This document shows, in pieces, positions 1-64,000 of a DNA stretch of 64,000 bases. The position numbers were made by a program, and so were the translations under genes. Within the stretch, counting starts at the first letter, position 1. Each line of letters starts with the position of its first letter. This stretch comes from Pseudogemmatithrix spongiicola. Its GTDB lineage: Bacteria > Gemmatimonadota > Gemmatimonadetes > Gemmatimonadales > Gemmatimonadaceae. The notes beneath the pieces are model-generated. The model saw only the letters and a list, made by a program, of their open reading frames with translations. It had not been told where the DNA came from and did no database searches. The stretch is taken from NCBI RefSeq assembly GCF_030623445.1, contig NZ_CP130613.1, positions 2,604,001-2,668,000 of the forward strand. Direction: 5' to 3'.

Positions 1-2
1 CC

Positions 3-353
3 CCGCACTTCTGGGCCTTGGCGCTCAACAAGCAGCGCGACTATGGCAACGCCGGCGTGCCGATGGCGCCGCTGGTGTGGGGCGAGGAGGAGACCATCGC
101 GCAGATGTGGTGGTACTCGGTGCTGCTGGTCGGTCTCACGGTGCTGCCGGTGGCGTTCGGTGCCTTCGGGCCCATCTACCTCGTGAGCGCCCTCGTCCTC
201 GGCGGGCTGCTGCTGTGGGGTGTGTGGAAGGTGCGCGCCGCCGCGACGCCCGAGGCCCGCGTGAAGCCGTCGTGGTGGGTGTACGGTTATTCCCTGCTCT
301 ATCTCGCGTTGCTGTTCCTCGCGATGGCGATCGATCGGCGGGTGTTCGCGTAA
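3..353 (+). CDS. ctaB: Protoheme IX farnesyltransferase (heme O synthase), C-terminal part
   Basis: The gene is cut by the window start; the frame is open from base 3 and ends at TAA 351-353. The readable part begins PHFWALALNKQRDY, followed by GVPMAPLV, which matches the conserved region of the UbiA-type heme O synthase that farnesylates heme b for cytochrome oxidase. Three hydrophobic segments follow, ending in a short basic tail (DRRVFA). The stop lies only a few bases before the repeat that carries the IS110, so the insertion did not break the gene. Family assignment is confident; length and start are unknown. Confidence 0.88.
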   Translation, partial: PHFWALALNKQRDYGNAGVPMAPLVWGEEETIAQMWWYSVLLVGLTVLPVAFGAFGPIYLVSALVLGGLLLWGVWKVRAAATPEARVKPSWWVYGYSLLYLALLFLAMAIDRRVFA

Positions 354-355
354 CT

Positions 356-370
356 GCGTTCACCACGAAG
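356..370. repeat. Left arm fragment of CACGAAGG-type palindromic repeat, interrupted by IS110
   Basis: CGTTCACCACGAAG is the first arm of the repeat that is intact at 11549-11676 and 60797-60922. In those copies the next bases are GCACGAAGGG; here IS110 sequence follows instead, and GCACGAAGGG resumes at 1552. The last four bases, GAAG (367-370), reappear at 1548-1551. Confidence 0.85.
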
Positions 371-394
371 CAACCGTGTCTCGAAGGTGAGGAG

Positions 395-2853
<2,459 letters not shown>

Positions 2854-2854
2854 G

Positions 2855-3475
2855 TCAGCGCACCGCGCGCCATTGGGCGCGCCATTCGCAGGTGCCCTCG
2901 CCGCGGGAGGCGCAGCGCACATGCTCCACGGCCCCGACGCCATCGACGAGCTGCTGCATGAGTTCGCGCAGCGCCGCTTCGTAGAAGGTGCAGCCGACCT
3001 GCTTTGCGGCCGCGTCGAGGGTGACCGAGGACTTCACGTCGAGGTGGATGGACGCCCCGACGCGCCGCACGTCGCCGCCGAGGTAGCGCTGGCCGATCTT
3101 GCGGATCTGCGCCAGCGCCAGCGGCCGCGCGAGCAATGACGGCAGCAGGTGCGTGAGCTTCTTGGTGAGGGCGGGCACGCGCTGGTACGTCCGGCGCGCG
3201 ACGTTGCGACCGGCCTCGCGGAAGACCGCCTCGGCGTCCGGTCGGCGCCCAATGAGGCGCGCGATGCCCGCCGCCTCGTCCTCGGTTGGCCGCTGGCCGC
3301 GCTTCACGGCCTCGTGGTACCGCCGGATCTGCGCATGCACGGTATCGCTCAGGCCGAAGCGCTTGATGCGCAGCTCCTCGACGAACTCCGTCTCGAGTTC
3401 CTCATCGGGGAGGTCGACGGTGCGGACCGCTTCCAGGAGCGCCAGCGGAACGAGGGGATCGACGGTTGCGGACAC
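2855..3475 (-). CDS. Conserved hypothetical protein, possible V4R-like C-terminal domain
   Basis: 206 residues from GTG at 3475; an in-frame TAA just upstream excludes a longer start. The first 110 residues are charged and helical. The last 60 read CTFYEAALRELMQQLV, then VRCASRGEGTCEW, a cysteine-spaced ending that resembles V4R-type small-molecule-binding domains. I cannot name a function. The gene is directly upstream of the M24 peptidase in a two-gene unit, which suggests a shared role, but nothing more specific can be read. Confidence 0.7.
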   Translation of the reverse strand: MSATVDPLVPLALLEAVRTVDLPDEELETEFVEELRIKRFGLSDTVHAQIRRYHEAVKRGQRPTEDEAAGIARLIGRRPDAEAVFREAGRNVARRTYQRVPALTKKLTHLLPSLLARPLALAQIRKIGQRYLGGDVRRVGASIHLDVKSSVTLDAAAKQVGCTFYEAALRELMQQLVDGVGAVEHVRCASRGEGTCEWRAQWRAVR

Positions 3476-3560
3476 GGCCTGGGGGTAGGAGTCTTACTGG
3501 GAACCGTGGCGGAACTTAATGGTTGAGTGAGTGTCCGTGGCACTCCCAGCACGACGATCG

Positions 3561-3842
3561 ATGCAAGACACGCTCCCCCCGACCGACCCTACTGCAGACT
3601 GCACTGCGATCCGCGCCCATGTCGATGACGTGGTCGCGCAGGAGGCCGACGCCGTGACGGTGGCTCGGGTGGAAGCGCACGCGGCACGCTGCGCGGCGTG
3701 CCGGCACGTGATGGCGGCGGCGCGGGCGTACCGCCGCGCGATGCGCCGCGTCGGTGCCTCCGAACGCGCGCCGGCCACGCTGCGCGAGCGCGCCATCACG
3801 TTGATGCACGAGACGCGCGACCCGCGCGGACCGCGACCCTGA
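3561..3842 (+). CDS. Zinc-finger anti-sigma-like small protein
   Basis: 93 residues from ATG at 3561 (a GTG at 3531 would add ten). Residues around 40-50 read EAHAARCAACRHV, the H-x3-C-x2-C motif of ZAS-type anti-sigma factors, with a partner region before it and a basic helical tail after it. There is no membrane segment, so it would be a soluble ZAS protein. Unusually, no ECF sigma factor gene is adjacent; the gene upstream is divergent and the next gene encodes a DUF92 membrane protein. It may control a sigma factor encoded elsewhere. Confidence 0.72.
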   Translation: MQDTLPPTDPTADCTAIRAHVDDVVAQEADAVTVARVEAHAARCAACRHVMAAARAYRRAMRRVGASERAPATLRERAITLMHETRDPRGPRP

Positions 3843-4627
3843 TCCTTCGCGGGCTGGTCGGGCTCCTGGCCGCCGCGGTGGTGGCGAGCCTCGCCTGCCG
3901 CGCCCACGCACTCTCGAAGAGCGGTGCGATCGCGGCCGTGCTCGTCGGCGCGACAAGCGCTGCGGCCGGCTGGGCGTGGGCCGTGCTGCTCATCGGCTGG
4001 TTCGTGGCGTCCAGCGCGCTCACGCGAGTCGGGGCGGCGGCCAAGCACGCGCGCACGGCGGCGACGTTACCCGCGACCAGCGCGCGCACGGCGACGCAGG
4101 TCGTAGCCAACGGCGGCGTGTACGCGATTGCCGCTCTCGCCGCGACGCTGAGTGGCACCGCGTGGTGCAGCGTCGCCGCGCTCGGGGCACTCGCCGCAGC
4201 GGCCGCGGATACGTGGGCTACGGAGATCGGCCTGCTCGTGGGCCGAGCACCGCGCAGCATCATCGGCGGCGGCCCGATGGAACCGGGCCTGTCCGGCGGC
4301 GTGACGTGGCCGGGAACCATCGGCGGCGCGGCGGGCGCGTTGGCCGTCGCGGGTGCGGCGGTCGCCTTGCAGCTCGCCACGCCGGCGGTGCTCATGGCCA
4401 TCACCGGGGCCGGCATCGTCGGCGGCCTCGGCGATAGCCTGCTCGGCGCCACCGTCCAGGCGAAACGCCGCTGCGCCCGCTGTGCCCGATGGACGGAACG
4501 CGCCACGCATGACTGCGGCGTCGCCACCGAACACGGCCGCGGCTGGCGCTGGATGACCAATGACACCGTCAACCTCTGCGCGACGTTCATCGGGGCAACG
4601 GCGGCAATCTTCTTCTTGATTCCTTAA
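3839..4627 (+). CDS. DUF92 family integral membrane protein
   Basis: About 262 residues, very hydrophobic, with about six membrane segments. The family motifs are visible: ADTWATEIG in the middle, GGLGDSLLGATVQ later, and NDTVNL near the end. DUF92 proteins are related to TMEM19 and plant VTE6 (phytyl-phosphate kinase), so a lipid-phosphate role is possible but unproven. The start is uncertain: no ATG, GTG or TTG lies near the first membrane segment. CTG at 3839 overlaps the stop of the previous gene (CTGA) and suggests coupled translation; GTG 3698 or GTG 3878 are alternatives. Confidence 0.8.
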   Translation: MILRGLVGLLAAAVVASLACRAHALSKSGAIAAVLVGATSAAAGWAWAVLLIGWFVASSALTRVGAAAKHARTAATLPATSARTATQVVANGGVYAIAALAATLSGTAWCSVAALGALAAAAADTWATEIGLLVGRAPRSIIGGGPMEPGLSGGVTWPGTIGGAAGALAVAGAAVALQLATPAVLMAITGAGIVGGLGDSLLGATVQAKRRCARCARWTERATHDCGVATEHGRGWRWMTNDTVNLCATFIGATAAIFFLIP

Positions 4628-4630
4628 GCT

Positions 4631-5116
4631 ATGCAGCACGTGACCCTCGATCCCACGACCTTCCGCGCCTCGCTGGCGCGCTTTGCTTCCGGCGTCACCA
4701 TCGTGACCGCGCGCGACCGCGACGGCCATGATTTCGGCATGACCGTGAGCGCCTTCTCGTCGCTCTCGCTCACCCCGCCGATGATCCTCGTCTGCATCGA
4801 CAACGGCGCGTCGGTCGCGCCGGTGCTCGAGCACTGCGAGACGTTTGCCGTGAACATCCTCGCCGAGGGGCAGGAGGCGCTCTCGCGGCGCTTCGCCGAG
4901 CGCGAGATCGACCGCTTCGAGGGCGTGGACCTCACGCGAGGCGAGACCGGCGTCGCGCTGCTCGGCGGCACCCTGGCCTCGCTCGAGTGCGCGGTGACGG
5001 CGCGGCATCCGGCCGGCGATCACACGATCCTCGTCGCCGAAGTGCGCGCGGCCGAGCTGCGCGAGGGGAATCCCCTGCTCTACTATCGCGGGGCGTATCG
5101 ACGGCTCGAGCCCTGA
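4631..5116 (+). CDS. Flavin reductase domain protein
   Basis: 161 residues from ATG at 4631, three bases after the DUF92 stop. It has the FMN-binding split-barrel pattern of small flavin reductases (HpaC/NtaB type): FRASLARFASGVTIVTA at the start, TVSAFSSLSLTPPMILVCI, then FAVNILAEGQEALSRRFA, ending with LLYYRGAYRRL. Such enzymes reduce FMN or FAD with NAD(P)H, often for a partner monooxygenase. No monooxygenase is nearby, so the partner is unknown. Confidence 0.88.
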   Translation: MQHVTLDPTTFRASLARFASGVTIVTARDRDGHDFGMTVSAFSSLSLTPPMILVCIDNGASVAPVLEHCETFAVNILAEGQEALSRRFAEREIDRFEGVDLTRGETGVALLGGTLASLECAVTARHPAGDHTILVAEVRAAELREGNPLLYYRGAYRRLEP

Positions 5117-5165
5117 GCGCCGCCGGCCTGTAACGCAGGGCCGCCGCGCCGCGTAGTTTTCGGCC

Positions 5166-5855
5166 ATGACCCTCGAGCTCGAACGCGAAGACGTCGTCCA
5201 GAAGCTCTGCGCCGCGTACGCGCGCGACCAACTCACGACGGGCGAGCTGGAAGCGCGGCTCGAGCGCGTGTACAAGTCGGCCGATCGTACGCAACTCCTC
5301 ACGGTGCTCGACGGCCTGCCGGCGATCCAGGTCGCGCGACTCGGCGAAGTGCCGGTGCCCGTGCCGAACGTCGCGCCGCCGGCTCCGCGTCCGGCGCCCA
5401 TGTCGCCGAGCGACGGCCAGCTGCGCAGCGGCCGGCGCCATCAGGGCGGGCTCGGACCCGGCGAGAAGCGCTACGCGGCGTTCATGAGCGAGATCCGCAA
5501 GGAGGGCGCGTGGTCGCCGACGCCGGTCATCGTGGCGAACACGATCATGGGCAGCCTCGTGCTCGACTTCCGCGAAGCCCCGATCCCCGCCGAGGGCGTC
5601 GACATCTACGTCGACGTCATCATGGGCGAGCTGAAGGTGATCCTGCCCCCCGGACTCCCGGCGGACGTCGACTGCTCGACGTTCATGGGCTCCGTGTCCG
5701 ACAAATCGAAGGCCGGCGTGCCGGGTGCGCCGACCATCCGCGTGACGGGGAGCACGATGATGGGGGGCATCACCGTGGTGACGAAGGTACCGCGCCGCGA
5801 GGGCGAGAGTTCATTCCGCGCGCAGATGCGGCAGTGGCTCGGCAGCGGCGAGTGA
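5166..5855 (+). CDS. DUF1707 plus LiaF-like C-terminal domain protein
   Basis: 229 residues from ATG at 5166. The first 50 residues (REDVVQKLCAAYARDQLTTG, then ELEARLERVYKSAD) form a DUF1707 domain, a short helical module at the N-terminus of many actinobacterial and other envelope-related proteins. A Pro-rich linker follows. Residues about 115-215 carry repeated IMGSLVLDF / IMGELKVILPP / FMGSVSDK / MMGGITVVTK strands, the beta-helix-like repeat of the LiaF/YvqF C-terminal domain. There is no membrane segment. LiaF-type domains act in envelope-stress sensing; the role here is inferred only. Confidence 0.82.
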   Translation: MTLELEREDVVQKLCAAYARDQLTTGELEARLERVYKSADRTQLLTVLDGLPAIQVARLGEVPVPVPNVAPPAPRPAPMSPSDGQLRSGRRHQGGLGPGEKRYAAFMSEIRKEGAWSPTPVIVANTIMGSLVLDFREAPIPAEGVDIYVDVIMGELKVILPPGLPADVDCSTFMGSVSDKSKAGVPGAPTIRVTGSTMMGGITVVTKVPRREGESSFRAQMRQWLGSGE

Positions 5856-5874
5856 GCCGCTGCGGGGGCCGGTC

Positions 5875-6417
5875 CTACGGTCCCTGCGAGAGGTACGCGT
5901 CGGCGTAGCGGACGATGCTCTCGTCGATGATGCGCATGGCCTCATCGCTCTTGCCCCAGCCGACGACCTCGACGCGCTTGCCCTCGAGGTCCTTGTAGAT
6001 CGCGAAGAAGTGCTCGATCTCGCGGAGATAGTGCCCGGGGAGGTCGGCGATGTCGAAGTACTCACCGTGCATCGGGTCGTCGACGGGCACGGCGAGAATC
6101 TTGTCGTCCGGCTCGCCCTTGTCGAGCATCTTGAGCACGCCGACCGGCCGCACGTCGATCAGGCAGCCCGTGAAGGTCGGCTCCTTGATCATCACGAGCA
6201 CGTCGAGCGGGTCGTTGTCCTCGTGCAGCGTGCGCGGGATGAGCCCGTAGTCGCCAGGATAGTGCACCGCCGAGTAGAGCACGCGGTCGAGCCGGAAGAG
6301 TCCCGACTCCTTGTCGAGCTCGTACTTGTTGCGCGCGCCCTGCGGGATCTCGATCACCGCGGTGACGACTTCCGGCGCCTGACGGCCCGGCGGCAGGTCC
6401 TTCCAGGGATGGATCAC
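5875..6417 (-). CDS. ppa: Inorganic pyrophosphatase (family I)
   Basis: 180 residues from GTG at 6417. It hydrolyses pyrophosphate to phosphate with Mg2+ in the cytoplasm. The family signature DNDPLDVLV is at 67-75, with active-site residues around ARNKYELDK (28-36) and YPGDYG (53-58). The length is typical of bacterial soluble PPases. The GTG start overlaps the stop of the small ccmD-like gene (GTGA), so ppa is the last gene of the ccm unit, an odd place for a housekeeping enzyme but supported by the overlap. Confidence 0.95.
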   Translation of the reverse strand: MIHPWKDLPPGRQAPEVVTAVIEIPQGARNKYELDKESGLFRLDRVLYSAVHYPGDYGLIPRTLHEDNDPLDVLVMIKEPTFTGCLIDVRPVGVLKMLDKGEPDDKILAVPVDDPMHGEYFDIADLPGHYLREIEHFFAIYKDLEGKRVEVVGWGKSDEAMRIIDESIVRYADAYLSQGP

Positions 6418-6548
6418 CGTGCGCGCTCCATCGCCTCGCGCTTGCGGGCGACGGCGGCGCGACGGAGGCGGATCGAGAGGGCGTAGCCGACGAACATGGC
6501 GATGAGCGCGCCGTACGCCACTTGGTAATAGATCGCGTTCTCTGGCAT
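6414..6548 (-). CDS. ccmD: CcmD-like small membrane protein
   Basis: 44 residues, starting MPENAIYYQVAYGALIAM and ending in a basic tail KREAMERAR. It has one membrane segment with a positively charged C-terminal end, the size and shape of CcmD, which holds heme-loaded CcmE to the CcmABC complex. Its ATG (6548) overlaps the ccmC stop (TGATG) and its stop overlaps the ppa start (GTGA). Position and topology support the call; there is little sequence to compare in such a short protein. Confidence 0.78.
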   Translation of the reverse strand: MPENAIYYQVAYGALIAMFVGYALSIRLRRAAVARKREAMERAR

Positions 6549-7246
6549 CAGGACTCCGCGGTGGTAGCGTCGAGCAGCGCGTCGCGTTCCGCGGCGAGCG
6601 CCATGCGCTGGCGCACCAGTGCCATGTAGAGCACCGTGAACGCCCCGAGCGCCAGGAAGAGCGTCGTGATCATCACCGCCGGCATCTGGATGCCGGTCGG
6701 ATTGGCCACGATCGGCGTCGGGTGCTGCGTGCGGAAGAGGTAGACGCTGAGATGGATGAACGGGATCAGCAGCGCGCCGAGGATGCCCACGACGGCGCTG
6801 TACCGCGCCCGGGCCTGGCGATCATCGACGGCGCCGCGCAGCACGAGGTAGCCGAGGTAGAGGAACCAGAGAAACAGCGTCAGCGTGAGGCGGGCGTCCC
6901 AGACCCACCAGGCGCCCCAGATCGGCTTGCCCCAGAGCGGCCCGGAGACGAGGACGCCGGTGGTGAAGATCACGCCGACTTCGGCCGAGGACTCCGCGAA
7001 GCGATCTAGGCGCGGGTCCTTGATGAAGAGCCACACCCCGCCGGCGATCGCCGTCAGGCCGAAGGCGAGGAACGCCACCCACGCCGACGGCAGGTGCACG
7101 TAGAAGATCTTCTGCGCCATGCCCTGCAGGCGGTCAGGCGGCGTGAAGTAGATGGCGCGCACGAAGGCCGCGGTCATGAGCGCGACGGCGGCGACCATCA
7201 GCCAGTCGATGCCGCGGCGGGGGCGTACGGAAGCGGGAGCAGTCAT
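6548..7246 (-). CDS. ccmC: Heme exporter permease CcmC
   Basis: 232 residues from ATG at 7246 with six membrane segments. The heme-handling tryptophan-rich motif WGAWWVWDARLT is clear, flanked by histidines in YVHLPSAWV and IPFIHLSVY. CcmC presents heme to CcmE in system I cytochrome c maturation. It follows ccmB after four bases and overlaps ccmD. No ccmE, ccmF or ccmH is in the window. Confidence 0.94.
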   Translation of the reverse strand: MTAPASVRPRRGIDWLMVAAVALMTAAFVRAIYFTPPDRLQGMAQKIFYVHLPSAWVAFLAFGLTAIAGGVWLFIKDPRLDRFAESSAEVGVIFTTGVLVSGPLWGKPIWGAWWVWDARLTLTLFLWFLYLGYLVLRGAVDDRQARARYSAVVGILGALLIPFIHLSVYLFRTQHPTPIVANPTGIQMPAVMITTLFLALGAFTVLYMALVRQRMALAAERDALLDATTAES

Positions 7247-7250
7247 CAGG

Positions 7251-7940
7251 TCAGTCTTCGAGCGTGAACGGGAACGTCAGCATGCAGGCGTACAGGAAGA
7301 CGAGGTCGAAGGCGAGCAGGATACGGAACCAGCCCAGCGACTCGTCCACGGGGCGTCCCGCGAGCAGCTTGGCGGTGACCTGCGCCGCCGGGAGCACGAT
7401 CGGGACGAAGAACGGCAGCGCGAGCACCGGCAGCAGCAGCTCGGCCATGCGCGTGTTGGACGTAATGCCGGCGAACAGCGTCCCGACGCAGGTGAGTCCG
7501 ATGGCCGCGAGGAGCATCGCCAGCGCCAGCGGACCGACGACCACCGAGAGCGGCAGGTTGTAGAACAGCGCCAGCGCAGGCAGCGCCACCACTTGAACTC
7601 CCAGCACGAACGCGAAGTTCGCCAGCGCCTTGCCGAGGAAGATGGACTCGCGCGCGACCGGCGCGACGAGCAGCGCGTCCATCGCGCGTTCCTGCGCCTC
7701 GACCCCGAAGCTGCGGTGCAGGCCGAGGAGGCCGGAAAACGTAAACGTCACCCAGAGGATGCCAGGCGCGACGTCCACGGCGGCCACGGCGGTGGGATCC
7801 CAGGCGAAGTAGAAGATCACCAGCGAGAGCAGCGAGAGCACCAACGCCGAGAGGAACGCCGAGCGCGAGCGGAACTCGATGGCGAGGTCCTTGCGGGCGA
7901 TCAGCCAGGCGGCGCCGAGCAGGCCGGGGGGTCGGTTCAT
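7251..7940 (-). CDS. ccmB: Heme exporter permease CcmB
   Basis: 229 residues from ATG at 7940. It has six hydrophobic segments, the N-terminal region ARKDLAIEFRSRSAF and the motif LLGLHRSFGVEAQERAMDAL typical of CcmB. With CcmA it forms the ABC part of the heme chaperone pathway. The start overlaps the ccmA stop by four bases (ATGA), so the two subunits are translationally coupled. Confidence 0.94.
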   Translation of the reverse strand: MNRPPGLLGAAWLIARKDLAIEFRSRSAFLSALVLSLLSLVIFYFAWDPTAVAAVDVAPGILWVTFTFSGLLGLHRSFGVEAQERAMDALLVAPVARESIFLGKALANFAFVLGVQVVALPALALFYNLPLSVVVGPLALAMLLAAIGLTCVGTLFAGITSNTRMAELLLPVLALPFFVPIVLPAAQVTAKLLAGRPVDESLGWFRILLAFDLVFLYACMLTFPFTLED

Positions 7941-8635
7941 GCGAAGAGCTCCCGGTATTCGGCGGCGTAGCGTGCGACGTCGAGCCCCTGCGTGGGCTCG
8001 TGGCGGACAAAGCTGCCGGCCCGCATGACGGCGGCGTGCGACGCGACGGCAAGGCCCTCGCTGAGCGCATGGGTGACGACGACCAGCGCGGCACCGGCGC
8101 TGCGGCGCTCGAGCAGCAATCCGGTGAGGGCGCTCGCGCCCTGTTCATCGAGGCCGGTGTAGGGCTCGTCGGCGAGCAGCACGTCCGGCCCATGCACGAT
8201 GGCGCGGGCGATGGCGACGCGCTGCTGCAGGCCGCGCGAGAGCGCCCGGACGGGCACGTCGGCGCGGTCCGCGACGCGCAGCTGCTCGAGGGCGTGCTGC
8301 GTCACCGACTCGGCATCCGGCACGCCGTGCAGCTGTGCCGCGAAGCGCACGTTCTCGCGCGCGGTCAGCGTGTCGTAGAGCATGGTGCGGTGCGAGATCA
8401 GTCCGACGCGGGCCCGGGCATGGGGGGCCGGGAGCGCGGCGCCGGCGATGGCCGCCGACCCGCTGTTGGGCTTGAGCAGGCCGGCGAGCAGCCGCAGGAG
8501 CGTCGTCTTGCCGGCCCCGTTCGGACCGAAGAGCGCGAGGGCCTCACCGGCCGCGATGCCGAAGGAGACGTCGTTGACGGCCTGGCGCGTCCCGAAGGCG
8601 CGCACGAGGCGGCGGGCTTCGAGCAGCGGGGTCAC
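7937..8635 (-). CDS. ccmA: Heme exporter ATPase CcmA
   Basis: 232 residues from GTG at 8635. ABC ATPase with Walker A GPNGAGKTT (37-45), a signature variant LSRGLQQRVAIARA and Walker B DVLLADEP, followed by the H-loop VVVTHALSEG. The SRG form of the signature is usual in CcmA. It is the first gene of ccmA-ccmB-ccmC-ccmD-ppa on the minus strand and drives release of heme-loaded CcmE. Confidence 0.93.
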   Translation of the reverse strand: MTPLLEARRLVRAFGTRQAVNDVSFGIAAGEALALFGPNGAGKTTLLRLLAGLLKPNSGSAAIAGAALPAPHARARVGLISHRTMLYDTLTARENVRFAAQLHGVPDAESVTQHALEQLRVADRADVPVRALSRGLQQRVAIARAIVHGPDVLLADEPYTGLDEQGASALTGLLLERRSAGAALVVVTHALSEGLAVASHAAVMRAGSFVRHEPTQGLDVARYAAEYRELFA

Positions 8636-8710
8636 GACTTGCGGTCCGAGGCGAGCGGCATCCTCGGAAAGTTACCCGCGGCGCCGTCCCGACGGGACGG
8701 CGCCGCCCAA

Positions 8711-9043
8711 TCAGCCCGTGCGCTCGATGTCGAACAGCGGTCCCATCCGTGTCTCATCGAAGAGGCGCTCGACGGCGCTCGGCACGGCATGGAGCCGCAC
8801 ACGCATGCCGCGCTCGCGCGCGCGCTTCTGAAGGAGCACGAGGACACCCAGCCCGCTGGCGTCGATGTCGACGACGGCCGAGAAGTCGAGCTCTACGCTC
8901 GCGGCCCCGGCGGCGAACGCCGCGTCGAGCGCCTGCAGCGCTTCGGTGCGGAACTCAACGCGAGTCTCGGTGGTGAGATGGGGCGGACAAGCGAGGGGAG
9001 CCATGCGGTCCACGTCCGTGGCCAAGGTGGGTGATGCGGTCAT
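8711..9043 (-). CDS. STAS-domain protein (anti-sigma antagonist-like)
   Basis: 110 residues from ATG at 9043, chosen because GGAGG lies eight bases upstream; a TTG at 9058 would lie inside that ribosome site. The STAS core VELDFSAVVDIDASGLGVL is at 50-68, with S63 at the position phosphorylated in SpoIIAA-type proteins. Such proteins bind anti-sigma kinases or act in larger signalling assemblies. No partner kinase is adjacent. The leader carries a GEMM-I riboswitch, so expression is probably set by a cyclic dinucleotide. Confidence 0.88.
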   Translation of the reverse strand: MTASPTLATDVDRMAPLACPPHLTTETRVEFRTEALQALDAAFAAGAASVELDFSAVVDIDASGLGVLVLLQKRARERGMRVRLHAVPSAVERLFDETRMGPLFDIERTG

Positions 9044-9126
9044 TGCAGCGTCCTCCAAGTGAGAGGCGTGCCCACCACCCGACCTTCGTTGCTCCCGTTG
9101 TCCCCGCGTCTGGGTCCTGCGATGCG

Positions 9127-9216
9127 GTCACTTCGGCAACCGGACGATCTCGAGAATCCGAGACTCCTGGCTTTGCGTCCCCGCCTCGCGACGGGTTTGC
9201 TCTTGTCGGTGTGGCG
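9127..9216 (-). promoter_or_regulatory. GEMM-I cyclic-dinucleotide riboswitch with A at specificity position
   Basis: In minus-strand reading the aptamer shows GAGCAAACC (9202-9194), a 4-bp stem CGTC/GGCG closed by a GCGA tetraloop, the core GGGACGCAAAGCC (9181-9169), a variable hairpin with TCTCG/CGAGA, and the closing GGTTGCCGAAGTG (9141-9129). These are the conserved blocks of the c-di-GMP-I family, including the GNRA tetraloop. In Vc2 the bases before CAAACC are GGG, the middle one being G20 that contacts the ligand. Here they read GAG, giving A20, the mark of the cyclic AMP-GMP subclass. About 85 bases separate it from the STAS start. Confidence 0.85.
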
Positions 9217-9240
9217 AACTGCACGCCACAGACATGGAAT

Positions 9241-9256
9241 GGCGAGATGCGTGCCA
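9241..9256 (-). promoter_or_regulatory. Possible sigma-54 (-24/-12) promoter for the riboswitch-STAS transcript
   Basis: The minus strand reads TGGCAC-GCATC-TCGCC, with GG and GC ten bases apart as in -24/-12 promoters; the -12 half (TCGCC) differs from the best consensus. Transcription would begin near 9230, about 14 bases before the aptamer, which is a sensible place. No enhancer site or activator was found, so this stays a weak prediction. Confidence 0.33.
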
Positions 9257-9390
9257 GATTGTGCGATTCGTAAGTTGCTGTCCTTACTCGACTTATCGTG
9301 GTATCACATCGTGATTTCTTCGGTTTTTCGTGCAGGGCGCGGCACTTCTGGCAAAATACGCGTCGGTGTCGATATTTACGACAGAACTGC

Positions 9391-9508
9391 CTTCACCACG
9401 AAGGCACGAAGACACGAAGGCTGGCAGATCCTCACGACCAGGCTTTGACTGGGACCGCACCCGCGCACCCGACCACTTCCTTCGTGGCTCCGTGTCTTCG
9501 TGGCTGTC
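9391..9508. repeat. CACGAAGG-type inverted repeat, divergent interior
   Basis: The left arm reads CTTCACCACGAAGG then CACGAAGACACGAAGG (three tandem octamers); the right arm near 9480-9505 reads CCTTCGTGGCTCCGTGTC and TTCGTGGC. The interior differs from the other copies and lacks their central palindrome. Unlike them, it lies upstream of a gene (acs) rather than at gene ends. The rest of the 9257-9579 gap has no gene that I can support; the short frames there are translations of the repeat. Confidence 0.75.
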
Positions 9509-9579
9509 GCCCTTCCGGGGCACAGACGGAACGCGACGAAACCGGTGTACCGGCGGACGTGTCGCGTTAGGATTGACCC

Positions 9580-11544
9580 ATGACCGAGATCCGCGACCTC
9601 CTCGTTGAGACCCGCTCGTTCCCGCCGCCGCCGGCCTTCGCTGCGCAGGCTCACATCAACGACCGCCGCCTCCACGACGCCGCCGACGCCGATTTCATCC
9701 AGTACTGGGCCGAGCAGGCGGCGACGCTGCGATGGACGAAGCCTTGGGACCGCGTGCTCGACTGGCAGCCGCCGCACGCGCAGTGGTTCCTCGGCGGGCA
9801 GCTCAACGTCAGTGCGAACTGCCTCGACCGGCATCTCGACGGGGCGCGCCGCAACAAGGCCGCCATCGTGTGGGAAGGCGAACCCGGCGACCGCCGCACG
9901 CTCACGTACTGGGAGCTCGCGCGCGAGGTGCGAACCTTCGCCAACGTCCTCAAGGGACTCGGCGTGCAGAAGGGCGACCGCGTGGGGATCTATCTTCCGC
10001 TGGTGCCCGAGGCAGCCATCGCGATGCTCGCCTGTGCGCGCATCGGGGCCATCCATTCCGTCGTCTTCGGCGGCTTCTCGCCCGAGTCGCTGCGCGACCG
10101 CATGAACGACGCGCAGGCCAAGGTCGTCATCACCGCCGACGGCGGCTACCGCCGCGGGCAGATCGTGCCGTTGAAGCGCAACACGGACAAGGCGCTGGAG
10201 GAATGCCCGACCGTCAAGCACGTGGTGGTCGTGCAGCGGCGCACGTCGGGGCCGATCACGGAAGCGCACGTGGACATGAAGGAAGGCCGCGACCACTGGT
10301 ATCACCGGCTGATGCAGCATGCCAACGACCAGTGCGCGCCGGAGCCGATGGACGCCGAGGACGTGCTCTTCATCCTCTATACGTCGGGCACGACCGGGAA
10401 GCCGAAGGGCATCGTGCACACGACGGGGGGGTACCTCACCGGTGCGGCGAGCTCGACCAAGATGGTCTTCGACCTCAAGGAAGAAGACGTCTTCTGGTGC
10501 ACCGCCGACGTGGGCTGGATCACGGGGCACACGTACCTCGTCTACGGCCCGCTCGCCAACGGCGCGACCTGCGTGATGTACGAAGGCGCGCCCGACTGGC
10601 CCGAGCGCGATCGCTTCTGGAGCATCATCGCACGGCACGGCGTTACGGTCTTCTACACGGCGCCGACCGCGATCCGAGCGTTCATGAAGTGGGGCGTGGA
10701 GCATCCGCGGCGGCACGACCTCTCGACGCTGCGCCTCCTCGGCTCCGTCGGCGAGCCCATCAACCCTGAAGCCTGGATGTGGTACCAGGAGCACATCGGC
10801 GGCAACCGTTGCCCGGTGGTGGACACCTGGTGGCAGACCGAGACCGGTTCGATCGTCATCTCGCCGCTGCCCGGGCTCACGGCCACCAAGCCGGGTTCGG
10901 CGACGCAGCCGCTGCCCGGGTATTCGGCAAAGCTGATGGACGCGCAGGCGAACGAGCTCACCAGCGGCGGCGGCTTGCTCGTATTGACCAAGCCCTGGCC
11001 GTCGATGCTGCGCACGATCTGGGGCGATGACGCGCGCTACGTGGAGACCTACTTCTCGAAGTGGGCGGGGCGGCCCGACCTCTACTTTGCCGGCGACGGC
11101 GCGAAGCTCGATGCCGATGGTTTCTTCTGGCTGCTCGGCCGCGTGGACGACGTCCTGAACGTCGCGGGGCACCGGATCGGTACCATGGAAGTCGAATCGG
11201 CGCTGGTCGAGCATCCCGCAGTGGCCGAGGCGGCGGTGGTGGGCAAGGCCCACGAGCTCAAGGGCCAGGCGGTCTGCGCGTTCGTCACGCTGCGCGACGG
11301 CTTCCACAAGAGCTCCGAGCTGCGCGACGATCTCCGCGAGTTCGTGGCGAAGAAGATCGGCGCGTTGGCGCGGCCGGATGACGTGCTCTTCTCGGCGGAC
11401 CTGCCCAAGACCCGCTCGGGGAAGATCATGCGGCGCCTGCTGCGCGACATCGCCGAGGGGCGGGCGCTGGGGGACACGACGACGCTCGCGGATCCGAACG
11501 TAGTCGCGGCGTTGAAGGAACAGTACGAGAAGGACGAAGGCTGA
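9580..11544 (+). CDS. acs: Acetyl-CoA synthetase
   Basis: 654 residues from ATG at 9580. It activates acetate to acetyl-CoA via acetyl-AMP. The N-terminal ACAS region includes [17 protein letters not shown]; the AMP-binding signature [18 protein letters not shown] is near 268-285, followed by [11 protein letters not shown] and the hinge region [20 protein letters not shown]. The C-terminal [10 protein letters not shown] carries the lysine normally controlled by acetylation. The length is typical. It is a single gene flanked by palindromic repeats on both sides. Confidence 0.96.
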
Positions 11545-11548
11545 ACGG

Positions 11549-11676
11549 CGTTCACCACGAAGGTACGAAGGGAGCCGCAATAGACTTTCGGGCCCGCGAC
11601 GCCCAAGAAGCAATGCTTCTTGGGGTCGCGGGCCCGAACGATCGTCGCGAGGCCCTTCGTGACTTCGTGGTGACCG
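11549..11676. repeat. CACGAAGG-type palindromic repeat (intact copy)
   Basis: About 126 bp between convergent acs and the DsbA-like gene. Outer arms are CGTTCACCACGAAGG and CCTTCGTGACTTCGTGG plus TGACCG. Inside is a second palindrome centred on AAGAAGCAATGCTTCTT, flanked by GGGCCCGCGAC and GTCGCGGGCCC. The whole unit could fold as a long two-tier hairpin on either strand and may end transcription of both genes. Confidence 0.88.
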
Positions 11677-11685
11677 CTGTTGCCG

Positions 11686-12390
11686 TTAGTTCCGCGGCGG
11701 CTGGGCCATGGTGGTCGCCTGCGCGAGCGCGGCGTCCACGTAGCGCTTGAACTCGTCGTACGGAATCGAGCCCTCGACGACCTGCCCGCCGATCACGAAG
11801 GTCGGCGTCGAGCGCACGCGATAGCGGCCGGCTTCCTCGCGGTTCGCGAAGATCTGCGGCAACATGCGGCCGGAGTCCACGCACTCGCTCCACTTGTCGA
11901 CATCGAGGCCGAGGCGGTCGGCGTAGCCCTGGAAGATGCGCTTCGGGTTGCGCGAGGCCTGTGTGTTCCAGTCGAACTGGCCGGCGAAGATCAGGTCGGC
12001 CATCTCCCAGAAGCGACCCTGCTCGTTGGCGCAGTGCGCCGCGTTGTGCGCGGGCACGGCGTTGCGGTGCATCTCGAGCGGCAGGTCATAGAAGCGGAAC
12101 GCGACCTGCCCGGTCTCGACGAGGCGCTTCATGACGTCCGGCGCCGTCACCATGGCGAAGTTGCCGCAGGCCGGGCACTCGAAGTCGGCGAACTCGATCA
12201 CCTGCACGGGCGCGTTCGGATTGCCCTTGAGGATGCCGGCGGCCGCGACCCGCGGCAGGCTGGCGGGGTCGATCTGCTGGACGGCGCGCGGGCGCGACAC
12301 GACGTACCCGATGGCGGCGACACCGACCACGGCGACGACGGCGACGATCGCGCCAAATGAGTTCTTGGAACCGGACGACTTACGGGCCAC
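11686..12390 (-). CDS. DsbA-family thioredoxin-fold protein, membrane-anchored
   Basis: 234 residues from GTG at 12390, chosen because GGAGAG lies five bases upstream; an ATG at 12414 would add eight residues without a ribosome site. A basic N-terminus and one membrane segment (GAIVAVVAVVGVAAIGYVV) lead to a DSBA/Thioredoxin_4 domain with the active site FECPACGNF and the cis-proline loop STPTFVIGG. It probably acts as a periplasmic thiol oxidase or isomerase, perhaps for cytochrome or secreted-protein disulfides. Confidence 0.87.
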   Translation of the reverse strand: MARKSSGSKNSFGAIVAVVAVVGVAAIGYVVSRPRAVQQIDPASLPRVAAAGILKGNPNAPVQVIEFADFECPACGNFAMVTAPDVMKRLVETGQVAFRFYDLPLEMHRNAVPAHNAAHCANEQGRFWEMADLIFAGQFDWNTQASRNPKRIFQGYADRLGLDVDKWSECVDSGRMLPQIFANREEAGRYRVRSTPTFVIGGQVVEGSIPYDEFKRYVDAALAQATTMAQPPRN

Positions 12391-12531
12391 TGGATCTCTC
12401 CGGGAGGGACACATTGTGACAGGAACCCCCGCAAACTATCCGGTTTGGTGGGGTAGGAGAATGGCAGAGCACCGATTAGCTTTCGACGATGGGCGGAACG
12501 AACCGTCCATTCTCACCTTACACGGGACGAG

Positions 12532-12810
12532 ATGAGCCGACAGAAGAATCGCGGTCCGGTACGGACCGCTGCGACGTCGCCCTTCGACGACGCGCGCAAT
12601 GAGTTGTTCCAGCACATCATGAGCTGTGGCGTGATCGGTGCCCTTCCGGAGCACCAGACCGAGTGGTTCAACGAGACGATGCAGTACTTCTCGGAGCGGT
12701 ATCACGAACTCAGCAAGCAGCAGATTGCCGACCTCCGCGTCCTGGGTGAGCGCTTCGCCGCTCCGCCGGTGCGGAAGTCCGCGACGGCAGACGCGGTCAG
12801 CGCCGCGTGA
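12532..12810 (+). CDS. Conserved small protein of unknown function
   Basis: 92 residues from ATG at 12532. It is soluble and mostly helical, with a conserved-looking middle (CGVIGALPEHQTEWFNETMQ, then YFSERYHELSKQQIADL). No known domain is recognised. A strong hairpin follows directly after the stop, so it is a single-gene transcript. Coding is supported by that terminator, by amino-acid composition and by a start close after a 120-base leader. Confidence 0.65.
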   Translation: MSRQKNRGPVRTAATSPFDDARNELFQHIMSCGVIGALPEHQTEWFNETMQYFSERYHELSKQQIADLRVLGERFAAPPVRKSATADAVSAA

Positions 12811-12815
12811 TGTCT

Positions 12816-12842
12816 GAAGCCCCGGCCGAGCGCCGGGGCTTC
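12816..12842 (+). terminator. Hairpin terminator after the 92-residue gene
   Basis: A perfect 11-bp stem GAAGCCCCGGC / GCCGGGGCTTC with loop CGAGC starts five bases after the TGA. The run of T after it is short (GTTTG), so it may be a stem-only stop. It also faces the end of the convergent gene at 12866. Confidence 0.7.
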
Positions 12843-12865
12843 ATGCGTTTGGGGACTTTCGCGGG

Positions 12866-13366
12866 CTAGCGATAGCCGTCGCGGCGTGCGCTGCGCCGCA
12901 CGAGGCCGACGCGCAGACCGCCGCCGAGTCCCACTTCGAGCGCCCAGGCGCGACCGTTGCGCGGCTGGGATTCGACCCCGGCGAGCACGAGCAGCTGGGG
13001 CGCCTGCGCGCCGACGCCGCCGCCCAACTGCGTCGTGCTCAGCCCGACGCCCCCGTACAATCCACGGCGGCGCTCGGCGAAGGGATCGAGCAGGAAGCGC
13101 ACGGTGGCGTCGGCGCGAACCTGGCCGATCGGGGCGGAGGCATCGCTCCAGCGCGCGCCGCCGGCAATGGCCCCGCCGATGCGCACATACCAGCCGGCCC
13201 GCACGTTGACGCCGAGCCCCACCACCGCCCCCGGCGCCTCCGCCGCGATGCCCTCGACGCGCAGTTCCCCCTGCGGTCGCAGCGGGACGCGCCGCGGGTC
13301 GTCGGACGACGCAGATTGCGCGCCGAGGGGCGCAGCGCAGGTGAAAATCAGCAACAGCCGTCGCAT
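12866..13366 (-). CDS. Secreted hypothetical protein, probable outer-membrane barrel
   Basis: 166 residues from ATG at 13366, starting with signal peptide MRRLLLIFTCAAPLGAQS. The mature part alternates polar and hydrophobic residues with glycines (GLGVNVRAGWYVRIGGAIAG; GLYGGVGLSTTQLGGGVG), the pattern of an eight-strand outer-membrane beta-barrel. No specific family is recognised. It is divergent from the cyclic-nucleotide-binding gene. Confidence 0.68.
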   Translation of the reverse strand: MRRLLLIFTCAAPLGAQSASSDDPRRVPLRPQGELRVEGIAAEAPGAVVGLGVNVRAGWYVRIGGAIAGGARWSDASAPIGQVRADATVRFLLDPFAERRRGLYGGVGLSTTQLGGGVGAQAPQLLVLAGVESQPRNGRAWALEVGLGGGLRVGLVRRSARRDGYR

Positions 13367-13470
13367 TCTGCAAGCTACCGCGGCGCGCCGACATGACACC
13401 ACCGCTTGCCCCCCCTAGTTTCCACGGGGTAGCTTCGCAGGGTCCCCTCCCCGCACCACCAGAGGCCACG

Positions 13471-13935
13471 ATGCCGGATACGGTCGCGCTGTTGCGCGGC
13501 GTCGCCATCTTCCAGGACCTCGACGACGGCGAACTTGCGCGCGTCGCCGAGGTCTGCCGCACGAAGGAATTCGTGAGCGGCGAGTACATCTTCAAGGAAG
13601 GCGAGGCCGGAAACCGGCTCTACCTCATCTTCGAGGGTGAGGTGCGCATCTCGCGCGTCGTGCCCGGCAGCGGTGAGGAGGCCCTGGCCGTATTGAAGCC
13701 GGGCGCCCTGTTCGGCGAGATGTCGGTGTTCGACCGGTCCGAGCGCTCCACGGACGCGATCTCCAATGGCGGGACCAAGGTGCTGACGATTTCGCGCAGC
13801 GACTTCGAGCTGCTGCTCGATTTCAACCGCGAGTTGGCGTACAAGGTGCTGTGGAGCTGCGTGCGGCTGCTCTCCGGGCGGCTGCGCGCGACGAATGACT
13901 CGCTGCGGTCGTTCCTTGCCATGTCGATGTTTTGA
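13471..13935 (+). CDS. Cyclic-nucleotide-binding domain protein without DNA-binding domain
   Basis: 154 residues from ATG at 13471 with AGAGG six bases upstream. A single CRP-type beta-barrel: FVSGEYIFKEGEAGNRLYLI, then the phosphate-binding cassette region LFGEMSVFDRSERSTDAIS. The cassette keeps the Gly-Glu pair but has Ser-Glu-Arg-Ser-Thr where cAMP binders usually have Arg-Ser/Thr-Ala, so the ligand is uncertain. The protein ends soon after the C-helix and has no helix-turn-helix, so it must act through a partner protein. Confidence 0.85.
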   Translation: MPDTVALLRGVAIFQDLDDGELARVAEVCRTKEFVSGEYIFKEGEAGNRLYLIFEGEVRISRVVPGSGEEALAVLKPGALFGEMSVFDRSERSTDAISNGGTKVLTISRSDFELLLDFNRELAYKVLWSCVRLLSGRLRATNDSLRSFLAMSMF

Positions 13936-13936
13936 T

Positions 13937-14021
13937 ACTGCAGTAGTGAGTTGGGAGTTGCGAGTTGAAAGTGAAGCGCAACTGCTCTCCCAACTCACAA
14001 CTTCCAACTCGTAACTGCAGT
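13937..14021. repeat. Heptamer-arm inverted repeat (GAGTTGN)
   Basis: Two 31-base arms (13937-13967 and 13991-14021) pair at about 26 positions. Each arm starts or ends with ACTGCAG and contains a 7-base word in tandem: GAGTTGG-GAGTTGC-GAGTTG on the left and its complement CAACTCA-CAACTTC-CAACTCG on the right. The loop is 23 bases. It lies between the cyclic-nucleotide-binding gene and the M28 peptidase. Confidence 0.85.
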
Positions 14022-14049
14022 TCTCGTCTTCCCTGAACCATTGACGCTC

Positions 14050-15408
14050 ATGTCGATTTCCACCCTGGGAGCGCGGCTGCGCTCCCTTTCGTTTGTCGGG
14101 CTCCTGTCGTTGGTTGCGCTGCCGATGGCGGCGCAGGCGCCGTCCACCATGGGCCTGCAGCGCGACCCGCGGATCGCGGCGGCGCTGGCCGACGTGTCGC
14201 CGGCGCGGCTGCGGGCACTGGATTCCGTGCTGGTCTCGTTCGGGACGCGGCACACGATGAGCGACACGGTCTCCAGCACGCGCGGCGTGGGTGCGGCACG
14301 GCGCTGGATCTACAGCCAGCTGCAGCAGTACTCGCGCGACTGCGGCGGCTGCCTGAAGGTCGAGTACGACACGGGCACGGCGGTGATCACGCGGCACATC
14401 GAACGGCCGCGCTGGCCGATCGTGAACGTCGTGGCGTGGTTGCCGGGCAAGGATCCGAACCGCGTGATCGTGATGGGTGGGCACTTCGATTCCTGCGTGT
14501 GTTCGTCGCCGAACCCGATGGACGCTACCGGCGATGCGCCGGGCGCGGATGACGACGGCTCGGGCACGGTCGCGGTGATGGAGCTGGCGCGGGTAGTCGG
14601 CAAGCATTTCCCGCAGGGGCTCGATGCGACCATCGCCTTCGTGCTCTACACCGGCGAGGAGCAGGGCCTGCTCGGCTCCACGCAGTTCGCCGAGCGGCTG
14701 CAGCGCGAGGGCAAGACGGTGACGGCGGCGTTCACGGACGACATCATCGGCAACGTGGTCGCCGACGATGGCCGCGTGGACTCGACGTCGGTGCGCGTGT
14801 TCGCGGTGGACTCGCTGGCCGTGGGCGGCGGGGAGCTGGCGCGCTACGTGTGGGCGGTGGGGGCCGTGTACCAACCGGACTTCGAGGTGCTGCCGGTGCT
14901 GCGCCTCGACCGGCTCGGTCGCGGCGGCGATCATGCGCCCTTCCATCGCTTCGGCATTCCCGCGCTGCGCTTCTCCGAGCGGCTGGAGAACTACAAGCGG
15001 CAGCACCTGGTGACGGACACGTTCGAGCATGTGAACTTCGGCTACATCGCGAAGGTGGCGCGGCTGAATCTCGCGACCGTGGTGTCGTTGGCGGCGGCGC
15101 CGTCGCGCCCGGTGCGCACGGCCTACGGGCGTGACCGGGAATCGGGCGGCCAGAGCTTCAACATCCGCTGGGATACCGTGCCCGGCGTGATCGCGTACGA
15201 ACTGCTCGTGCGCCGGACGACGGCCCCGACCTACACGCGTATCGTGCCCACGGGCAACGTGACGACGTTCCTGCTGGACGAGCAGCTCGACGACGTGTGG
15301 GTGGGCGTGCGAGCCGTCGGCCCCAACGGGCATCGCTCGCTGACGACGGTCGTCGGCGCGCCGAACGGCCCGCGGCTCCCGAATCCGCCCCGCACGCCGC
15401 AGCCGTGA
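14050..15408 (+). CDS. Secreted M28-family zinc peptidase with C-terminal Fn3-like domain
   Basis: 452 residues from ATG at 14050 (TTG 14041 is possible). A signal peptide ends near LPMAAQA. The M28 catalytic domain shows the two-zinc ligands: His in GGHFDSC, Asp in GADDDGSG, the Glu pair in GEEQGLLGS, Asp in FTDDIIGN and a late His in GDHAPFHRFG. Residues after about 355 look like a fibronectin-III-type domain (IRWDTVPGVIAYELLVRR). It probably degrades peptides outside the cytoplasm as a nutrient-acquiring aminopeptidase. Confidence 0.9.
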   Translation: MSISTLGARLRSLSFVGLLSLVALPMAAQAPSTMGLQRDPRIAAALADVSPARLRALDSVLVSFGTRHTMSDTVSSTRGVGAARRWIYSQLQQYSRDCGGCLKVEYDTGTAVITRHIERPRWPIVNVVAWLPGKDPNRVIVMGGHFDSCVCSSPNPMDATGDAPGADDDGSGTVAVMELARVVGKHFPQGLDATIAFVLYTGEEQGLLGSTQFAERLQREGKTVTAAFTDDIIGNVVADDGRVDSTSVRVFAVDSLAVGGGELARYVWAVGAVYQPDFEVLPVLRLDRLGRGGDHAPFHRFGIPALRFSERLENYKRQHLVTDTFEHVNFGYIAKVARLNLATVVSLAAAPSRPVRTAYGRDRESGGQSFNIRWDTVPGVIAYELLVRRTTAPTYTRIVPTGNVTTFLLDEQLDDVWVGVRAVGPNGHRSLTTVVGAPNGPRLPNPPRTPQP

Positions 15409-15415
15409 GTGCGTC

Positions 15416-16150
15416 GTGAGCGCGTTCGCGGGCTTCCCGGTGGAGTCGCTCAAGTTCCTCAAGGGACTCAAGCGGCACAATGAGAAGGGGTGGTTCGAGG
15501 CGAACCGCCCCGTCTACGAGCGCGCGGTGAAGCAGCCGCTGCAGCGCTTGGCCGAGGAGCTCGACATCCAGTTCGCGACGCTGGCGCCGGAGTTCGTGGC
15601 CCCGCCGAAGCGCGCGCTGTTCCGCATCCACCGCGACGTGCGCTTCTCGAAGGACAAGTCGCCGTACAAGACGCATGCGGCGCTGTGGGTCTTCCATCGC
15701 GACGCCGGCCGCGGCGTGGGCAAGAGTGTGGGCGAGGCGCACGGCGGCGCGGGGTTCTATTTCCACTTGGAGCCCAGCGCGTCGATCATCGCGGCCGGCT
15801 ATTGGATGCCGCCGCGGCCCGCGCTGAACATCATCCGCGATCGCCTGCTGGAGGATCACCGGCCGTTCGCCAAGCTGCTCAAGGCGCCGGCGTTCGTGAA
15901 GCGCTTCGGCGGGCTGACGGACGACGAACCCGGGGTGAAGCTGACGCGCGTGCCGCGGGGCGTGGACCCGCTGCATCCGGCCGCGGAGTTGCTGCGCTTC
16001 AATTCGTTCACGGCATCGCGCGCGCTGACGGACGCGGAGGCGCTGTCGCCGAAGCTGGTGGCGACGGTGATGAAGGACTACGCGGTGCTGTTGCCGATGG
16101 TGCGCTGGCTGAACGCTGCCCTAGGTCATTCTGCGGCGCAGCGGCGCTAG
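15416..16150 (+). CDS. DUF2461 domain protein
   Basis: 244 residues from GTG at 15416, seven bases after the M28 stop. It begins with FPVESLKFLKGLKRHNEKGW followed by FEANRPVYERAV, then has RIHRDVRFSKDKSPYKTHAA and GFYFHLEPSASIIAAGYWMP, the hallmarks of the TIGR02453/DUF2461 family. The function of the family is unknown. Length and motifs are complete. Confidence 0.88.
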   Translation: MSAFAGFPVESLKFLKGLKRHNEKGWFEANRPVYERAVKQPLQRLAEELDIQFATLAPEFVAPPKRALFRIHRDVRFSKDKSPYKTHAALWVFHRDAGRGVGKSVGEAHGGAGFYFHLEPSASIIAAGYWMPPRPALNIIRDRLLEDHRPFAKLLKAPAFVKRFGGLTDDEPGVKLTRVPRGVDPLHPAAELLRFNSFTASRALTDAEALSPKLVATVMKDYAVLLPMVRWLNAALGHSAAQRR

Positions 16151-16222
16151 CGTGGTTGCAGCGACTCGTCGCGGGCGGTAGCGTAGCAGCACGACCCCGC
16201 CCGCGGCGGCATGCCGACCCCG

Positions 16223-19200
16223 ATGATCGAATCTCGCCCGTTGGCGCGCTGGTCGCGCGCTGTCATCACGAGTGCCATCGCGCTACTCGTCGTCTCGCTT
16301 GCCTGCGCCGAGCGCGTCACTGGACCGGGCAACGTACGCATCATGGAAGGGGTGCGACCGGTCTTCCTGCTCGATGGTGCGCCTGCCCCACTGCCGGTCG
16401 GCTCGGTGCGCGTGCTCATCACGACGATCGTCGGCGCACGACTCGCGGACACGGTGCTCACGTTCCCGGGGGACGGCAGCGACATCACGCTGTCGGTGCC
16501 GGTGCAGGTCGGCGAGGGCACCAGCGAGGTACGGACGGTCGCCGAGTTCCGGGACGGGGCGGGCAACACGCTGTTCCGCTCGGAGCCCGTGGCCGTGCGC
16601 ATCCTGTTCGCGAACCAGGGCGATGGACCACCTCCGTCGCCGGTGAGCGTCCCGCTCACGTACGTGGGCCCCGGCTCCGGGCGCACGTTGCAGATCGAGG
16701 TGGACCAAGCGCCAGCGGTCGGCTTCGCGGGCGATACGCTTGGATTGAGCGCGACGGTGCGCGACCAGACGTCGGCGGTGGTGGCGGGCGTACCGTTGGT
16801 CTGGGCGTCATTGGATACGACCGTCGCGCAGGTGTCGTCGGCCCTCGACGGACGATTCGTCCTCGGCCCGCAGCGTGGAACGGCGCGGCTCGTGGGTTCG
16901 ACGTATACCGGCGCGCGCGACACGGTGACGATCGCCGTGCAGCCGTTGCCCGCGCAGCTGCAGGTGGTCGGCAGCGCCACGCTCACTGACACGGTGGCGA
17001 CGACGGGCGCCTCGTTCCGCGTGCGCGTGCTCGGCGGCGATGGCCTGCCGCTGCGCGATGCAGAGGTCCGCTTCACGGCGGTAGGGGTGACCCTCGACAG
17101 CACCTCGGCGCGCTCGGATGCGCAGGGCGAGGCGAGTGTCCGGTTCCGGCTACCGAACCTGGTGGGGACCTACGGCGTGACGGCCGCGCCCGCGCGCGGG
17201 AGCGGCAGCGCGGCGCTGACGGTCATTGCGGTGCCGGACAGCGCCGTCGCGGCGCGTGTGACGGGCGTGACGCCTCCGTCGGTGCGGGCCGGCGACTCCC
17301 TGCCCCAACTCTCGGTCGGCGCGGTCGATCGCTTCGGCAACGCGGTGCCGACGTTCGCGGATACAGTGCGCGCGACGCTGGTCGACACCGCGGGCCAGCC
17401 GCTGGGCAGCGCCGTCGCGCGCGTGCCCGCGGGCGGCGTCGCGAGCTTCGTGGGCTTGCGTCCGCTGACGGCCGCGCCACGCGCGCTCGTCGAGCTACGG
17501 GCGGGCGCACTGCCACCGGTGCGGAGCGACACTTTCGCCGTGCTTGCGGCGAGCCCGGTGGCGCTGCGTGCGATCGGCGCCACGCCGGACAGCAGCGTGG
17601 CCGGCACGCTGCTGCCGACGCTCGAGGTCGAGGCGGTGGACGCCTTCGGCAACCGCGCACCGCAGTTCGCGGACTCGGTGCGCATCGCACCGATCGGTGC
17701 CGGCCCGCTGCTGGGCCGGCGCGCGCGGGTGGCGACGGCCGGCGTCGCGCGCTTCGACAGTCTCGCGCTGACGAAAGCTGAGTCGGGCGTGCGGCTGGCG
17801 CTCACCGCCGCGGCGTTGGCGCCGGATACGACGGCGGCGATTCGCGTGAAGCCGGCGGCGCCGGCACGCGTAGTGGTCGTCAGCGACCCGCTCACGAGCG
17901 TCGTCGCAGGCGACACGACGCTGCGTGTGGGGGTCGGCGTCGAGGACGCCTACAACAACTTCGTGCCGACGGCGACGAACGCGGTCACGGTCTCGCTGCT
18001 GGGCGGTACCGCCGCGTTGTTCGGCGACACGGCACGGGCCGCGAGTGCGGGCATCGCGTCGTTCACGGGGCTGAGCGTGCGCGTGGCGGCGGCCGGGTAT
18101 CGCCTGCGCGTTGCAGCGGACGGCCTCACGCCGGATACCTCGGCGGCGTTCGCGGTGACGCCGGCCGCGGCGGCGCGCCTTGCGGTGACGGCCGCGCCGA
18201 CCGATTCGACGGCCGCCGGTGCGACCCTCGCACCGTTCTCGCTGACGGCGTACGACGCGTACGACAACGTTGCGCGCGGCTTCGCCGATACCGTGACGGC
18301 GTCGTTGAACGTGAGCCCGCTGGTGGCGACGCTGGGCGGGACCACGAAGGTGAAGGCGGATACGGGCAAGGTGACGTTCACGGGGCTATCGATCGCGGCG
18401 GCGGGCACGGCCTTCCGGCTCATCGGGTCGGCACCGGGGCTGGTGCCGGACACGTCGGATGCGTTCCGTGTGTACGCGACGGCAGCGGTGGCGACGGTGT
18501 TCGTGACGGAGCCGCAGGCGTCCATCGTGGCGGGGGACACGATAGTCTCCGTGACGGTGGAGACGCGTGATGCGCTGGGAAATCGAGCGTCTACGGGCGC
18601 ACCGATTGCGCTCACGTTGATTGGCGGTGACGCGGGCGCGACGCTACTCGGTACAACATCGTTGAGCGGAGACTCGGCGCGGGCGACCTTCAGTGGGTTG
18701 CGGCTGACGCGGGCCGGGAGTGCGTATCGGCTGGTCGCGTCGAGTGGCGTGACGACTGCGGATACGTCGCAAGTGTTTGCGGTGACGGCAGCGGCGGCGA
18801 CCACTCTGGCTTGGGTGACGCAGCCAGCGAGCGGAGCCGTGGCGGGGGACACGCTCGGCAGCTTCTCGGTTGCGGTACACGATGCGTATGGGAACGTCGT
18901 TCCGATCAGTACAGATGTGATCGTCCTCTCACTGTCCTCGAATCCATCGGGGGCAAGCCTCCACGGCTTCATCGGTAACGTTGCTTCCGCGGGAATTGCG
19001 ACGTTCGGCGGAGGCACGATCGTGGGACGGCCGGGTACCGGGTTTGTGCTCCAGGCCTCCCTCGCTGGATTGACGTCTGCCCAGAGCCTGCCATTCGATG
19101 TCGTCCCGCCGACACCAACACCGCGCCGGACGATCCTGAGCGTAGGAAATGCCGTCTGCGGCATCGCGGCGTCCGATGCGCCGTACTGTTGGGGTCGGGG

Positions 19201-21262
19201 TTACCTGAGTGCTGGAACCGCGTCCACCCTCGGGAACGGCACTACACCCGAGTTCCAAGGCCTACCATTGCCGGTCTCGGGAGGCCTCTCGTTGAAGGAG
19301 ATTTCCACTTCGACTGCTACATCGTGTGGCCTGACCACCGGTGGTGCCGCGTACTGCTGGGGCGCCACGACCAACGGTCAACTGGGCGACGGCGGCGTGA
19401 GCGACGGCAGCGTTCCTGCCCCGGTGCAGGGCGGACTCGTGTTTCGGACAATCTCTGTGGGGACCGGCACTGGCTTCACGCAGCGCGGGTTCGCCTGCGG
19501 TGTGACATTACAGGACGACGGCTACTGCTGGGGTTCGAACGAGAACGGCCAGCTTGGCAACGGCACGACAACGATCGCGACGGTGCCGACTCTTGTATCT
19601 GGAGGCCTCAAGTTCGCGACCATTCGCGCAGACCGAGGCTTCGCGTGCGGTCTCACGCTCCAGGGCGCAGCATATTGTTGGGGTACCGGAGCCGAAGGCC
19701 AACTGGGCAACGGCAGCGTCAATCCGTCCTTGACCCCGACAGCGGTGGTTGGCGGGCTGAGCTTCATCGATCTCGACCTCGGCGACGGCACCGCGTGCGG
19801 TCTGAGTGCGCGCGGAGATGTGTGGTGTTGGGGGCAGTACCCGCGCGGTATCGCCTCGGGACTACCCGCGAGCTCCAGCACGCCGGTGTCGGCGGCATTC
19901 GGATATCGTTTCGTCGAGATCTCGGCGAACATCAACGCAAGCTGCGGCCGAAAGGCCGACGCCACCGTGTGGTGCTGGGGGAACGGTGCGTTGTCCGGCG
20001 GTGGCTCTAACGTCGCAGCGACCACACCGCAGTTGGTGGCAGGCGGGCACTCATTCGCCGCGCTCGCGCGCGTGGCAAACGCGACGCGTTGCGCGGTCGA
20101 CGTGAGTGGTGCGGTGCACTGCTGGGGATTCTCCGTCGATGGTCGACTGGCCGACGGTGTGAACGGGCTGACGCCGTCGCTCGTGTCGGGGGCAATCAAC
20201 TTTGCGAGCATCAGCGGTGGCCGGAACCACCACTGCGGTCTGACGGGCGGCGGGACGGCGTACTGCTGGGGGCTCAATGGCAGCGGCCAGGTTGGCAACG
20301 GAACCGTGTCTCCAGGCCAAGGGTCTTTTAATGCTCCAACCACTGTCGTCGGGGGCGTCACCTTCGCGCGCCTCGAGCGCAGCACGGGACAAGTCACCTG
20401 CGGCATCACCGCGGACAGTACCGGTTACTGCTGGGGCCTGACCCACTGGGGAGACACCACCGGAACGCCCACCATCATACCGGGCGGGCATAAGTGGATC
20501 GCCATTGCGGCGAGTCTCTCCCACGCCTGCGGCATTGTCGCGGACAGCACGGCGTACTGCTGGGGGCAGAACACGACTGGCGTCCTCGGTGACAGCAGCA
20601 CGGTCGCCCGTGCGACCCCCGGACCAGTTTACGGCGGCCATCGGTTCACCCGCATCTCTACGAACCAGTCGCAGAGTTGCGGCGTCGTCGCGAATGGTGA
20701 CATCTACTGCTGGGGCGCCGGCGCAGGTGGCCAACTTGGATACGGGGGAACGACCTCGCAGACGATACCAACACGCGTGGCGAGCACGGGGATTACCTTC
20801 GTTGACGTCTCAACCGTGATTGGAGCAAGCTGCGGGCTTGCATCGACCGGCCAGGCCTACTGCTGGGGCAATGGCACGCTCGTCGGATATGGTTCAACGA
20901 CCAATGCCCTGACCCCGACGCCCGTTGCGGGCGGACTTTCGTTTAGCAAGCTGCGGAGCGGTGCAAACCAAACCTGTGGGCTAGCAACATCGGGCGCTGC
21001 CTACTGCTGGGGCGAGAACTACTACGCCGAGCTAGGTAACGGCAACACGACGCGCCAGCTCACGCCCGCCCCGGTCGCCGGAGGCCAGGTCTTCGTGGAC
21101 ATCACGACGGGCTTCGGGATAGGCTGCGGACTCACGGCCGGCGGACAGACGTATTGCTGGGGTCGTGACGTCTTTGGACAGCGCGGGCGGGCACAACCCG
21201 CGGTGGTGTATAGCCCCACCGCCGCTCAAGGCGGCATCACCTTCCGGACAACGGCGCCGTAG
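16223..21262 (+). CDS. Giant surface lipoprotein: Ig-like repeats plus 14 RCC1-like blades
   Basis: 1679 residues from ATG at 16223 (ATG 16211 would add four). A basic N-terminus and hydrophobic stretch end in the lipobox LLVVSLAC, so it is probably lipid-anchored. Residues about 150-960 hold some eight Ig-like/invasin-type repeats, each with an AGDT/AGDS...D..GN motif (for example AVDRFGNAVP). Residues about 970-1679 hold 14 repeats of C-G-x(6-8)-YCWG followed by GQLGNG, two seven-bladed RCC1-type propellers by count, each blade with a cysteine pair. No sorting domain follows. It probably serves in adhesion or binding at the surface. Confidence 0.85.
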   Translation: MIESRPLARWSRAVITSAIALLVVSLACAERVTGPGNVRIMEGVRPVFLLDGAPAPLPVGSVRVLITTIVGARLADTVLTFPGDGSDITLSVPVQVGEGTSEVRTVAEFRDGAGNTLFRSEPVAVRILFANQGDGPPPSPVSVPLTYVGPGSGRTLQIEVDQAPAVGFAGDTLGLSATVRDQTSAVVAGVPLVWASLDTTVAQVSSALDGRFVLGPQRGTARLVGSTYTGARDTVTIAVQPLPAQLQVVGSATLTDTVATTGASFRVRVLGGDGLPLRDAEVRFTAVGVTLDSTSARSDAQGEASVRFRLPNLVGTYGVTAAPARGSGSAALTVIAVPDSAVAARVTGVTPPSVRAGDSLPQLSVGAVDRFGNAVPTFADTVRATLVDTAGQPLGSAVARVPAGGVASFVGLRPLTAAPRALVELRAGALPPVRSDTFAVLAASPVALRAIGATPDSSVAGTLLPTLEVEAVDAFGNRAPQFADSVRIAPIGAGPLLGRRARVATAGVARFDSLALTKAESGVRLALTAAALAPDTTAAIRVKPAAPARVVVVSDPLTSVVAGDTTLRVGVGVEDAYNNFVPTATNAVTVSLLGGTAALFGDTARAASAGIASFTGLSVRVAAAGYRLRVAADGLTPDTSAAFAVTPAAAARLAVTAAPTDSTAAGATLAPFSLTAYDAYDNVARGFADTVTASLNVSPLVATLGGTTKVKADTGKVTFTGLSIAAAGTAFRLIGSAPGLVPDTSDAFRVYATAAVATVFVTEPQASIVAGDTIVSVTVETRDALGNRASTGAPIALTLIGGDAGATLLGTTSLSGDSARATFSGLRLTRAGSAYRLVASSGVTTADTSQVFAVTAAAATTLAWVTQPASGAVAGDTLGSFSVAVHDAYGNVVPISTDVIVLSLSSNPSGASLHGFIGNVASAGIATFGGGTIVGRPGTGFVLQASLAGLTSAQSLPFDVVPPTPTPRRTILSVGNAVCGIAASDAPYCWGRGYLSAGTASTLGNGTTPEFQGLPLPVSGGLSLKEISTSTATSCGLTTGGAAYCWGATTNGQLGDGGVSDGSVPAPVQGGLVFRTISVGTGTGFTQRGFACGVTLQDDGYCWGSNENGQLGNGTTTIATVPTLVSGGLKFATIRADRGFACGLTLQGAAYCWGTGAEGQLGNGSVNPSLTPTAVVGGLSFIDLDLGDGTACGLSARGDVWCWGQYPRGIASGLPASSSTPVSAAFGYRFVEISANINASCGRKADATVWCWGNGALSGGGSNVAATTPQLVAGGHSFAALARVANATRCAVDVSGAVHCWGFSVDGRLADGVNGLTPSLVSGAINFASISGGRNHHCGLTGGGTAYCWGLNGSGQVGNGTVSPGQGSFNAPTTVVGGVTFARLERSTGQVTCGITADSTGYCWGLTHWGDTTGTPTIIPGGHKWIAIAASLSHACGIVADSTAYCWGQNTTGVLGDSSTVARATPGPVYGGHRFTRISTNQSQSCGVVANGDIYCWGAGAGGQLGYGGTTSQTIPTRVASTGITFVDVSTVIGASCGLASTGQAYCWGNGTLVGYGSTTNALTPTPVAGGLSFSKLRSGANQTCGLATSGAAYCWGENYYAELGNGNTTRQLTPAPVAGGQVFVDITTGFGIGCGLTAGGQTYCWGRDVFGQRGRAQPAVVYSPTAAQGGITFRTTAP

Positions 21263-21310
21263 GCGCCGGTGCTCGGCGGGAGGTCCGACGCCGGGCGTGG
21301 TCACGCGCGG

Positions 21311-23923
21311 CTACGCCCGCCCGCGCACCACCCCTTCCACGCGTCGATCGGGATCGAACCATCGCCGCGCCAACGTGCGCATGCTCTCAGGCGTCACGCG
21401 CGAGAGATCGGCGGGATACCGCGCCAACTCCTCCAGCTCGCCCCACAGATACGCGTCCGCGAGGTCGGCGAGCACCGCCGCGCCGCTCGCCTGGCGGATC
21501 TTCCATGAACCAATGGCGTAGCGCAACGCCCGCTCCAGCTCATGCGGATGGACGAGGTCTTCACGCAGCTTGGCGAACTCGTTGAGCAGGCCGGCGCGCG
21601 CGATCTCTTCCTTGTCCGGCGAGGTCGCGATGTACGCGGCGAAGGTGCCGCTGACGGCGCGCACGTACGGGCGCACGAGCACGGTATACGCCAGTGACTG
21701 CCGGTCGCGGAGCTCCTCGAAGAATCGCCCGCCCAGCCCGCTGGCGACGCCACTTAACAGCTCGGCCTCGAAGCGCGACGCCTCGTCGCGCGCCGGGCCT
21801 TCGAACAGAATCGACAGCGCCGTCTGCCGTTTGTCGCGCGGCTCGACGTTGACCGCGGACGCGCTGGGCCAGGCCGGACGCGCGATGCGCGGCGCGTCGG
21901 CGCCACGCAGCCCGACAAGCCGCGTGGCGATCTCATCGGCCGCGCGCTGCGGATCGACGTCCCCGACGATGGCCACGGCGCTGCGCGCGCGCAGCACGGA
22001 GCGTGCATGCCAGTCGCGCAGCTGCGCGACGGTCACGCGGCGCACGGCGTCCTCGGTGCCGAGGGTCGAGCGGCCGTAGGGATGATTGGGCCAGGCGAGT
22101 TCCGCGGCGAGCCGCAGCGGCTGGCGGTACATGTCGTCGCGCAGGGCCCCGAGTGACGCCAAGGCGATCGCCCGCTCGGCTTCGAGTCCATCCTCGGGAA
22201 ACGCGGGCTCCGTCAGCAGCTCGGCCAGCAGCGCCATGGCGTCCGCATAGCGGTCGGTCGGGACGCCGATCGTCCACTGCATCGCCTCCGAGCCGACACT
22301 CGTGCTGAACGAACCGCCGAGCCGTTCGGCGGCTTCGGCGAACTGCGTGGCGTGACGGCGTTGGGTGCCGCGCAGCATGGTGCGCGCCATGAGCGTCGAG
22401 AGTCCCGAGACGTCCGGCGATTCGTCAATGACACCGCCGGCGATGAAGGCGCCGAGGTGTGCGAGGGCGGCCCCTGGACGCGGGCGGACGAGGATGCGGA
22501 CATCCTCGTCCGTGCGGAAGACGTGCACGCCATCGACGACGCGTTCGAGCTGCGCCCGGCGCGGCGCGACTGCGCTTACCGCAGGCGCGGGCGCGGTGAC
22601 CTCCAACGGGGCGACGCCCGGCGCTTCGAGAAGCGCGCGCACCTCCGTGGCGCTCGCGCCAAGCGCCTCGGTGCCGCGCGGGCGATACGCGACGAGGCTG
22701 GCCCCGTCGAGCGACAGGTAGCGCTGCGCGACGTCCGTGAGGCGCGCGACACTCGTGTTCCGCAACGCGTCCTGATAGGCCAGTCCCTGTTCCCAGCCAC
22801 CGGCGAGTTCCCAACTGCCGAGGAAGTTGGCCTGGCCCTCGGCGCTCTCGAGGCGCCGCAGCCACTGGGCATCGAGGAGCTGCCGCGCCCGGGCGAGTTC
22901 GTCGTCGGTGAGGTCGCCCTCGCGCACGCGACGGACTTGGTCGACGATCGCGCGCGCGGCCTCGCGCGCGCGCTCCTGCGGCGCCGTGGCATGCACGACG
23001 AAGACGCCGAGCTCGGTGGGCGTGTAGTCGTAGGCCGAGATGCTGGAGACGAGGCGTCGGTCCCGCGTCGCACGCACGAGCCGCGCGGCACGGCCCGAGG
23101 CAAGCACCGTCGCCAGGCAATCGAGCGCCGGCGCGTCGGGATGATCGGCGCTCGGCGTGCGCCAGCCGAAGACGAGCTCGGTCTGCGCGATGTCGCCCTC
23201 CCACTCGCGCAGGCGGAAGCCCGCAGGCCGAATATCGAGCGGTCCACGATCGCGGGTGAGCGGCGCGTCCTCGAGCGCCGCGTAGCGCTGCGTGGCCTCA
23301 CGGATCGCCTCGGCGGGATCCACGTCCCCGACAATGGCCAGCACCGTGTTCGAGGGGCGGTAGAAGCGTCGGTAGAATGCCACGAGCTGGTCGCGCGTGA
23401 GCGCGCGGAGCTCGTCCTCGCGTCCCATGCGCCAGCGCCGGATGCGATGCCGGTCGTGCAGCACCTCGAACATCGTCTCCAGCGCGAGCGGGCCCGCGGA
23501 GTCGGCCTTGCGCTTGGTCTCCTCGATGATGACTTCGAGTTCGCGGCGCAGTTCGTCGGCGTCGATGACCGAGTTGGCGTAGGCGTCGAACTGCACATCG
23601 AGCCCGGCGCGGAGCCCGTCGGCCGGCAGCACCGTGTAGTAGTGCGTGTGATCGTAGATGGTACCGGCGTTCAGGTAGCCGCCGGCGAGCTTGGTCGCGC
23701 GGGCGATCTCGCCGACGCCACGCGTCGGCGTGCCCTTGAAGTACATGTGCTCGAGGACGTGCGCGATGCCGACGGTCTCGTCGGGTTCGTCGAAGTAGCC
23801 GGCCTTCACCCAGGTGACGATGGCGACGACCGGCGCGGTGCGATCGCGGCGGGCGAGGATGGTCAGCCCATTGGCGAGCCGGACCCGATGCACGCTGTCC
23901 GGAGTGAGGATCTGCGGCGGCAT
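21311..23923 (-). CDS. M16-family zinc peptidase, two-domain
   Basis: 870 residues from ATG at 23923, last codon at 21311. The N-terminal half has the inverted zinc motif HVLEH (H55, E58, H59) and the distal glutamates in ELEVIIEETKRKADS. The C-terminal half is a degenerate M16 domain (RTMLRGTQRRHATQFAEAAE) without zinc ligands, as in pitrilysin-like single-chain enzymes. No signal peptide is visible. It probably degrades peptides. The start is seven bases before the stop of the ABC permease gene, so they may share a transcript. Confidence 0.92.
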   Translation of the reverse strand: MPPQILTPDSVHRVRLANGLTILARRDRTAPVVAIVTWVKAGYFDEPDETVGIAHVLEHMYFKGTPTRGVGEIARATKLAGGYLNAGTIYDHTHYYTVLPADGLRAGLDVQFDAYANSVIDADELRRELEVIIEETKRKADSAGPLALETMFEVLHDRHRIRRWRMGREDELRALTRDQLVAFYRRFYRPSNTVLAIVGDVDPAEAIREATQRYAALEDAPLTRDRGPLDIRPAGFRLREWEGDIAQTELVFGWRTPSADHPDAPALDCLATVLASGRAARLVRATRDRRLVSSISAYDYTPTELGVFVVHATAPQERAREAARAIVDQVRRVREGDLTDDELARARQLLDAQWLRRLESAEGQANFLGSWELAGGWEQGLAYQDALRNTSVARLTDVAQRYLSLDGASLVAYRPRGTEALGASATEVRALLEAPGVAPLEVTAPAPAVSAVAPRRAQLERVVDGVHVFRTDEDVRILVRPRPGAALAHLGAFIAGGVIDESPDVSGLSTLMARTMLRGTQRRHATQFAEAAERLGGSFSTSVGSEAMQWTIGVPTDRYADAMALLAELLTEPAFPEDGLEAERAIALASLGALRDDMYRQPLRLAAELAWPNHPYGRSTLGTEDAVRRVTVAQLRDWHARSVLRARSAVAIVGDVDPQRAADEIATRLVGLRGADAPRIARPAWPSASAVNVEPRDKRQTALSILFEGPARDEASRFEAELLSGVASGLGGRFFEELRDRQSLAYTVLVRPYVRAVSGTFAAYIATSPDKEEIARAGLLNEFAKLREDLVHPHELERALRYAIGSWKIRQASGAAVLADLADAYLWGELEELARYPADLSRVTPESMRTLARRWFDPDRRVEGVVRGRA

Positions 23924-23930
23924 CAGTGCG

Positions 23931-24674
23931 TCAGCGGACGAGCGGGGCGCGACGGATGACGAGGAGTCCGGCGACGAGCATGCCGATCCCGTAGCCGAAC
24001 ACGAGCACGAGATCGGTGACGGGCCAAGGGGTGCCCTCGATGAGCGACTTGTGCACGAGCTTCAGCGTCTCGATGGGCGGCAGCCCCCGGACGAGCGGCC
24101 GCAGCCATTCATACAGGACCTCCCGTGCGCCCAGTTGCTGGAGCAGCTGCGTGCCCATGTACACGAGGATGACCAGGAGCCCGTCCTTCTCGGTGAACGC
24201 CGCGCAGAGCGTCGTCAGGCCCCCGATCAGGACCAGCGTCGCCAGCATCGCGACGATGGTGCCGAGCACCGGCACGTCAGCGCCCAAGTAGCGGGCGGCC
24301 AGCGGCGCGGGCAGGAAGCAGACCGTGAAGAGCGCCAAGCCCGCGATGAAGCGGCTGAGGTAGAACGGTGCCGGCGCCACGGGATGCGAGAACAGGAAGC
24401 GCACGTATTGCCGTTCGCGGTCTTCGGCGATGCTGCGCGTCATGAAGAGGAACGCCCCGAGCGTGAGGCAGAGCGGCGTGACGCCGACATACACCATTCT
24501 GAGGATGTTGGCGACGGCGTCGGGATTGAAGTCAGGGTTGTTCCGGGCGGAGTGCAGGGTGGCGAAGACCGGGATGCCCCCGAACACGATGAACATGGCC
24601 AACGACACGAATGCGCGCGGGACGAGGTCGCGCAGCTGCCAGGGCACGTAGTCACGAAGTGCAGGAAGCGTCAT
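23931..24674 (-). CDS. ABC-2-type transporter permease
   Basis: 247 residues from ATG at 24674, overlapping the ATPase stop by four bases (ATGA). It has six hydrophobic segments, including FVSLAMFIVFGGIPVFATL, and a cytoplasmic loop EDRERQYVRFLFSHPV typical of ABC-2 permeases. The substrate is unknown; the pair resembles gliding- or resistance-type ABC-2 exporters. Confidence 0.83.
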   Translation of the reverse strand: MTLPALRDYVPWQLRDLVPRAFVSLAMFIVFGGIPVFATLHSARNNPDFNPDAVANILRMVYVGVTPLCLTLGAFLFMTRSIAEDRERQYVRFLFSHPVAPAPFYLSRFIAGLALFTVCFLPAPLAARYLGADVPVLGTIVAMLATLVLIGGLTTLCAAFTEKDGLLVILVYMGTQLLQQLGAREVLYEWLRPLVRGLPPIETLKLVHKSLIEGTPWPVTDLVLVFGYGIGMLVAGLLVIRRAPLVR

Positions 24675-25573
24675 CGCGCCGTCACCGCCGAGCGGAAGGC
24701 TTCTTCGAGCGAGGATTCGGACGGCCCCACGGCGGTGACCAGCGCCCCCGCGGTGATGGCGGCGGCGAGGCCGGCGTTCAGGCCGGCGACGTCCGCGGTG
24801 CACTCGATGTCCGGCCCGTTGATCACGGCGCCGGGGAAGGCCGCCGCGACGGCATCGGGCGCCTGCGTGACACGGATGCGCCAGCGTCGCGGGGCCGTGA
24901 TGCCCGCACCGCCGCGCACCTCGACGACGCGCTGGATGGCGCCGCGGTCCACGATCGCGACGCGGTCGCAGAGGCGTTCGAGTTCGTCGAGGTTGTGCGA
25001 GGCGATCAGCACCGCGCGGTCGGCGCGGCGAATCCCCGCGACGATGTCGCGGAACCGTGCAGTCCACACGGGATCGAGGCCGTGCGTGGGCTCGTCGAAG
25101 ATCACCATCGCGCGGTCCGTCAGCAGCGCGTGGGCAAGCCCGACGCGCTGGAGATTGCCCTTGCTCAGCGCCTTCAGGCGCTTGCGTCGGTGCTCGCCGA
25201 TGCCGACGGCGTCGATGACGCGGTCGACCTCGGCACGGCGCCGGTCGGCGGGGATTCCCGCGAGGATGGCCATGCGGCGGAGGGCTTCGTCCGTGCGCCA
25301 GGTGAGCGGCCACGTCATGAGTTCCGGCAGGTACGCGACGCCGTTCCGCTCGACGTACGCGCGGGGCGCGACGCCGTCGATGGTCAGGCGGCCCTCGTCG
25401 GGCGAGAGCATCCCGAGCAGCATCGCGATGAGCGTGCTCTTCCCCGCCCCGTTCGGGCCGGCGATGCCGACGACTTCGCCGCGCGCGATCTCCAGCGTGA
25501 CGTTGGAGACGGCGCGAACCCCCGGACCGCGCCAGGTCCGGTACGTCTTGCTCACGTTGTCGAGGACAATCAC
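24671..25573 (-). CDS. ABC transporter ATP-binding protein
   Basis: 300 residues from GTG at 25573. Walker A GPNGAGKST is near 39-47, the signature is LSKGNLQRVGLAHALL, Walker B is AMVIFDEPTHGLDP and the H-loop is IASHNLDELE. The C-terminal 90 residues form the extra domain seen in ABC-2 ATPases. It overlaps the permease downstream and the TPR gene upstream (GTGA), so the three proteins are made together. Confidence 0.92.
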   Translation of the reverse strand: MIVLDNVSKTYRTWRGPGVRAVSNVTLEIARGEVVGIAGPNGAGKSTLIAMLLGMLSPDEGRLTIDGVAPRAYVERNGVAYLPELMTWPLTWRTDEALRRMAILAGIPADRRRAEVDRVIDAVGIGEHRRKRLKALSKGNLQRVGLAHALLTDRAMVIFDEPTHGLDPVWTARFRDIVAGIRRADRAVLIASHNLDELERLCDRVAIVDRGAIQRVVEVRGGAGITAPRRWRIRVTQAPDAVAAAFPGAVINGPDIECTADVAGLNAGLAAAITAGALVTAVGPSESSLEEAFRSAVTAR

Positions 25574-26682
25574 CGTTCGATACGCAGCAGTCCGGCGTCC
25601 GCGCTGGCGCGGAGGAAGCTCTCCGCATCGCGCGTGGGGATGAGGATGCCCGTCAGCGCGAATCCCCGCCGCGCCTCGGCCTGCATGAAGTCCTCGAGCG
25701 TGCGCTGCGCCTGCCCGGGCGTCGCGTCGCGCATGCCGCGGACGATCTCCTCCCAGCTGCCTTCGTAGGGCCGGCCATCGCGGCCGACCACGCGGTGCCG
25801 CACCGGGGCACCCTTCTGCTCGCTCATCTCGTTCAGCAGCGCGCCGAACAGCTCCAGCTGCGAGCGCGCGGCTTCCTGCTCCTGTTCGGCGGCGCGCTGT
25901 TCGATCTCCGAGAGCATCTCGTCGAGCGCATCGGGGGCCGGCTGCAGCTCGGCGAGCCGCTCCTCCCAGATCTTCAGCGACGGATCGTCGTCCCGCAGGC
26001 GCAGGTGCGACTTCTTGAGTTCGAGCAGGCGCCAGATGCCGAGCTCGTCCCAGTGGTCTTCGGGCTTGGTGCGGTCGAGGTGGTACAACGCTGCCTCGTA
26101 CTCGCCCTGGTCGTAGAGCAGGTTGCCGAGGTAGATGCGCGCCTCACTGTGCTCGGGATCGAGCTGCAGCGCCTTGCGCAGCGTCTCCGCCGCCCCCGCT
26201 TCGTCGGCGAGGCGATGCTGGGCGTAGCCGACCATCGCGACGGCCTCGGCGTTCTCGGGCGTCTGCTGGACGGCGATCTCGAAGAAGTCCTTGGCGTCTT
26301 CCATGTAGCCTTCGCGGAAGAGCGCGCGCCCGACCTGCAGCATGAGCTCGATGTCGTCGCTGTAGCCGAGTTCGAGGATGCGACGGAAGCTCTTGAGGCC
26401 GGCCTCCGCCTGACCGAGCTTGAGCAGCACTTCGCCGAGTCCGGCGAGGGCGTCCTCGTGCTCGGGATCGAGGATCAGCGCTTCTTCGAAGGAGCGCCGG
26501 GCCCAGGCGAACTCATCACGGGCCAGGCGGGCGTAGCCGACGCCGACGTGCAACTCGACGGCATTGGGATAAAGCCCGAGGCCCTCGCGCAGCAGCGTGA
26601 GCGCCTCGTCGTAGTTGCCTTCGTTGTAGAGCTGGTGCGCGCGCTCGTCGTACTCCTCGGAACTCAGGAACGGAGAGGGCAT
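25570..26682 (-). CDS. Tetratricopeptide repeat protein
   Basis: 370 residues from ATG at 26682. At least five TPR units fill residues 10-220 (EGNYDEALTLLREGLGLYPN; DEFAWARRSFEEALILDPEH; and others), followed by an acidic coiled region rich in Glu and Gln and a C-terminal domain ending ASADAGLLRIER. It has no signal peptide, so it is cytoplasmic. Its stop overlaps the ABC ATPase start, which points to a role with that transporter. Confidence 0.85.
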   Translation of the reverse strand: MPSPFLSSEEYDERAHQLYNEGNYDEALTLLREGLGLYPNAVELHVGVGYARLARDEFAWARRSFEEALILDPEHEDALAGLGEVLLKLGQAEAGLKSFRRILELGYSDDIELMLQVGRALFREGYMEDAKDFFEIAVQQTPENAEAVAMVGYAQHRLADEAGAAETLRKALQLDPEHSEARIYLGNLLYDQGEYEAALYHLDRTKPEDHWDELGIWRLLELKKSHLRLRDDDPSLKIWEERLAELQPAPDALDEMLSEIEQRAAEQEQEAARSQLELFGALLNEMSEQKGAPVRHRVVGRDGRPYEGSWEEIVRGMRDATPGQAQRTLEDFMQAEARRGFALTGILIPTRDAESFLRASADAGLLRIER

Positions 26683-26769
26683 CGGGGCACTGGCCTCCGG
26701 CTCGCAAGGGGTTGTACCTAACCTATAGCGGGGAACGCGAAGTCAACAGCTACCGAAACGGGTGGTGTG

Positions 26770-27276
26770 CTAGGGCTCCGGTGGCGTGCCGCGCGTCCCG
26801 GGCGCGGGCCCATCGGGATGGACGCGACAGGCAGGCGGCTGCTCGATGCTGTAGGTGAGATTGGCGATGCGCCAATGCTCGCCGACCAGCACGAGCGTGA
26901 AGACATCCACACCGCAGTGCGACCACGCGCGATCGACGTACAGGTCGTACGGCAGCCAGACGACGGCAATGGTGCCGGCAATGCGGATGTCCGGCGCGAA
27001 CCCGCGCTCGATGATGGGGTCCCGGCGCCCCGCCGCCCGCTGCGACTCGGCCGTGCGCATGCGATACCCCGGCTGGCCGCTGCGCGTGCTGGCGGCATAC
27101 ACCTGTGCCTCGGGCGTCATCAGGTCGCTGAGGCGGGCGACCTCGCCCGTGTTGATGAAGTGCATCGCCGAGTCGACGACCGCCATGACCGCGCTGCGCT
27201 GGTCCTGGGCCTCGAGGCGATCCGGCAAGGCGAGGCCCGCCCCGACGATGAGGGCCATCCCGAGGGAACGCATCAT
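26770..27276 (-). CDS. Secreted NTF2/SnoaL-like protein
   Basis: 168 residues from ATG at 27276. It has a signal peptide (MMRSLGMALIVGAGLALPDR) and a cone-fold pattern: VMAVVDSAMHFINTGEVARL at the start, VVWLPYDLYVD and FTLVLVGEHWRIANLTYS at the end, like DUF4440-type proteins. The function is unknown. The ATGATG start overlaps the psuG stop, so it depends on psuG translation. Confidence 0.75.
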   Translation of the reverse strand: MMRSLGMALIVGAGLALPDRLEAQDQRSAVMAVVDSAMHFINTGEVARLSDLMTPEAQVYAASTRSGQPGYRMRTAESQRAAGRRDPIIERGFAPDIRIAGTIAVVWLPYDLYVDRAWSHCGVDVFTLVLVGEHWRIANLTYSIEQPPACRVHPDGPAPGTRGTPPEP

Positions 27277-28184
27277 GCGGCGAGCGCCTGCGCGATCGCA
27301 CCGGCGAGCGCGGCGTTGGCTTCCAGCAGTGCGAGGTTTGCCGTCATCGAGCGACCTCCGGTTGCGGTGGCGATGGCGGCGAGCAGGTGCGGGGTCAGTG
27401 CCGCGCCGCGGATGCCACGTTGGCGCGCCTCCTCCACCGCGGCGAGGACGAGCGCGTCCACCTCCGCGCTGGCGAGCGCGAACTCGGCTGGCGGCGGCTG
27501 CACCACGAGGAGCGCCGAGGACTGACCGGCCGTGTGCCAATGGGCCTGTGCCATCTTCGCGATGGCTTCCGGCGTGTGCGCCGCCGCCGGCACGCGCAGG
27601 CCCGTCTCCGCCGTGAAGAAGCCTGGAAACTCATGGCCGCGATACCCAATCACCGGCACGCCGTAGGACTCGAGCCGCTCCAACGTCGCGGGCAGGTCGA
27701 GGATGGACTTCGCACCGGCGCAGACCACGATCGCCGGCGTGCGCGAGAGCTCGAGCAGATCGGCCGATTCGTCGAAGGCAGGTTCACGGTGGACGCCGCC
27801 GATGCCGCCGGTCGCGAACACCTGCACGCCCGTCAGGCGACAGATGGCCAGCGATGCCGCCACGGTCGTCGCGCCATCGGCCCCCAAGGCGCAGGCGACG
27901 CCGAGGTCGCGGGCCGAGACCTTCTCGATGCCCTCGCGCGCCAAGAACCGCGCGAGATCGTTGTCGGCGAGCCCGAGCGTCAGTTCGCCGCGCACGACGG
28001 CCGTGACCGCCGGCGTCGCGCCGGCCGCGCGCACGGCGGCGTCCATGCGACGCGCCGCTTCGGCGTTCTGGGGAATGGGAAGGCCCTGGGCGAGCACGGA
28101 GCTCTCCAGGGCCACGATGCCTCGCCGCGCCGTTCGCGACGCAGCGACCTCCTCACTGACCCGGACCGCGCGTGATGCGCTCAC
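27273..28184 (-). CDS. psuG: Pseudouridine-5'-phosphate glycosidase
   Basis: 303 residues from GTG at 28184. The enzyme splits pseudouridine 5'-phosphate into uracil and ribose 5-phosphate. Family blocks are clear: VALESSVLAQGLPIPQN at the start, VSARDLGVACALGADGATTV, then VFATGGIGGVHR and GYRGHEFPGFFT, with the active-site Lys in CAGAKSILD. The usual partner kinase psuK is absent here. Confidence 0.93.
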   Translation of the reverse strand: MSASRAVRVSEEVAASRTARRGIVALESSVLAQGLPIPQNAEAARRMDAAVRAAGATPAVTAVVRGELTLGLADNDLARFLAREGIEKVSARDLGVACALGADGATTVAASLAICRLTGVQVFATGGIGGVHREPAFDESADLLELSRTPAIVVCAGAKSILDLPATLERLESYGVPVIGYRGHEFPGFFTAETGLRVPAAAHTPEAIAKMAQAHWHTAGQSSALLVVQPPPAEFALASAEVDALVLAAVEEARQRGIRGAALTPHLLAAIATATGGRSMTANLALLEANAALAGAIAQALAA

Positions 28185-28196
28185 CGGGCGTGCGAC

Positions 28197-28424
28197 TCAG
28201 GCGTCGTCGAAGTCGTCGGCGCGGCGCGTGTCCATCAGGTCGCGCTCGCGGGCGTCGGGATCGAAGACGGCGAGGATCTTGATGTTCTCGCCCGCATAGC
28301 AGTCGAAGGCCTTGCCCGTGCCGCGCTTGATCGAGATCTCGTGTCCGTCCTCGAAGCGCAGGATGGCCGTGGGGAACTCGTTGTTGACGTACTGCTTGCG
28401 GAGCTTCTTCGGCGGCGTCGGCAT
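28197..28424 (-). CDS. Small conserved hypothetical protein
   Basis: 75 residues from ATG at 28424. It begins with a basic patch (MPTPPKKLRKQYVNNEFP), then a strand-rich core (ILRFEDGHEISIKRGTGKAF, then DCYAGENIKILAVFD) and an acidic tail. The composition and a stop 12 bases before psuG support a real gene. No family is recognised. Confidence 0.6.
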   Translation of the reverse strand: MPTPPKKLRKQYVNNEFPTAILRFEDGHEISIKRGTGKAFDCYAGENIKILAVFDPDARERDLMDTRRADDFDDA

Positions 28425-28473
28425 CGTCGTGGGCTTGGCGTTCTGGTGGGGACCGCGAACCTAAGCGAAGCTA

Positions 28474-28493
28474 CCCCCGCGTCGCGGCGGGGG
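28474..28493 (-). terminator. Possible terminator after kynU
   Basis: A 7-bp stem (CCCCCGC / GCGGGGG, loop of six) lies directly downstream of the kynU stop on the minus strand. No T-run follows, so the call is tentative. Confidence 0.35.
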
Positions 28494-28499
28494 GAAGGG

Positions 28500-29690
28500 T
28501 CACGTGACGGTGGGACGCGTGTCAGCGAAAGCCTTCCACGCGTCGGTCGCGAGGATATCATCGATTTCCCCGACCACGCGACGCACTTCGTCGTCGGTCG
28601 TGTAGAAATGCGGCGCCACGCGGATGCCCGCGCCGGGCCGGAAGTCGATGACGACATCGCGCGCGAGGAGCGCCTGCGCCACCGCGGCGGCATGCGGCAC
28701 GTCGAAGGCGATGGTGCCGCCGCGACGCGAGGGATCACGCGGCGCGGTCAGGCGATAACCGCGCGCGTCGGCCAACTCGACGAGCAGGGCCGTCTGCCGC
28801 AGGCTCTTGGCGCGGACCTGCGCCATACCCGCCGCACGGACGATGCGGGGGCCTTCCGTGGCCGCATAGAGCGACGGCACGGTCGGCGTGCCGCCCAGCC
28901 AGCGCCAGATGCCGTCGGCGGGCTCCATCGTCGTATCGAACGCGAACGGCCGCTTGTGCGCTTGCCAGCCGGTCAGCGCCGGCGCCAAGCGCTCGCTCAT
29001 TGCCGGGCTCGCATAAAGGAAGCAGCCGCCGGGGCCGCCGCAGAGCCACTTAAGCACGCCGCCGGCGAGGAAGTCGACCTTGCTGCGCTTCACATCTACA
29101 GGAATCACGCCGACCGAGTGGTAGGCATCCAGCGAGACCAGCGCGCCCTGCGCATGGGCGTGCGCGACCAGCGCGTCGGCGTCGATGATGTACGCCGAGC
29201 GGAACAGCACGTGGCTCACGCAGACCAACGCCGTGCGTTCGGTGATCGCCGCATGCAACGCCTGCTGGTCGATCGAGATGCCGTCCTCGCTGGGCACCAC
29301 GATGACCCGCGCGCCGAACTTCGGCGCCAACTGCTCGATGGCGTAGCGAACGCTCGGGAAGTCCAGCGCCGTCATCACGATCTCGTTGCGCTGCGCGGTG
29401 ATCGGCACGGCCGAGAGCACCGTGGCCTGCGCGATGGTCACCGTCGGGACGATGCCCACTTCATGCGGCGCGGCACCGATGAGCGGCGCCACCACGTCGC
29501 CCACCGTCACGGGCATCTCCCACCAGCCCTTGGCCCAGGCGCGGACACCGTGCGTGCGCCAGGCATCGGCGTACTCCTGCAGGCGCCCCGGCACACCCCG
29601 GGGCATCGCGCCGAGCGAATTGGAGACGAGGTAGGTGCAGGTCGAGAGGATGGGAAACTCCTCCCGGAACGCGAGCAACGCATCAGTCAT
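28500..29690 (-). CDS. kynU: Kynureninase-like PLP enzyme
   Basis: 396 residues from ATG at 29690. Fold-type I PLP enzyme with the kynureninase opening YLVSNSLGAMP, the PLP-contacting SLDAYHSVG and the Schiff-base lysine in GVLKWLCGGPG. Kynureninase converts kynurenine to anthranilate and alanine. No other tryptophan-breakdown gene is near, so it could be a related aminotransferase V enzyme. It is the last gene downstream of the RND efflux genes, 26 bases after them. Confidence 0.78.
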   Translation of the reverse strand: MTDALLAFREEFPILSTCTYLVSNSLGAMPRGVPGRLQEYADAWRTHGVRAWAKGWWEMPVTVGDVVAPLIGAAPHEVGIVPTVTIAQATVLSAVPITAQRNEIVMTALDFPSVRYAIEQLAPKFGARVIVVPSEDGISIDQQALHAAITERTALVCVSHVLFRSAYIIDADALVAHAHAQGALVSLDAYHSVGVIPVDVKRSKVDFLAGGVLKWLCGGPGGCFLYASPAMSERLAPALTGWQAHKRPFAFDTTMEPADGIWRWLGGTPTVPSLYAATEGPRIVRAAGMAQVRAKSLRQTALLVELADARGYRLTAPRDPSRRGGTIAFDVPHAAAVAQALLARDVVIDFRPGAGIRVAPHFYTTDDEVRRVVGEIDDILATDAWKAFADTRPTVT

Positions 29691-29715
29691 GCGCTGCAAT
29701 CTACCGCATCGGCCG

Positions 29716-32700
29716 TCAGTCGTCGGGATGCGTCGCCTGCCACATCGCCACCGCGCGGTACAGGATCGGCAGCACGAACAGCGTGAGGAACGTCGACGTC
29801 ACGAGCCCGCCGATCACCACGCTCGCCAGGGGTCGCTGCACCTCGGCGCCGGCGCTCGTCGTCACGGCCATCGGCACGAAGCCCAGGCTCGCGACCAACG
29901 CCGTCATCAGCACCGGCCGCAGGCGGTCCACCGCGCCATGCAGCACCGCGTCATCGAGGCTGCGGCCCTTCTCGCGCAGGTGATTGATGTGCTCCACCAT
30001 CACCACGCCGTTGAGCACGGCGATGCCGAAGAGCGCGATGAAGCCGATGCTCGCCGAGAGCGAGAGGTTGATGCCGCGGAGCCAGAGCATCGCCACGCCG
30101 CCGACGAGCGCGAAGGGCACGTTCATGAGCACGAGCCCCGCCTGCGCCACTGACCCGAAGGAGAGGAACAGCAGCAGGTAGATGATCAGGATCACCGCCG
30201 GCACGACCAGCGCCAGCCGCCCGAGGGCGCGCGTCTGGTTCTCGTACTGCCCGCCCCACTCCAGGAACACGCCCGACGGCAGCTCGACCTCGGCGGCCAC
30301 GCGGCCCCGCACTTCCTGCACGAAGCTGCCGAGGTCGCGGCCGCGCACGTTGCTCATCACCAGCGTGCGGCGCTGCGCGTCCTCGTGCGCGATGAGCTCG
30401 GGGCCCATGACGGTCTCGATGCGCGCGAGCGAGCCCAGTGACACGCGCGCGCCGGTCCCCGTGCGCACCGTGATGCGCTTGAGCGACTCGAGGTCGCGTC
30501 GCGCGTCGTCGGGCAGCCGCACGGCGACGCCGATGCGGCGCGGGCCGTCGACCAGCTCGGTCGCCACCGCGACGCCCGTGCCGAGGTCCAGCGCCGCCTG
30601 CACGTCGGCCACCTGCACGCCGTAGCGGGCAAGCGCGGCGCGATCCACCTGCACGCGGTACTGGCCGCTGCCATCGGCGATCTCCACCGAGACGTCTGCT
30701 GCGCCCTCGACGCTCGCGACGATCCGCTCGATGCGCGCGCCAAGCGCCTCGTTCACCATGCGGTCGGGCCCGACGATCTTGATGCCGAGGTCCGTGCGGA
30801 TGCCGCTCTCCGCCTCATCGAGGCGCATCGCCAGGGGCTGCGTGAACGCGATCTCCAGCCCGGGAATCGCCGCGAGCGCCGAGTCGAGCAGGGCGATCAA
30901 CCCCTCGTTCGTCTTCGCCGAGGTCCACTCGTCGTGCGGCTTCAGGATGACGTACGTGTCGCCCTCGTAGAGGCCCATCGCCTCCGTCGCGAGGTCCGGA
31001 CGGCCTTCCTTGGTCACGACGGTCACGACTTCGGGGAACTGCTTGATGATGCGCTCGGCCTCCATCGACAGCCGCGTGCCCTCGCCCAGTGAGATGCTCG
31101 GCAGGCGCCGCGACGTGATGAGGATGTTGCCCTCGTCGAGCTTGGGCATGAACTCGGTCCCGATGAACGCGATCGACACCACGGCCGCGAGCACCGCCAC
31201 GGCCGAGACGGCGACGATGCGCTTTCCGTGCGCCATCGCGCGTGTCAGGCCGCGGGCGTAGCGCGCCCGCAGCTCGTCGAGCAGGCGATGCCGCTCCTCA
31301 TGGTCGTGCTTGAGCACCATCGACGCGACGCTCGGCACGTACGTGAGCGCCAGCAGCAGCGAGCCGAGCACCGCCGTCACGACGGTAAAGGCCATCGGCT
31401 TGAACATGCGGCCCTCCATCCCGTCCAGCGTGAAGATCGGGATGTACACGGCGACGATGATCGCGATGCCGAACAGGATGGGCCGACCGACCTCGACGGC
31501 TGCCCCAAGGAAGATCGACCGTCGGTCCTCGCTGGTGCCTTCCTCGAGCTTGCGCACGAAGTTCTCGATCATCACCACGGAAGCGTCGACGATGAGGCCG
31601 AAGTCCATGGCGCCGAGCGACATGAGGTTCGCGCCGTAGCCGAACAGGTGCATGCCGCCGAAGGCGAAGAGCATCGAGAGCGGAATGACCGACGCGACGA
31701 TCAGCGAGGCGCGCCAGTTCCGCAGGAACAGGAACAGGACGGCAATGACGAGCAGGCCGCCCTCGATGAGGTTCTTCGTGATCGTCTTGGTGGTGCGCGC
31801 GATGAGCTGCGTCTGGTCGTAGAAGGGCGTGACCGCGACGTGCGTCGGCAGGCCGCCGCGGATCTCGTCGAGGCGCGCGCGCACGTCGCGGATGACGCGG
31901 CGGGAGTCGGCGCCCTTGAGCTTCATCACCATGCCGGTGACGACCTCGCCCTCGCCGTCCTTCGTGACCGCGCCTTGGCGCGGCAATGCGCCCATCTCCA
32001 CGCGGGCCACGTCGCGCACGAGCACCGGGGCCCCGCCGCGCGTCGCCACCACCATGCGGCCGATCTCGTCGAGCGACTCGGCTCGACCCACGCCGCGGAT
32101 CGTGAAGCGCTCGCCCGCCGTCTCCACGTATGCGCCGCCGAAGGTCCGGTTGTTGGCGTCCAGCGCGTCGTGGAGATCCTGCAGGGTGAGGTCACGCGAC
32201 GCGAGGCGTGCCGGATCCGCGACGACGTGCACCTGCTCGATGAACCCGCCCCAGGAGTTCACCTCGCTGACGCCGGGCACCGTGCGCAGGCGCGGTCGGA
32301 TCGTGTAGTCATGCAGCGTCTTCAGCTCGGCCAACGACATCGAGTCGCTGGTCACCGTGTACTGGAAGAGCTCGCCCATGGGCGTGCTCACGGGCCCGAG
32401 GCCCGGCTCTATGCCGGGCGGAAGCGCGCCCACGGCGTCGGCCACGCGCTGCTGCACCAAGGTGCGCGCGAAGTACACGTCCACCTTGTCAGGGAAGCTC
32501 ACCGTGATCAGCGAGAGCCCCTGCTTGCTCACCGAGCGCACGTTCTCCGCGCCCTGGATGCCCATGAGCGTGGATTCGAGCGGGTAGGTCACCAAGCGCT
32601 CGACGTCCTCGGGCGGCATGCCGGGCGCGCTGGTGATCACCTCGACGCGCGTGCCGGTGAGGTCCGGGTAGGCATCGAAGGGGATGTGCGTCAGCGCATA

Positions 32701-32784
32701 GAAACCGAAGGCGACGATCGTGAGGACGCCGCCGATGACGAAGAAGCGCTGGTGCAGCGCGAAGTCGACGAGGCGCTTGATCAA
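29716..32784 (-). CDS. Heavy-metal efflux RND transporter (CusA/CzcA type)
   Basis: 1022 residues from TTG at 32784, whose bases overlap the adaptor stop (TTGA). Twelve membrane segments in the RND layout. The HME-class proton-relay motif DFGLIVDASVVMIEN is present, as are GGQYENQTRALGRL and NGVVMVEHINHLRE. It is the inner-membrane pump of a three-part system that moves metal ions out of the cell or periplasm. The exact metal cannot be read with confidence. Confidence 0.93.
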   Translation of the reverse strand: MIKRLVDFALHQRFFVIGGVLTIVAFGFYALTHIPFDAYPDLTGTRVEVITSAPGMPPEDVERLVTYPLESTLMGIQGAENVRSVSKQGLSLITVSFPDKVDVYFARTLVQQRVADAVGALPPGIEPGLGPVSTPMGELFQYTVTSDSMSLAELKTLHDYTIRPRLRTVPGVSEVNSWGGFIEQVHVVADPARLASRDLTLQDLHDALDANNRTFGGAYVETAGERFTIRGVGRAESLDEIGRMVVATRGGAPVLVRDVARVEMGALPRQGAVTKDGEGEVVTGMVMKLKGADSRRVIRDVRARLDEIRGGLPTHVAVTPFYDQTQLIARTTKTITKNLIEGGLLVIAVLFLFLRNWRASLIVASVIPLSMLFAFGGMHLFGYGANLMSLGAMDFGLIVDASVVMIENFVRKLEEGTSEDRRSIFLGAAVEVGRPILFGIAIIVAVYIPIFTLDGMEGRMFKPMAFTVVTAVLGSLLLALTYVPSVASMVLKHDHEERHRLLDELRARYARGLTRAMAHGKRIVAVSAVAVLAAVVSIAFIGTEFMPKLDEGNILITSRRLPSISLGEGTRLSMEAERIIKQFPEVVTVVTKEGRPDLATEAMGLYEGDTYVILKPHDEWTSAKTNEGLIALLDSALAAIPGLEIAFTQPLAMRLDEAESGIRTDLGIKIVGPDRMVNEALGARIERIVASVEGAADVSVEIADGSGQYRVQVDRAALARYGVQVADVQAALDLGTGVAVATELVDGPRRIGVAVRLPDDARRDLESLKRITVRTGTGARVSLGSLARIETVMGPELIAHEDAQRRTLVMSNVRGRDLGSFVQEVRGRVAAEVELPSGVFLEWGGQYENQTRALGRLALVVPAVILIIYLLLFLSFGSVAQAGLVLMNVPFALVGGVAMLWLRGINLSLSASIGFIALFGIAVLNGVVMVEHINHLREKGRSLDDAVLHGAVDRLRPVLMTALVASLGFVPMAVTTSAGAEVQRPLASVVIGGLVTSTFLTLFVLPILYRAVAMWQATHPDD

Positions 32785-33974
32785 TGGTCGTGGCCTCCTT
32801 CGCCCGCGCCCTGCCGCTTGAGGATCTCCGCCTTGGCGAGCGCGGCTCCGCGCGTCACCACGGAATCGCCGACGGCGAGGCCCGCGAGGATCTCAGCGCG
32901 CTGCGAGGTGCGGCGCCCCACGCGCACGGGCACGGCCTCGATCAACATGCCCTCGCCGAGTCGCGTGCCGCGCACGACCACGGTATCGCCCTCGAAGAGT
33001 TGCACGGCCTCGGCCGGCACCGAGAGCGTCGGCGCGCCATCGGCGCCGAGCAGCTCGGCGTCGGCAGTCATCTCGGCGCGCAGCAGCGACTGCGCGTCGG
33101 CGGCGGCGCGGGCCCAGACCTCGATGGCGCGACTGGTGGAGTCCACCACCGGTGCGATGCGCGTGATGCGGGCATCGAACGTGCGTCCGGGGTACGCCGG
33201 CACGCGGAAGCGCACGGCCTCGCCCGTGCGCACGCCGGCGATGGCCTCCTCGGGTAGGCGCATCACGACGCCGAGGCCGGCGCCGCGGGCCACGGTGATC
33301 AACTCCTGCCCGACGAGGACCACCTGCCCGGGGAGGGCGGCGCGGCCGGTGACGACACCGTCGAAGGGCGCTCGCACCAGCGCCGCGTGTTCGTCGGCGT
33401 TCCCCGTGGGGCCATCGCCGATGAGATGCTTCACGTAGCCCTCGGCGCGTTCGAGTTCCGCATGCGCGGCGTCGCGCGTGGCGACGGCCGCGGTGCGTGC
33501 GGCGCGCAGCCGTTCGACCTCCGCCGTCGCGATGGCCTTTGCGGCGAGCAGGCGCTCGCCCCGTCCCACCGCTTGCTGGGCCACGGCGAGGTTGGAATCG
33601 GCACTGGTGCTGGCCGCGCGGGCCGCGACGAGGCGCTGGCGGGCATCCATCATCTCGTGCGAATGCACGACGACGAGCACGTCACCCTCGCGCACGCGGT
33701 CGCCGGGGTAGGCCCGCACCTCGAGCACGCGGCCCTCGACGAGTGAACCGAGCGGCTGCGCGTCGTTGGGGTCGTACGACACATGCGCCGGCAGCCGCCA
33801 GGCCTCGCGCCAGGCCTCGTTGCTCGCCGCCGCGAGGGTGAAGCCGCCGATGCGCAACGCCGCGGCATCGATGAGCGCCGTATCGGCGACGGCGCCGGCC
33901 TCAGCCGCAGCCTCGGGCTGGTCGGTGCCGCAGGCCGCAAGCGAGACGAGGGCGAGGGCGAACAGTGCGCGCAT
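32781..33974 (-). CDS. RND efflux periplasmic adaptor, lipoprotein
   Basis: 397 residues from ATG at 33974. The signal sequence ends in the lipobox SLAAC. A barrel-sandwich domain begins VLEVRAYPGDRVREGDVLVV, followed by a coiled hairpin (about 110-170) and beta-barrel domains. The C-terminus GEGGHDH is rich in His and may bind metal. Its ATG overlaps the outer-membrane gene stop (TGATG). Confidence 0.92.
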   Translation of the reverse strand: MRALFALALVSLAACGTDQPEAAAEAGAVADTALIDAAALRIGGFTLAAASNEAWREAWRLPAHVSYDPNDAQPLGSLVEGRVLEVRAYPGDRVREGDVLVVVHSHEMMDARQRLVAARAASTSADSNLAVAQQAVGRGERLLAAKAIATAEVERLRAARTAAVATRDAAHAELERAEGYVKHLIGDGPTGNADEHAALVRAPFDGVVTGRAALPGQVVLVGQELITVARGAGLGVVMRLPEEAIAGVRTGEAVRFRVPAYPGRTFDARITRIAPVVDSTSRAIEVWARAAADAQSLLRAEMTADAELLGADGAPTLSVPAEAVQLFEGDTVVVRGTRLGEGMLIEAVPVRVGRRTSQRAEILAGLAVGDSVVTRGAALAKAEILKRQGAGEGGHDH

Positions 33975-35227
33975 CAGGGCATCTCCAGGACCGGCGCGCC
34001 CATCGCGCGCCGCAGTTCGAGTCGGATCAAGTGGCGGTCAGCCGTGGCCTGCAGCGCGGCGGCCCGCACATCGGTGACGGCGCGCAACGCTTCCAGCGTT
34101 TCGGTGAGTGTGGCGTGGCCTTCGCGGTACGCCGCCTCGGCGGCCGCCGCAAGTTCGTCGGCACGCTGCGCGCTCGTGGCATCGGCACGGATAGCCATCG
34201 CGTCCATGGCCCGCACGGCGTCGAAGGCCGCTTGCACCTCGCCGCGCACGCGAATCTCGAGGGCCCGGCGCTCGGCGTCCGCGAGGAGCCATTCGCCGGT
34301 CGCGCGCTCGCGGTTGCCGCCGTTGGCGTTGAGAATCGGCGGCGTGACGAAGAGCCCGACGACGCCCGCGGCGTAGCCACCGGTTCCTTTGTAGCCCGCC
34401 GTGACCCCGACGTCAGCGACGCTGCCGCGGGCCTCGGCCGCGCGGCGGCGCTCGGCTTCGCGGGCGGCGGCCTGCGCGGCCCGCACATCGGGCCGCTGCG
34501 CGAGTGCCTGCGCGATCGCTTCGTCCGCGTCGAAGGTCAGCGCGGCGACCTCGAGCGCGGGCGGCGCGGCCAGCGCGAGTTGGCGCGGGTCTTCGACGCC
34601 GAGTCGCGCCGCGAGTGCGGCGCGCGCGCGTCCCGCCGCGGCGATGGCTTGCACCGCGTGATAGCCGGCGCGCTCGGCCTCCAGGCGCGTGCGCATGGCG
34701 CTGGCCTCGGCGATCACGCCCTCGGCCGCTCGCAGCGAATCGAAACGGGCGAGCTCGGCGAAGCGCGCAGCCTGCGCGGTGGCGAACGTCGCGGTGGACG
34801 CGGCGGTCCACAGCGCCCACCACTCGCGCGCGGCGTCGAAGCCGGCCTCGCGCTGCACGAAGAGCGAATCGGCGATGCCCCGCTCCCGCGCCGCACCGAG
34901 CGCGCTGCGCAGCGCGAAGCGACGCCCCGTGACCGAGACCGGTAGCGTGAAGGTCGCAAAGTCGTCGTACGGCAGCGGCGCGCCTTCGTTCTCGCGCCGC
35001 AGTTCGAACGTGGGATTGGCCCATTGCGCGTCGGCGCGTGCGCGGCCGACGACGATCTGGCGCGCCGCCGACGCGGCCTGTGCGCCGGGCCCGGACCGCA
35101 TGGCACGTTCCACCGCTTGCTCGAGCGTGAGCGATGGCTGCGCTCCTGCCGTCACGGCCTCTTGGGCCGGCATGGCCGAGGCCAAGAGCATGAGGGCGCA
35201 CACGGCGCCGAAGGAGAGTCGTGGCAT
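33974..35227 (-). CDS. Outer-membrane efflux protein (TolC/CzcC type)
   Basis: 417 residues from ATG at 35227 (GTG 35230 is possible). A signal peptide ends at SAMPAQ. Two OEP repeats follow, with LTLEQAVERAM at the start of the first and FVTPPILNANGGNRER, typical of CzcC/CusC, in the second. It is the outer-membrane duct of the efflux system and the first of the three overlapping efflux genes. Confidence 0.9.
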   Translation of the reverse strand: MPRLSFGAVCALMLLASAMPAQEAVTAGAQPSLTLEQAVERAMRSGPGAQAASAARQIVVGRARADAQWANPTFELRRENEGAPLPYDDFATFTLPVSVTGRRFALRSALGAARERGIADSLFVQREAGFDAAREWWALWTAASTATFATAQAARFAELARFDSLRAAEGVIAEASAMRTRLEAERAGYHAVQAIAAAGRARAALAARLGVEDPRQLALAAPPALEVAALTFDADEAIAQALAQRPDVRAAQAAAREAERRRAAEARGSVADVGVTAGYKGTGGYAAGVVGLFVTPPILNANGGNRERATGEWLLADAERRALEIRVRGEVQAAFDAVRAMDAMAIRADATSAQRADELAAAAEAAYREGHATLTETLEALRAVTDVRAAALQATADRHLIRLELRRAMGAPVLEMP

Positions 35228-35292
35228 CACCGGACAAGCTAGGGCGCCCGGATGAACGCACGATGAACGCCGCGGTGGAGCGCCCGACCGCC

Positions 35293-35790
35293 CTAGCGCG
35301 CGGGTTCGAACACCCCGCGCTCACGGTTCTTGCGCACGTTGTCCCACGGGAACACGCGCCCGTTCATCGCCACGTACACGCCAGGCGGCAGCACCTGTGC
35401 GAAGCTCAGCGCGGAGCCGAGGTTGAAGAGGCCGTCCGACGAGCCGAAGGCATAGGGAATCATCGCGCCGGTGAGCACGATCGTCTTGTCGAGGTCGGCC
35501 GCGGCCAGCGCGCGGGCCGAGTCGACCATGGTGTCCGTGCCGTGCGTGACCACGAGCCGCGGCTCGGCGCTGGCGCGCGCCGCCGCCACGATGCGCGCCC
35601 GGTCGTCGTCGGTGAGATCGAGCGAATCCTTCAGCATCAGGACCTCGCTCACCAACGGGACGAGGCAGCGACCGCGCCGCAGCACGTCCTCGACGTGCGA
35701 GCTCCCGAACGACAGGGTGCCGTGGATCTCGTCGTACTGCTTGTCGAAAGTGCCGCCGGTAACGAGGAGGCGGATGGTGGGGGGCGTCAT
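35293..35790 (-). CDS. Single-domain asparaginase-like protein
   Basis: 165 residues from ATG at 35790, about half the length of L-asparaginase. It keeps the N-terminal catalytic domain: Thr14 in LLVTGGTFDK, Thr85-Asp86 in THGTDTM, and VLTGAMIPYAF. The C-terminal domain that completes the active site between subunits is absent, and the protein ends in a clean stop, not a frameshift. Short asparaginase-domain proteins exist as a separate group; activity is uncertain. It sits between the two-component genes and the efflux genes. Confidence 0.85.
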   Translation of the reverse strand: MTPPTIRLLVTGGTFDKQYDEIHGTLSFGSSHVEDVLRRGRCLVPLVSEVLMLKDSLDLTDDDRARIVAAARASAEPRLVVTHGTDTMVDSARALAAADLDKTIVLTGAMIPYAFGSSDGLFNLGSALSFAQVLPPGVYVAMNGRVFPWDNVRKNRERGVFEPAR

Positions 35791-35812
35791 GGCTGAAAGG
35801 TAGGCTGTGCGG

Positions 35813-37141
35813 TCATGCGCGCGGGAAGCGCACGGTGATTCGCGTACCGGTCGGGATGTTCGCGTCGAACGCGATTTGCGCGCCGTGCCGGTCGGCGATG
35901 GCGCGGGCAATGGGGAGGCCGAGCCCCGATCCGTCGGGTGCGCGCTGCCGTGCGGCAGCACCGCGGAAGAACCGCTCGAAGAGCCGCGCCCGCTCGTGGT
36001 CTGGGATTCCGATGCCGCTGTCTTCGACGACGAGGAGGGCGCCCGCGCGTTCGGCCCGCACCGCCACGCGCACCGTGCCGCCGGCCGGCGTGTAGCGGAT
36101 GGCGTTGTCGACGAAGATGCCGACCATGCGCGCGAGGGCCGCCGCGTCCATGCGCACCGGCGCCTCATCGGCTACATCGATCTCCAAGCGCAGGTCGTGG
36201 CGCTTGGCCACGGCGTCGAAGCGGCCCGCGACGTCCGCGACGACATCATCGAGGAAGCCGGGCTGCAGGCCCGCCGCCTCGCGGCCCGCATCGCTGCGCG
36301 CGAGTTCGAGCAGCTCGTCAACCAAGCGCGACATCACTTCCAGCTCCTGCTGTGTCCGCTGCAGCGCGCTGCGGTCATCGGCGCCTTCGGGCAGCGACAG
36401 CGCGAGATCGCCAGCGCCGCGCGCGCGCGCGATGGGTGTGCGCAGCTCGTGCGCGGCGTCGGCGAGGAAACGGCGCTGCGTCGCCATCGCCTGATCGAGG
36501 CGGTCCAACAGGGCATTGAACCGCAGGCCGAGGCGGCCGAGCTCGTCGTCCGCCGCGGCGATCGGCAGGCGGCCCGAGGTATCGGCCGTGATGCGGTCGG
36601 CCGCCTCGGCCATTGCCGCCACGGGGCGCAGGGTGCGGCCGGTGAGCACCCAGCCGAGTACGACGGCGAAGAGCACGGCCAGTGGAATGGCAAGCAGCGC
36701 GCCGCGGTCCACGGCGGCGAGCTGGCGCGTGAGCGGCGCGGCAGACGACGTGAGGCGCACCTCCCAGCCGGGCGCGAGCTCGGGGTCCAGCGGACGCACG
36801 ATCTCGCGCAGCGGCGGCTCGAGCACCGGCAGCGGCATGACGTGGATCTCCGGCGGCGGTGCGTAGTCGCTGCCGTCGGGTCGCACGAAATGGATGTGAC
36901 GATCGGGAATCGCCAGCTCGCCGACGATGTGCCCGATGGTCCCCTCGACGACGCGGTACTCCAGCACCTCGGCGCGGAAGAATCCGCGGACGAGTACGGC
37001 GGCCGCCTCCTGCGAGCGGGCGTACTCGCCCTCGATCGACTGCCGCAGGTAGCTGCGCGCCGTCCACGTGCCGGCAAGCAGGATGAGGAGCACGGACCCG
37101 GCGTACCACAGCGTGAGGCGGGCGCGGATGGACTGCGGCAT
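35813..37141 (-). CDS. Sensor histidine kinase
   Basis: 442 residues from ATG at 37141. Membrane segment about 10-25, a periplasmic sensor of about 120 residues, a second segment about 150-167, then HAMP, the HisKA domain with H231 in HELRTPIARA, and the ATPase domain with DNAIRYTPAGG, EDSGIGIPD and GSGLGLPIARAIAD. The start overlaps the response-regulator stop (TGATG). Its place upstream of metal efflux genes suggests a CusS/CzcS-like metal sensor, an inference from context. Confidence 0.92.
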   Translation of the reverse strand: MPQSIRARLTLWYAGSVLLILLAGTWTARSYLRQSIEGEYARSQEAAAVLVRGFFRAEVLEYRVVEGTIGHIVGELAIPDRHIHFVRPDGSDYAPPPEIHVMPLPVLEPPLREIVRPLDPELAPGWEVRLTSSAAPLTRQLAAVDRGALLAIPLAVLFAVVLGWVLTGRTLRPVAAMAEAADRITADTSGRLPIAAADDELGRLGLRFNALLDRLDQAMATQRRFLADAAHELRTPIARARGAGDLALSLPEGADDRSALQRTQQELEVMSRLVDELLELARSDAGREAAGLQPGFLDDVVADVAGRFDAVAKRHDLRLEIDVADEAPVRMDAAALARMVGIFVDNAIRYTPAGGTVRVAVRAERAGALLVVEDSGIGIPDHERARLFERFFRGAAARQRAPDGSGLGLPIARAIADRHGAQIAFDANIPTGTRITVRFPRA

Positions 37142-37842
37142 CAGCGCGACGCCTCGCGTTCCGGCGCAGGCGCGGGGGACGCCAATCGGTATCCGGCGCC
37201 GCGCATCGTCTCGAGCATCGCGGGTTCGCCCGGCATGTCGATCTTCTTGCGCAGCCGGCCGATGTACACGTCGATGACGTTGCTGAACGGATCGTAGTTG
37301 TCGTCCCAGGCATGCTGGCTGATGTGCTCGCGGGTGAGCACCTGCCCCGGGTGGCGCATGAGCACCTCGAGCACCGCGTACTCCTTGGCGGTGAGGGCGA
37401 TCGCACGCGGGCCGCGGCGGGCACTGCGATTGCCGGTATCGAGCGCCAGGGCGCCGACGTGCAGCACCGGCGGCAAAGCGTCTGCGGGACGGCGCAGCAG
37501 GGCCCGCAGCCGCGCCACGAGTTCGCCCAGCGCGTAGGGCTTCACGAGATAGTCGTCGGCCCCGATATCGAGCCCGGCGATGCGCGCCTCGACCGCGTCG
37601 CGCGCCGTGGCCATCAGGATGCGCAGCGAGGGATGGGCGCGACGCAGGCGCCGGCAGACCTCGAGGCCGTCGAGGTCGGGGAGTCCGAGGTCGAGCACCA
37701 GGGCATCGTAGGGATTCAGTGCCGCAAGCTCGAGCGCCGCGCGACCGCTGGCGGCGTGGTCCACGGCGAAGCCGTGGTTGCGCAGGAACTGGCCGGCCGT
37801 GGCGGCCATCCGGGCATCGTCTTCGACGAGGAGGAGGCGCAT
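37141..37842 (-). CDS. OmpR-family response regulator
   Basis: 233 residues from ATG at 37842. The receiver domain has acidic residues in VEDD, the phosphoacceptor D51 (VLDLGLPDLDG) and K101 (LVKPYA). The C-terminal winged helix (ALTAKEYAVLEVLMRHPGQV; VIDVYIGRLRKKID) binds DNA. It is the first gene of the minus-strand run leading to the efflux genes and probably controls them. Confidence 0.94.
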   Translation of the reverse strand: MRLLLVEDDARMAATAGQFLRNHGFAVDHAASGRAALELAALNPYDALVLDLGLPDLDGLEVCRRLRRAHPSLRILMATARDAVEARIAGLDIGADDYLVKPYALGELVARLRALLRRPADALPPVLHVGALALDTGNRSARRGPRAIALTAKEYAVLEVLMRHPGQVLTREHISQHAWDDNYDPFSNVIDVYIGRLRKKIDMPGEPAMLETMRGAGYRLASPAPAPEREASR

Positions 37843-37920
37843 CGTCCCCGGAATCTACGCCGAACCGCGCGCGGGGATTGGCGCGGGCGCGCGCAACGCG
37901 CAAGTTCAGCATCGGTGACC

Positions 37921-39042
37921 ATGTCCTCGCCCGCCGCCAGCCTCCCCCCCAAGCTCGCCCTCGTCCTCGGCGGCGGCGGGCTCAAGGGCTTTGCGCACAT
38001 CGGCGTGCTCAAGGCCTTCGAGGAGCGCGGCATCCAGCCGACGGTGGTCGCGGGCACGAGCATCGGCTCGCTGATCGCCGCGGCCTACGTGGGCGGCATG
38101 CCCATCCGCGAGATGGTGCGGCGCGCCAAGGCGCTCACCAAGCAGGACCTGTTCCGCATCAATCACGTGGGCATGGTGACGAAGCGGATGCTCTCGCCGT
38201 CGCTGTATCTCGCGCGGCCGCTGGAGAAGCTCATCGAGGAAATCGTCCCCGCCGGGACCTTCCGGGAGCTCCCGCGCCGATTGCTGGTGAATACGGTGGA
38301 CCTCGAGAGTGCGGCACAGGTGCTGTTCGGGCTCCCCGGCCTCGAAGACGTGTCCGTCCGCGAGGCGGTATATGCCTCCTGCGCGCTGCCGGGGTTCTTC
38401 CCGCCCGGCATGATCGCCGGCCGGACCTGCGCGGACGGCGGCATCGCCGACAACGTGCCGGCGCTCGCCTCATCGCACGGCATGGACGCGGTCATCGCAG
38501 TGGATGTGGGCAGCTCGAACATCGCGCGGGCGCGGCGCATCGGGCAGAAGGGATTCGCCGCCATCTACGTGCGCAGCGCACAGATCATGATGAAGTCGCT
38601 GCAGTCCCAGCAGCTGGCGAACTGGAGCGGCCCGCCGCTGCTGCTGGTCCGGCCCGCCGTGTGGCACTTCAACTGGTTCAGCTTCGGCCACGTGGAGCGG
38701 ATCATCGAACTGGGCTACGAATCGGCGATCGACGCCCTCGACCGGGTCGGCACGTCGCTGCTCCTGGGCGGCGTCTGGCCACGCCGCATGGTGGACGTGC
38801 GCGTCGACCGCGGGGCCTGCACGGGCTGCACGCTCTGCGCGACCCTGGCGCCCCGCTACATGGCGATGGACCAGGACGGAAAGGCGCAGGTGCTGCAGAG
38901 TCCGGTGGAATGGAGCCGCGCCGAGGGCGACTTCGTGCACCACTGCCCGACGAACGCCATCAAGGTCCACGCCATCGAAGACGGCGAGCACCGGTCGACG
39001 ATGGAAATGCCGATCCTCGACGACGCGGCCGACGAGGGCTGA
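37921..39042 (+). CDS. Patatin-like phospholipase fused to a ferredoxin domain
   Basis: 373 residues from ATG at 37921. The patatin domain (about 10-280) has the oxyanion loop GGGGLKG (17-23), nucleophile Ser47 in GTSIG and the catalytic Asp172 in ADGG, so lipase activity is likely. From about 295 a ferredoxin-like module follows: C300, C303 and C306 in CTGCTLC, then C342 in HHCPTNAI, four cysteines spaced for one [4Fe-4S] cluster. No signal peptide is seen, so it is cytoplasmic or membrane-peripheral. The join is in frame without any break. Confidence 0.9.
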   Translation: MSSPAASLPPKLALVLGGGGLKGFAHIGVLKAFEERGIQPTVVAGTSIGSLIAAAYVGGMPIREMVRRAKALTKQDLFRINHVGMVTKRMLSPSLYLARPLEKLIEEIVPAGTFRELPRRLLVNTVDLESAAQVLFGLPGLEDVSVREAVYASCALPGFFPPGMIAGRTCADGGIADNVPALASSHGMDAVIAVDVGSSNIARARRIGQKGFAAIYVRSAQIMMKSLQSQQLANWSGPPLLLVRPAVWHFNWFSFGHVERIIELGYESAIDALDRVGTSLLLGGVWPRRMVDVRVDRGACTGCTLCATLAPRYMAMDQDGKAQVLQSPVEWSRAEGDFVHHCPTNAIKVHAIEDGEHRSTMEMPILDDAADEG

Positions 39043-39158
39043 ACCACGCGCCGCGCGACCTGCACAGGCGCGCGCGCAGCCTTAGATTTCCCGGTAGCCT
39101 GGCTGGTGAGCGACGCTCCCACCCAGTGGCTCCGGTCGAACTCCCCCTAGGACTCGCA

Positions 39159-41918
<2,760 letters not shown>

Positions 41919-41922
41919 CTGC

Positions 41923-42041
41923 AGATGTGAGATGTAAGATGTGAGATGTAAGTGGGGGCTCCGGATGGATCGGAGCCCCTTCGCTTTTTCGTCTCCCTGC
42001 AGTTGCAGTTTCTTACAGCTTACATCTTACAGCTTACATCT
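41923..42041. repeat. Heptamer-arm inverted repeat (GATGTRA) with nested terminator
   Basis: Two 30-base arms (41923-41952 and 42012-42041) pair at about 26 positions. The left arm is GATGTGA-GATGTAA twice in tandem; the right arm is TTACAGC-TTACATC twice. ACTGCAG precedes the left arm and CTGCAGTTGCAGTTT precedes the right arm. It has the same design as the repeat at 13937 with a different 7-base word. Confidence 0.87.
41955..41989 (+). terminator. Intrinsic terminator of acnA
   Basis: A 9-bp stem GGGGCTCCG / CGGAGCCCC with a seven-base loop is followed by TTCGCTTTTT. It lies inside the loop of the heptamer inverted repeat, 36 bases after the acnA stop. Confidence 0.85.
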
Positions 42042-42067
42042 CCTCCTTCTCCCCTCTCCCCCAAAGA

Positions 42068-42961
42068 GTGATCCGAGTCCTCTGGAACCCCGCCTCCGGC
42101 CGTGGCCGCGGCGCCCTCCTCTTCCCTCGTCTTCGCGCCGCCTTCGAAGCGCACGGCCTCCGCGACTTCGTGCAGTCCCAGCGCGAGGGCGACGAGGCGC
42201 GGCTCGTGCGCGAGGCCATCGCCGACGGCGTGCAGACGCTGGTCGTCGCGGGTGGCGACGGGACCTGGGGCAAGAGCGCGGTCGCCTTGGCCCAGGCGGG
42301 CGCCCCCGCCCGCATGGCCTTCGTCGCGGCAGGCACGGGCAACGACTTCGCGAAGAACCTCCGCGCGCCGGCGACGGACGTGGAGGCGATGGCCGCCCTC
42401 ATCGCCAGCGGCGGCGTGGAGCGGCGCGTGGACCTGGGCCGCGTGGACGGCAACTGGTTCGCCAACGTCGCCGGCTTCGGCTTCGACGTCGAAGTGCTCA
42501 TGGCCACCAAGGGCTCGCGCCTGTTGCGCGGCCCGGCGGTCTATGTGGCGGCGGCGCTGGGCCAGCTGTTCAGTTTCGGCGGCATCCCCGTGCGCATCGG
42601 CGGCGTGGCGTCACTCTTCGCACCACGCCGCAATCGGCTCATGCTGGTCTTCGCCAACGGCAAAGAGTTCGGCGGGGCGTTCAAGATCGCGCCCATGGCC
42701 CGCGTGGACGATGGCAAGCTCGACGCCGTGGTCTTCGAGGATGGTATCAAGCTGGGGCGCGTGGCGCTGCTCGCGCGCGCACTCGGCGGGACGCACATCG
42801 GGCATCCCAAGGTCTTTCACAAGGCCGGGGCGGAGTTCGAACTCGAGTTCGATAGCCCCCCAGCGTACGAACTGGACGGGGACCTGCATTTGGCCCCGTC
42901 CAGAGTCGTCACCGTGGCATCGCTGCCCGGGGTGTTGCGGGTCCTCGACTCGCCGACGTGA
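42068..42961 (+). CDS. Diacylglycerol/lipid kinase family protein
   Basis: 297 residues from GTG at 42068. It begins IRVLWNPASGRGRGA, followed by the nucleotide-binding loop VVAGGDGTWG and AAGTGNDFAKNL, the DAGK catalytic-domain motifs. The C-terminal beta-sandwich ends near LDGDLHLAPSRVVTV. It probably phosphorylates diacylglycerol or a related lipid at the inner membrane. Confidence 0.9.
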   Translation: MIRVLWNPASGRGRGALLFPRLRAAFEAHGLRDFVQSQREGDEARLVREAIADGVQTLVVAGGDGTWGKSAVALAQAGAPARMAFVAAGTGNDFAKNLRAPATDVEAMAALIASGGVERRVDLGRVDGNWFANVAGFGFDVEVLMATKGSRLLRGPAVYVAAALGQLFSFGGIPVRIGGVASLFAPRRNRLMLVFANGKEFGGAFKIAPMARVDDGKLDAVVFEDGIKLGRVALLARALGGTHIGHPKVFHKAGAEFELEFDSPPAYELDGDLHLAPSRVVTVASLPGVLRVLDSPT

Positions 42962-43016
42962 AACCCCTTCAGTAAACACGCCAGCGAGCCGAGGCCCGCG
43001 GACTGCTCCCGCTCCG

Positions 43017-43493
43017 CTACCGCGCGATGGCTGCGGCCGTGCGCATCACGCGCACGGCGTCGCGACGGTTGTTCACGCCGAGGCGGCGGAAGATCTGCTC
43101 CAAGTGCCGGCGTACCGTATGCAGGCTGATGCCCAGCGTCTCGGCGATCTGCTGGTTCCGCATGCCCTGCGCGAGACACTCGGCGACCTGCTGCTGCCGG
43201 GCCGTGAGGTCGTCGGGCGATTGGTCCGGCAGGAGCTCCACGCGGAGCGAGCTGCCGGCAAGCCGCGTGGCCACCACCTTCACGGCCCCTGGCTGGGCCG
43301 CTAGCATGCGGGATTCGGCATTGGGGGTCGCGGCGATCACCTGAGCGCTGTCGGGGTCGCGGATCACGGCATCGAGTCCGAGACGCGAGAACAGGACGGT
43401 CACCTCGTGCGCGATGCCCGAGGCCGCGGCATTGTGGGACAGAGTCGCTGTGTGCATGGTGCACCATTCGCCTGGAAAAGTGTTTTCTTCCAT
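43017..43493 (-). CDS. LuxR-type transcriptional regulator
   Basis: 158 residues from ATG at 43493. The C-terminal helix-turn-helix (LTARQQQVAECLAQGMRNQQ, then IAETLGISLHTVRRHLEQIF) is complete. The N-terminal 85 residues are short and have no receiver or PAS motif, so the signal is unknown. It is divergent from the secreted peroxiredoxin with 87 bases between them and may control it or itself. Confidence 0.87.
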   Translation of the reverse strand: MEENTFPGEWCTMHTATLSHNAAASGIAHEVTVLFSRLGLDAVIRDPDSAQVIAATPNAESRMLAAQPGAVKVVATRLAGSSLRVELLPDQSPDDLTARQQQVAECLAQGMRNQQIAETLGISLHTVRRHLEQIFRRLGVNNRRDAVRVMRTAAAIAR

Positions 43494-43580
43494 AGGCCGA
43501 AGTACCTATAGAAGGCCTTGCCTCGCGAAGCTGCCGCCACTTCCTGACATCCTCGCGCCGAACCCACTCCCGGACTTGCT

Positions 43581-44153
43581 ATGCGCTCTCTTGCCTTTCG
43601 CCTTCCCGTCGCGGCTGTCGCGTTCCTGATCGGAGCCGCCACCGTCGAAGCTCAGCAGGCTGCTCCGGCCGGTGGTCCCAAGGTTGGGGACCTCGCTCCG
43701 GACTTCACCCTGCCCGCCGCAACGTTGAATGGGGTGAGTCAAACGCCCGTCAAACTGTCCGATCTGAGGGGTCAGACGGTCGTCATCGCGTTCTATCCTA
43801 GGGCGCGAACCAGGGGTTGTACGGTCCAGATGCAGACCTATCGCGATCAGTTCCAGACTCTGTTCAACAATGGCCGCGGCGTGACCGTCCTCGCGGTCAG
43901 CACCGACCCCGTTGACACCATCGCGGCCTGGGCCCGGGACGAGAAATTCCCCATGACCTTCCTATCCGACCGGGAGGCGACCGTCGGACAGCTGTATGAC
44001 GTGAAGTACCCGGCCATGAACCTCCTCCGCCGCGTGCTGTTCGTGGTCGGACCGGACGGTCGGATCACGCACGTGATGCGTCCGTTCGCCGAGCTGGCGG
44101 CGGACTCCTACACAGAGCTCGGAAACGCGGTAAAGGCTGCGGGCGGGCGGTAG
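43581..44153 (+). CDS. Secreted peroxiredoxin (Bcp/PrxQ type)
   Basis: 190 residues from ATG at 43581. A signal peptide (LPVAAVAFLIGAATVEAQ) directs it to the periplasm. The fold shows GDLAPDFTLPAA and FYPRARTRGCTVQ, with the peroxidatic cysteine in GCT. The resolving cysteine five residues later in PrxQ proteins is missing, so it would work as a 1-Cys peroxidase needing an outside thiol. The usual Pro before GCT is replaced by Arg, which is unusual. Confidence 0.86.
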   Translation: MRSLAFRLPVAAVAFLIGAATVEAQQAAPAGGPKVGDLAPDFTLPAATLNGVSQTPVKLSDLRGQTVVIAFYPRARTRGCTVQMQTYRDQFQTLFNNGRGVTVLAVSTDPVDTIAAWARDEKFPMTFLSDREATVGQLYDVKYPAMNLLRRVLFVVGPDGRITHVMRPFAELAADSYTELGNAVKAAGGR

Positions 44154-44190
44154 TCGGCACCGCAAGCGACCCGCCGCGCGCTGCGGCCTA

Positions 44191-44223
44191 GGGGCCACGC
44201 CGAGTATCCTTCGGCGTGGCCCC
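44191..44223 (+). promoter_or_regulatory. Strong hairpin covering the glycerate kinase start codon
   Basis: A 13-bp perfect stem GGGGCCACGCCGA / TCGGCGTGGCCCC with a seven-base loop lies 37 bases after the peroxiredoxin stop. The GTG start at 44216 is inside its right arm. It may end the upstream transcript, or restrict translation of the kinase. No long T-run follows. Confidence 0.65.
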
Positions 44224-45514
44224 TTCGCATCCGACGCTGCTCCGCATCTTCGAGGCCGGGCTCGCCGCCGCATCACCGACGGAGGCCGTGCGCCGCGCCT
44301 TTCAGGAGCGCGAGGTCACGCTGGAGTTGGGCCGGGACCGGCCGCACTGGATCCTCGCCGTGGGCAAGGCCGCCCCGGCCATGGCTGCCGCCGCCCTCGA
44401 AGCGTGTGCACAGCGCGGGCTTCACGTCGCCGGAGGACTGGTGGTGGGGACGTCGCAGGCGCCGGTCCTTTCCCTGCTCGACCAGCACCCCGGCGATCAC
44501 CCGGTCCCGGGCGTGCGCTCCCGCGACGCGGCGGACCGCGTGGCCGCGTTTGCCGATCGGGTCGGCCGGGACGACGTCGTCCTCGCCTGCATCTCGGGCG
44601 GCACGTCAAGCCTCATCGGCGCGCCGATCGCCGGCGTGCGCGCCGAGGACCTGAGCAGCCTGCACGCCCTGCTCCTGGGTGCCGGGGTGCCGATCGGCCG
44701 CATCAACGCGGTGCGAAAGCGGTTCTCTCGCTGGGGCGCCGGGCGCCTCGCGGCGGCTTTGGACTGCGCGCGCGTCATCCCGATCCTCCTCGCCGACGTG
44801 CCGAACGAGGACCCCTCCATGATCGGCTCCGGACCGTTCTCACCGGACCCGCTCGAGGCCTGGCACGTGGAGCGCATCCTGCGCGACGCGGGCCTCGCGA
44901 TCCAGGTGCCGCTCTCGGTTGCCTCGACGCTCGGCGCGATGCGCGCCGAGGCGGTGGCCGAGACGCCCAAGCCGGGCAGCGAAGTCTTCGCGCGGGTCGA
45001 GCCGCCATTCATCGTGGGCAACAGCGCGGCCCTCGACGCGGCCGCCGGCGAGGCGTCGCGGGCGGGCTACGCGCCTGTGTTGCTCTCGCACACGATCCTC
45101 ACCGGCGACGCCACCGCGGCGGGGCGCGTCATCGCGCACGCCATCGCGAGGGCGCGGCCGGGCAGCTGCCTGATCTGGGGTGGCGAGACGACGGTGCGTC
45201 TGCCGGAGCAGCACGGGTTGGGAGGCCGTTGCCAACAGTTGGCGCTGTCCGCCGCGGAGACGATCGCTGACGTGGGCGTCCGCGCCTCGGTGATCGCCGC
45301 TGGCACCGACGGGCACGATGGACCGGCGCCGTCGATGGGAGCGCTGGTCGATGCTGCGTCGTGGCGGAAGAGTCGTGCGGCAGGGGCAGACCCCGGGCGC
45401 GCGCTACGCCGCTGCGATGCCTACGGCGCCCTGCTCGCCGCCGACGCCATTCTTCCGGCGCGCGACACGGGCACGAACGTCATGGATATCGTGGTAGCGG
45501 TGCGGGAGCGATAG
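44216..45514 (+). CDS. Glycerate 2-kinase (MOFRL/DUF4147 type)
   Basis: 432 residues from GTG at 44216. The N-terminal DUF4147 domain includes ILAVGKAAPAMAAAAL, QHPGDHPVPG and CISGGTSSLIGAPI; the C-terminal MOFRL domain includes IWGGETTVRLP and AAGTDGHDGP. The enzyme phosphorylates D-glycerate to 2-phosphoglycerate. The N-terminus LLRIFEAGLAAASPTEAVRR fits the family start, so the GTG in the hairpin is probably the true start. Confidence 0.9.
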   Translation: MAPSHPTLLRIFEAGLAAASPTEAVRRAFQEREVTLELGRDRPHWILAVGKAAPAMAAAALEACAQRGLHVAGGLVVGTSQAPVLSLLDQHPGDHPVPGVRSRDAADRVAAFADRVGRDDVVLACISGGTSSLIGAPIAGVRAEDLSSLHALLLGAGVPIGRINAVRKRFSRWGAGRLAAALDCARVIPILLADVPNEDPSMIGSGPFSPDPLEAWHVERILRDAGLAIQVPLSVASTLGAMRAEAVAETPKPGSEVFARVEPPFIVGNSAALDAAAGEASRAGYAPVLLSHTILTGDATAAGRVIAHAIARARPGSCLIWGGETTVRLPEQHGLGGRCQQLALSAAETIADVGVRASVIAAGTDGHDGPAPSMGALVDAASWRKSRAAGADPGRALRRCDAYGALLAADAILPARDTGTNVMDIVVAVRER

Positions 45515-45530
45515 GGCGAAATTCCGCCCC

Positions 45531-46469
45531 ATGAGCACCCGCGCCCCGTTTACCGTCGCCGTCATCCAGGACGGCGTTCTCGCGACCCCGCAGCAGACCC
45601 TCGACGCGACCGTCGTCCGCATCCGCGATGCGGCCAAGAAGGGCGCGCAGGTCATCTGCCTCAAGGAACTCTTCAACGCCCCGTACTTCTGCAAAAAGCT
45701 CGACAGCTCGCGCTTCGATCTCGCGGAGCCGGTGGACGGCCAGACGGTCACCACGCTGAGCAAGCTCGCGAAGGAGCTGCAGGTGGTATTGGTCGTGCCG
45801 ATCTACGAGAAGCAGGGTCCGGGCGTGTATCGCAACAGCGCCGTCGTCATCGACGCCGACGGCACGCCGCTGGGCGTGTATCGCAAGATGCACATCCCGC
45901 ACGACCCGCTGTTCGAGGAGAAGTACTACTTCGCGCCGGGTGAGAGCGACAACCCGGTGCAGCCCGCCGGCCTGCGCGGCCCGACGGCCGAAGCCGGCGG
46001 TTTCATGGTCTGGAAGACGCGCTACGCGACGATCGGCGTGCTCATCTGCTGGGACCAGTGGTATCCGGAAGGTGCGCGCATCACGTCGCTGCTCGGCGCG
46101 GACATCCTGTTCTATCCGACGGCGATCGGCTGGCACCCGGCGGAGAAGGCCGAGTGGGGCACGGCGCAGGCCGATGCCTGGCGCACGGCGCAGCGCGCGC
46201 ACGCGATCGCCAACGGGGTATTCGTCGCGGCGCCGAATCGCGTGGGCTTCGAACCCGAGGCGGGCACGGATGGCATCGAGTTCTTCGGGCACAGCTTCAT
46301 CGTGGATCCCTACGGCCGCTACCTCGCGCAGGCCGGCACGGACGAGGACACGCTGATCGCCACCTGCGATCCGGCGCTCATCGAATACACGCGGCGCAAC
46401 TGGCCCTTCCTGCGCGACCGTCGCGTGGATGCCTACGAGCCGATCCTCGCGCGCTGGATCGGGCACTGA
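45531..46469 (+). CDS. aguB: N-carbamoylputrescine amidase
   Basis: 312 residues from ATG at 45531. Nitrilase-fold enzyme with the triad E46 (CLKELFN), K119 (YRKMHIP) and C173 (LICWDQWYPE). The residues around EKYYFAPGE and GWHPAEKAEWG match plant and bacterial AguB. It hydrolyses N-carbamoylputrescine to putrescine, CO2 and ammonia. Its stop overlaps the aguA start (TGATG). Confidence 0.93.
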   Translation: MSTRAPFTVAVIQDGVLATPQQTLDATVVRIRDAAKKGAQVICLKELFNAPYFCKKLDSSRFDLAEPVDGQTVTTLSKLAKELQVVLVVPIYEKQGPGVYRNSAVVIDADGTPLGVYRKMHIPHDPLFEEKYYFAPGESDNPVQPAGLRGPTAEAGGFMVWKTRYATIGVLICWDQWYPEGARITSLLGADILFYPTAIGWHPAEKAEWGTAQADAWRTAQRAHAIANGVFVAAPNRVGFEPEAGTDGIEFFGHSFIVDPYGRYLAQAGTDEDTLIATCDPALIEYTRRNWPFLRDRRVDAYEPILARWIGH

Positions 46470-47575
46470 TGGCGGCAGCGAAGAAGGCCGCGCCGCACGC
46501 GGCGCCCGGCGGCCTGCGGTGGCCCGCCGAATGGGAGCGCCACGACGCGACGTGGATCTCCTGGCCGCACCATGAGCCCGATTGGCCTGGCAAGTTCGGG
46601 CCGATTCCCTGGGTGTACGCGGAGATCGCCCGCGCGCTCGCCGAACACGAGCGCGTGAATATCCTCGTGCACGACGAGAAGACCGAAGAGGAAGCCTGGC
46701 ACTGCCTGCGCATGCACGAGGTCAAGCAAGGCCGCATTCACCTGATGCAGTGCCCCACCGACCGCGTGTGGCTGCGCGACTCCGCGCCGACCTTCGTGCA
46801 CGATGCCAACGGCGACGTGCAGGCCGTGAACTGGGACTTCAACGCCTGGGCCAAGTACGAGAACTTCGCGCGCGACCAGAAGATCGGCGCATTCATCGCC
46901 GACCACACGGGCCTGCCGCTCACGCAACCGCAGCGCCACGACGGCAAGGGTCGCGTCGTGCTGGAGGGCGGCGGCATCGAGACGGACGGCCGCGGCACGA
47001 TGCTCGTGACCGAAGAGTGGCTGCTCACGGACGTGCAGGTCCGCAATCCGGGATTCACGCGCGCCGACTACGAGCGCCTGTTCGCCGAGACGCTGGGCAT
47101 CACCAAGACCATCTGGCTCGGGGAAGGCTGCGTCGGCGACGACACGCACGGTCACGTGGACGACATCGCGCGCTTCGTCGCCCCCGGCGTGATGGTGTTG
47201 GCCCACGAGGAAGACCCGAACGACGAGAATCACGCGCGGTCACTGGACAACGTCCGGCGCCTTGAGGGCGCGACGGATGCCGAGGGCAATCCGATTCGCG
47301 TCGTCACACTGCCCTACCCGCGGCCGGTGATCATGGACGGCGCGCGGCTCCCCGCGAGCTACGCGAACTTCTACATCGCGAACGGGGTAGTCATCGTTCC
47401 GACGTTCAACGACCCGAACGACCGCATCGCGCTGAACACCCTCGCCGAGTTGATGCCCACGCGCCAGATTGTCGGCATCCACGCCGTCGACCTTGTCTGG
47501 GGCCTCGGCACCTTGCACTGCCTCACGCAACAGCAGCCCGCCGCGCGCCACGCGCGCGCCAAACCCACGCGATGA
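46469..47575 (+). CDS. aguA: Agmatine deiminase
   Basis: 368 residues from ATG at 46469. Guanidino-modifying family with RVWLRDSAPTF, EGGGIETDGRGT, DTHGHVDDIARF and catalytic Cys351 in GLGTLHCLTQQQP. It converts agmatine to N-carbamoylputrescine, the substrate of AguB. The overlap with aguB supports one polyamine-forming unit. The stop also overlaps the kinase gene start (ATGA). Confidence 0.94.
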   Translation: MAAAKKAAPHAAPGGLRWPAEWERHDATWISWPHHEPDWPGKFGPIPWVYAEIARALAEHERVNILVHDEKTEEEAWHCLRMHEVKQGRIHLMQCPTDRVWLRDSAPTFVHDANGDVQAVNWDFNAWAKYENFARDQKIGAFIADHTGLPLTQPQRHDGKGRVVLEGGGIETDGRGTMLVTEEWLLTDVQVRNPGFTRADYERLFAETLGITKTIWLGEGCVGDDTHGHVDDIARFVAPGVMVLAHEEDPNDENHARSLDNVRRLEGATDAEGNPIRVVTLPYPRPVIMDGARLPASYANFYIANGVVIVPTFNDPNDRIALNTLAELMPTRQIVGIHAVDLVWGLGTLHCLTQQQPAARHARAKPTR

Positions 47576-50500
47576 CCCACGACGCGCTCCGTTCCGCCCT
47601 CGACGCCCGGCTCGGCGAGCAGTACGAGATCGAGTCGCTGCTGGGCCAGGGCGGCATGGGGAGCGTGTTCCGGGCGATGGACCGGACGCTGCATCGTCCG
47701 GTGGCGATCAAGGTCATCAGCGGCGACGTCGCGCTGAATCCGCAGCTCAAGGAGCGCTTCCTCCTCGAGGCCCGGACGGTCGCGAAGCTGCGGCATCCCA
47801 ACATCGTGGCGGTGTACAGCGCCGGCGAAGCCGACGGCCTGCTGTACTTCGTGATGGAGCTGGTGCCGGGTGAATCGCTGCGCGACCTCCTCACGCGCGA
47901 GGGCACGGTGGCGCCGGAGCGCGGTGAGCGCATCCTGCACGAGCTGGCGATGGCGCTCGACTACGCCCATGCCAACGGCATCGTGCACCGCGACGTGAAG
48001 CCGGAGAACATCCTGCTCGACCGCGACACGGGCCGTGCGATGCTCACCGACTTCGGCGTGGCGCGCGCGCTCGAGAACAGCGGCAACATGACGGGCACGG
48101 GCATGATCCTCGGCAGCCCGCGCTACATGAGTCCCGAGCAGGCCACGGGCGAGAGCACGATCGACGGCCGCAGCGACCTCTACGCGCTGGCGCTGGTGGG
48201 CTACGAGATGTTCACCGGCAAGCCGGTGGTGGACAGCGGCAACGTGGCCGGCATGCTCGTGAAGCATCTCACCGAGACGCCGAAGCCCTTGGGCGAGGCG
48301 GTGCCGAAGGTGCCGGAGGGCACCGCGGTGGCGATCGACCGCGCGCTGGCCAAGGACCGCGACCAGCGTTGGGCCACCGGCCGCGAGATGGCCGAGGTGA
48401 TCGCCGCGAGCTGGACGCCGACGCCGGGTTCGGGGGCGACGCGCGCCATCGGGGCGATGAAGGCCAAGAAGGCGCCGCCCAAGGCGGCCCTCGGCGGCGC
48501 GTTCGTCGCGATCTTCATGTCGTTGCTCACGGTGTTCATCACCTCGCGCGACGACGGCGGCGATCCGCGCAAGAGCTACGCGGTGGTGCCCTTCGACATC
48601 CAGAGCGGCAATGCCGACGTGCAGTGGCTGCGGGACGGCGCCGTGAACATGCTTACCCTCGCGCTGTCGCAGTGGACGGACCTGCAGGTGATGGACTACG
48701 AGCGCACGCTCAAGTACGTGGCCGACGCGGGTGTGGAAGACCGGCGGGTGGACCTGGAGCGCGCGCAGGAGATCGCGCGGCGCGGCGGCGCCGGCACGCT
48801 GGTGATGGGCTCGGTATCGACGACCAGCGACTCGCTGCTCGTCACCGCGCGGCTCTACGACGTGAAGAGCGGAAAGGCGATCAACACCGCGACGCGGGCG
48901 GCGGCGTTGGCGGCGGACCCCCGCAGCTTGTTCGACGACCTCGCGCGGTACCTGCTCGACGTCGCGGGCGGCAGCGCCAGCGCGAGCGTCGACGTCGCGC
49001 GGCAGACGACGACGTCGCTGACGGCGTATCGCGCGTATCTCGACGGCGTGCGCTATCTCAACTCGTGGCGGCTGGCACAGGCCGACTCGGCGCTGCAGGT
49101 GGCCATCGCCGCCGACTCGACCTTCGCGCTCGCCCATCACAAGCGGGCGTTGGCCCTGGGCTGGGGCGACGGCAGCGGTCCGGCGTATCTCGACGCGGCC
49201 CGCCGTGCCGTCGAGCTCTCCGATCGCCTGCCACCACGCCAGCAGGCGCTGGTACGCGGACACCTCGCGCTGGCGGAAGGCTTATCGGGACAGCTCGGGG
49301 CGAGCGGCGCCGCCGATTTGCGCGCCCGCCTGCGGGAGGCGCAGCGCATCTATGAGGAGCTCGTCGCGCGCGACTCGCTGGTGGCCGAAGGCTGGTACGG
49401 ACTGGCCGACGCCTACTTCCACGACCAACTCGCCCCGGGCGACTCGTTGCCGGAGTACTCGCGACGGCTCAACCGGTCCATCTACGGCTTCCGCCGCGCG
49501 ATCGAGATCGACTCCACGTTCCACCTGGCCTACAGCCACTTGGTGCAACAGTACCAGGGGCTGTCGAGTCCACAGACGCAGGGGATTCTCGACGGCGACA
49601 GCGTGATCATCCTGCAGAGCCGCGAGCAGTTGGAGGCGATGGGCGGCCTCGCCGAGTTCGAGCGCCGCCGCATGCGCGCCCGCGACATCGGGCTCGAGAT
49701 GGCGCGCGGCTGGGTGCGCGCGGATCCCGACGCGCCGACGTCGCATTTCGCGCTGGCCAACGGATACTTCGGCGCGGGGCTCGTGGACTCCGCCTTGGCG
49801 GTGATCGACCGCGCGCTGCGCCGACCCGGGCTCGACGCGCCGGGGATGCGCATGCAGCGCGTCTCCTTCCGCTTGCTCGCCGACCAGCCGGTCGAAGCCT
49901 ACGCCGAGTTGCAGGAGATCCTGGCGAGCACCACGCCAGCGACGTTCCGACGCATTCCCGCCAACGAGCGCATCACCGCCGCGGCCATGGCCCTCAACAC
50001 CTCGGCCGCGGTGGGCAACGCGGCGGCCATCGAGCGTATCGTCGCGTTCGTCGAGAGCGTGGACCCGGTCTTCCCCTTCACGCAGTCGCCGACGCGCGAG
50101 ATCTTCACGTGGTACACGGCGGGACTGCGGGTGGGCATGACCGGGAGCGTGACCGGTGCGGATCGCCGCTTGCTCGCCGCCGGCGCGCGGCGTGTCGCGA
50201 GCGGCAGCGAAGGACTGATGGCGCAACTCGCGGCGACCTCCGGCGGCGTGACCTTCATGGCGTATCTCGCCACACGGGATACGCTGTTCTCCAATACCAT
50301 CCGGCGCATGCCGGGCGGCGCAAACATCCAGCACACCGACCTCGACGCCCTCGAGGCGCTGACGCGCGGTGACACGGCCACCGCCCGCGACCTCGCGTCG
50401 CGCTACACGCCGCCCGACAGCCTCAAGACGGCCCGGTTCGGTTTCGCCGGCCTGCGCGCCTACGCGCGCGCCGAAGTCCTCGCCGCGGTCGGCAACACCG

Positions 50501-50757
50501 ACTGGGCCATCCGCTACCTCGAGAACATCGCGCCGCCACGCTTCAACGCGATGGGCCTCGCGGAACCGGGCTTCGCCGTCTACACGCGCTCCTTCCTGAC
50601 GCGCGGCACGCTGTACGAGCGCGCGAACCAGCCGGACAAGGCCATCGGCGCGTACGAGGAATACCTGCGCCGTACCGCGGATGGTGACGCGATCGTCGAG
50701 CCGCTGCGCCGCGAGGCTCGCGCGTCGCTCACCCGCCTGCGCGACAGCCGTCGCTGA
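47572..50757 (+). CDS. Ser/Thr protein kinase with membrane anchor and TPR-type sensor region
   Basis: 1061 residues from ATG at 47572. The kinase domain (about 18-280) is complete: LGQGGMGSVF, K47, HRDVKPEN (D141) and DFG (D160). A single membrane segment (AALGGAFVAIFMSLLTVFIT) near 305-325 places the rest outside. That part starts with a TolB/FlgO-like domain (YAVVPFDIQSGNADVQWL) and continues with helical TPR-like repeats. This design is common in Gemmatimonadota and Acidobacteria. The overlap with aguA is unexpected for a signalling gene. Confidence 0.92.
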   Translation: MTHDALRSALDARLGEQYEIESLLGQGGMGSVFRAMDRTLHRPVAIKVISGDVALNPQLKERFLLEARTVAKLRHPNIVAVYSAGEADGLLYFVMELVPGESLRDLLTREGTVAPERGERILHELAMALDYAHANGIVHRDVKPENILLDRDTGRAMLTDFGVARALENSGNMTGTGMILGSPRYMSPEQATGESTIDGRSDLYALALVGYEMFTGKPVVDSGNVAGMLVKHLTETPKPLGEAVPKVPEGTAVAIDRALAKDRDQRWATGREMAEVIAASWTPTPGSGATRAIGAMKAKKAPPKAALGGAFVAIFMSLLTVFITSRDDGGDPRKSYAVVPFDIQSGNADVQWLRDGAVNMLTLALSQWTDLQVMDYERTLKYVADAGVEDRRVDLERAQEIARRGGAGTLVMGSVSTTSDSLLVTARLYDVKSGKAINTATRAAALAADPRSLFDDLARYLLDVAGGSASASVDVARQTTTSLTAYRAYLDGVRYLNSWRLAQADSALQVAIAADSTFALAHHKRALALGWGDGSGPAYLDAARRAVELSDRLPPRQQALVRGHLALAEGLSGQLGASGAADLRARLREAQRIYEELVARDSLVAEGWYGLADAYFHDQLAPGDSLPEYSRRLNRSIYGFRRAIEIDSTFHLAYSHLVQQYQGLSSPQTQGILDGDSVIILQSREQLEAMGGLAEFERRRMRARDIGLEMARGWVRADPDAPTSHFALANGYFGAGLVDSALAVIDRALRRPGLDAPGMRMQRVSFRLLADQPVEAYAELQEILASTTPATFRRIPANERITAAAMALNTSAAVGNAAAIERIVAFVESVDPVFPFTQSPTREIFTWYTAGLRVGMTGSVTGADRRLLAAGARRVASGSEGLMAQLAATSGGVTFMAYLATRDTLFSNTIRRMPGGANIQHTDLDALEALTRGDTATARDLASRYTPPDSLKTARFGFAGLRAYARAEVLAAVGNTDWAIRYLENIAPPRFNAMGLAEPGFAVYTRSFLTRGTLYERANQPDKAIGAYEEYLRRTADGDAIVEPLRREARASLTRLRDSRR

Positions 50758-50822
50758 TCGCCGCGCCGCGGCACGGCCTCCCGTGGTGCCGGCTACGCGC
50801 TCGAGGCAGTCCACAAACCCGT

Positions 50823-50867
50823 CAGACTGTCTAGATTGCTGACAGTCTGGTTGGAGTCCGATACCAT
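50823..50867 (+). promoter_or_regulatory. Palindrome overlapping a possible promoter of the binding-protein gene
   Basis: CAGACTGTC (50823-50831) and GACAGTCTG (50841-50849) form a perfect 9-base inverted repeat spaced by nine. CTGACAG in the right half could serve as a -35 box with TACCAT 16 bases later as -10. The site lies 65 bases before the GTG at 50914. It could be a repressor operator or an RNA hairpin. Confidence 0.45.
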
Positions 50868-50913
50868 TTGTGTCGCCCGCAGGCTCGGCCTAGGCCCCCT
50901 CACGTCTCCCCCC

Positions 50914-52005
50914 GTGATTCGATCCGTCGCGCTCTTGTTGTTCTCCAGCCTCGCGTTCGCCGCCTGCGGTCGCGACGCGACCGAGTATCGCCTCGGGATG
51001 GCGGGTCCCTTCACGGAGGGATTCGGCCTCGCCAACCGTCGCGGCGCCGAGCTCGCGCTCGCCGAGATCAACGCGGCCGGCGGCATCAACGGTACGCCGC
51101 TCAGCATCGACTTCCGCGATGACGGCGGCGACGGCTCGCGCGCGGCGAGCATCGCGCAGGAGTTCGTGGACGACGTGCGCATCAGCGGCGTGGTCGGCCA
51201 CGTGACCTCCGGCGCGATGGTCGCCGCGGCGAAGGTCTACGACGGCCAACTCGCCGCGCTCGCCACCACGGCGTCGTCTGCCGAGCTCACGAGCATCTCG
51301 CGCTGGGTGTTCCGCGTCATCTCCAGCGACTCGGCCAACGGCGTGGACCTCGCCCGCTTCGCCGAGCGCCTCGGCAAGCGCCGCGCCTATGTGCTGTATG
51401 AGAACGACGCGTACGGCCGTGGCCTCGCGGACGCGTTCCGCCGCACCTTCGGCGGCGCGGTGCTCGGCTTCGATCCCATCGACGCCGAGGGGCGGGACGC
51501 CGAGGTGTTCGTCGCTTGGGCGGCGAAGGAGCGCGCCGATCTCATCTTCGTCGCGGGGACGGAGCGCTCGGGCCTGGCGCTGCTCCGGGCGGCGCGCGCG
51601 CAGGGACTGAGTGCCGACTTCCTCGGTGGCGATGGGTGGACCGGCGTCGCCGCTGAGCCGGCGGTGTCCGAGGGGGCACTCGTCGGCGCCCCGTTCACGG
51701 CTCGCGACCCGCGCGCGGACGCCCAGCGCTTCGTGCAGGCCTTCGAAGCGAAGTTCGGCGTCGAACCCGACGGTAACGCGGCGCTGGCGTACGACGCGAC
51801 GTGGGTGATGGCGGCCGCGCTGCGCAGCGCGGGCGCCGACCGGGGCAAGCTCCGCGATTGGCTCGCCAGCCGGACCATGCGCTCGCCCGTGCCCGGCGTC
51901 ACCGGCAACATCGCGTTCGAGCTGAGTGGCGATCCGGTGGGCAAGTCGCTGGTCATGACGCGCGTCCGCGGCGGACAGCTCATCCCGACGCAGGAGTCGC
52001 GATGA
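50914..52005 (+). CDS. Periplasmic amino-acid-type binding protein, lipoprotein
   Basis: 363 residues from GTG at 50914, chosen because a signal sequence with lipobox SLAFAAC follows directly; a start at 50836 would add 26 unlikely residues. The mature protein is a type I periplasmic-binding fold ([20 protein letters not shown] at the start, [18 protein letters not shown] near the end), like LivJ. No permease or ATPase genes accompany it. Instead its stop overlaps a chemoreceptor gene (ATGA). Confidence 0.87.
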
Positions 52006-53699
52006 TTCGCCTCGACACCATCCGCAGCCGCCTCACCGCGGGCCTCGCGCTGGTCATCGCCTTGGCGGTGCTCGCGGGCGCCGTCGGACGCGCGGCGATC
52101 GTCAGCCTGAGCGCCGAGATGGGCGCGGCGCTCGAGACCGTGCGCCGCGAGACCGCGCTCAGCGCGACGCTGACCACGAACATCGCGATGGAGATTGCCG
52201 CGGGGCGGCGCTACCTCGAACGCGGAGCACCCGAGGATCTCGAAGCGTTCCGCACCTCCGGGTGGCGCGCCCACGAGGCGCAACGCGCCCTCAACGCGAG
52301 TGCGGGACTGACCGCTCGCGAGGTCGCGATGGTCGCGACGATCGACGAGCGGCTCTCGGCCCTCGAGACGGCCTTCACCGCGGCGCACCGCATGCGCGAC
52401 CTCGGGCGCGCCGCCGATGCCGATGCGCGCGTCGCCCTCGCCCGCGAGCTCGAGACCGCCCTCACCACAGACATCGAGCGCCTCGGCGAACTGCGCACGG
52501 CGCAACTGCAGCGCGCGACCGAATCGCTACAGGCGGAGGCGGCGCGGCGGCAGCGCTTCCTGCTCGTCGCCATCGTCGGCGCCATCGTCCTCGGCCTGTT
52601 GATCGTCGCGATCGTCGCGCGGGCCATCGGCGACCCGCTGCAACTGCTCGTGGCGCAGGCGCGGGCGCTGAGCCGCGGCGAGCTCGACGTGCGGACGGAC
52701 GCCTCGCTCCCGGGCGAGTTCCGCGAACTGGCCGAGGCCATGAACTCCTCGGCGGCGAACCTCGCGCGCATCGCCAGCGTCGCGACCTCGACGTCCGAGG
52801 AAGTCGCCACGTCCGCGCACCAGCTGACCTCGGCGGCCGAGCAGGTTTCGCTGGCCGCGACACAGACGGCCACGGCGATGTCCGAGGTCACGGAAGGCGC
52901 CGAGGTGCAGGTGACGGCACTCAAGGATGCCGATGGCTCGCTCGAGGGCGTGCGCGTGCGCGCGCACGAGGTGCGCGCCGGCGCCGAAGAAGTCGTGGAC
53001 CTCGCGAGCGAGATCGAGCGGCTGTCTCGGGAGAAGCGAACGGAAATCGCGCGCGCGCGCACCATGCTGGCGGAGATCCGCCAGTCGGTGGATCACGCCG
53101 CGCTCGAGGTGAAGGAGCTCAATGCGACGGCGGAGAGCATCAACCAGTTCGTCGGCATCGTCAGCCGCATCGCCGAGCAGACGAACCTGCTCTCGCTGAA
53201 TGCGGCCATCGAGGCGGCGCGCGCCGGTGCGGCGGGCCGTGGCTTCGCCGTCGTCGCCGATGAGGTCCGCAAGCTGGCGGACCAGGCACAGCAGGCCGCC
53301 GAAGACGTCATCCAGCTGACGGCGGTCGTGACGCGCCGCGTCGGCACGACGACGCAGGCGATGGCGACGGGCGCGGCGCGCGTGGCGGACATCGAGCAGG
53401 CGTCGGCGGGCATCGATACCGCGCTCGGGGACATCTCGGCGTCGGCCGAACGCACGCGCAGCGCCGCCGAGGGCCTCGGGCAGGCGGCGGACCACAACGT
53501 GGAGGCGGTGAACGCCGCTGCCGAGAACATCTCGGCGGCGGCGCGCGCGGCCGAGGGACATGCCGCGGCGGCACAGCAGGTCTCGGCGTCCACCGAGGAG
53601 CAGAGCGCCGCCTGCGAGGAGATGTCCGGCGCGGCCAACGCCTTGCTCGCCGGCTCCGTGCGGCTGCGCGAGATCGTCGCGAACCTCCGCGCATCGTAG
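52002..53699 (+). CDS. Methyl-accepting chemotaxis protein
   Basis: 565 residues from ATG at 52002. Membrane segment about 11-30, a periplasmic helical domain of about 150 residues, a second segment ([20 protein letters not shown]), HAMP, and a long coiled signalling region. The conserved hairpin tip [20 protein letters not shown] and [13 protein letters not shown] are intact. It is translated together with the binding protein, which probably delivers its ligand to this receptor. Confidence 0.93.
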
Positions 53700-53710
53700 C
53701 GCCGGGCCCG

Positions 53711-54412
53711 ATGTCGACGATGAATCCGCTCGCACCGGTGCCGCGTGGCACACCAGCCGTGGTCCTGCTCAGCGGCGGTCTCGATTCCGCCACCGTGCTC
53801 GCGATGGCGACGCAGGCCGGCTACGCGGTGAACGCCCTGACCTTCCGCTACGGCCAGCGCCACGGCGTGGAGATCGCGCGCGCGACGGCACTCGCCGCGC
53901 ACTGGAAGGTCGCGCGGCACGTGGTGGCGGACATCGACCTGCGCCTGTTCGGCGGGAGCGCGCTCACGGCGGACATCGCCGTGCCGAAACACGACGACGT
54001 GTCGGCGATCGGCGCCGGCATCCCCGTCACGTATGTGCCGGCGCGGAATACCATCTTCCTCAGCTTCGCGCTCGCCTGGGCGGAGACCCTCGACGCGCAG
54101 GACATCTGCATCGGCGTGAACGCGCTGGACTACTCGGGCTATCCGGATTGCCGGCCCGAGTACATCGCCGCGTTCGAGCGCATGGCCAATCTCGCGACCA
54201 AGGCCGGCGTCGAGGGGCGCACGCAGCTGCGCATCCGCACGCCGCTCATGCAGATGACGAAGGCTGACATCATCCGCGCCGGCCGGGCGCTGGGCGTCGA
54301 CTACGCGATGACGGTGAGCTGCTACGATCCCGCCGCGGACGGCACGGCCTGCGCCCGCTGCGATGCCTGCTTGCTGCGCGCCAAGGGCTTCGCAGAGGCG
54401 GACGCGCGCTGA
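53711..54412 (+). CDS. queC: 7-cyano-7-deazaguanine synthase
   Basis: 233 residues from ATG at 53711 (ATG 53720 is possible). PP-loop SGGLDS at 21-26; the zinc site is the four cysteines in [20 protein letters not shown]. It makes preQ0 from CDG with ATP and ammonia in the queuosine pathway. It overlaps queE (TGATG). The queD and queF genes are not in the window. Confidence 0.95.
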
Positions 54413-55041
54413 TGTACACCGTCAAGGAGATATTCTACACGTTGCAGGGCGAGGGCTTCCATGCCGGGCGTCCGGCGGTGTTCTGCCGTTTCGCGGGCTG
54501 CAACCTGTGGACGGGTCGGGAGCAGGATCGTGCGACCGCCGTGTGCACGTTCTGCGACACGGATTTCGTCGGGGTGGGGCCGGACGGCGGCAAGTTCGCG
54601 ACGGCCGAGGCGCTGGCGGACGCGGTGGCGGCGCGCTGGCCCGCGGGCGCGGGCGGACAGCCGTTCGTGGTGTGCACCGGCGGCGAGCCCCTGCTGCAGT
54701 TGGACGAGGCGGCGATCGACGCGCTGCATGCCCGCGGCTTCGAGGTCGCGGTGGAGACCAACGGGACGCAGCCGGCACCATCGGGCCTCGACTGGATCTG
54801 CGTGAGCCCGAAGGCGGATGCCGCGCTGGCGCTGACCGCGGGGCACGAGCTCAAGCTCGTGTATCCGCAGGAGAAGGCGCCGCCGGAGCGTTTCGCCGGA
54901 CTCGCCTTCTCGCACTTCTACCTGCAGCCCATGGACGGACCCGACCGTGCGGCCACGACGGCGGCCGCCGTCGCCTACTGCATGGCGCACCCGCAGTGGC
55001 GCCTCTCGGTGCAGACCCACAAGGCGCTCGGCATCCGCTGA
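54412..55041 (+). CDS. queE: 7-carboxy-7-deazaguanine synthase (radical SAM)
   Basis: 209 residues from ATG at 54412. The [4Fe-4S] cysteines are C30, C45 and C48, in the C-x14-C-x2-C spacing known for one QueE type rather than the classical CxxxCxxC. KEIFYTLQGEGFHAGRPAVF at the start, CTGGEPLLQ and AVETNGTQ follow. It converts 6-carboxytetrahydropterin to CDG, the substrate of QueC. Confidence 0.95.
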   Translation: MYTVKEIFYTLQGEGFHAGRPAVFCRFAGCNLWTGREQDRATAVCTFCDTDFVGVGPDGGKFATAEALADAVAARWPAGAGGQPFVVCTGGEPLLQLDEAAIDALHARGFEVAVETNGTQPAPSGLDWICVSPKADAALALTAGHELKLVYPQEKAPPERFAGLAFSHFYLQPMDGPDRAATTAAAVAYCMAHPQWRLSVQTHKALGIR

Positions 55042-55180
55042 GCGGTCCCACCGGAGGGCGCGCGGCCTCCCGGCCCCGTGCCGCCGGACGACTCGGCCGC
55101 CAGCAGGTCACGGGCGGAATACGCCCTTCCATAGTTGACGGCAGCGACCTGAGGACGGAAGTTTGGGGGTCCTCTGTCGG

Positions 55181-55196
55181 CGTGACCTCCGTCACG
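55181..55196 (+). promoter_or_regulatory. GTGA-N6-TCAC palindrome upstream of the TonB receptor
   Basis: CGTGACCTCCGTCACG is a perfect inverted repeat with the half-site spacing of CRP/FNR-family operators. It is 57 bases before the receptor start. A CRP-family regulator could use it; none with a DNA-binding domain is encoded in the window. The rest of the 55042-55253 gap shows small stems (for example GGGCG-GAATA-CGCCC) but no known riboswitch. Confidence 0.5.
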
Positions 55197-55253
55197 TCGA
55201 GAAGGCGGGGCCCGTCGGGTCCCATCAATCCACCGCTTCGAGGTGTGTCTCGT

Positions 55254-58106
55254 ATGCGAATCCGTTTCGTCAGCAGGATGCTTGCGGTTCTCGGCTTTGT
55301 GGCGGCCGCAGGCGCCGCCGACGCTCAGTCAGGAACCGTCGCCGGTAGGGTGACGCAGTCCGATGGCGGCGCCGCCCTCGCCGACGCACAGGTCCAGGTC
55401 CTCACCGGCGCGACCGCCATCGGCAGCATCCGCACCGGTGCGGATGGCAGCTACCGGATCGGCAACATTCCCGCCGGCACGTACACCGTCGTCGCCCGCG
55501 CGGGCGGCTACGTGATGAAGCGCGTCGAGAACGTGAACGTGGCGGCCGGTGGCACGGCCACGGTCAACATCGCGATGGACGCGGTGGTCTCGCGCCTCGA
55601 CGCCGTCGTCACGACGACGACCCGCGGCGCCGAGCCCGAGAAGATCCTCGACTCGCCGAACTCCATCTCGCTGATCAGCTCCGAGCGGATCGCCGAGCGT
55701 CCGGCGGCGACGATCACGGACCACCTCAAGGGCCAGCCCGGCCTGTCGATCTCGAACGGCGGCATCGTGCAGGCGAACATCGTCTCGCGCGGCTTCAACA
55801 ACGCCTTCTCGACGTCGATGCTGATGCTGCAGGACTACCGCTTCGCCGGCGTCCCGTCGCTCCGCGTCAACGTGCCCTTCCTCTTCACCGGCACCGGTGA
55901 GGACATCGACCGCATCGAAGTCCTGCAGGGTCCGGCCTCGGCGCTCTACGGCCCGAACTCCGGCTCCGGCGTGCTGCACGTGATCACGAAGTCGCCGTTC
56001 CAGTCGCAGGGCACGACGCTGACGCTCGATGGCGGTGAGCGTTCGATGTTCCGCCTTGCGGGCCGTCACGCGCAGCGCCTCAACGACCAGTTCGCGTTCA
56101 AGTTCTCCGGCGAGTATTTCCGCGCCAACGACTGGGAGTACAACGACCCGAACGAACCGGCCAATTGGTCGGGCACGGATGCCCGCGTCCCGGCGTCGCG
56201 CCAGGGCCAGCCGGTGCAGCGTGACTTCGGCCTCGAGCGCTACTCGGGCGAAGCCCGCCTCGACTACAAGCCGAACGAAGACACGGAAGCAATCACGACC
56301 TTCGGCTACACGATGGCCGGTTCCGCCCTCGAGATCACGACGACCTTCGGCGCGGCGCAGGTGCAGAACTGGAGCTACACGAACTTCCAGCAGCGCTTCC
56401 GCCACAAGCAGTTCTTCGCCCAGGTGTTCTACAACCAGTCGAACTCGGGCAACGCCGACGCCGGCGATGACAAGGGCACGTTCTACCTCCGCTCCGGCAT
56501 CCCGGTGGTGGACCAGTCCTCGGTGCTCGTCGCGCAGCTGCAGCAGGGCTACACGCTGGGCAACACGAAGCTGACGGCCGGCCTCGACTACATCGCGACC
56601 ACGCCCGAGACCAAGGGCACGATCATGGGTCGCAACGAGGGCGACGACAACATCCTCGAGACCGGCGGCTACCTGCAGTTCACCACGCCGCTCACCGACA
56701 AGCTCGACCTCATGGGCGCCGTCCGCGGCGACATGAACTCGCGCATCGAGGGCACGCAGTTCTCGCCGCGCGCCGCGTTCCTCTATAAGGCGACGCCGAC
56801 GCAGAACTTCCGCTTCACGTTCAACCGCGCGTTCAACTCGCCGGCCTCGTTCTCGTTCTTCCTCGACCAGTGGTCGGGCCAGACGGCGAACCTCGGGCCC
56901 GCGATCAACAACCCGACGACGGGCAACACCGAGATCCGCATCTTCGGCAACCCGGCGAAGGACGGCTGGCGCTACAACCGCGGCTGCGCGGCGTCGCAGA
57001 CTGACGCGGCCGGCCTCTGCATGCGCTCGAACTTCTACGGCGCCACGCCGAATGCGGTCGCCGGCTCGACGCTGCTCCCGGCCACGATGAACGCCGGCCT
57101 CTCGACCCAGCTCGTCGCCGGCATCGCGACGACGTTCGGCCTCACGCCGACGCAGCAGACGAACATCCGCAACGCCCTCAACGGCCTCGCGCCGACCAAC
57201 GCGCAGGTGCCGCTCATCCTGCGCAACGTGCTGGCCGGCAACGCCGTCACGCCGTTCAGCTCGGTGTCGGACTACTCGCCGCTCGGCGCGAACTTCTCCA
57301 ACACCTGGGAGCTCGGCTACAAGGGCATCATCGGCGACCGCCTCCGCCTCTCGGTGGACTACTGGTACCAGATCCGCCCGGCGGAGCCGACGACGCAGGT
57401 CATCAATGCCGATGACATCGTGTTCTTCAACCCGGCGACGCTCGGCGCCTACCTCGGCGCCCCGGCGACCGGCGTGACCGCCGCGCTCGCGGCCAACGGC
57501 GTGCCGGCGGCGGCCATCGGCACGGTCATCACGAACTGGACAACCTCGCTGGCCGGCCTGCCCACGGGCACGCTTGCCTTCGACAACGACCTCTACGACC
57601 GCAGCTACCTGGTCTTCACCTACCAGAACGCCGAAGGCCACGTGGACGTCCGCGGCATCGACGCCGCGGTGGACTACCTGTTCAACGACATGTACAGCGT
57701 CGAAGCCACGTACTCGACGATCAGCCGCAACGTCTTCCGTGACGCCCGCGGCGCGACCCCGACCAACCCGCTCGTCGCCAACACGCCGCGCCACCGCGCG
57801 TCGCTGACGTTCCGCCGCGTGGATGACGTCCGGGGCCTGAACATGGAACTGCGCGGCCGCTACGCCGACGCCTTCGACGTGAACTCGGGCGTGTTCAACA
57901 GCTTCAACGTCGGCACCCCGGTGCCGTACACGCGCGTCCCGGTCAACGCCTTCGTCGACGCCGGCTTCTCGTGGAAGCTCCCGGTGGCGCAGAATGTGCG
58001 CTGGTCGCTCAACATCCAGAACCTGCTCGACAACCAGGTGCCGTCGTTCATCGGCGTCGCCCCGGTGGGCCGGTTCGCCACGACCCGCGTCTCGTACAGC
58101 TTCTAA
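55254..58106 (+). CDS. TonB-dependent outer-membrane receptor
   Basis: 950 residues from ATG at 55254, with GAGGTG upstream. Signal peptide to about residue 25 (AAGAADAQ), a carboxypeptidase-regulatory-like domain (VAGRVTQSDGGAALADAQVQ) to about 110, the plug (SISLISSERIAERPA; VLQGPASALYGPNSGSGVLH) and a barrel ending in RVSYSF with the terminal aromatic residue. Large extracellular loops with two cysteines near 575-590 (GCAASQTDAAGLC). The ligand is unknown; no SusD-like partner or transporter is adjacent. Confidence 0.93.
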   Translation: MRIRFVSRMLAVLGFVAAAGAADAQSGTVAGRVTQSDGGAALADAQVQVLTGATAIGSIRTGADGSYRIGNIPAGTYTVVARAGGYVMKRVENVNVAAGGTATVNIAMDAVVSRLDAVVTTTTRGAEPEKILDSPNSISLISSERIAERPAATITDHLKGQPGLSISNGGIVQANIVSRGFNNAFSTSMLMLQDYRFAGVPSLRVNVPFLFTGTGEDIDRIEVLQGPASALYGPNSGSGVLHVITKSPFQSQGTTLTLDGGERSMFRLAGRHAQRLNDQFAFKFSGEYFRANDWEYNDPNEPANWSGTDARVPASRQGQPVQRDFGLERYSGEARLDYKPNEDTEAITTFGYTMAGSALEITTTFGAAQVQNWSYTNFQQRFRHKQFFAQVFYNQSNSGNADAGDDKGTFYLRSGIPVVDQSSVLVAQLQQGYTLGNTKLTAGLDYIATTPETKGTIMGRNEGDDNILETGGYLQFTTPLTDKLDLMGAVRGDMNSRIEGTQFSPRAAFLYKATPTQNFRFTFNRAFNSPASFSFFLDQWSGQTANLGPAINNPTTGNTEIRIFGNPAKDGWRYNRGCAASQTDAAGLCMRSNFYGATPNAVAGSTLLPATMNAGLSTQLVAGIATTFGLTPTQQTNIRNALNGLAPTNAQVPLILRNVLAGNAVTPFSSVSDYSPLGANFSNTWELGYKGIIGDRLRLSVDYWYQIRPAEPTTQVINADDIVFFNPATLGAYLGAPATGVTAALAANGVPAAAIGTVITNWTTSLAGLPTGTLAFDNDLYDRSYLVFTYQNAEGHVDVRGIDAAVDYLFNDMYSVEATYSTISRNVFRDARGATPTNPLVANTPRHRASLTFRRVDDVRGLNMELRGRYADAFDVNSGVFNSFNVGTPVPYTRVPVNAFVDAGFSWKLPVAQNVRWSLNIQNLLDNQVPSFIGVAPVGRFATTRVSYSF

Positions 58107-58124
58107 GTCAGACTTGCAGGACCG

Positions 58125-58167
58125 CGACGGGGGTGGGCCAGCCGGCCCACCCCCGTCGTGTATTTTT
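58125..58167 (+). terminator. Intrinsic terminator of the TonB receptor gene
   Basis: A 15-bp stem CGACGGGGGTGGGCC / GGCCCACCCCCGTCG with loop AGCC, followed by TGTATTTTT. It begins 18 bases after the stop. The next gene starts only five bases after the T-run. Confidence 0.93.
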
Positions 58168-58171
58168 CAGG

Positions 58172-58948
58172 GTGATTCTCCTCGACCCCTCCCGGCGGCT
58201 GGTGATCGGACACCGCGGCGCGCGCGCCGTGATGCCGGAGAACACCCTGCAGTCGCTGCAGCACGCCGTCGCGCTCGGGGTCGACGCCCTGGAGTTCGAC
58301 CTGCACCTCGCCAAGGATGGCGTGCCCGTCGTGCACCACGACGCGACGCTGGACCGCTGCACCGACGCCACCGGCCCGGTGCGCGATCGGACGTCGCTCG
58401 AGTTGGGCCGCGTCAGCGCCAGCCATCGGTTCACGCTGGACGGCGGCCGCAGCTTCCCCTTCCGCGAGCAGCGATTCGCGGTGCCCACGCTCTGGGAAGT
58501 GCTCGAGGCCATCCGCGACATCCCGCTGATCCTCGAGATGAAGTCCGTCGAGGTCGCCGCGCCCGCGCTGCGCGTGCTCCAGGAGACCGGCAACCTGCAC
58601 CGCGTGCTCATCGGGAGCTTCCTGGACGCGGCGCTGATTCCTTTTCGGGAGGCCGGCGTGCCGGTCAGCCCGGGCGCCGATACCCTCAAGGCGCGCTACG
58701 CCGCCGCCGTGTTGGGCGCCCGGCCCGCGTCACTCCCTTTTCAGGCCCTCTGCATTCCCCGCTTCCATTACGTGATCCCGCTCCCCGTGACCGGCTTCGC
58801 CCGCATGATGCGCAGCGCCGGCGGACCGACGCACGTCTGGACCATCAACGACCCGGCCCGCGCCACGCAGTTGTGGCGTGACGGCATCAACGGCATCATC
58901 TCGGACGACCCCGCCCTGATGCTCCGCACCCGCGAGACCCTGCAGTGA
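58172..58948 (+). CDS. Glycerophosphodiester phosphodiesterase
   Basis: 258 residues from GTG at 58172. The GDPD motifs are clear: VIGHRGARAVMPENTLQS at the start with the catalytic His-Arg-Gly, then EFDLHLAKDGVPVVHHD. The TIM-barrel ends with HVWTINDPA. It releases glycerol 3-phosphate from phospholipid head groups. There is no signal peptide. The stop overlaps the ABC exporter start (GTGA). Confidence 0.92.
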   Translation: MILLDPSRRLVIGHRGARAVMPENTLQSLQHAVALGVDALEFDLHLAKDGVPVVHHDATLDRCTDATGPVRDRTSLELGRVSASHRFTLDGGRSFPFREQRFAVPTLWEVLEAIRDIPLILEMKSVEVAAPALRVLQETGNLHRVLIGSFLDAALIPFREAGVPVSPGADTLKARYAAAVLGARPASLPFQALCIPRFHYVIPLPVTGFARMMRSAGGPTHVWTINDPARATQLWRDGINGIISDDPALMLRTRETLQ

Positions 58949-60786
58949 CCGCACCCGCCACTGGTTCCACCCCGGGCGACAAGCCCGCGAAGAAGCCGAC
59001 GAACTACAAGGCCGCCTGGGCCGAGACGCGCCGATTGATGTGGCAGCATCGCGGCTCGCTGGCGATCGGCCTCGTGCTCATGCTGGTCAACCGGCTCTCC
59101 GGTCTCGTCCTGCCGGGCAGCGTGAAGTGGATCGTCGACGAAGTGCTCACCAAGGGCCGCCTCGAGCTCCTCACGCCGATCGCCATCGCCGCGGGTGCGG
59201 CGACGCTGCTGCAGGCCTCGAGCTCCTTCGCGCTCTCGCAGGTGATCTCCGTGGCGGCGCAGCGCGCCATCACGGAGCTGCGCCGCCGCGTGCAGGCCCG
59301 GGTGCTGCGCCTGCCGGTGAGCTTCTTCGATTCCACGCAGAGCGGCATCCTCATCAACCGCGTGATGAACGACGCCGAGGGCATCCGCAACCTCATCGGC
59401 ACGGGCATCATCCAGCTGGTGGGTGGCATGCTCACGGCGGCGCTGGCACTGGGCTACCTGTTCTATCTCAACTGGTTCCTCACCGTCGCCACACTGGTGT
59501 TCCTCGCCGTGTTCGGCGGCATCATGGCCTACGCCTTCGTGAAGCTGCGGCCGATCTTCCGCGAACGCTCCAAGATCCAGGCCGAAGTCAGCGGCCGACT
59601 CGGCCAGGCCATGGGCGGCGCACGCGTCGTGAAGGTGTACACGGCCGAGAAGCGCGAGGAGGTAGTCTTCACCAAGGGCGCGCATCGCCTCTTCCGCAAC
59701 ATCGCGAGCACCATCACCGGCACCTCGGCTGTCGGCGCGCTGGCCACGGTCATCATCGGGGCGGTCGGCGTGCTCATCCTCGTCGTCGGCGGCCGCAGCG
59801 TCGCCGCCGGCGAGATGACGCTCGGCGACTTGATCAGCTACGTGTTCTTCGTCGGCCTGGTGAGCTTTCCCGTCGTACAGATGGCCAACATCGGCACGCA
59901 GATCACCGAGGCCTTCGCCGGTCTCGACCGCATCCGCGAGATCTTCGAGACGCCCACCGAGGACGAGGACGACCGCCAGCGCGACGTACTGGCCCACGCC
60001 AACGGCGACGTGGTCTTCGACAAGGTGTGGTTCGAGTATCGCCCGGGCATCCCGGTGCTGAAGGACATCACCTTCACGGCGAAGGCCGGGACGACCACGG
60101 CACTCGTCGGCTCGAGCGGCTCGGGCAAGAGCACGCTGATCTCGTTGATCCTCGCGTTCAACCGGCCGCTCACGGGCCGCATCACGATCGGTGGACAGGA
60201 CCTCACCACGCTGCGGCTCCGCGACTACCGCGGTACGCTGGGCGTGGTGCTGCAGGACAACTTCCTGTTCGACGGCACGGTGGCCGAGAACATCGCGTTC
60301 TCGCGGCCGGGCGCGACACGCGAGGAGATCATCGCGGCGGCACGCGTCGCCAACTGCGACGAGTTCGTCAGCCAGTTCCCGGACGGCTACGAGACGATCG
60401 TCGGCGAGCGTGGCGTGAAGCTCTCCGGCGGCCAGCGGCAGCGCGTGGCGATCGCCCGCGCGATCCTCGCCGACCCGCAGGTGTTGATCCTCGACGAGGC
60501 GACGAGCTCGCTGGACTCGGAGAGCGAGCGCACGATCCGCGAGGCTTTGAAGAAGCTGCGCGCGGGCCGCACGACCTTTGTGATCGCGCACCGGCTCTCC
60601 ACCATCCGCTCGGCGGACCAAATCCTCGTGCTCGAGCAGGGAGAGATCGTCGAGCGCGGCTCGCACCGCGAGCTCATGGCGCTGGGTGGGCGCTACAAGG
60701 TCCTGCACGACACGCAGCATGCGGTCGAGCAGGACCTGTTTGTGAATCCCGGTGAGGAAGTCGTGCCGTTGGATGCCAACGGCTGA
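58945..60786 (+). CDS. ABC exporter (MsbA-like, fused membrane and ATPase domains)
   Basis: 613 residues from GTG at 58945. A Pro/Lys-rich start, six membrane segments (about 35-325), then the ATPase: Walker A GSSGSGKST, Q-loop VVLQDNFLF, signature LSGGQRQRVAIARA and Walker B LILDEATSSLD. Homodimeric exporters of this type move lipids, peptides or drugs. Coupling to the phosphodiesterase gene suggests a lipid link, which is inference. Confidence 0.93.
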   Translation: MTAPATGSTPGDKPAKKPTNYKAAWAETRRLMWQHRGSLAIGLVLMLVNRLSGLVLPGSVKWIVDEVLTKGRLELLTPIAIAAGAATLLQASSSFALSQVISVAAQRAITELRRRVQARVLRLPVSFFDSTQSGILINRVMNDAEGIRNLIGTGIIQLVGGMLTAALALGYLFYLNWFLTVATLVFLAVFGGIMAYAFVKLRPIFRERSKIQAEVSGRLGQAMGGARVVKVYTAEKREEVVFTKGAHRLFRNIASTITGTSAVGALATVIIGAVGVLILVVGGRSVAAGEMTLGDLISYVFFVGLVSFPVVQMANIGTQITEAFAGLDRIREIFETPTEDEDDRQRDVLAHANGDVVFDKVWFEYRPGIPVLKDITFTAKAGTTTALVGSSGSGKSTLISLILAFNRPLTGRITIGGQDLTTLRLRDYRGTLGVVLQDNFLFDGTVAENIAFSRPGATREEIIAAARVANCDEFVSQFPDGYETIVGERGVKLSGGQRQRVAIARAILADPQVLILDEATSSLDSESERTIREALKKLRAGRTTFVIAHRLSTIRSADQILVLEQGEIVERGSHRELMALGGRYKVLHDTQHAVEQDLFVNPGEEVVPLDANG

Positions 60787-60796
60787 ACGGCCACGG

Positions 60797-60922
60797 CGTT
60801 CACCACGAAGGCACGAAGGGCTCCGCGATAAACTTTCGGCCCCGCAATCCCAAGAAGCATTGCTTCTTCAGGGTTGCGGGGCCGAAAGACTGTTGCGGCT
60901 CCCTTCGTGCCTTCGTGGTGAA
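60797..60922. repeat. CACGAAGG-type palindromic repeat (intact copy)
   Basis: 126 bp between the convergent exporter and lipoprotein genes. Outer arms are CGTTCACCACGAAGGCACG and its complement ending at 60922. The internal palindrome is centred on AAGAAGCATTGCTTCTT and flanked by CGGCCCCGCAA and TTGCGGGGCCG. It is very similar to the copies at 11549 and 356/1548. Confidence 0.9.
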
Positions 60923-60927
60923 AGCAG

Positions 60928-61368
60928 TTACTGCACGATGCGCCGCCCGCTCACGCGCGAGCCGTCCCCCGGCATCGACCACTCGCCGGACAGCACGTCG
61001 CCCTCGAACACGATGTTGATCGTCGCCTCGTCGCCCGTCGGCGCGGTGATCTTGATGACCATCGCGTTCCCCGAGCGCTTGGCCGAGTTGATCGGCATCG
61101 GCGGGAAGGCCTGGCTGTTGATCGACCCCGTGTAGTCGTCGCCGGAGACGTGGCGGAGATCCATCACGAAGTCGAAGGCCTGCCCCTGGGCCGTCAGCGC
61201 GACGGTCCAGCGACCCACCGGGTTCACGGCAGCGGGAGCGGGTGCGGCCATCGCGGCCGGGGTCGCGGGGGCAGCGGCCGGTTGCGGCGTGGTGCTCGCC
61301 GGGGCCGAGGCGCAGGCGGCCGACAGCACGAGGATGCCCGTCAGGGCGAGTGCAGCAGGAAGGCGCAT
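60928..61368 (-). CDS. Small hypothetical lipoprotein
   Basis: 146 residues from ATG at 61368. The signal sequence ends in lipobox VLSAAC. An Ala/Pro-rich linker (about 20-48) leads to a beta-rich domain (VGRWTVALTAQGQAFDFVMD; VFEGDVLSGEWSMPG) that resembles small lipocalin-like stability domains. No function is known. Confidence 0.8.
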   Translation of the reverse strand: MRLPAALALTGILVLSAACASAPASTTPQPAAAPATPAAMAAPAPAAVNPVGRWTVALTAQGQAFDFVMDLRHVSGDDYTGSINSQAFPPMPINSAKRSGNAMVIKITAPTGDEATINIVFEGDVLSGEWSMPGDGSRVSGRRIVQ

Positions 61369-61489
61369 GGGTGGTCTCAGTGGGGATGAGGGGGATGTCG
61401 AGGCGTCCCGATGGACGCCGTGTTGGGTCTACGATACCGCGAGAACCGGGGATTCGACAGGAACGGCAGCCCAAGGGTTGGGACGCCGG

Positions 61490-62977
61490 TCAGTCGGCGG
61501 CCACCGTGCGCGTGGCCGCCCACTCCCGGAGCTGGCTGATCTTCTCCCACATCGTCCCCGAGAGCGGCCGCGTCGATTCCGCCTCCCCGAGCAGCAGGGT
61601 GGTCGTCGGGCCGGCGCCGTTGGAGAACGCGCCGTAGAGCGCCCCCACCACCACCTGCTCGATCTCGGCGCCGCTGAATCCGTCCGTGGCCTCGGCTAGC
61701 AGTTTGAGGTCGAACTTCGTCGGGTCCTGGTTCCGCTTGCGGAGGTGGATGCGGAAGATCTCCTCGCGCGCCGCCGGCTTGGGCAGGTCCACGAAGAACA
61801 CCTCGTCGAAGCGACCCTTACGGATGAACTCCGGCGGCAGCTGCGCGATGTCGTTCGACGTCGCGATCACGAACACGTCGCCTTGGCGGTCCTGCAGCCA
61901 GCTCAGGAAGGTGCCGAACACGCGCTTCGATACGCCGCCGTCGGCATCGCCGCCGCTGGCGAAGGCCTTCTCGAGCTCGTCGATCCACAGCACGATCGGC
62001 GCCATGCGCTCGGCCGTGCGCATCGCGCGCTTGAAGTTCTTCTCGCTGTCGCCGATGTACTTGTCGTAGAGGTTCGCGGGGTCGAGCTTGAGCAGCGGCA
62101 GTCCCCACTCGCTGGCGACCGCCTTGGCGAACAGCGACTTGCCGCAGCCGGGCACGCCGAGCAGCAGCACGCCGCGGGGGAATCCCAGGCCGAACTGCGC
62201 GGCGCGCTGCGGATCGTGCACGACGGCGCGGCGCTTGGTGAGCCAGGCCTTGAGGCCGGCGAGGCCCGCGACTTCGCCCAGGGTCTCGGTGGACGGCCAG
62301 TAATCGAGCAGGCCGTCCTGTTCCACGATCTGCCGCTTCGCTTCGGCCGCGCGCTTCACGTCGCCGGCGCGCAGCGCGCCGTCCTCCATGATGAGCTTGG
62401 TAATCACCTTCTCGGCTTCCGTCTGCGTGAGGCCGACGAGGTTGTTCACGAGGCGTGTGCGGTCCTCGTTGGTGAGGTCCACCTTCACCGGCATGCGCGC
62501 CGATTGGTCGCGGATGATGCGCTCGAGCAGCTGGCGCTGCTCGGCGAATCCCGGCACCGGCAGCTCGAGGTGCACGGCGTGCGGGCGCAGTGAGTCCGGC
62601 AGCGACACGCAATGGCCGCTGATCACGACGGCGCCGCGCCGCGTGCCGAACTGGTTGACGCAATCGAGCACGTGGCTGGCGACGACGGGGTCTTGGAGAA
62701 AGTCGCCGAGCCCCTTGAAGTGGAACACGCCGACGGCTTCCTGAAGGACGCGGGCGAGGGCGGCCTGCGGCTCCGCGGTCTTCTCGATGAACGGGTCGGT
62801 GGGCTGGTTGCCGCGGCGGATGCCGCGCGATCGGCTCCACGAGAAGAAGCCCAGCGAGAGTTGGCTGGCAATGAGCGCGAGCAGGTCGTCGGCCCGCTCG
62901 GACTCGACCGTGTCGAGCACCAGCAGGGCGTACTTGCTGCGGATCAGCAGCTCGAGTTCAGCGACCGTATCTTTCAC
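61490..62977 (-). CDS. AAA-family ATPase (Ycf46-like)
   Basis: 495 residues from GTG at 62977. The N-terminal 230 residues form a degenerate AAA region (LELLIRSKYALLVLDTVESE at the start). The active module has Walker A GVPGCGKSLFAKA, Walker B IVLWIDELEKAF, sensor ATSNDIAQLP and the arginine-finger region IRKGRFDEVFFVDLP. This two-module layout matches the Ycf46 group, whose role is unclear. It is divergent from the MFS gene. Confidence 0.9.
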   Translation of the reverse strand: MKDTVAELELLIRSKYALLVLDTVESERADDLLALIASQLSLGFFSWSRSRGIRRGNQPTDPFIEKTAEPQAALARVLQEAVGVFHFKGLGDFLQDPVVASHVLDCVNQFGTRRGAVVISGHCVSLPDSLRPHAVHLELPVPGFAEQRQLLERIIRDQSARMPVKVDLTNEDRTRLVNNLVGLTQTEAEKVITKLIMEDGALRAGDVKRAAEAKRQIVEQDGLLDYWPSTETLGEVAGLAGLKAWLTKRRAVVHDPQRAAQFGLGFPRGVLLLGVPGCGKSLFAKAVASEWGLPLLKLDPANLYDKYIGDSEKNFKRAMRTAERMAPIVLWIDELEKAFASGGDADGGVSKRVFGTFLSWLQDRQGDVFVIATSNDIAQLPPEFIRKGRFDEVFFVDLPKPAAREEIFRIHLRKRNQDPTKFDLKLLAEATDGFSGAEIEQVVVGALYGAFSNGAGPTTTLLLGEAESTRPLSGTMWEKISQLREWAATRTVAAD

Positions 62978-62989
62978 GCGATGCAGGCC

Positions 62990-64000
62990 ATGGGCGGAGA
63001 CATGCGCGAAGATACGCCGAGAGGTGACAGCCCGCGAGCGTGGCGGATGCTGGGCTTGCTCGCACTGGCCGAGATGCTCGGCATGGCGCTGTGGTTCGCG
63101 GCGTCGGCGGCCGCGCCACAGCTGACGGCGCGCTGGGACTTAAGTCCGGCCCAAGTCGGCGGCCTCGCCACCGCTGTGCAGTTGGGCTTCGTGCTCGGCA
63201 CCGCCCTGAGCGCCGTGTTGAACCTCGCGGACCTCGTTCCGGCGCGGCGCCTGTTTGCGGCGTCCGCGGTGCTCGGCGCGGGCGCGAACTTGCTCCTGCT
63301 CGCCCTGCCGACCTACAGTGGCGCCCTGTTGAGCCGCGTGATCACCGGCGCCTGCTTGGCCGGCGTGTATCCGCCCGCGATGAAGATGGCGGCGACCTGG
63401 TTCCGCGCACGACGCGGCATCGCCATCGCGACGATCGTCGCCGCACTGACGGTGGGCAAGGCCTCGCCGTACCTCTGGCAGTCGCTGCCCGAGCTCTCGC
63501 TCGCAACGCCGATCCTCGCGGCCTCGGCGTCGGCGGTGATGGCCGCGTTACTCGTCCTACTGTGGTGGCAGGACGGCCCGCACGCCTTTCCGTCGCGCCC
63601 GTTCTCATGGGGACTCATCGGCGACGTCGTGCGCACGCGCCGCTGGCGCCAGGCCACCGGCGGGTATCTTGGACACATGGCCGAGCTGTACTCGTACTGG
63701 ACGTGGATTCCCGCGTTCCTGGCGGCGAGCGCCGTCGCGCAGCGCGGTGACGCAAGCGCCGCGCAGTCGCCATGGATCGGTGTGCTGGCCTTCGCGACCA
63801 TTGCCGTCGGTGCGCTCGGCTGCCTCTGGGGCGGCGTGATGGGCGACCGCATCGGCAGGGCGCGCATCGCCTCGCGCGTGATGCTGGCCAGCGGAGCGAT
63901 CGCCTTCACGATCGGGCTCGCCTTCGGACGCAGTGCCTGGTTGGTGGGGGCGCTCGCTCTCGCGTGGGGATTTTTCGTCATCGCCGACTCGGCGCAGTTC
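62990..64000 (+). CDS. MFS transporter, truncated by window end
   Basis: 337 residues are visible, with the frame open to the last base. Nine or ten membrane segments can be counted, starting LLALAEMLGMALWFAASAA. The loop after segment 2 lacks a perfect MFS motif, but GDRIGRARIASRV in the middle loop matches the family repeat. Starts at 62981, 62990 or 63002 are all in frame; none has an ideal ribosome site. The substrate is unknown. Confidence 0.85.
   Translation, partial: MGGDMREDTPRGDSPRAWRMLGLLALAEMLGMALWFAASAAAPQLTARWDLSPAQVGGLATAVQLGFVLGTALSAVLNLADLVPARRLFAASAVLGAGANLLLLALPTYSGALLSRVITGACLAGVYPPAMKMAATWFRARRGIAIATIVAALTVGKASPYLWQSLPELSLATPILAASASAVMAALLVLLWWQDGPHAFPSRPFSWGLIGDVVRTRRWRQATGGYLGHMAELYSYWTWIPAFLAASAVAQRGDASAAQSPWIGVLAFATIAVGALGCLWGGVMGDRIGRARIASRVMLASGAIAFTIGLAFGRSAWLVGALALAWGFFVIADSAQF

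Follow-up and report, generated by a model that had tools for sequence, protein, structure and literature searches.

The window analysed here, a stretch of 64,000 nucleotides, contains a GEMM-I (c-di-GMP-I class) aptamer on its minus strand, the one riboswitch returned by an Rfam search of the full 64 kb. It lies between a sigma54-type promoter-like site and a gene for a STAS-domain protein, behind which follow ccmABC genes; on its other side is a divergent acetyl-CoA synthetase gene. The features of the locus are:

6548-7246, minus strand: CcmC-type cytochrome c assembly protein (PF01578, E 5e-30)
7251-7940, minus strand: CcmB, heme exporter/cytochrome c maturation (PF03379, E 2.6e-32)
7937-8635, minus strand: CcmA-like ABC ATPase (PF00005), adjoining CcmB
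8711-9043, minus strand: STAS-domain protein of 110 aa, SpoIIAA/anti-anti-sigma-like (PF13466, E 1e-13; PF01740, E 1.5e-9)
9052-9066, minus strand: hairpin CCUC...GGAGG with the Shine-Dalgarno sequence, the presumed translational expression platform
9129-9211, minus strand: GEMM-I aptamer with full P1 (RF03167, RF01051, covariation)
9136, minus strand: C at the position of Vc2 C92 (Rfam and structure-based alignments)
9175-9176, minus strand: 3' side of the P2-closing pairs (Vc2 G45, C46), followed by A47 at 9174
9199-9200, minus strand: 5' side of the P2-closing pairs (Vc2 G21, C22), pairing with 9175-9176
9201, minus strand: A at the position of Vc2 G20 (Rfam alignment, alignments A1 to A3)
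9242-9256, minus strand: sigma54-type -24/-12 promoter-like site TGGCACGCATCTCGC, about 31 nt upstream of the aptamer
9580-11544, plus strand: divergent acetyl-CoA synthetase gene

The Rfam match spans 9131-9210 (minus strand), where RF03167, c-di-GMP-I-GGC, scores 63 bits against a cut-off of 59 (E 1.6e-12, the best Rfam E-value for this aptamer) and RF01051 scores 67 bits against a gathering cut-off of 35. Both scores exceed the gathering cut-off and, together with covariation, they confirm the minus-strand GEMM-I aptamer that the first-pass annotation, which had itself called for this search, had placed at 9127-9216; its limits were correct within a few bases. Among 39 related aptamers, 89.6% of helix cells were paired, against 20-41% when the partners were slid, and 13 of 22 helix pairs showed compensatory changes, being altered on both sides. 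The element is a genuine riboswitch aptamer of the cyclic-dinucleotide class GEMM-I. No second RF01051 match was found across the 3,257,781-base genome; the window aptamer is the only one it has.

Vc2 A47 is kept as A at 9174 in the Rfam and structure-based alignments, and the C at 9136 occupies the position of C92, the Watson-Crick partner of the ligand in Vc2. Neither of the P2-closing pairs, G21-C46 and C22-G45, varies among the 38 distinct relatives in alignment A1. The Vc2 numbering used agrees with the ligand contacts of 3IRW, namely G19, G21, C46 and A47 (PMC7288161). Inside P2, columns 15 and 34 of alignment A1 (aptamer positions 9197 and 9178) show a paired change at non-canonical positions, the alternatives being GCAAACC/GGGACGC and GCACACC/GGG(T/C)CGC.

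Immediately 5' of the P2-closing pair, the Rfam and the structure-based alignments alike show A (9201), which bears out the earlier assignment of A, not G, to Vc2 position 20. This position is known to influence the choice of ligand. In Gmet_0970 of G. metallireducens A20 alone decides between cGAMP and c-di-GMP, and A20G switches selectivity (PMC6456294), while the Vc2 G20A mutant can bind cGAMP (PMC7288161, PMC11352751). Position 20 is nevertheless a selectivity factor and no hard filter: c-di-GMP is also bound by cGAMP riboswitches, via a protonated adenine, and selectivity is altered by point changes in lower P2 (PMC9262584). The P2-closing pair of 4YAZ, next to its A, is C15-G40 (PMC6274999); the window aptamer closes P2 with G9200-C9175. 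It thus shares with GEMM-Ib the A at Vc2 position 20 and lacks the C-G closure of 4YAZ, which is not known to be common to every GEMM-Ib aptamer.

Comparison with known systems places the aptamer between several of them. With RF01051 and Vc2 it shares all helices, the core blocks, G21-C46, C22-G45, A47 and C92, and it differs from Vc2 in having A rather than G at position 20 and a short P3 of the RF03167 kind. The short P3 is its likeness to RF03167, whose consensus has G both at the A47 position and at position 20, whereas the window aptamer has A at both. The Geobacter GEMM-Ib aptamers (Gs1761, Gm0970, 4YAZ) resemble it in A20, overall fold and short P3; in contrast, P2 closes with C-G in 4YAZ and the Geobacteraceae examples, the window genome has no Hypr-like GGDEF, and the genes reported behind GEMM-Ib are those for cytochromes, pili and polysaccharides rather than a STAS gene, though here ccmABC follow. 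Closest in the combination of A20 with a G21-C46 scaffold is the cGAMP-binding Vc2 G20A mutant (PDB 4YB1), but that combination was engineered, whereas the one in the window is natural and conserved.

The promoter-like site TGGCACGCATCTCGC is the sole match to the sigma54-type pattern on either strand of the window, and no sigma70 promoter was found at the locus. The pattern begins 45-49 nt upstream in 12 of the 13 STAS-linked aptamers examined, and of the 17 genus genomes 16, this one included, have RpoN. The STAS gene is the first gene behind the riboswitch, and its orthologues lie behind the aptamer in eight other members of the genus. A CcmA-like ATPase gene adjoins the STAS gene at all nine type I loci of the genus (aptamer types are described below), and the two may be co-transcribed. 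The order acetyl-CoA synthetase, aptamer, STAS, ccmA is kept in nine genus genomes, over which the aptamer is nearly invariant and the surrounding leader diverges. Together the sigma54-like promoter, the aptamer, the STAS gene and ccmABC make up a unit that is conserved, a finding new to this analysis. A natural riboswitch-less version exists in G005 (L396, G005:C1:410224-410517), which retains the STAS gene and the sigma54-type promoter-like site with no recognisable aptamer between them. Two further observations were made in the window: an inverted pair of a TTCGTGTCTTCGTGCCTTCGTGG-like repeat, not expected by chance, lies in the intergenic region upstream of the riboswitch (9396-9503), and an ORF at 395-1594 (minus strand) resembles, by eye, an IS110-type transposase.

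No rho-independent terminator was found behind the aptamer, and in nearly all of the nine genus leaders, which differ in sequence, a hairpin holds the Shine-Dalgarno sequence in its 3' arm. For these two reasons control is presumed to be translational. Anti-aptamer pairing and stability of the Shine-Dalgarno hairpin were clear in G008 only; in the other leaders they were no better than in shuffled sequences.

If the riboswitch were a cGAMP sensor the bacterium would need a cGAMP synthase, as the first-pass annotation had pointed out, and none of a known kind was found. The genome contains seven PF00990 (GGDEF) matches (L002-L008), and in all seven domains the selectivity position is occupied by the c-di-GMP-type Asp, in contrast to the Ser or Thr of Hypr enzymes (PMC9140294). 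One of them, G000:C1:1787013-1787486 (L002), has GGEEL in place of GGEEF, a variant recurrent among relatives in the genus. Elsewhere in the genus Asp occurs in nearly all readable GGDEF domains, a handful of weak or atypical ones standing outside that count. Hypr-like GGDEF domains were sought in three ways, by the PF00990 family, by reading of the domains and by a DNA pattern for Ser or Thr with positive controls (four Desulfuromonadales/Geobacteraceae genomes, all positive with 1-3 matches each), and were rejected for this genome, the 17 genus genomes and the 59 family genomes, in none of which one was found. The same pattern gave 13 matches in two sister families (GHLVGS type). No SMODS CD-NTase was found in this genome, and among the 17 of the genus only G016 has one; the DncV-like PF21654 search gave zero matches anywhere, positive controls included, and is therefore given no weight.

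The distribution of A20 was examined on two scales. Named bacterial and archaeal genomes were scanned for the exact core AGCAAACC-N(8-24)-GGGACGCAAAGCC, which yielded at least 120 A20 matches; among those listed were Firmicutes, Chloroflexi, Omnitrophota, Nitrospirota, Planctomycetes, Deltaproteobacteria, Gemmatimonadota and others. In fifty genomes from among the matches listed, GGDEF domains were sought whose selectivity position holds Ser, Thr, Cys or Arg. Such Hypr-like domains were absent from 45 and present in five, namely four Desulfuromonadales/Geobacteraceae and one unclassified proteobacterium. Among the aptamers of the Geobacteraceae are some built like 4YAZ, AATACTAAACC...GACGGAAAG, combining A20 with a C-G-closed P2; beside these occur both A20 aptamers with G-C closure and G20 aptamers. 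The combination of A20 and a G-C-closed P2 is frequent beyond Geobacter, so the view that A20 marks a Geobacter-type subclass does not hold. Since most of the A20 carriers tested have no Hypr-like GGDEF, A20 by itself is unsafe as a mark of cGAMP signalling.

Within the order, 153 aptamer matches were aligned to a common model. A20 was present in 16 of 16 in the genus, which lie in nine genomes, in 7 of 73 in the rest of the family and in 36 of 64 in sister families. Three inherited types can be distinguished among the A20 aptamers. Types I and III are for the most part followed by STAS genes, type II by lipoproteins with Ig-like repeats; the 16 aptamers of the genus represent two inherited types and not 16 independent events. 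Among 19 STAS-linked aptamers in the order A20 occurs in 18, across two families, and G20 in one (L236 in G035), and no Ser-type (Hypr-like) GGDEF was found in the genomes of these 19. A20 in the STAS-linked aptamers is conserved, not drifting, yet this is not due to a Hypr enzyme. It is under selection, and could mark a different ligand, since 18 of the 19 have kept it although several of the same genomes carry G20 aptamers as well.

Our preferred reading, to which we assign a probability of about 0.6, is that the riboswitch in the sigma54-STAS leader senses c-di-GMP and acts on translation, with A20 setting the affinity or a threshold and not changing the messenger. Transcription would start at the sigma54-type promoter, and the A20 GEMM-I riboswitch in the 5' leader would tune translation of the anti-anti-sigma-like STAS regulator, perhaps together with that of the ccmABC genes that follow. 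The ligand is most likely c-di-GMP, or either dinucleotide (dual specificity), because no known kind of enzyme making cAMP-GMP was found in this bacterium; within the cell it would most probably be c-di-GMP made by the ordinary Asp-type GGDEF enzymes of the genome. The G20 of the STAS-linked aptamer in G035 shows that the STAS unit also exists with the c-di-GMP-type base. The position of an Asp-type GGDEF gene just in front of an A20 aptamer in G008 likewise favours c-di-GMP.

Acceptance of cGAMP besides c-di-GMP agrees with the behaviour of a Vc2-like scaffold with A20, which takes cGAMP (PMC7288161, PMC11352751), and with the SMODS CD-NTase of G016, although that enzyme occurs in only one of the 17 genus genomes and not in this one. 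To this extent the earlier proposal of a possible cGAMP sensor stands, for an A20 aptamer of such build probably binds cGAMP in vitro, as Vc2 G20A does. As an account of signalling in the cell, cGAMP is not favoured: the inference is weakened by the occurrence of A20 beyond Geobacter, the Vc2-like P2 closure, the lack of a synthase of known type and the STAS-linked A20 aptamers in genomes without Hypr-like GGDEF.

A true cGAMP sensor, in a lineage making cGAMP by an unrecognised synthase, we consider unlikely. Such a synthase might be a CD-NTase outside SMODS or a relaxed Asp-type GGDEF enzyme, for example the GGEEL protein. The presence of A20 in every GEMM-I aptamer of the nine genus genomes and its retention in STAS-linked aptamers of two families argue for such a sensor, as do the switch of selectivity in Gmet_0970 A20G (PMC6456294) and the binding of cGAMP by Vc2 G20A (PMC7288161). 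However, the genus figure reflects two inherited types, A20 is widespread without Hypr-like GGDEF, which was found in neither genus nor family, no SMODS enzyme was found in this genome, and the P2-closing pair differs from that of 4YAZ. A wider form of the idea seems to us improbable. In it, the ligand of the STAS-linked A20 aptamers of the order would not be c-di-GMP but another cyclic dinucleotide, 3',3'-cGAMP in the simplest case, and the enzyme making it would belong neither to the Ser/Thr-type GGDEF proteins nor to the SMODS CD-NTases. If true, this would account for the conservation of A20 in cells that carry G20 aptamers as well. That the element is a degenerate, non-functional GEMM-I remnant with selectivity lost through A20 is hardly credible, for although G005 shows that the element can be lost, all core positions and the covarying helices are kept, and the aptamer is nearly invariant in nine genomes while the leader diverges. 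The unit of sigma54-type promoter, A20 GEMM-I aptamer and STAS gene, in which A20 persists alongside G20 aptamers of the cell, offers natural material for testing whether position 20 selects a different messenger or adjusts the affinity for a single one.

A better place in the order to seek cGAMP signalling is a sister family with Ser-type GGDEF, outside the family of the window. GGDEF proteins whose selectivity position bears Ser (NDRxGHLVGS), like that of Hypr enzymes, were noted at L072-L079 and L081-L084 in sister families f2 and f3. In f2, type II A20 aptamers occur in nine of nine genomes with a Ser-type GGDEF, as against three of 11 without (Fisher p = 0.0014, phylogeny ignored). In G008 an Asp-type GGDEF gene lies directly upstream of a type II A20 aptamer (L364, G008:C16:36900-39800). 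The second A20 type of the genus, GCTGCTCAGAGC...CCGCCAGC, precedes lipoproteins with bacterial Ig-like repeats (L038, L045-L048, L051). Its 3' strand GAGCCGCC is able to pair with a downstream GGCGGCTC, which suggests an attenuator.
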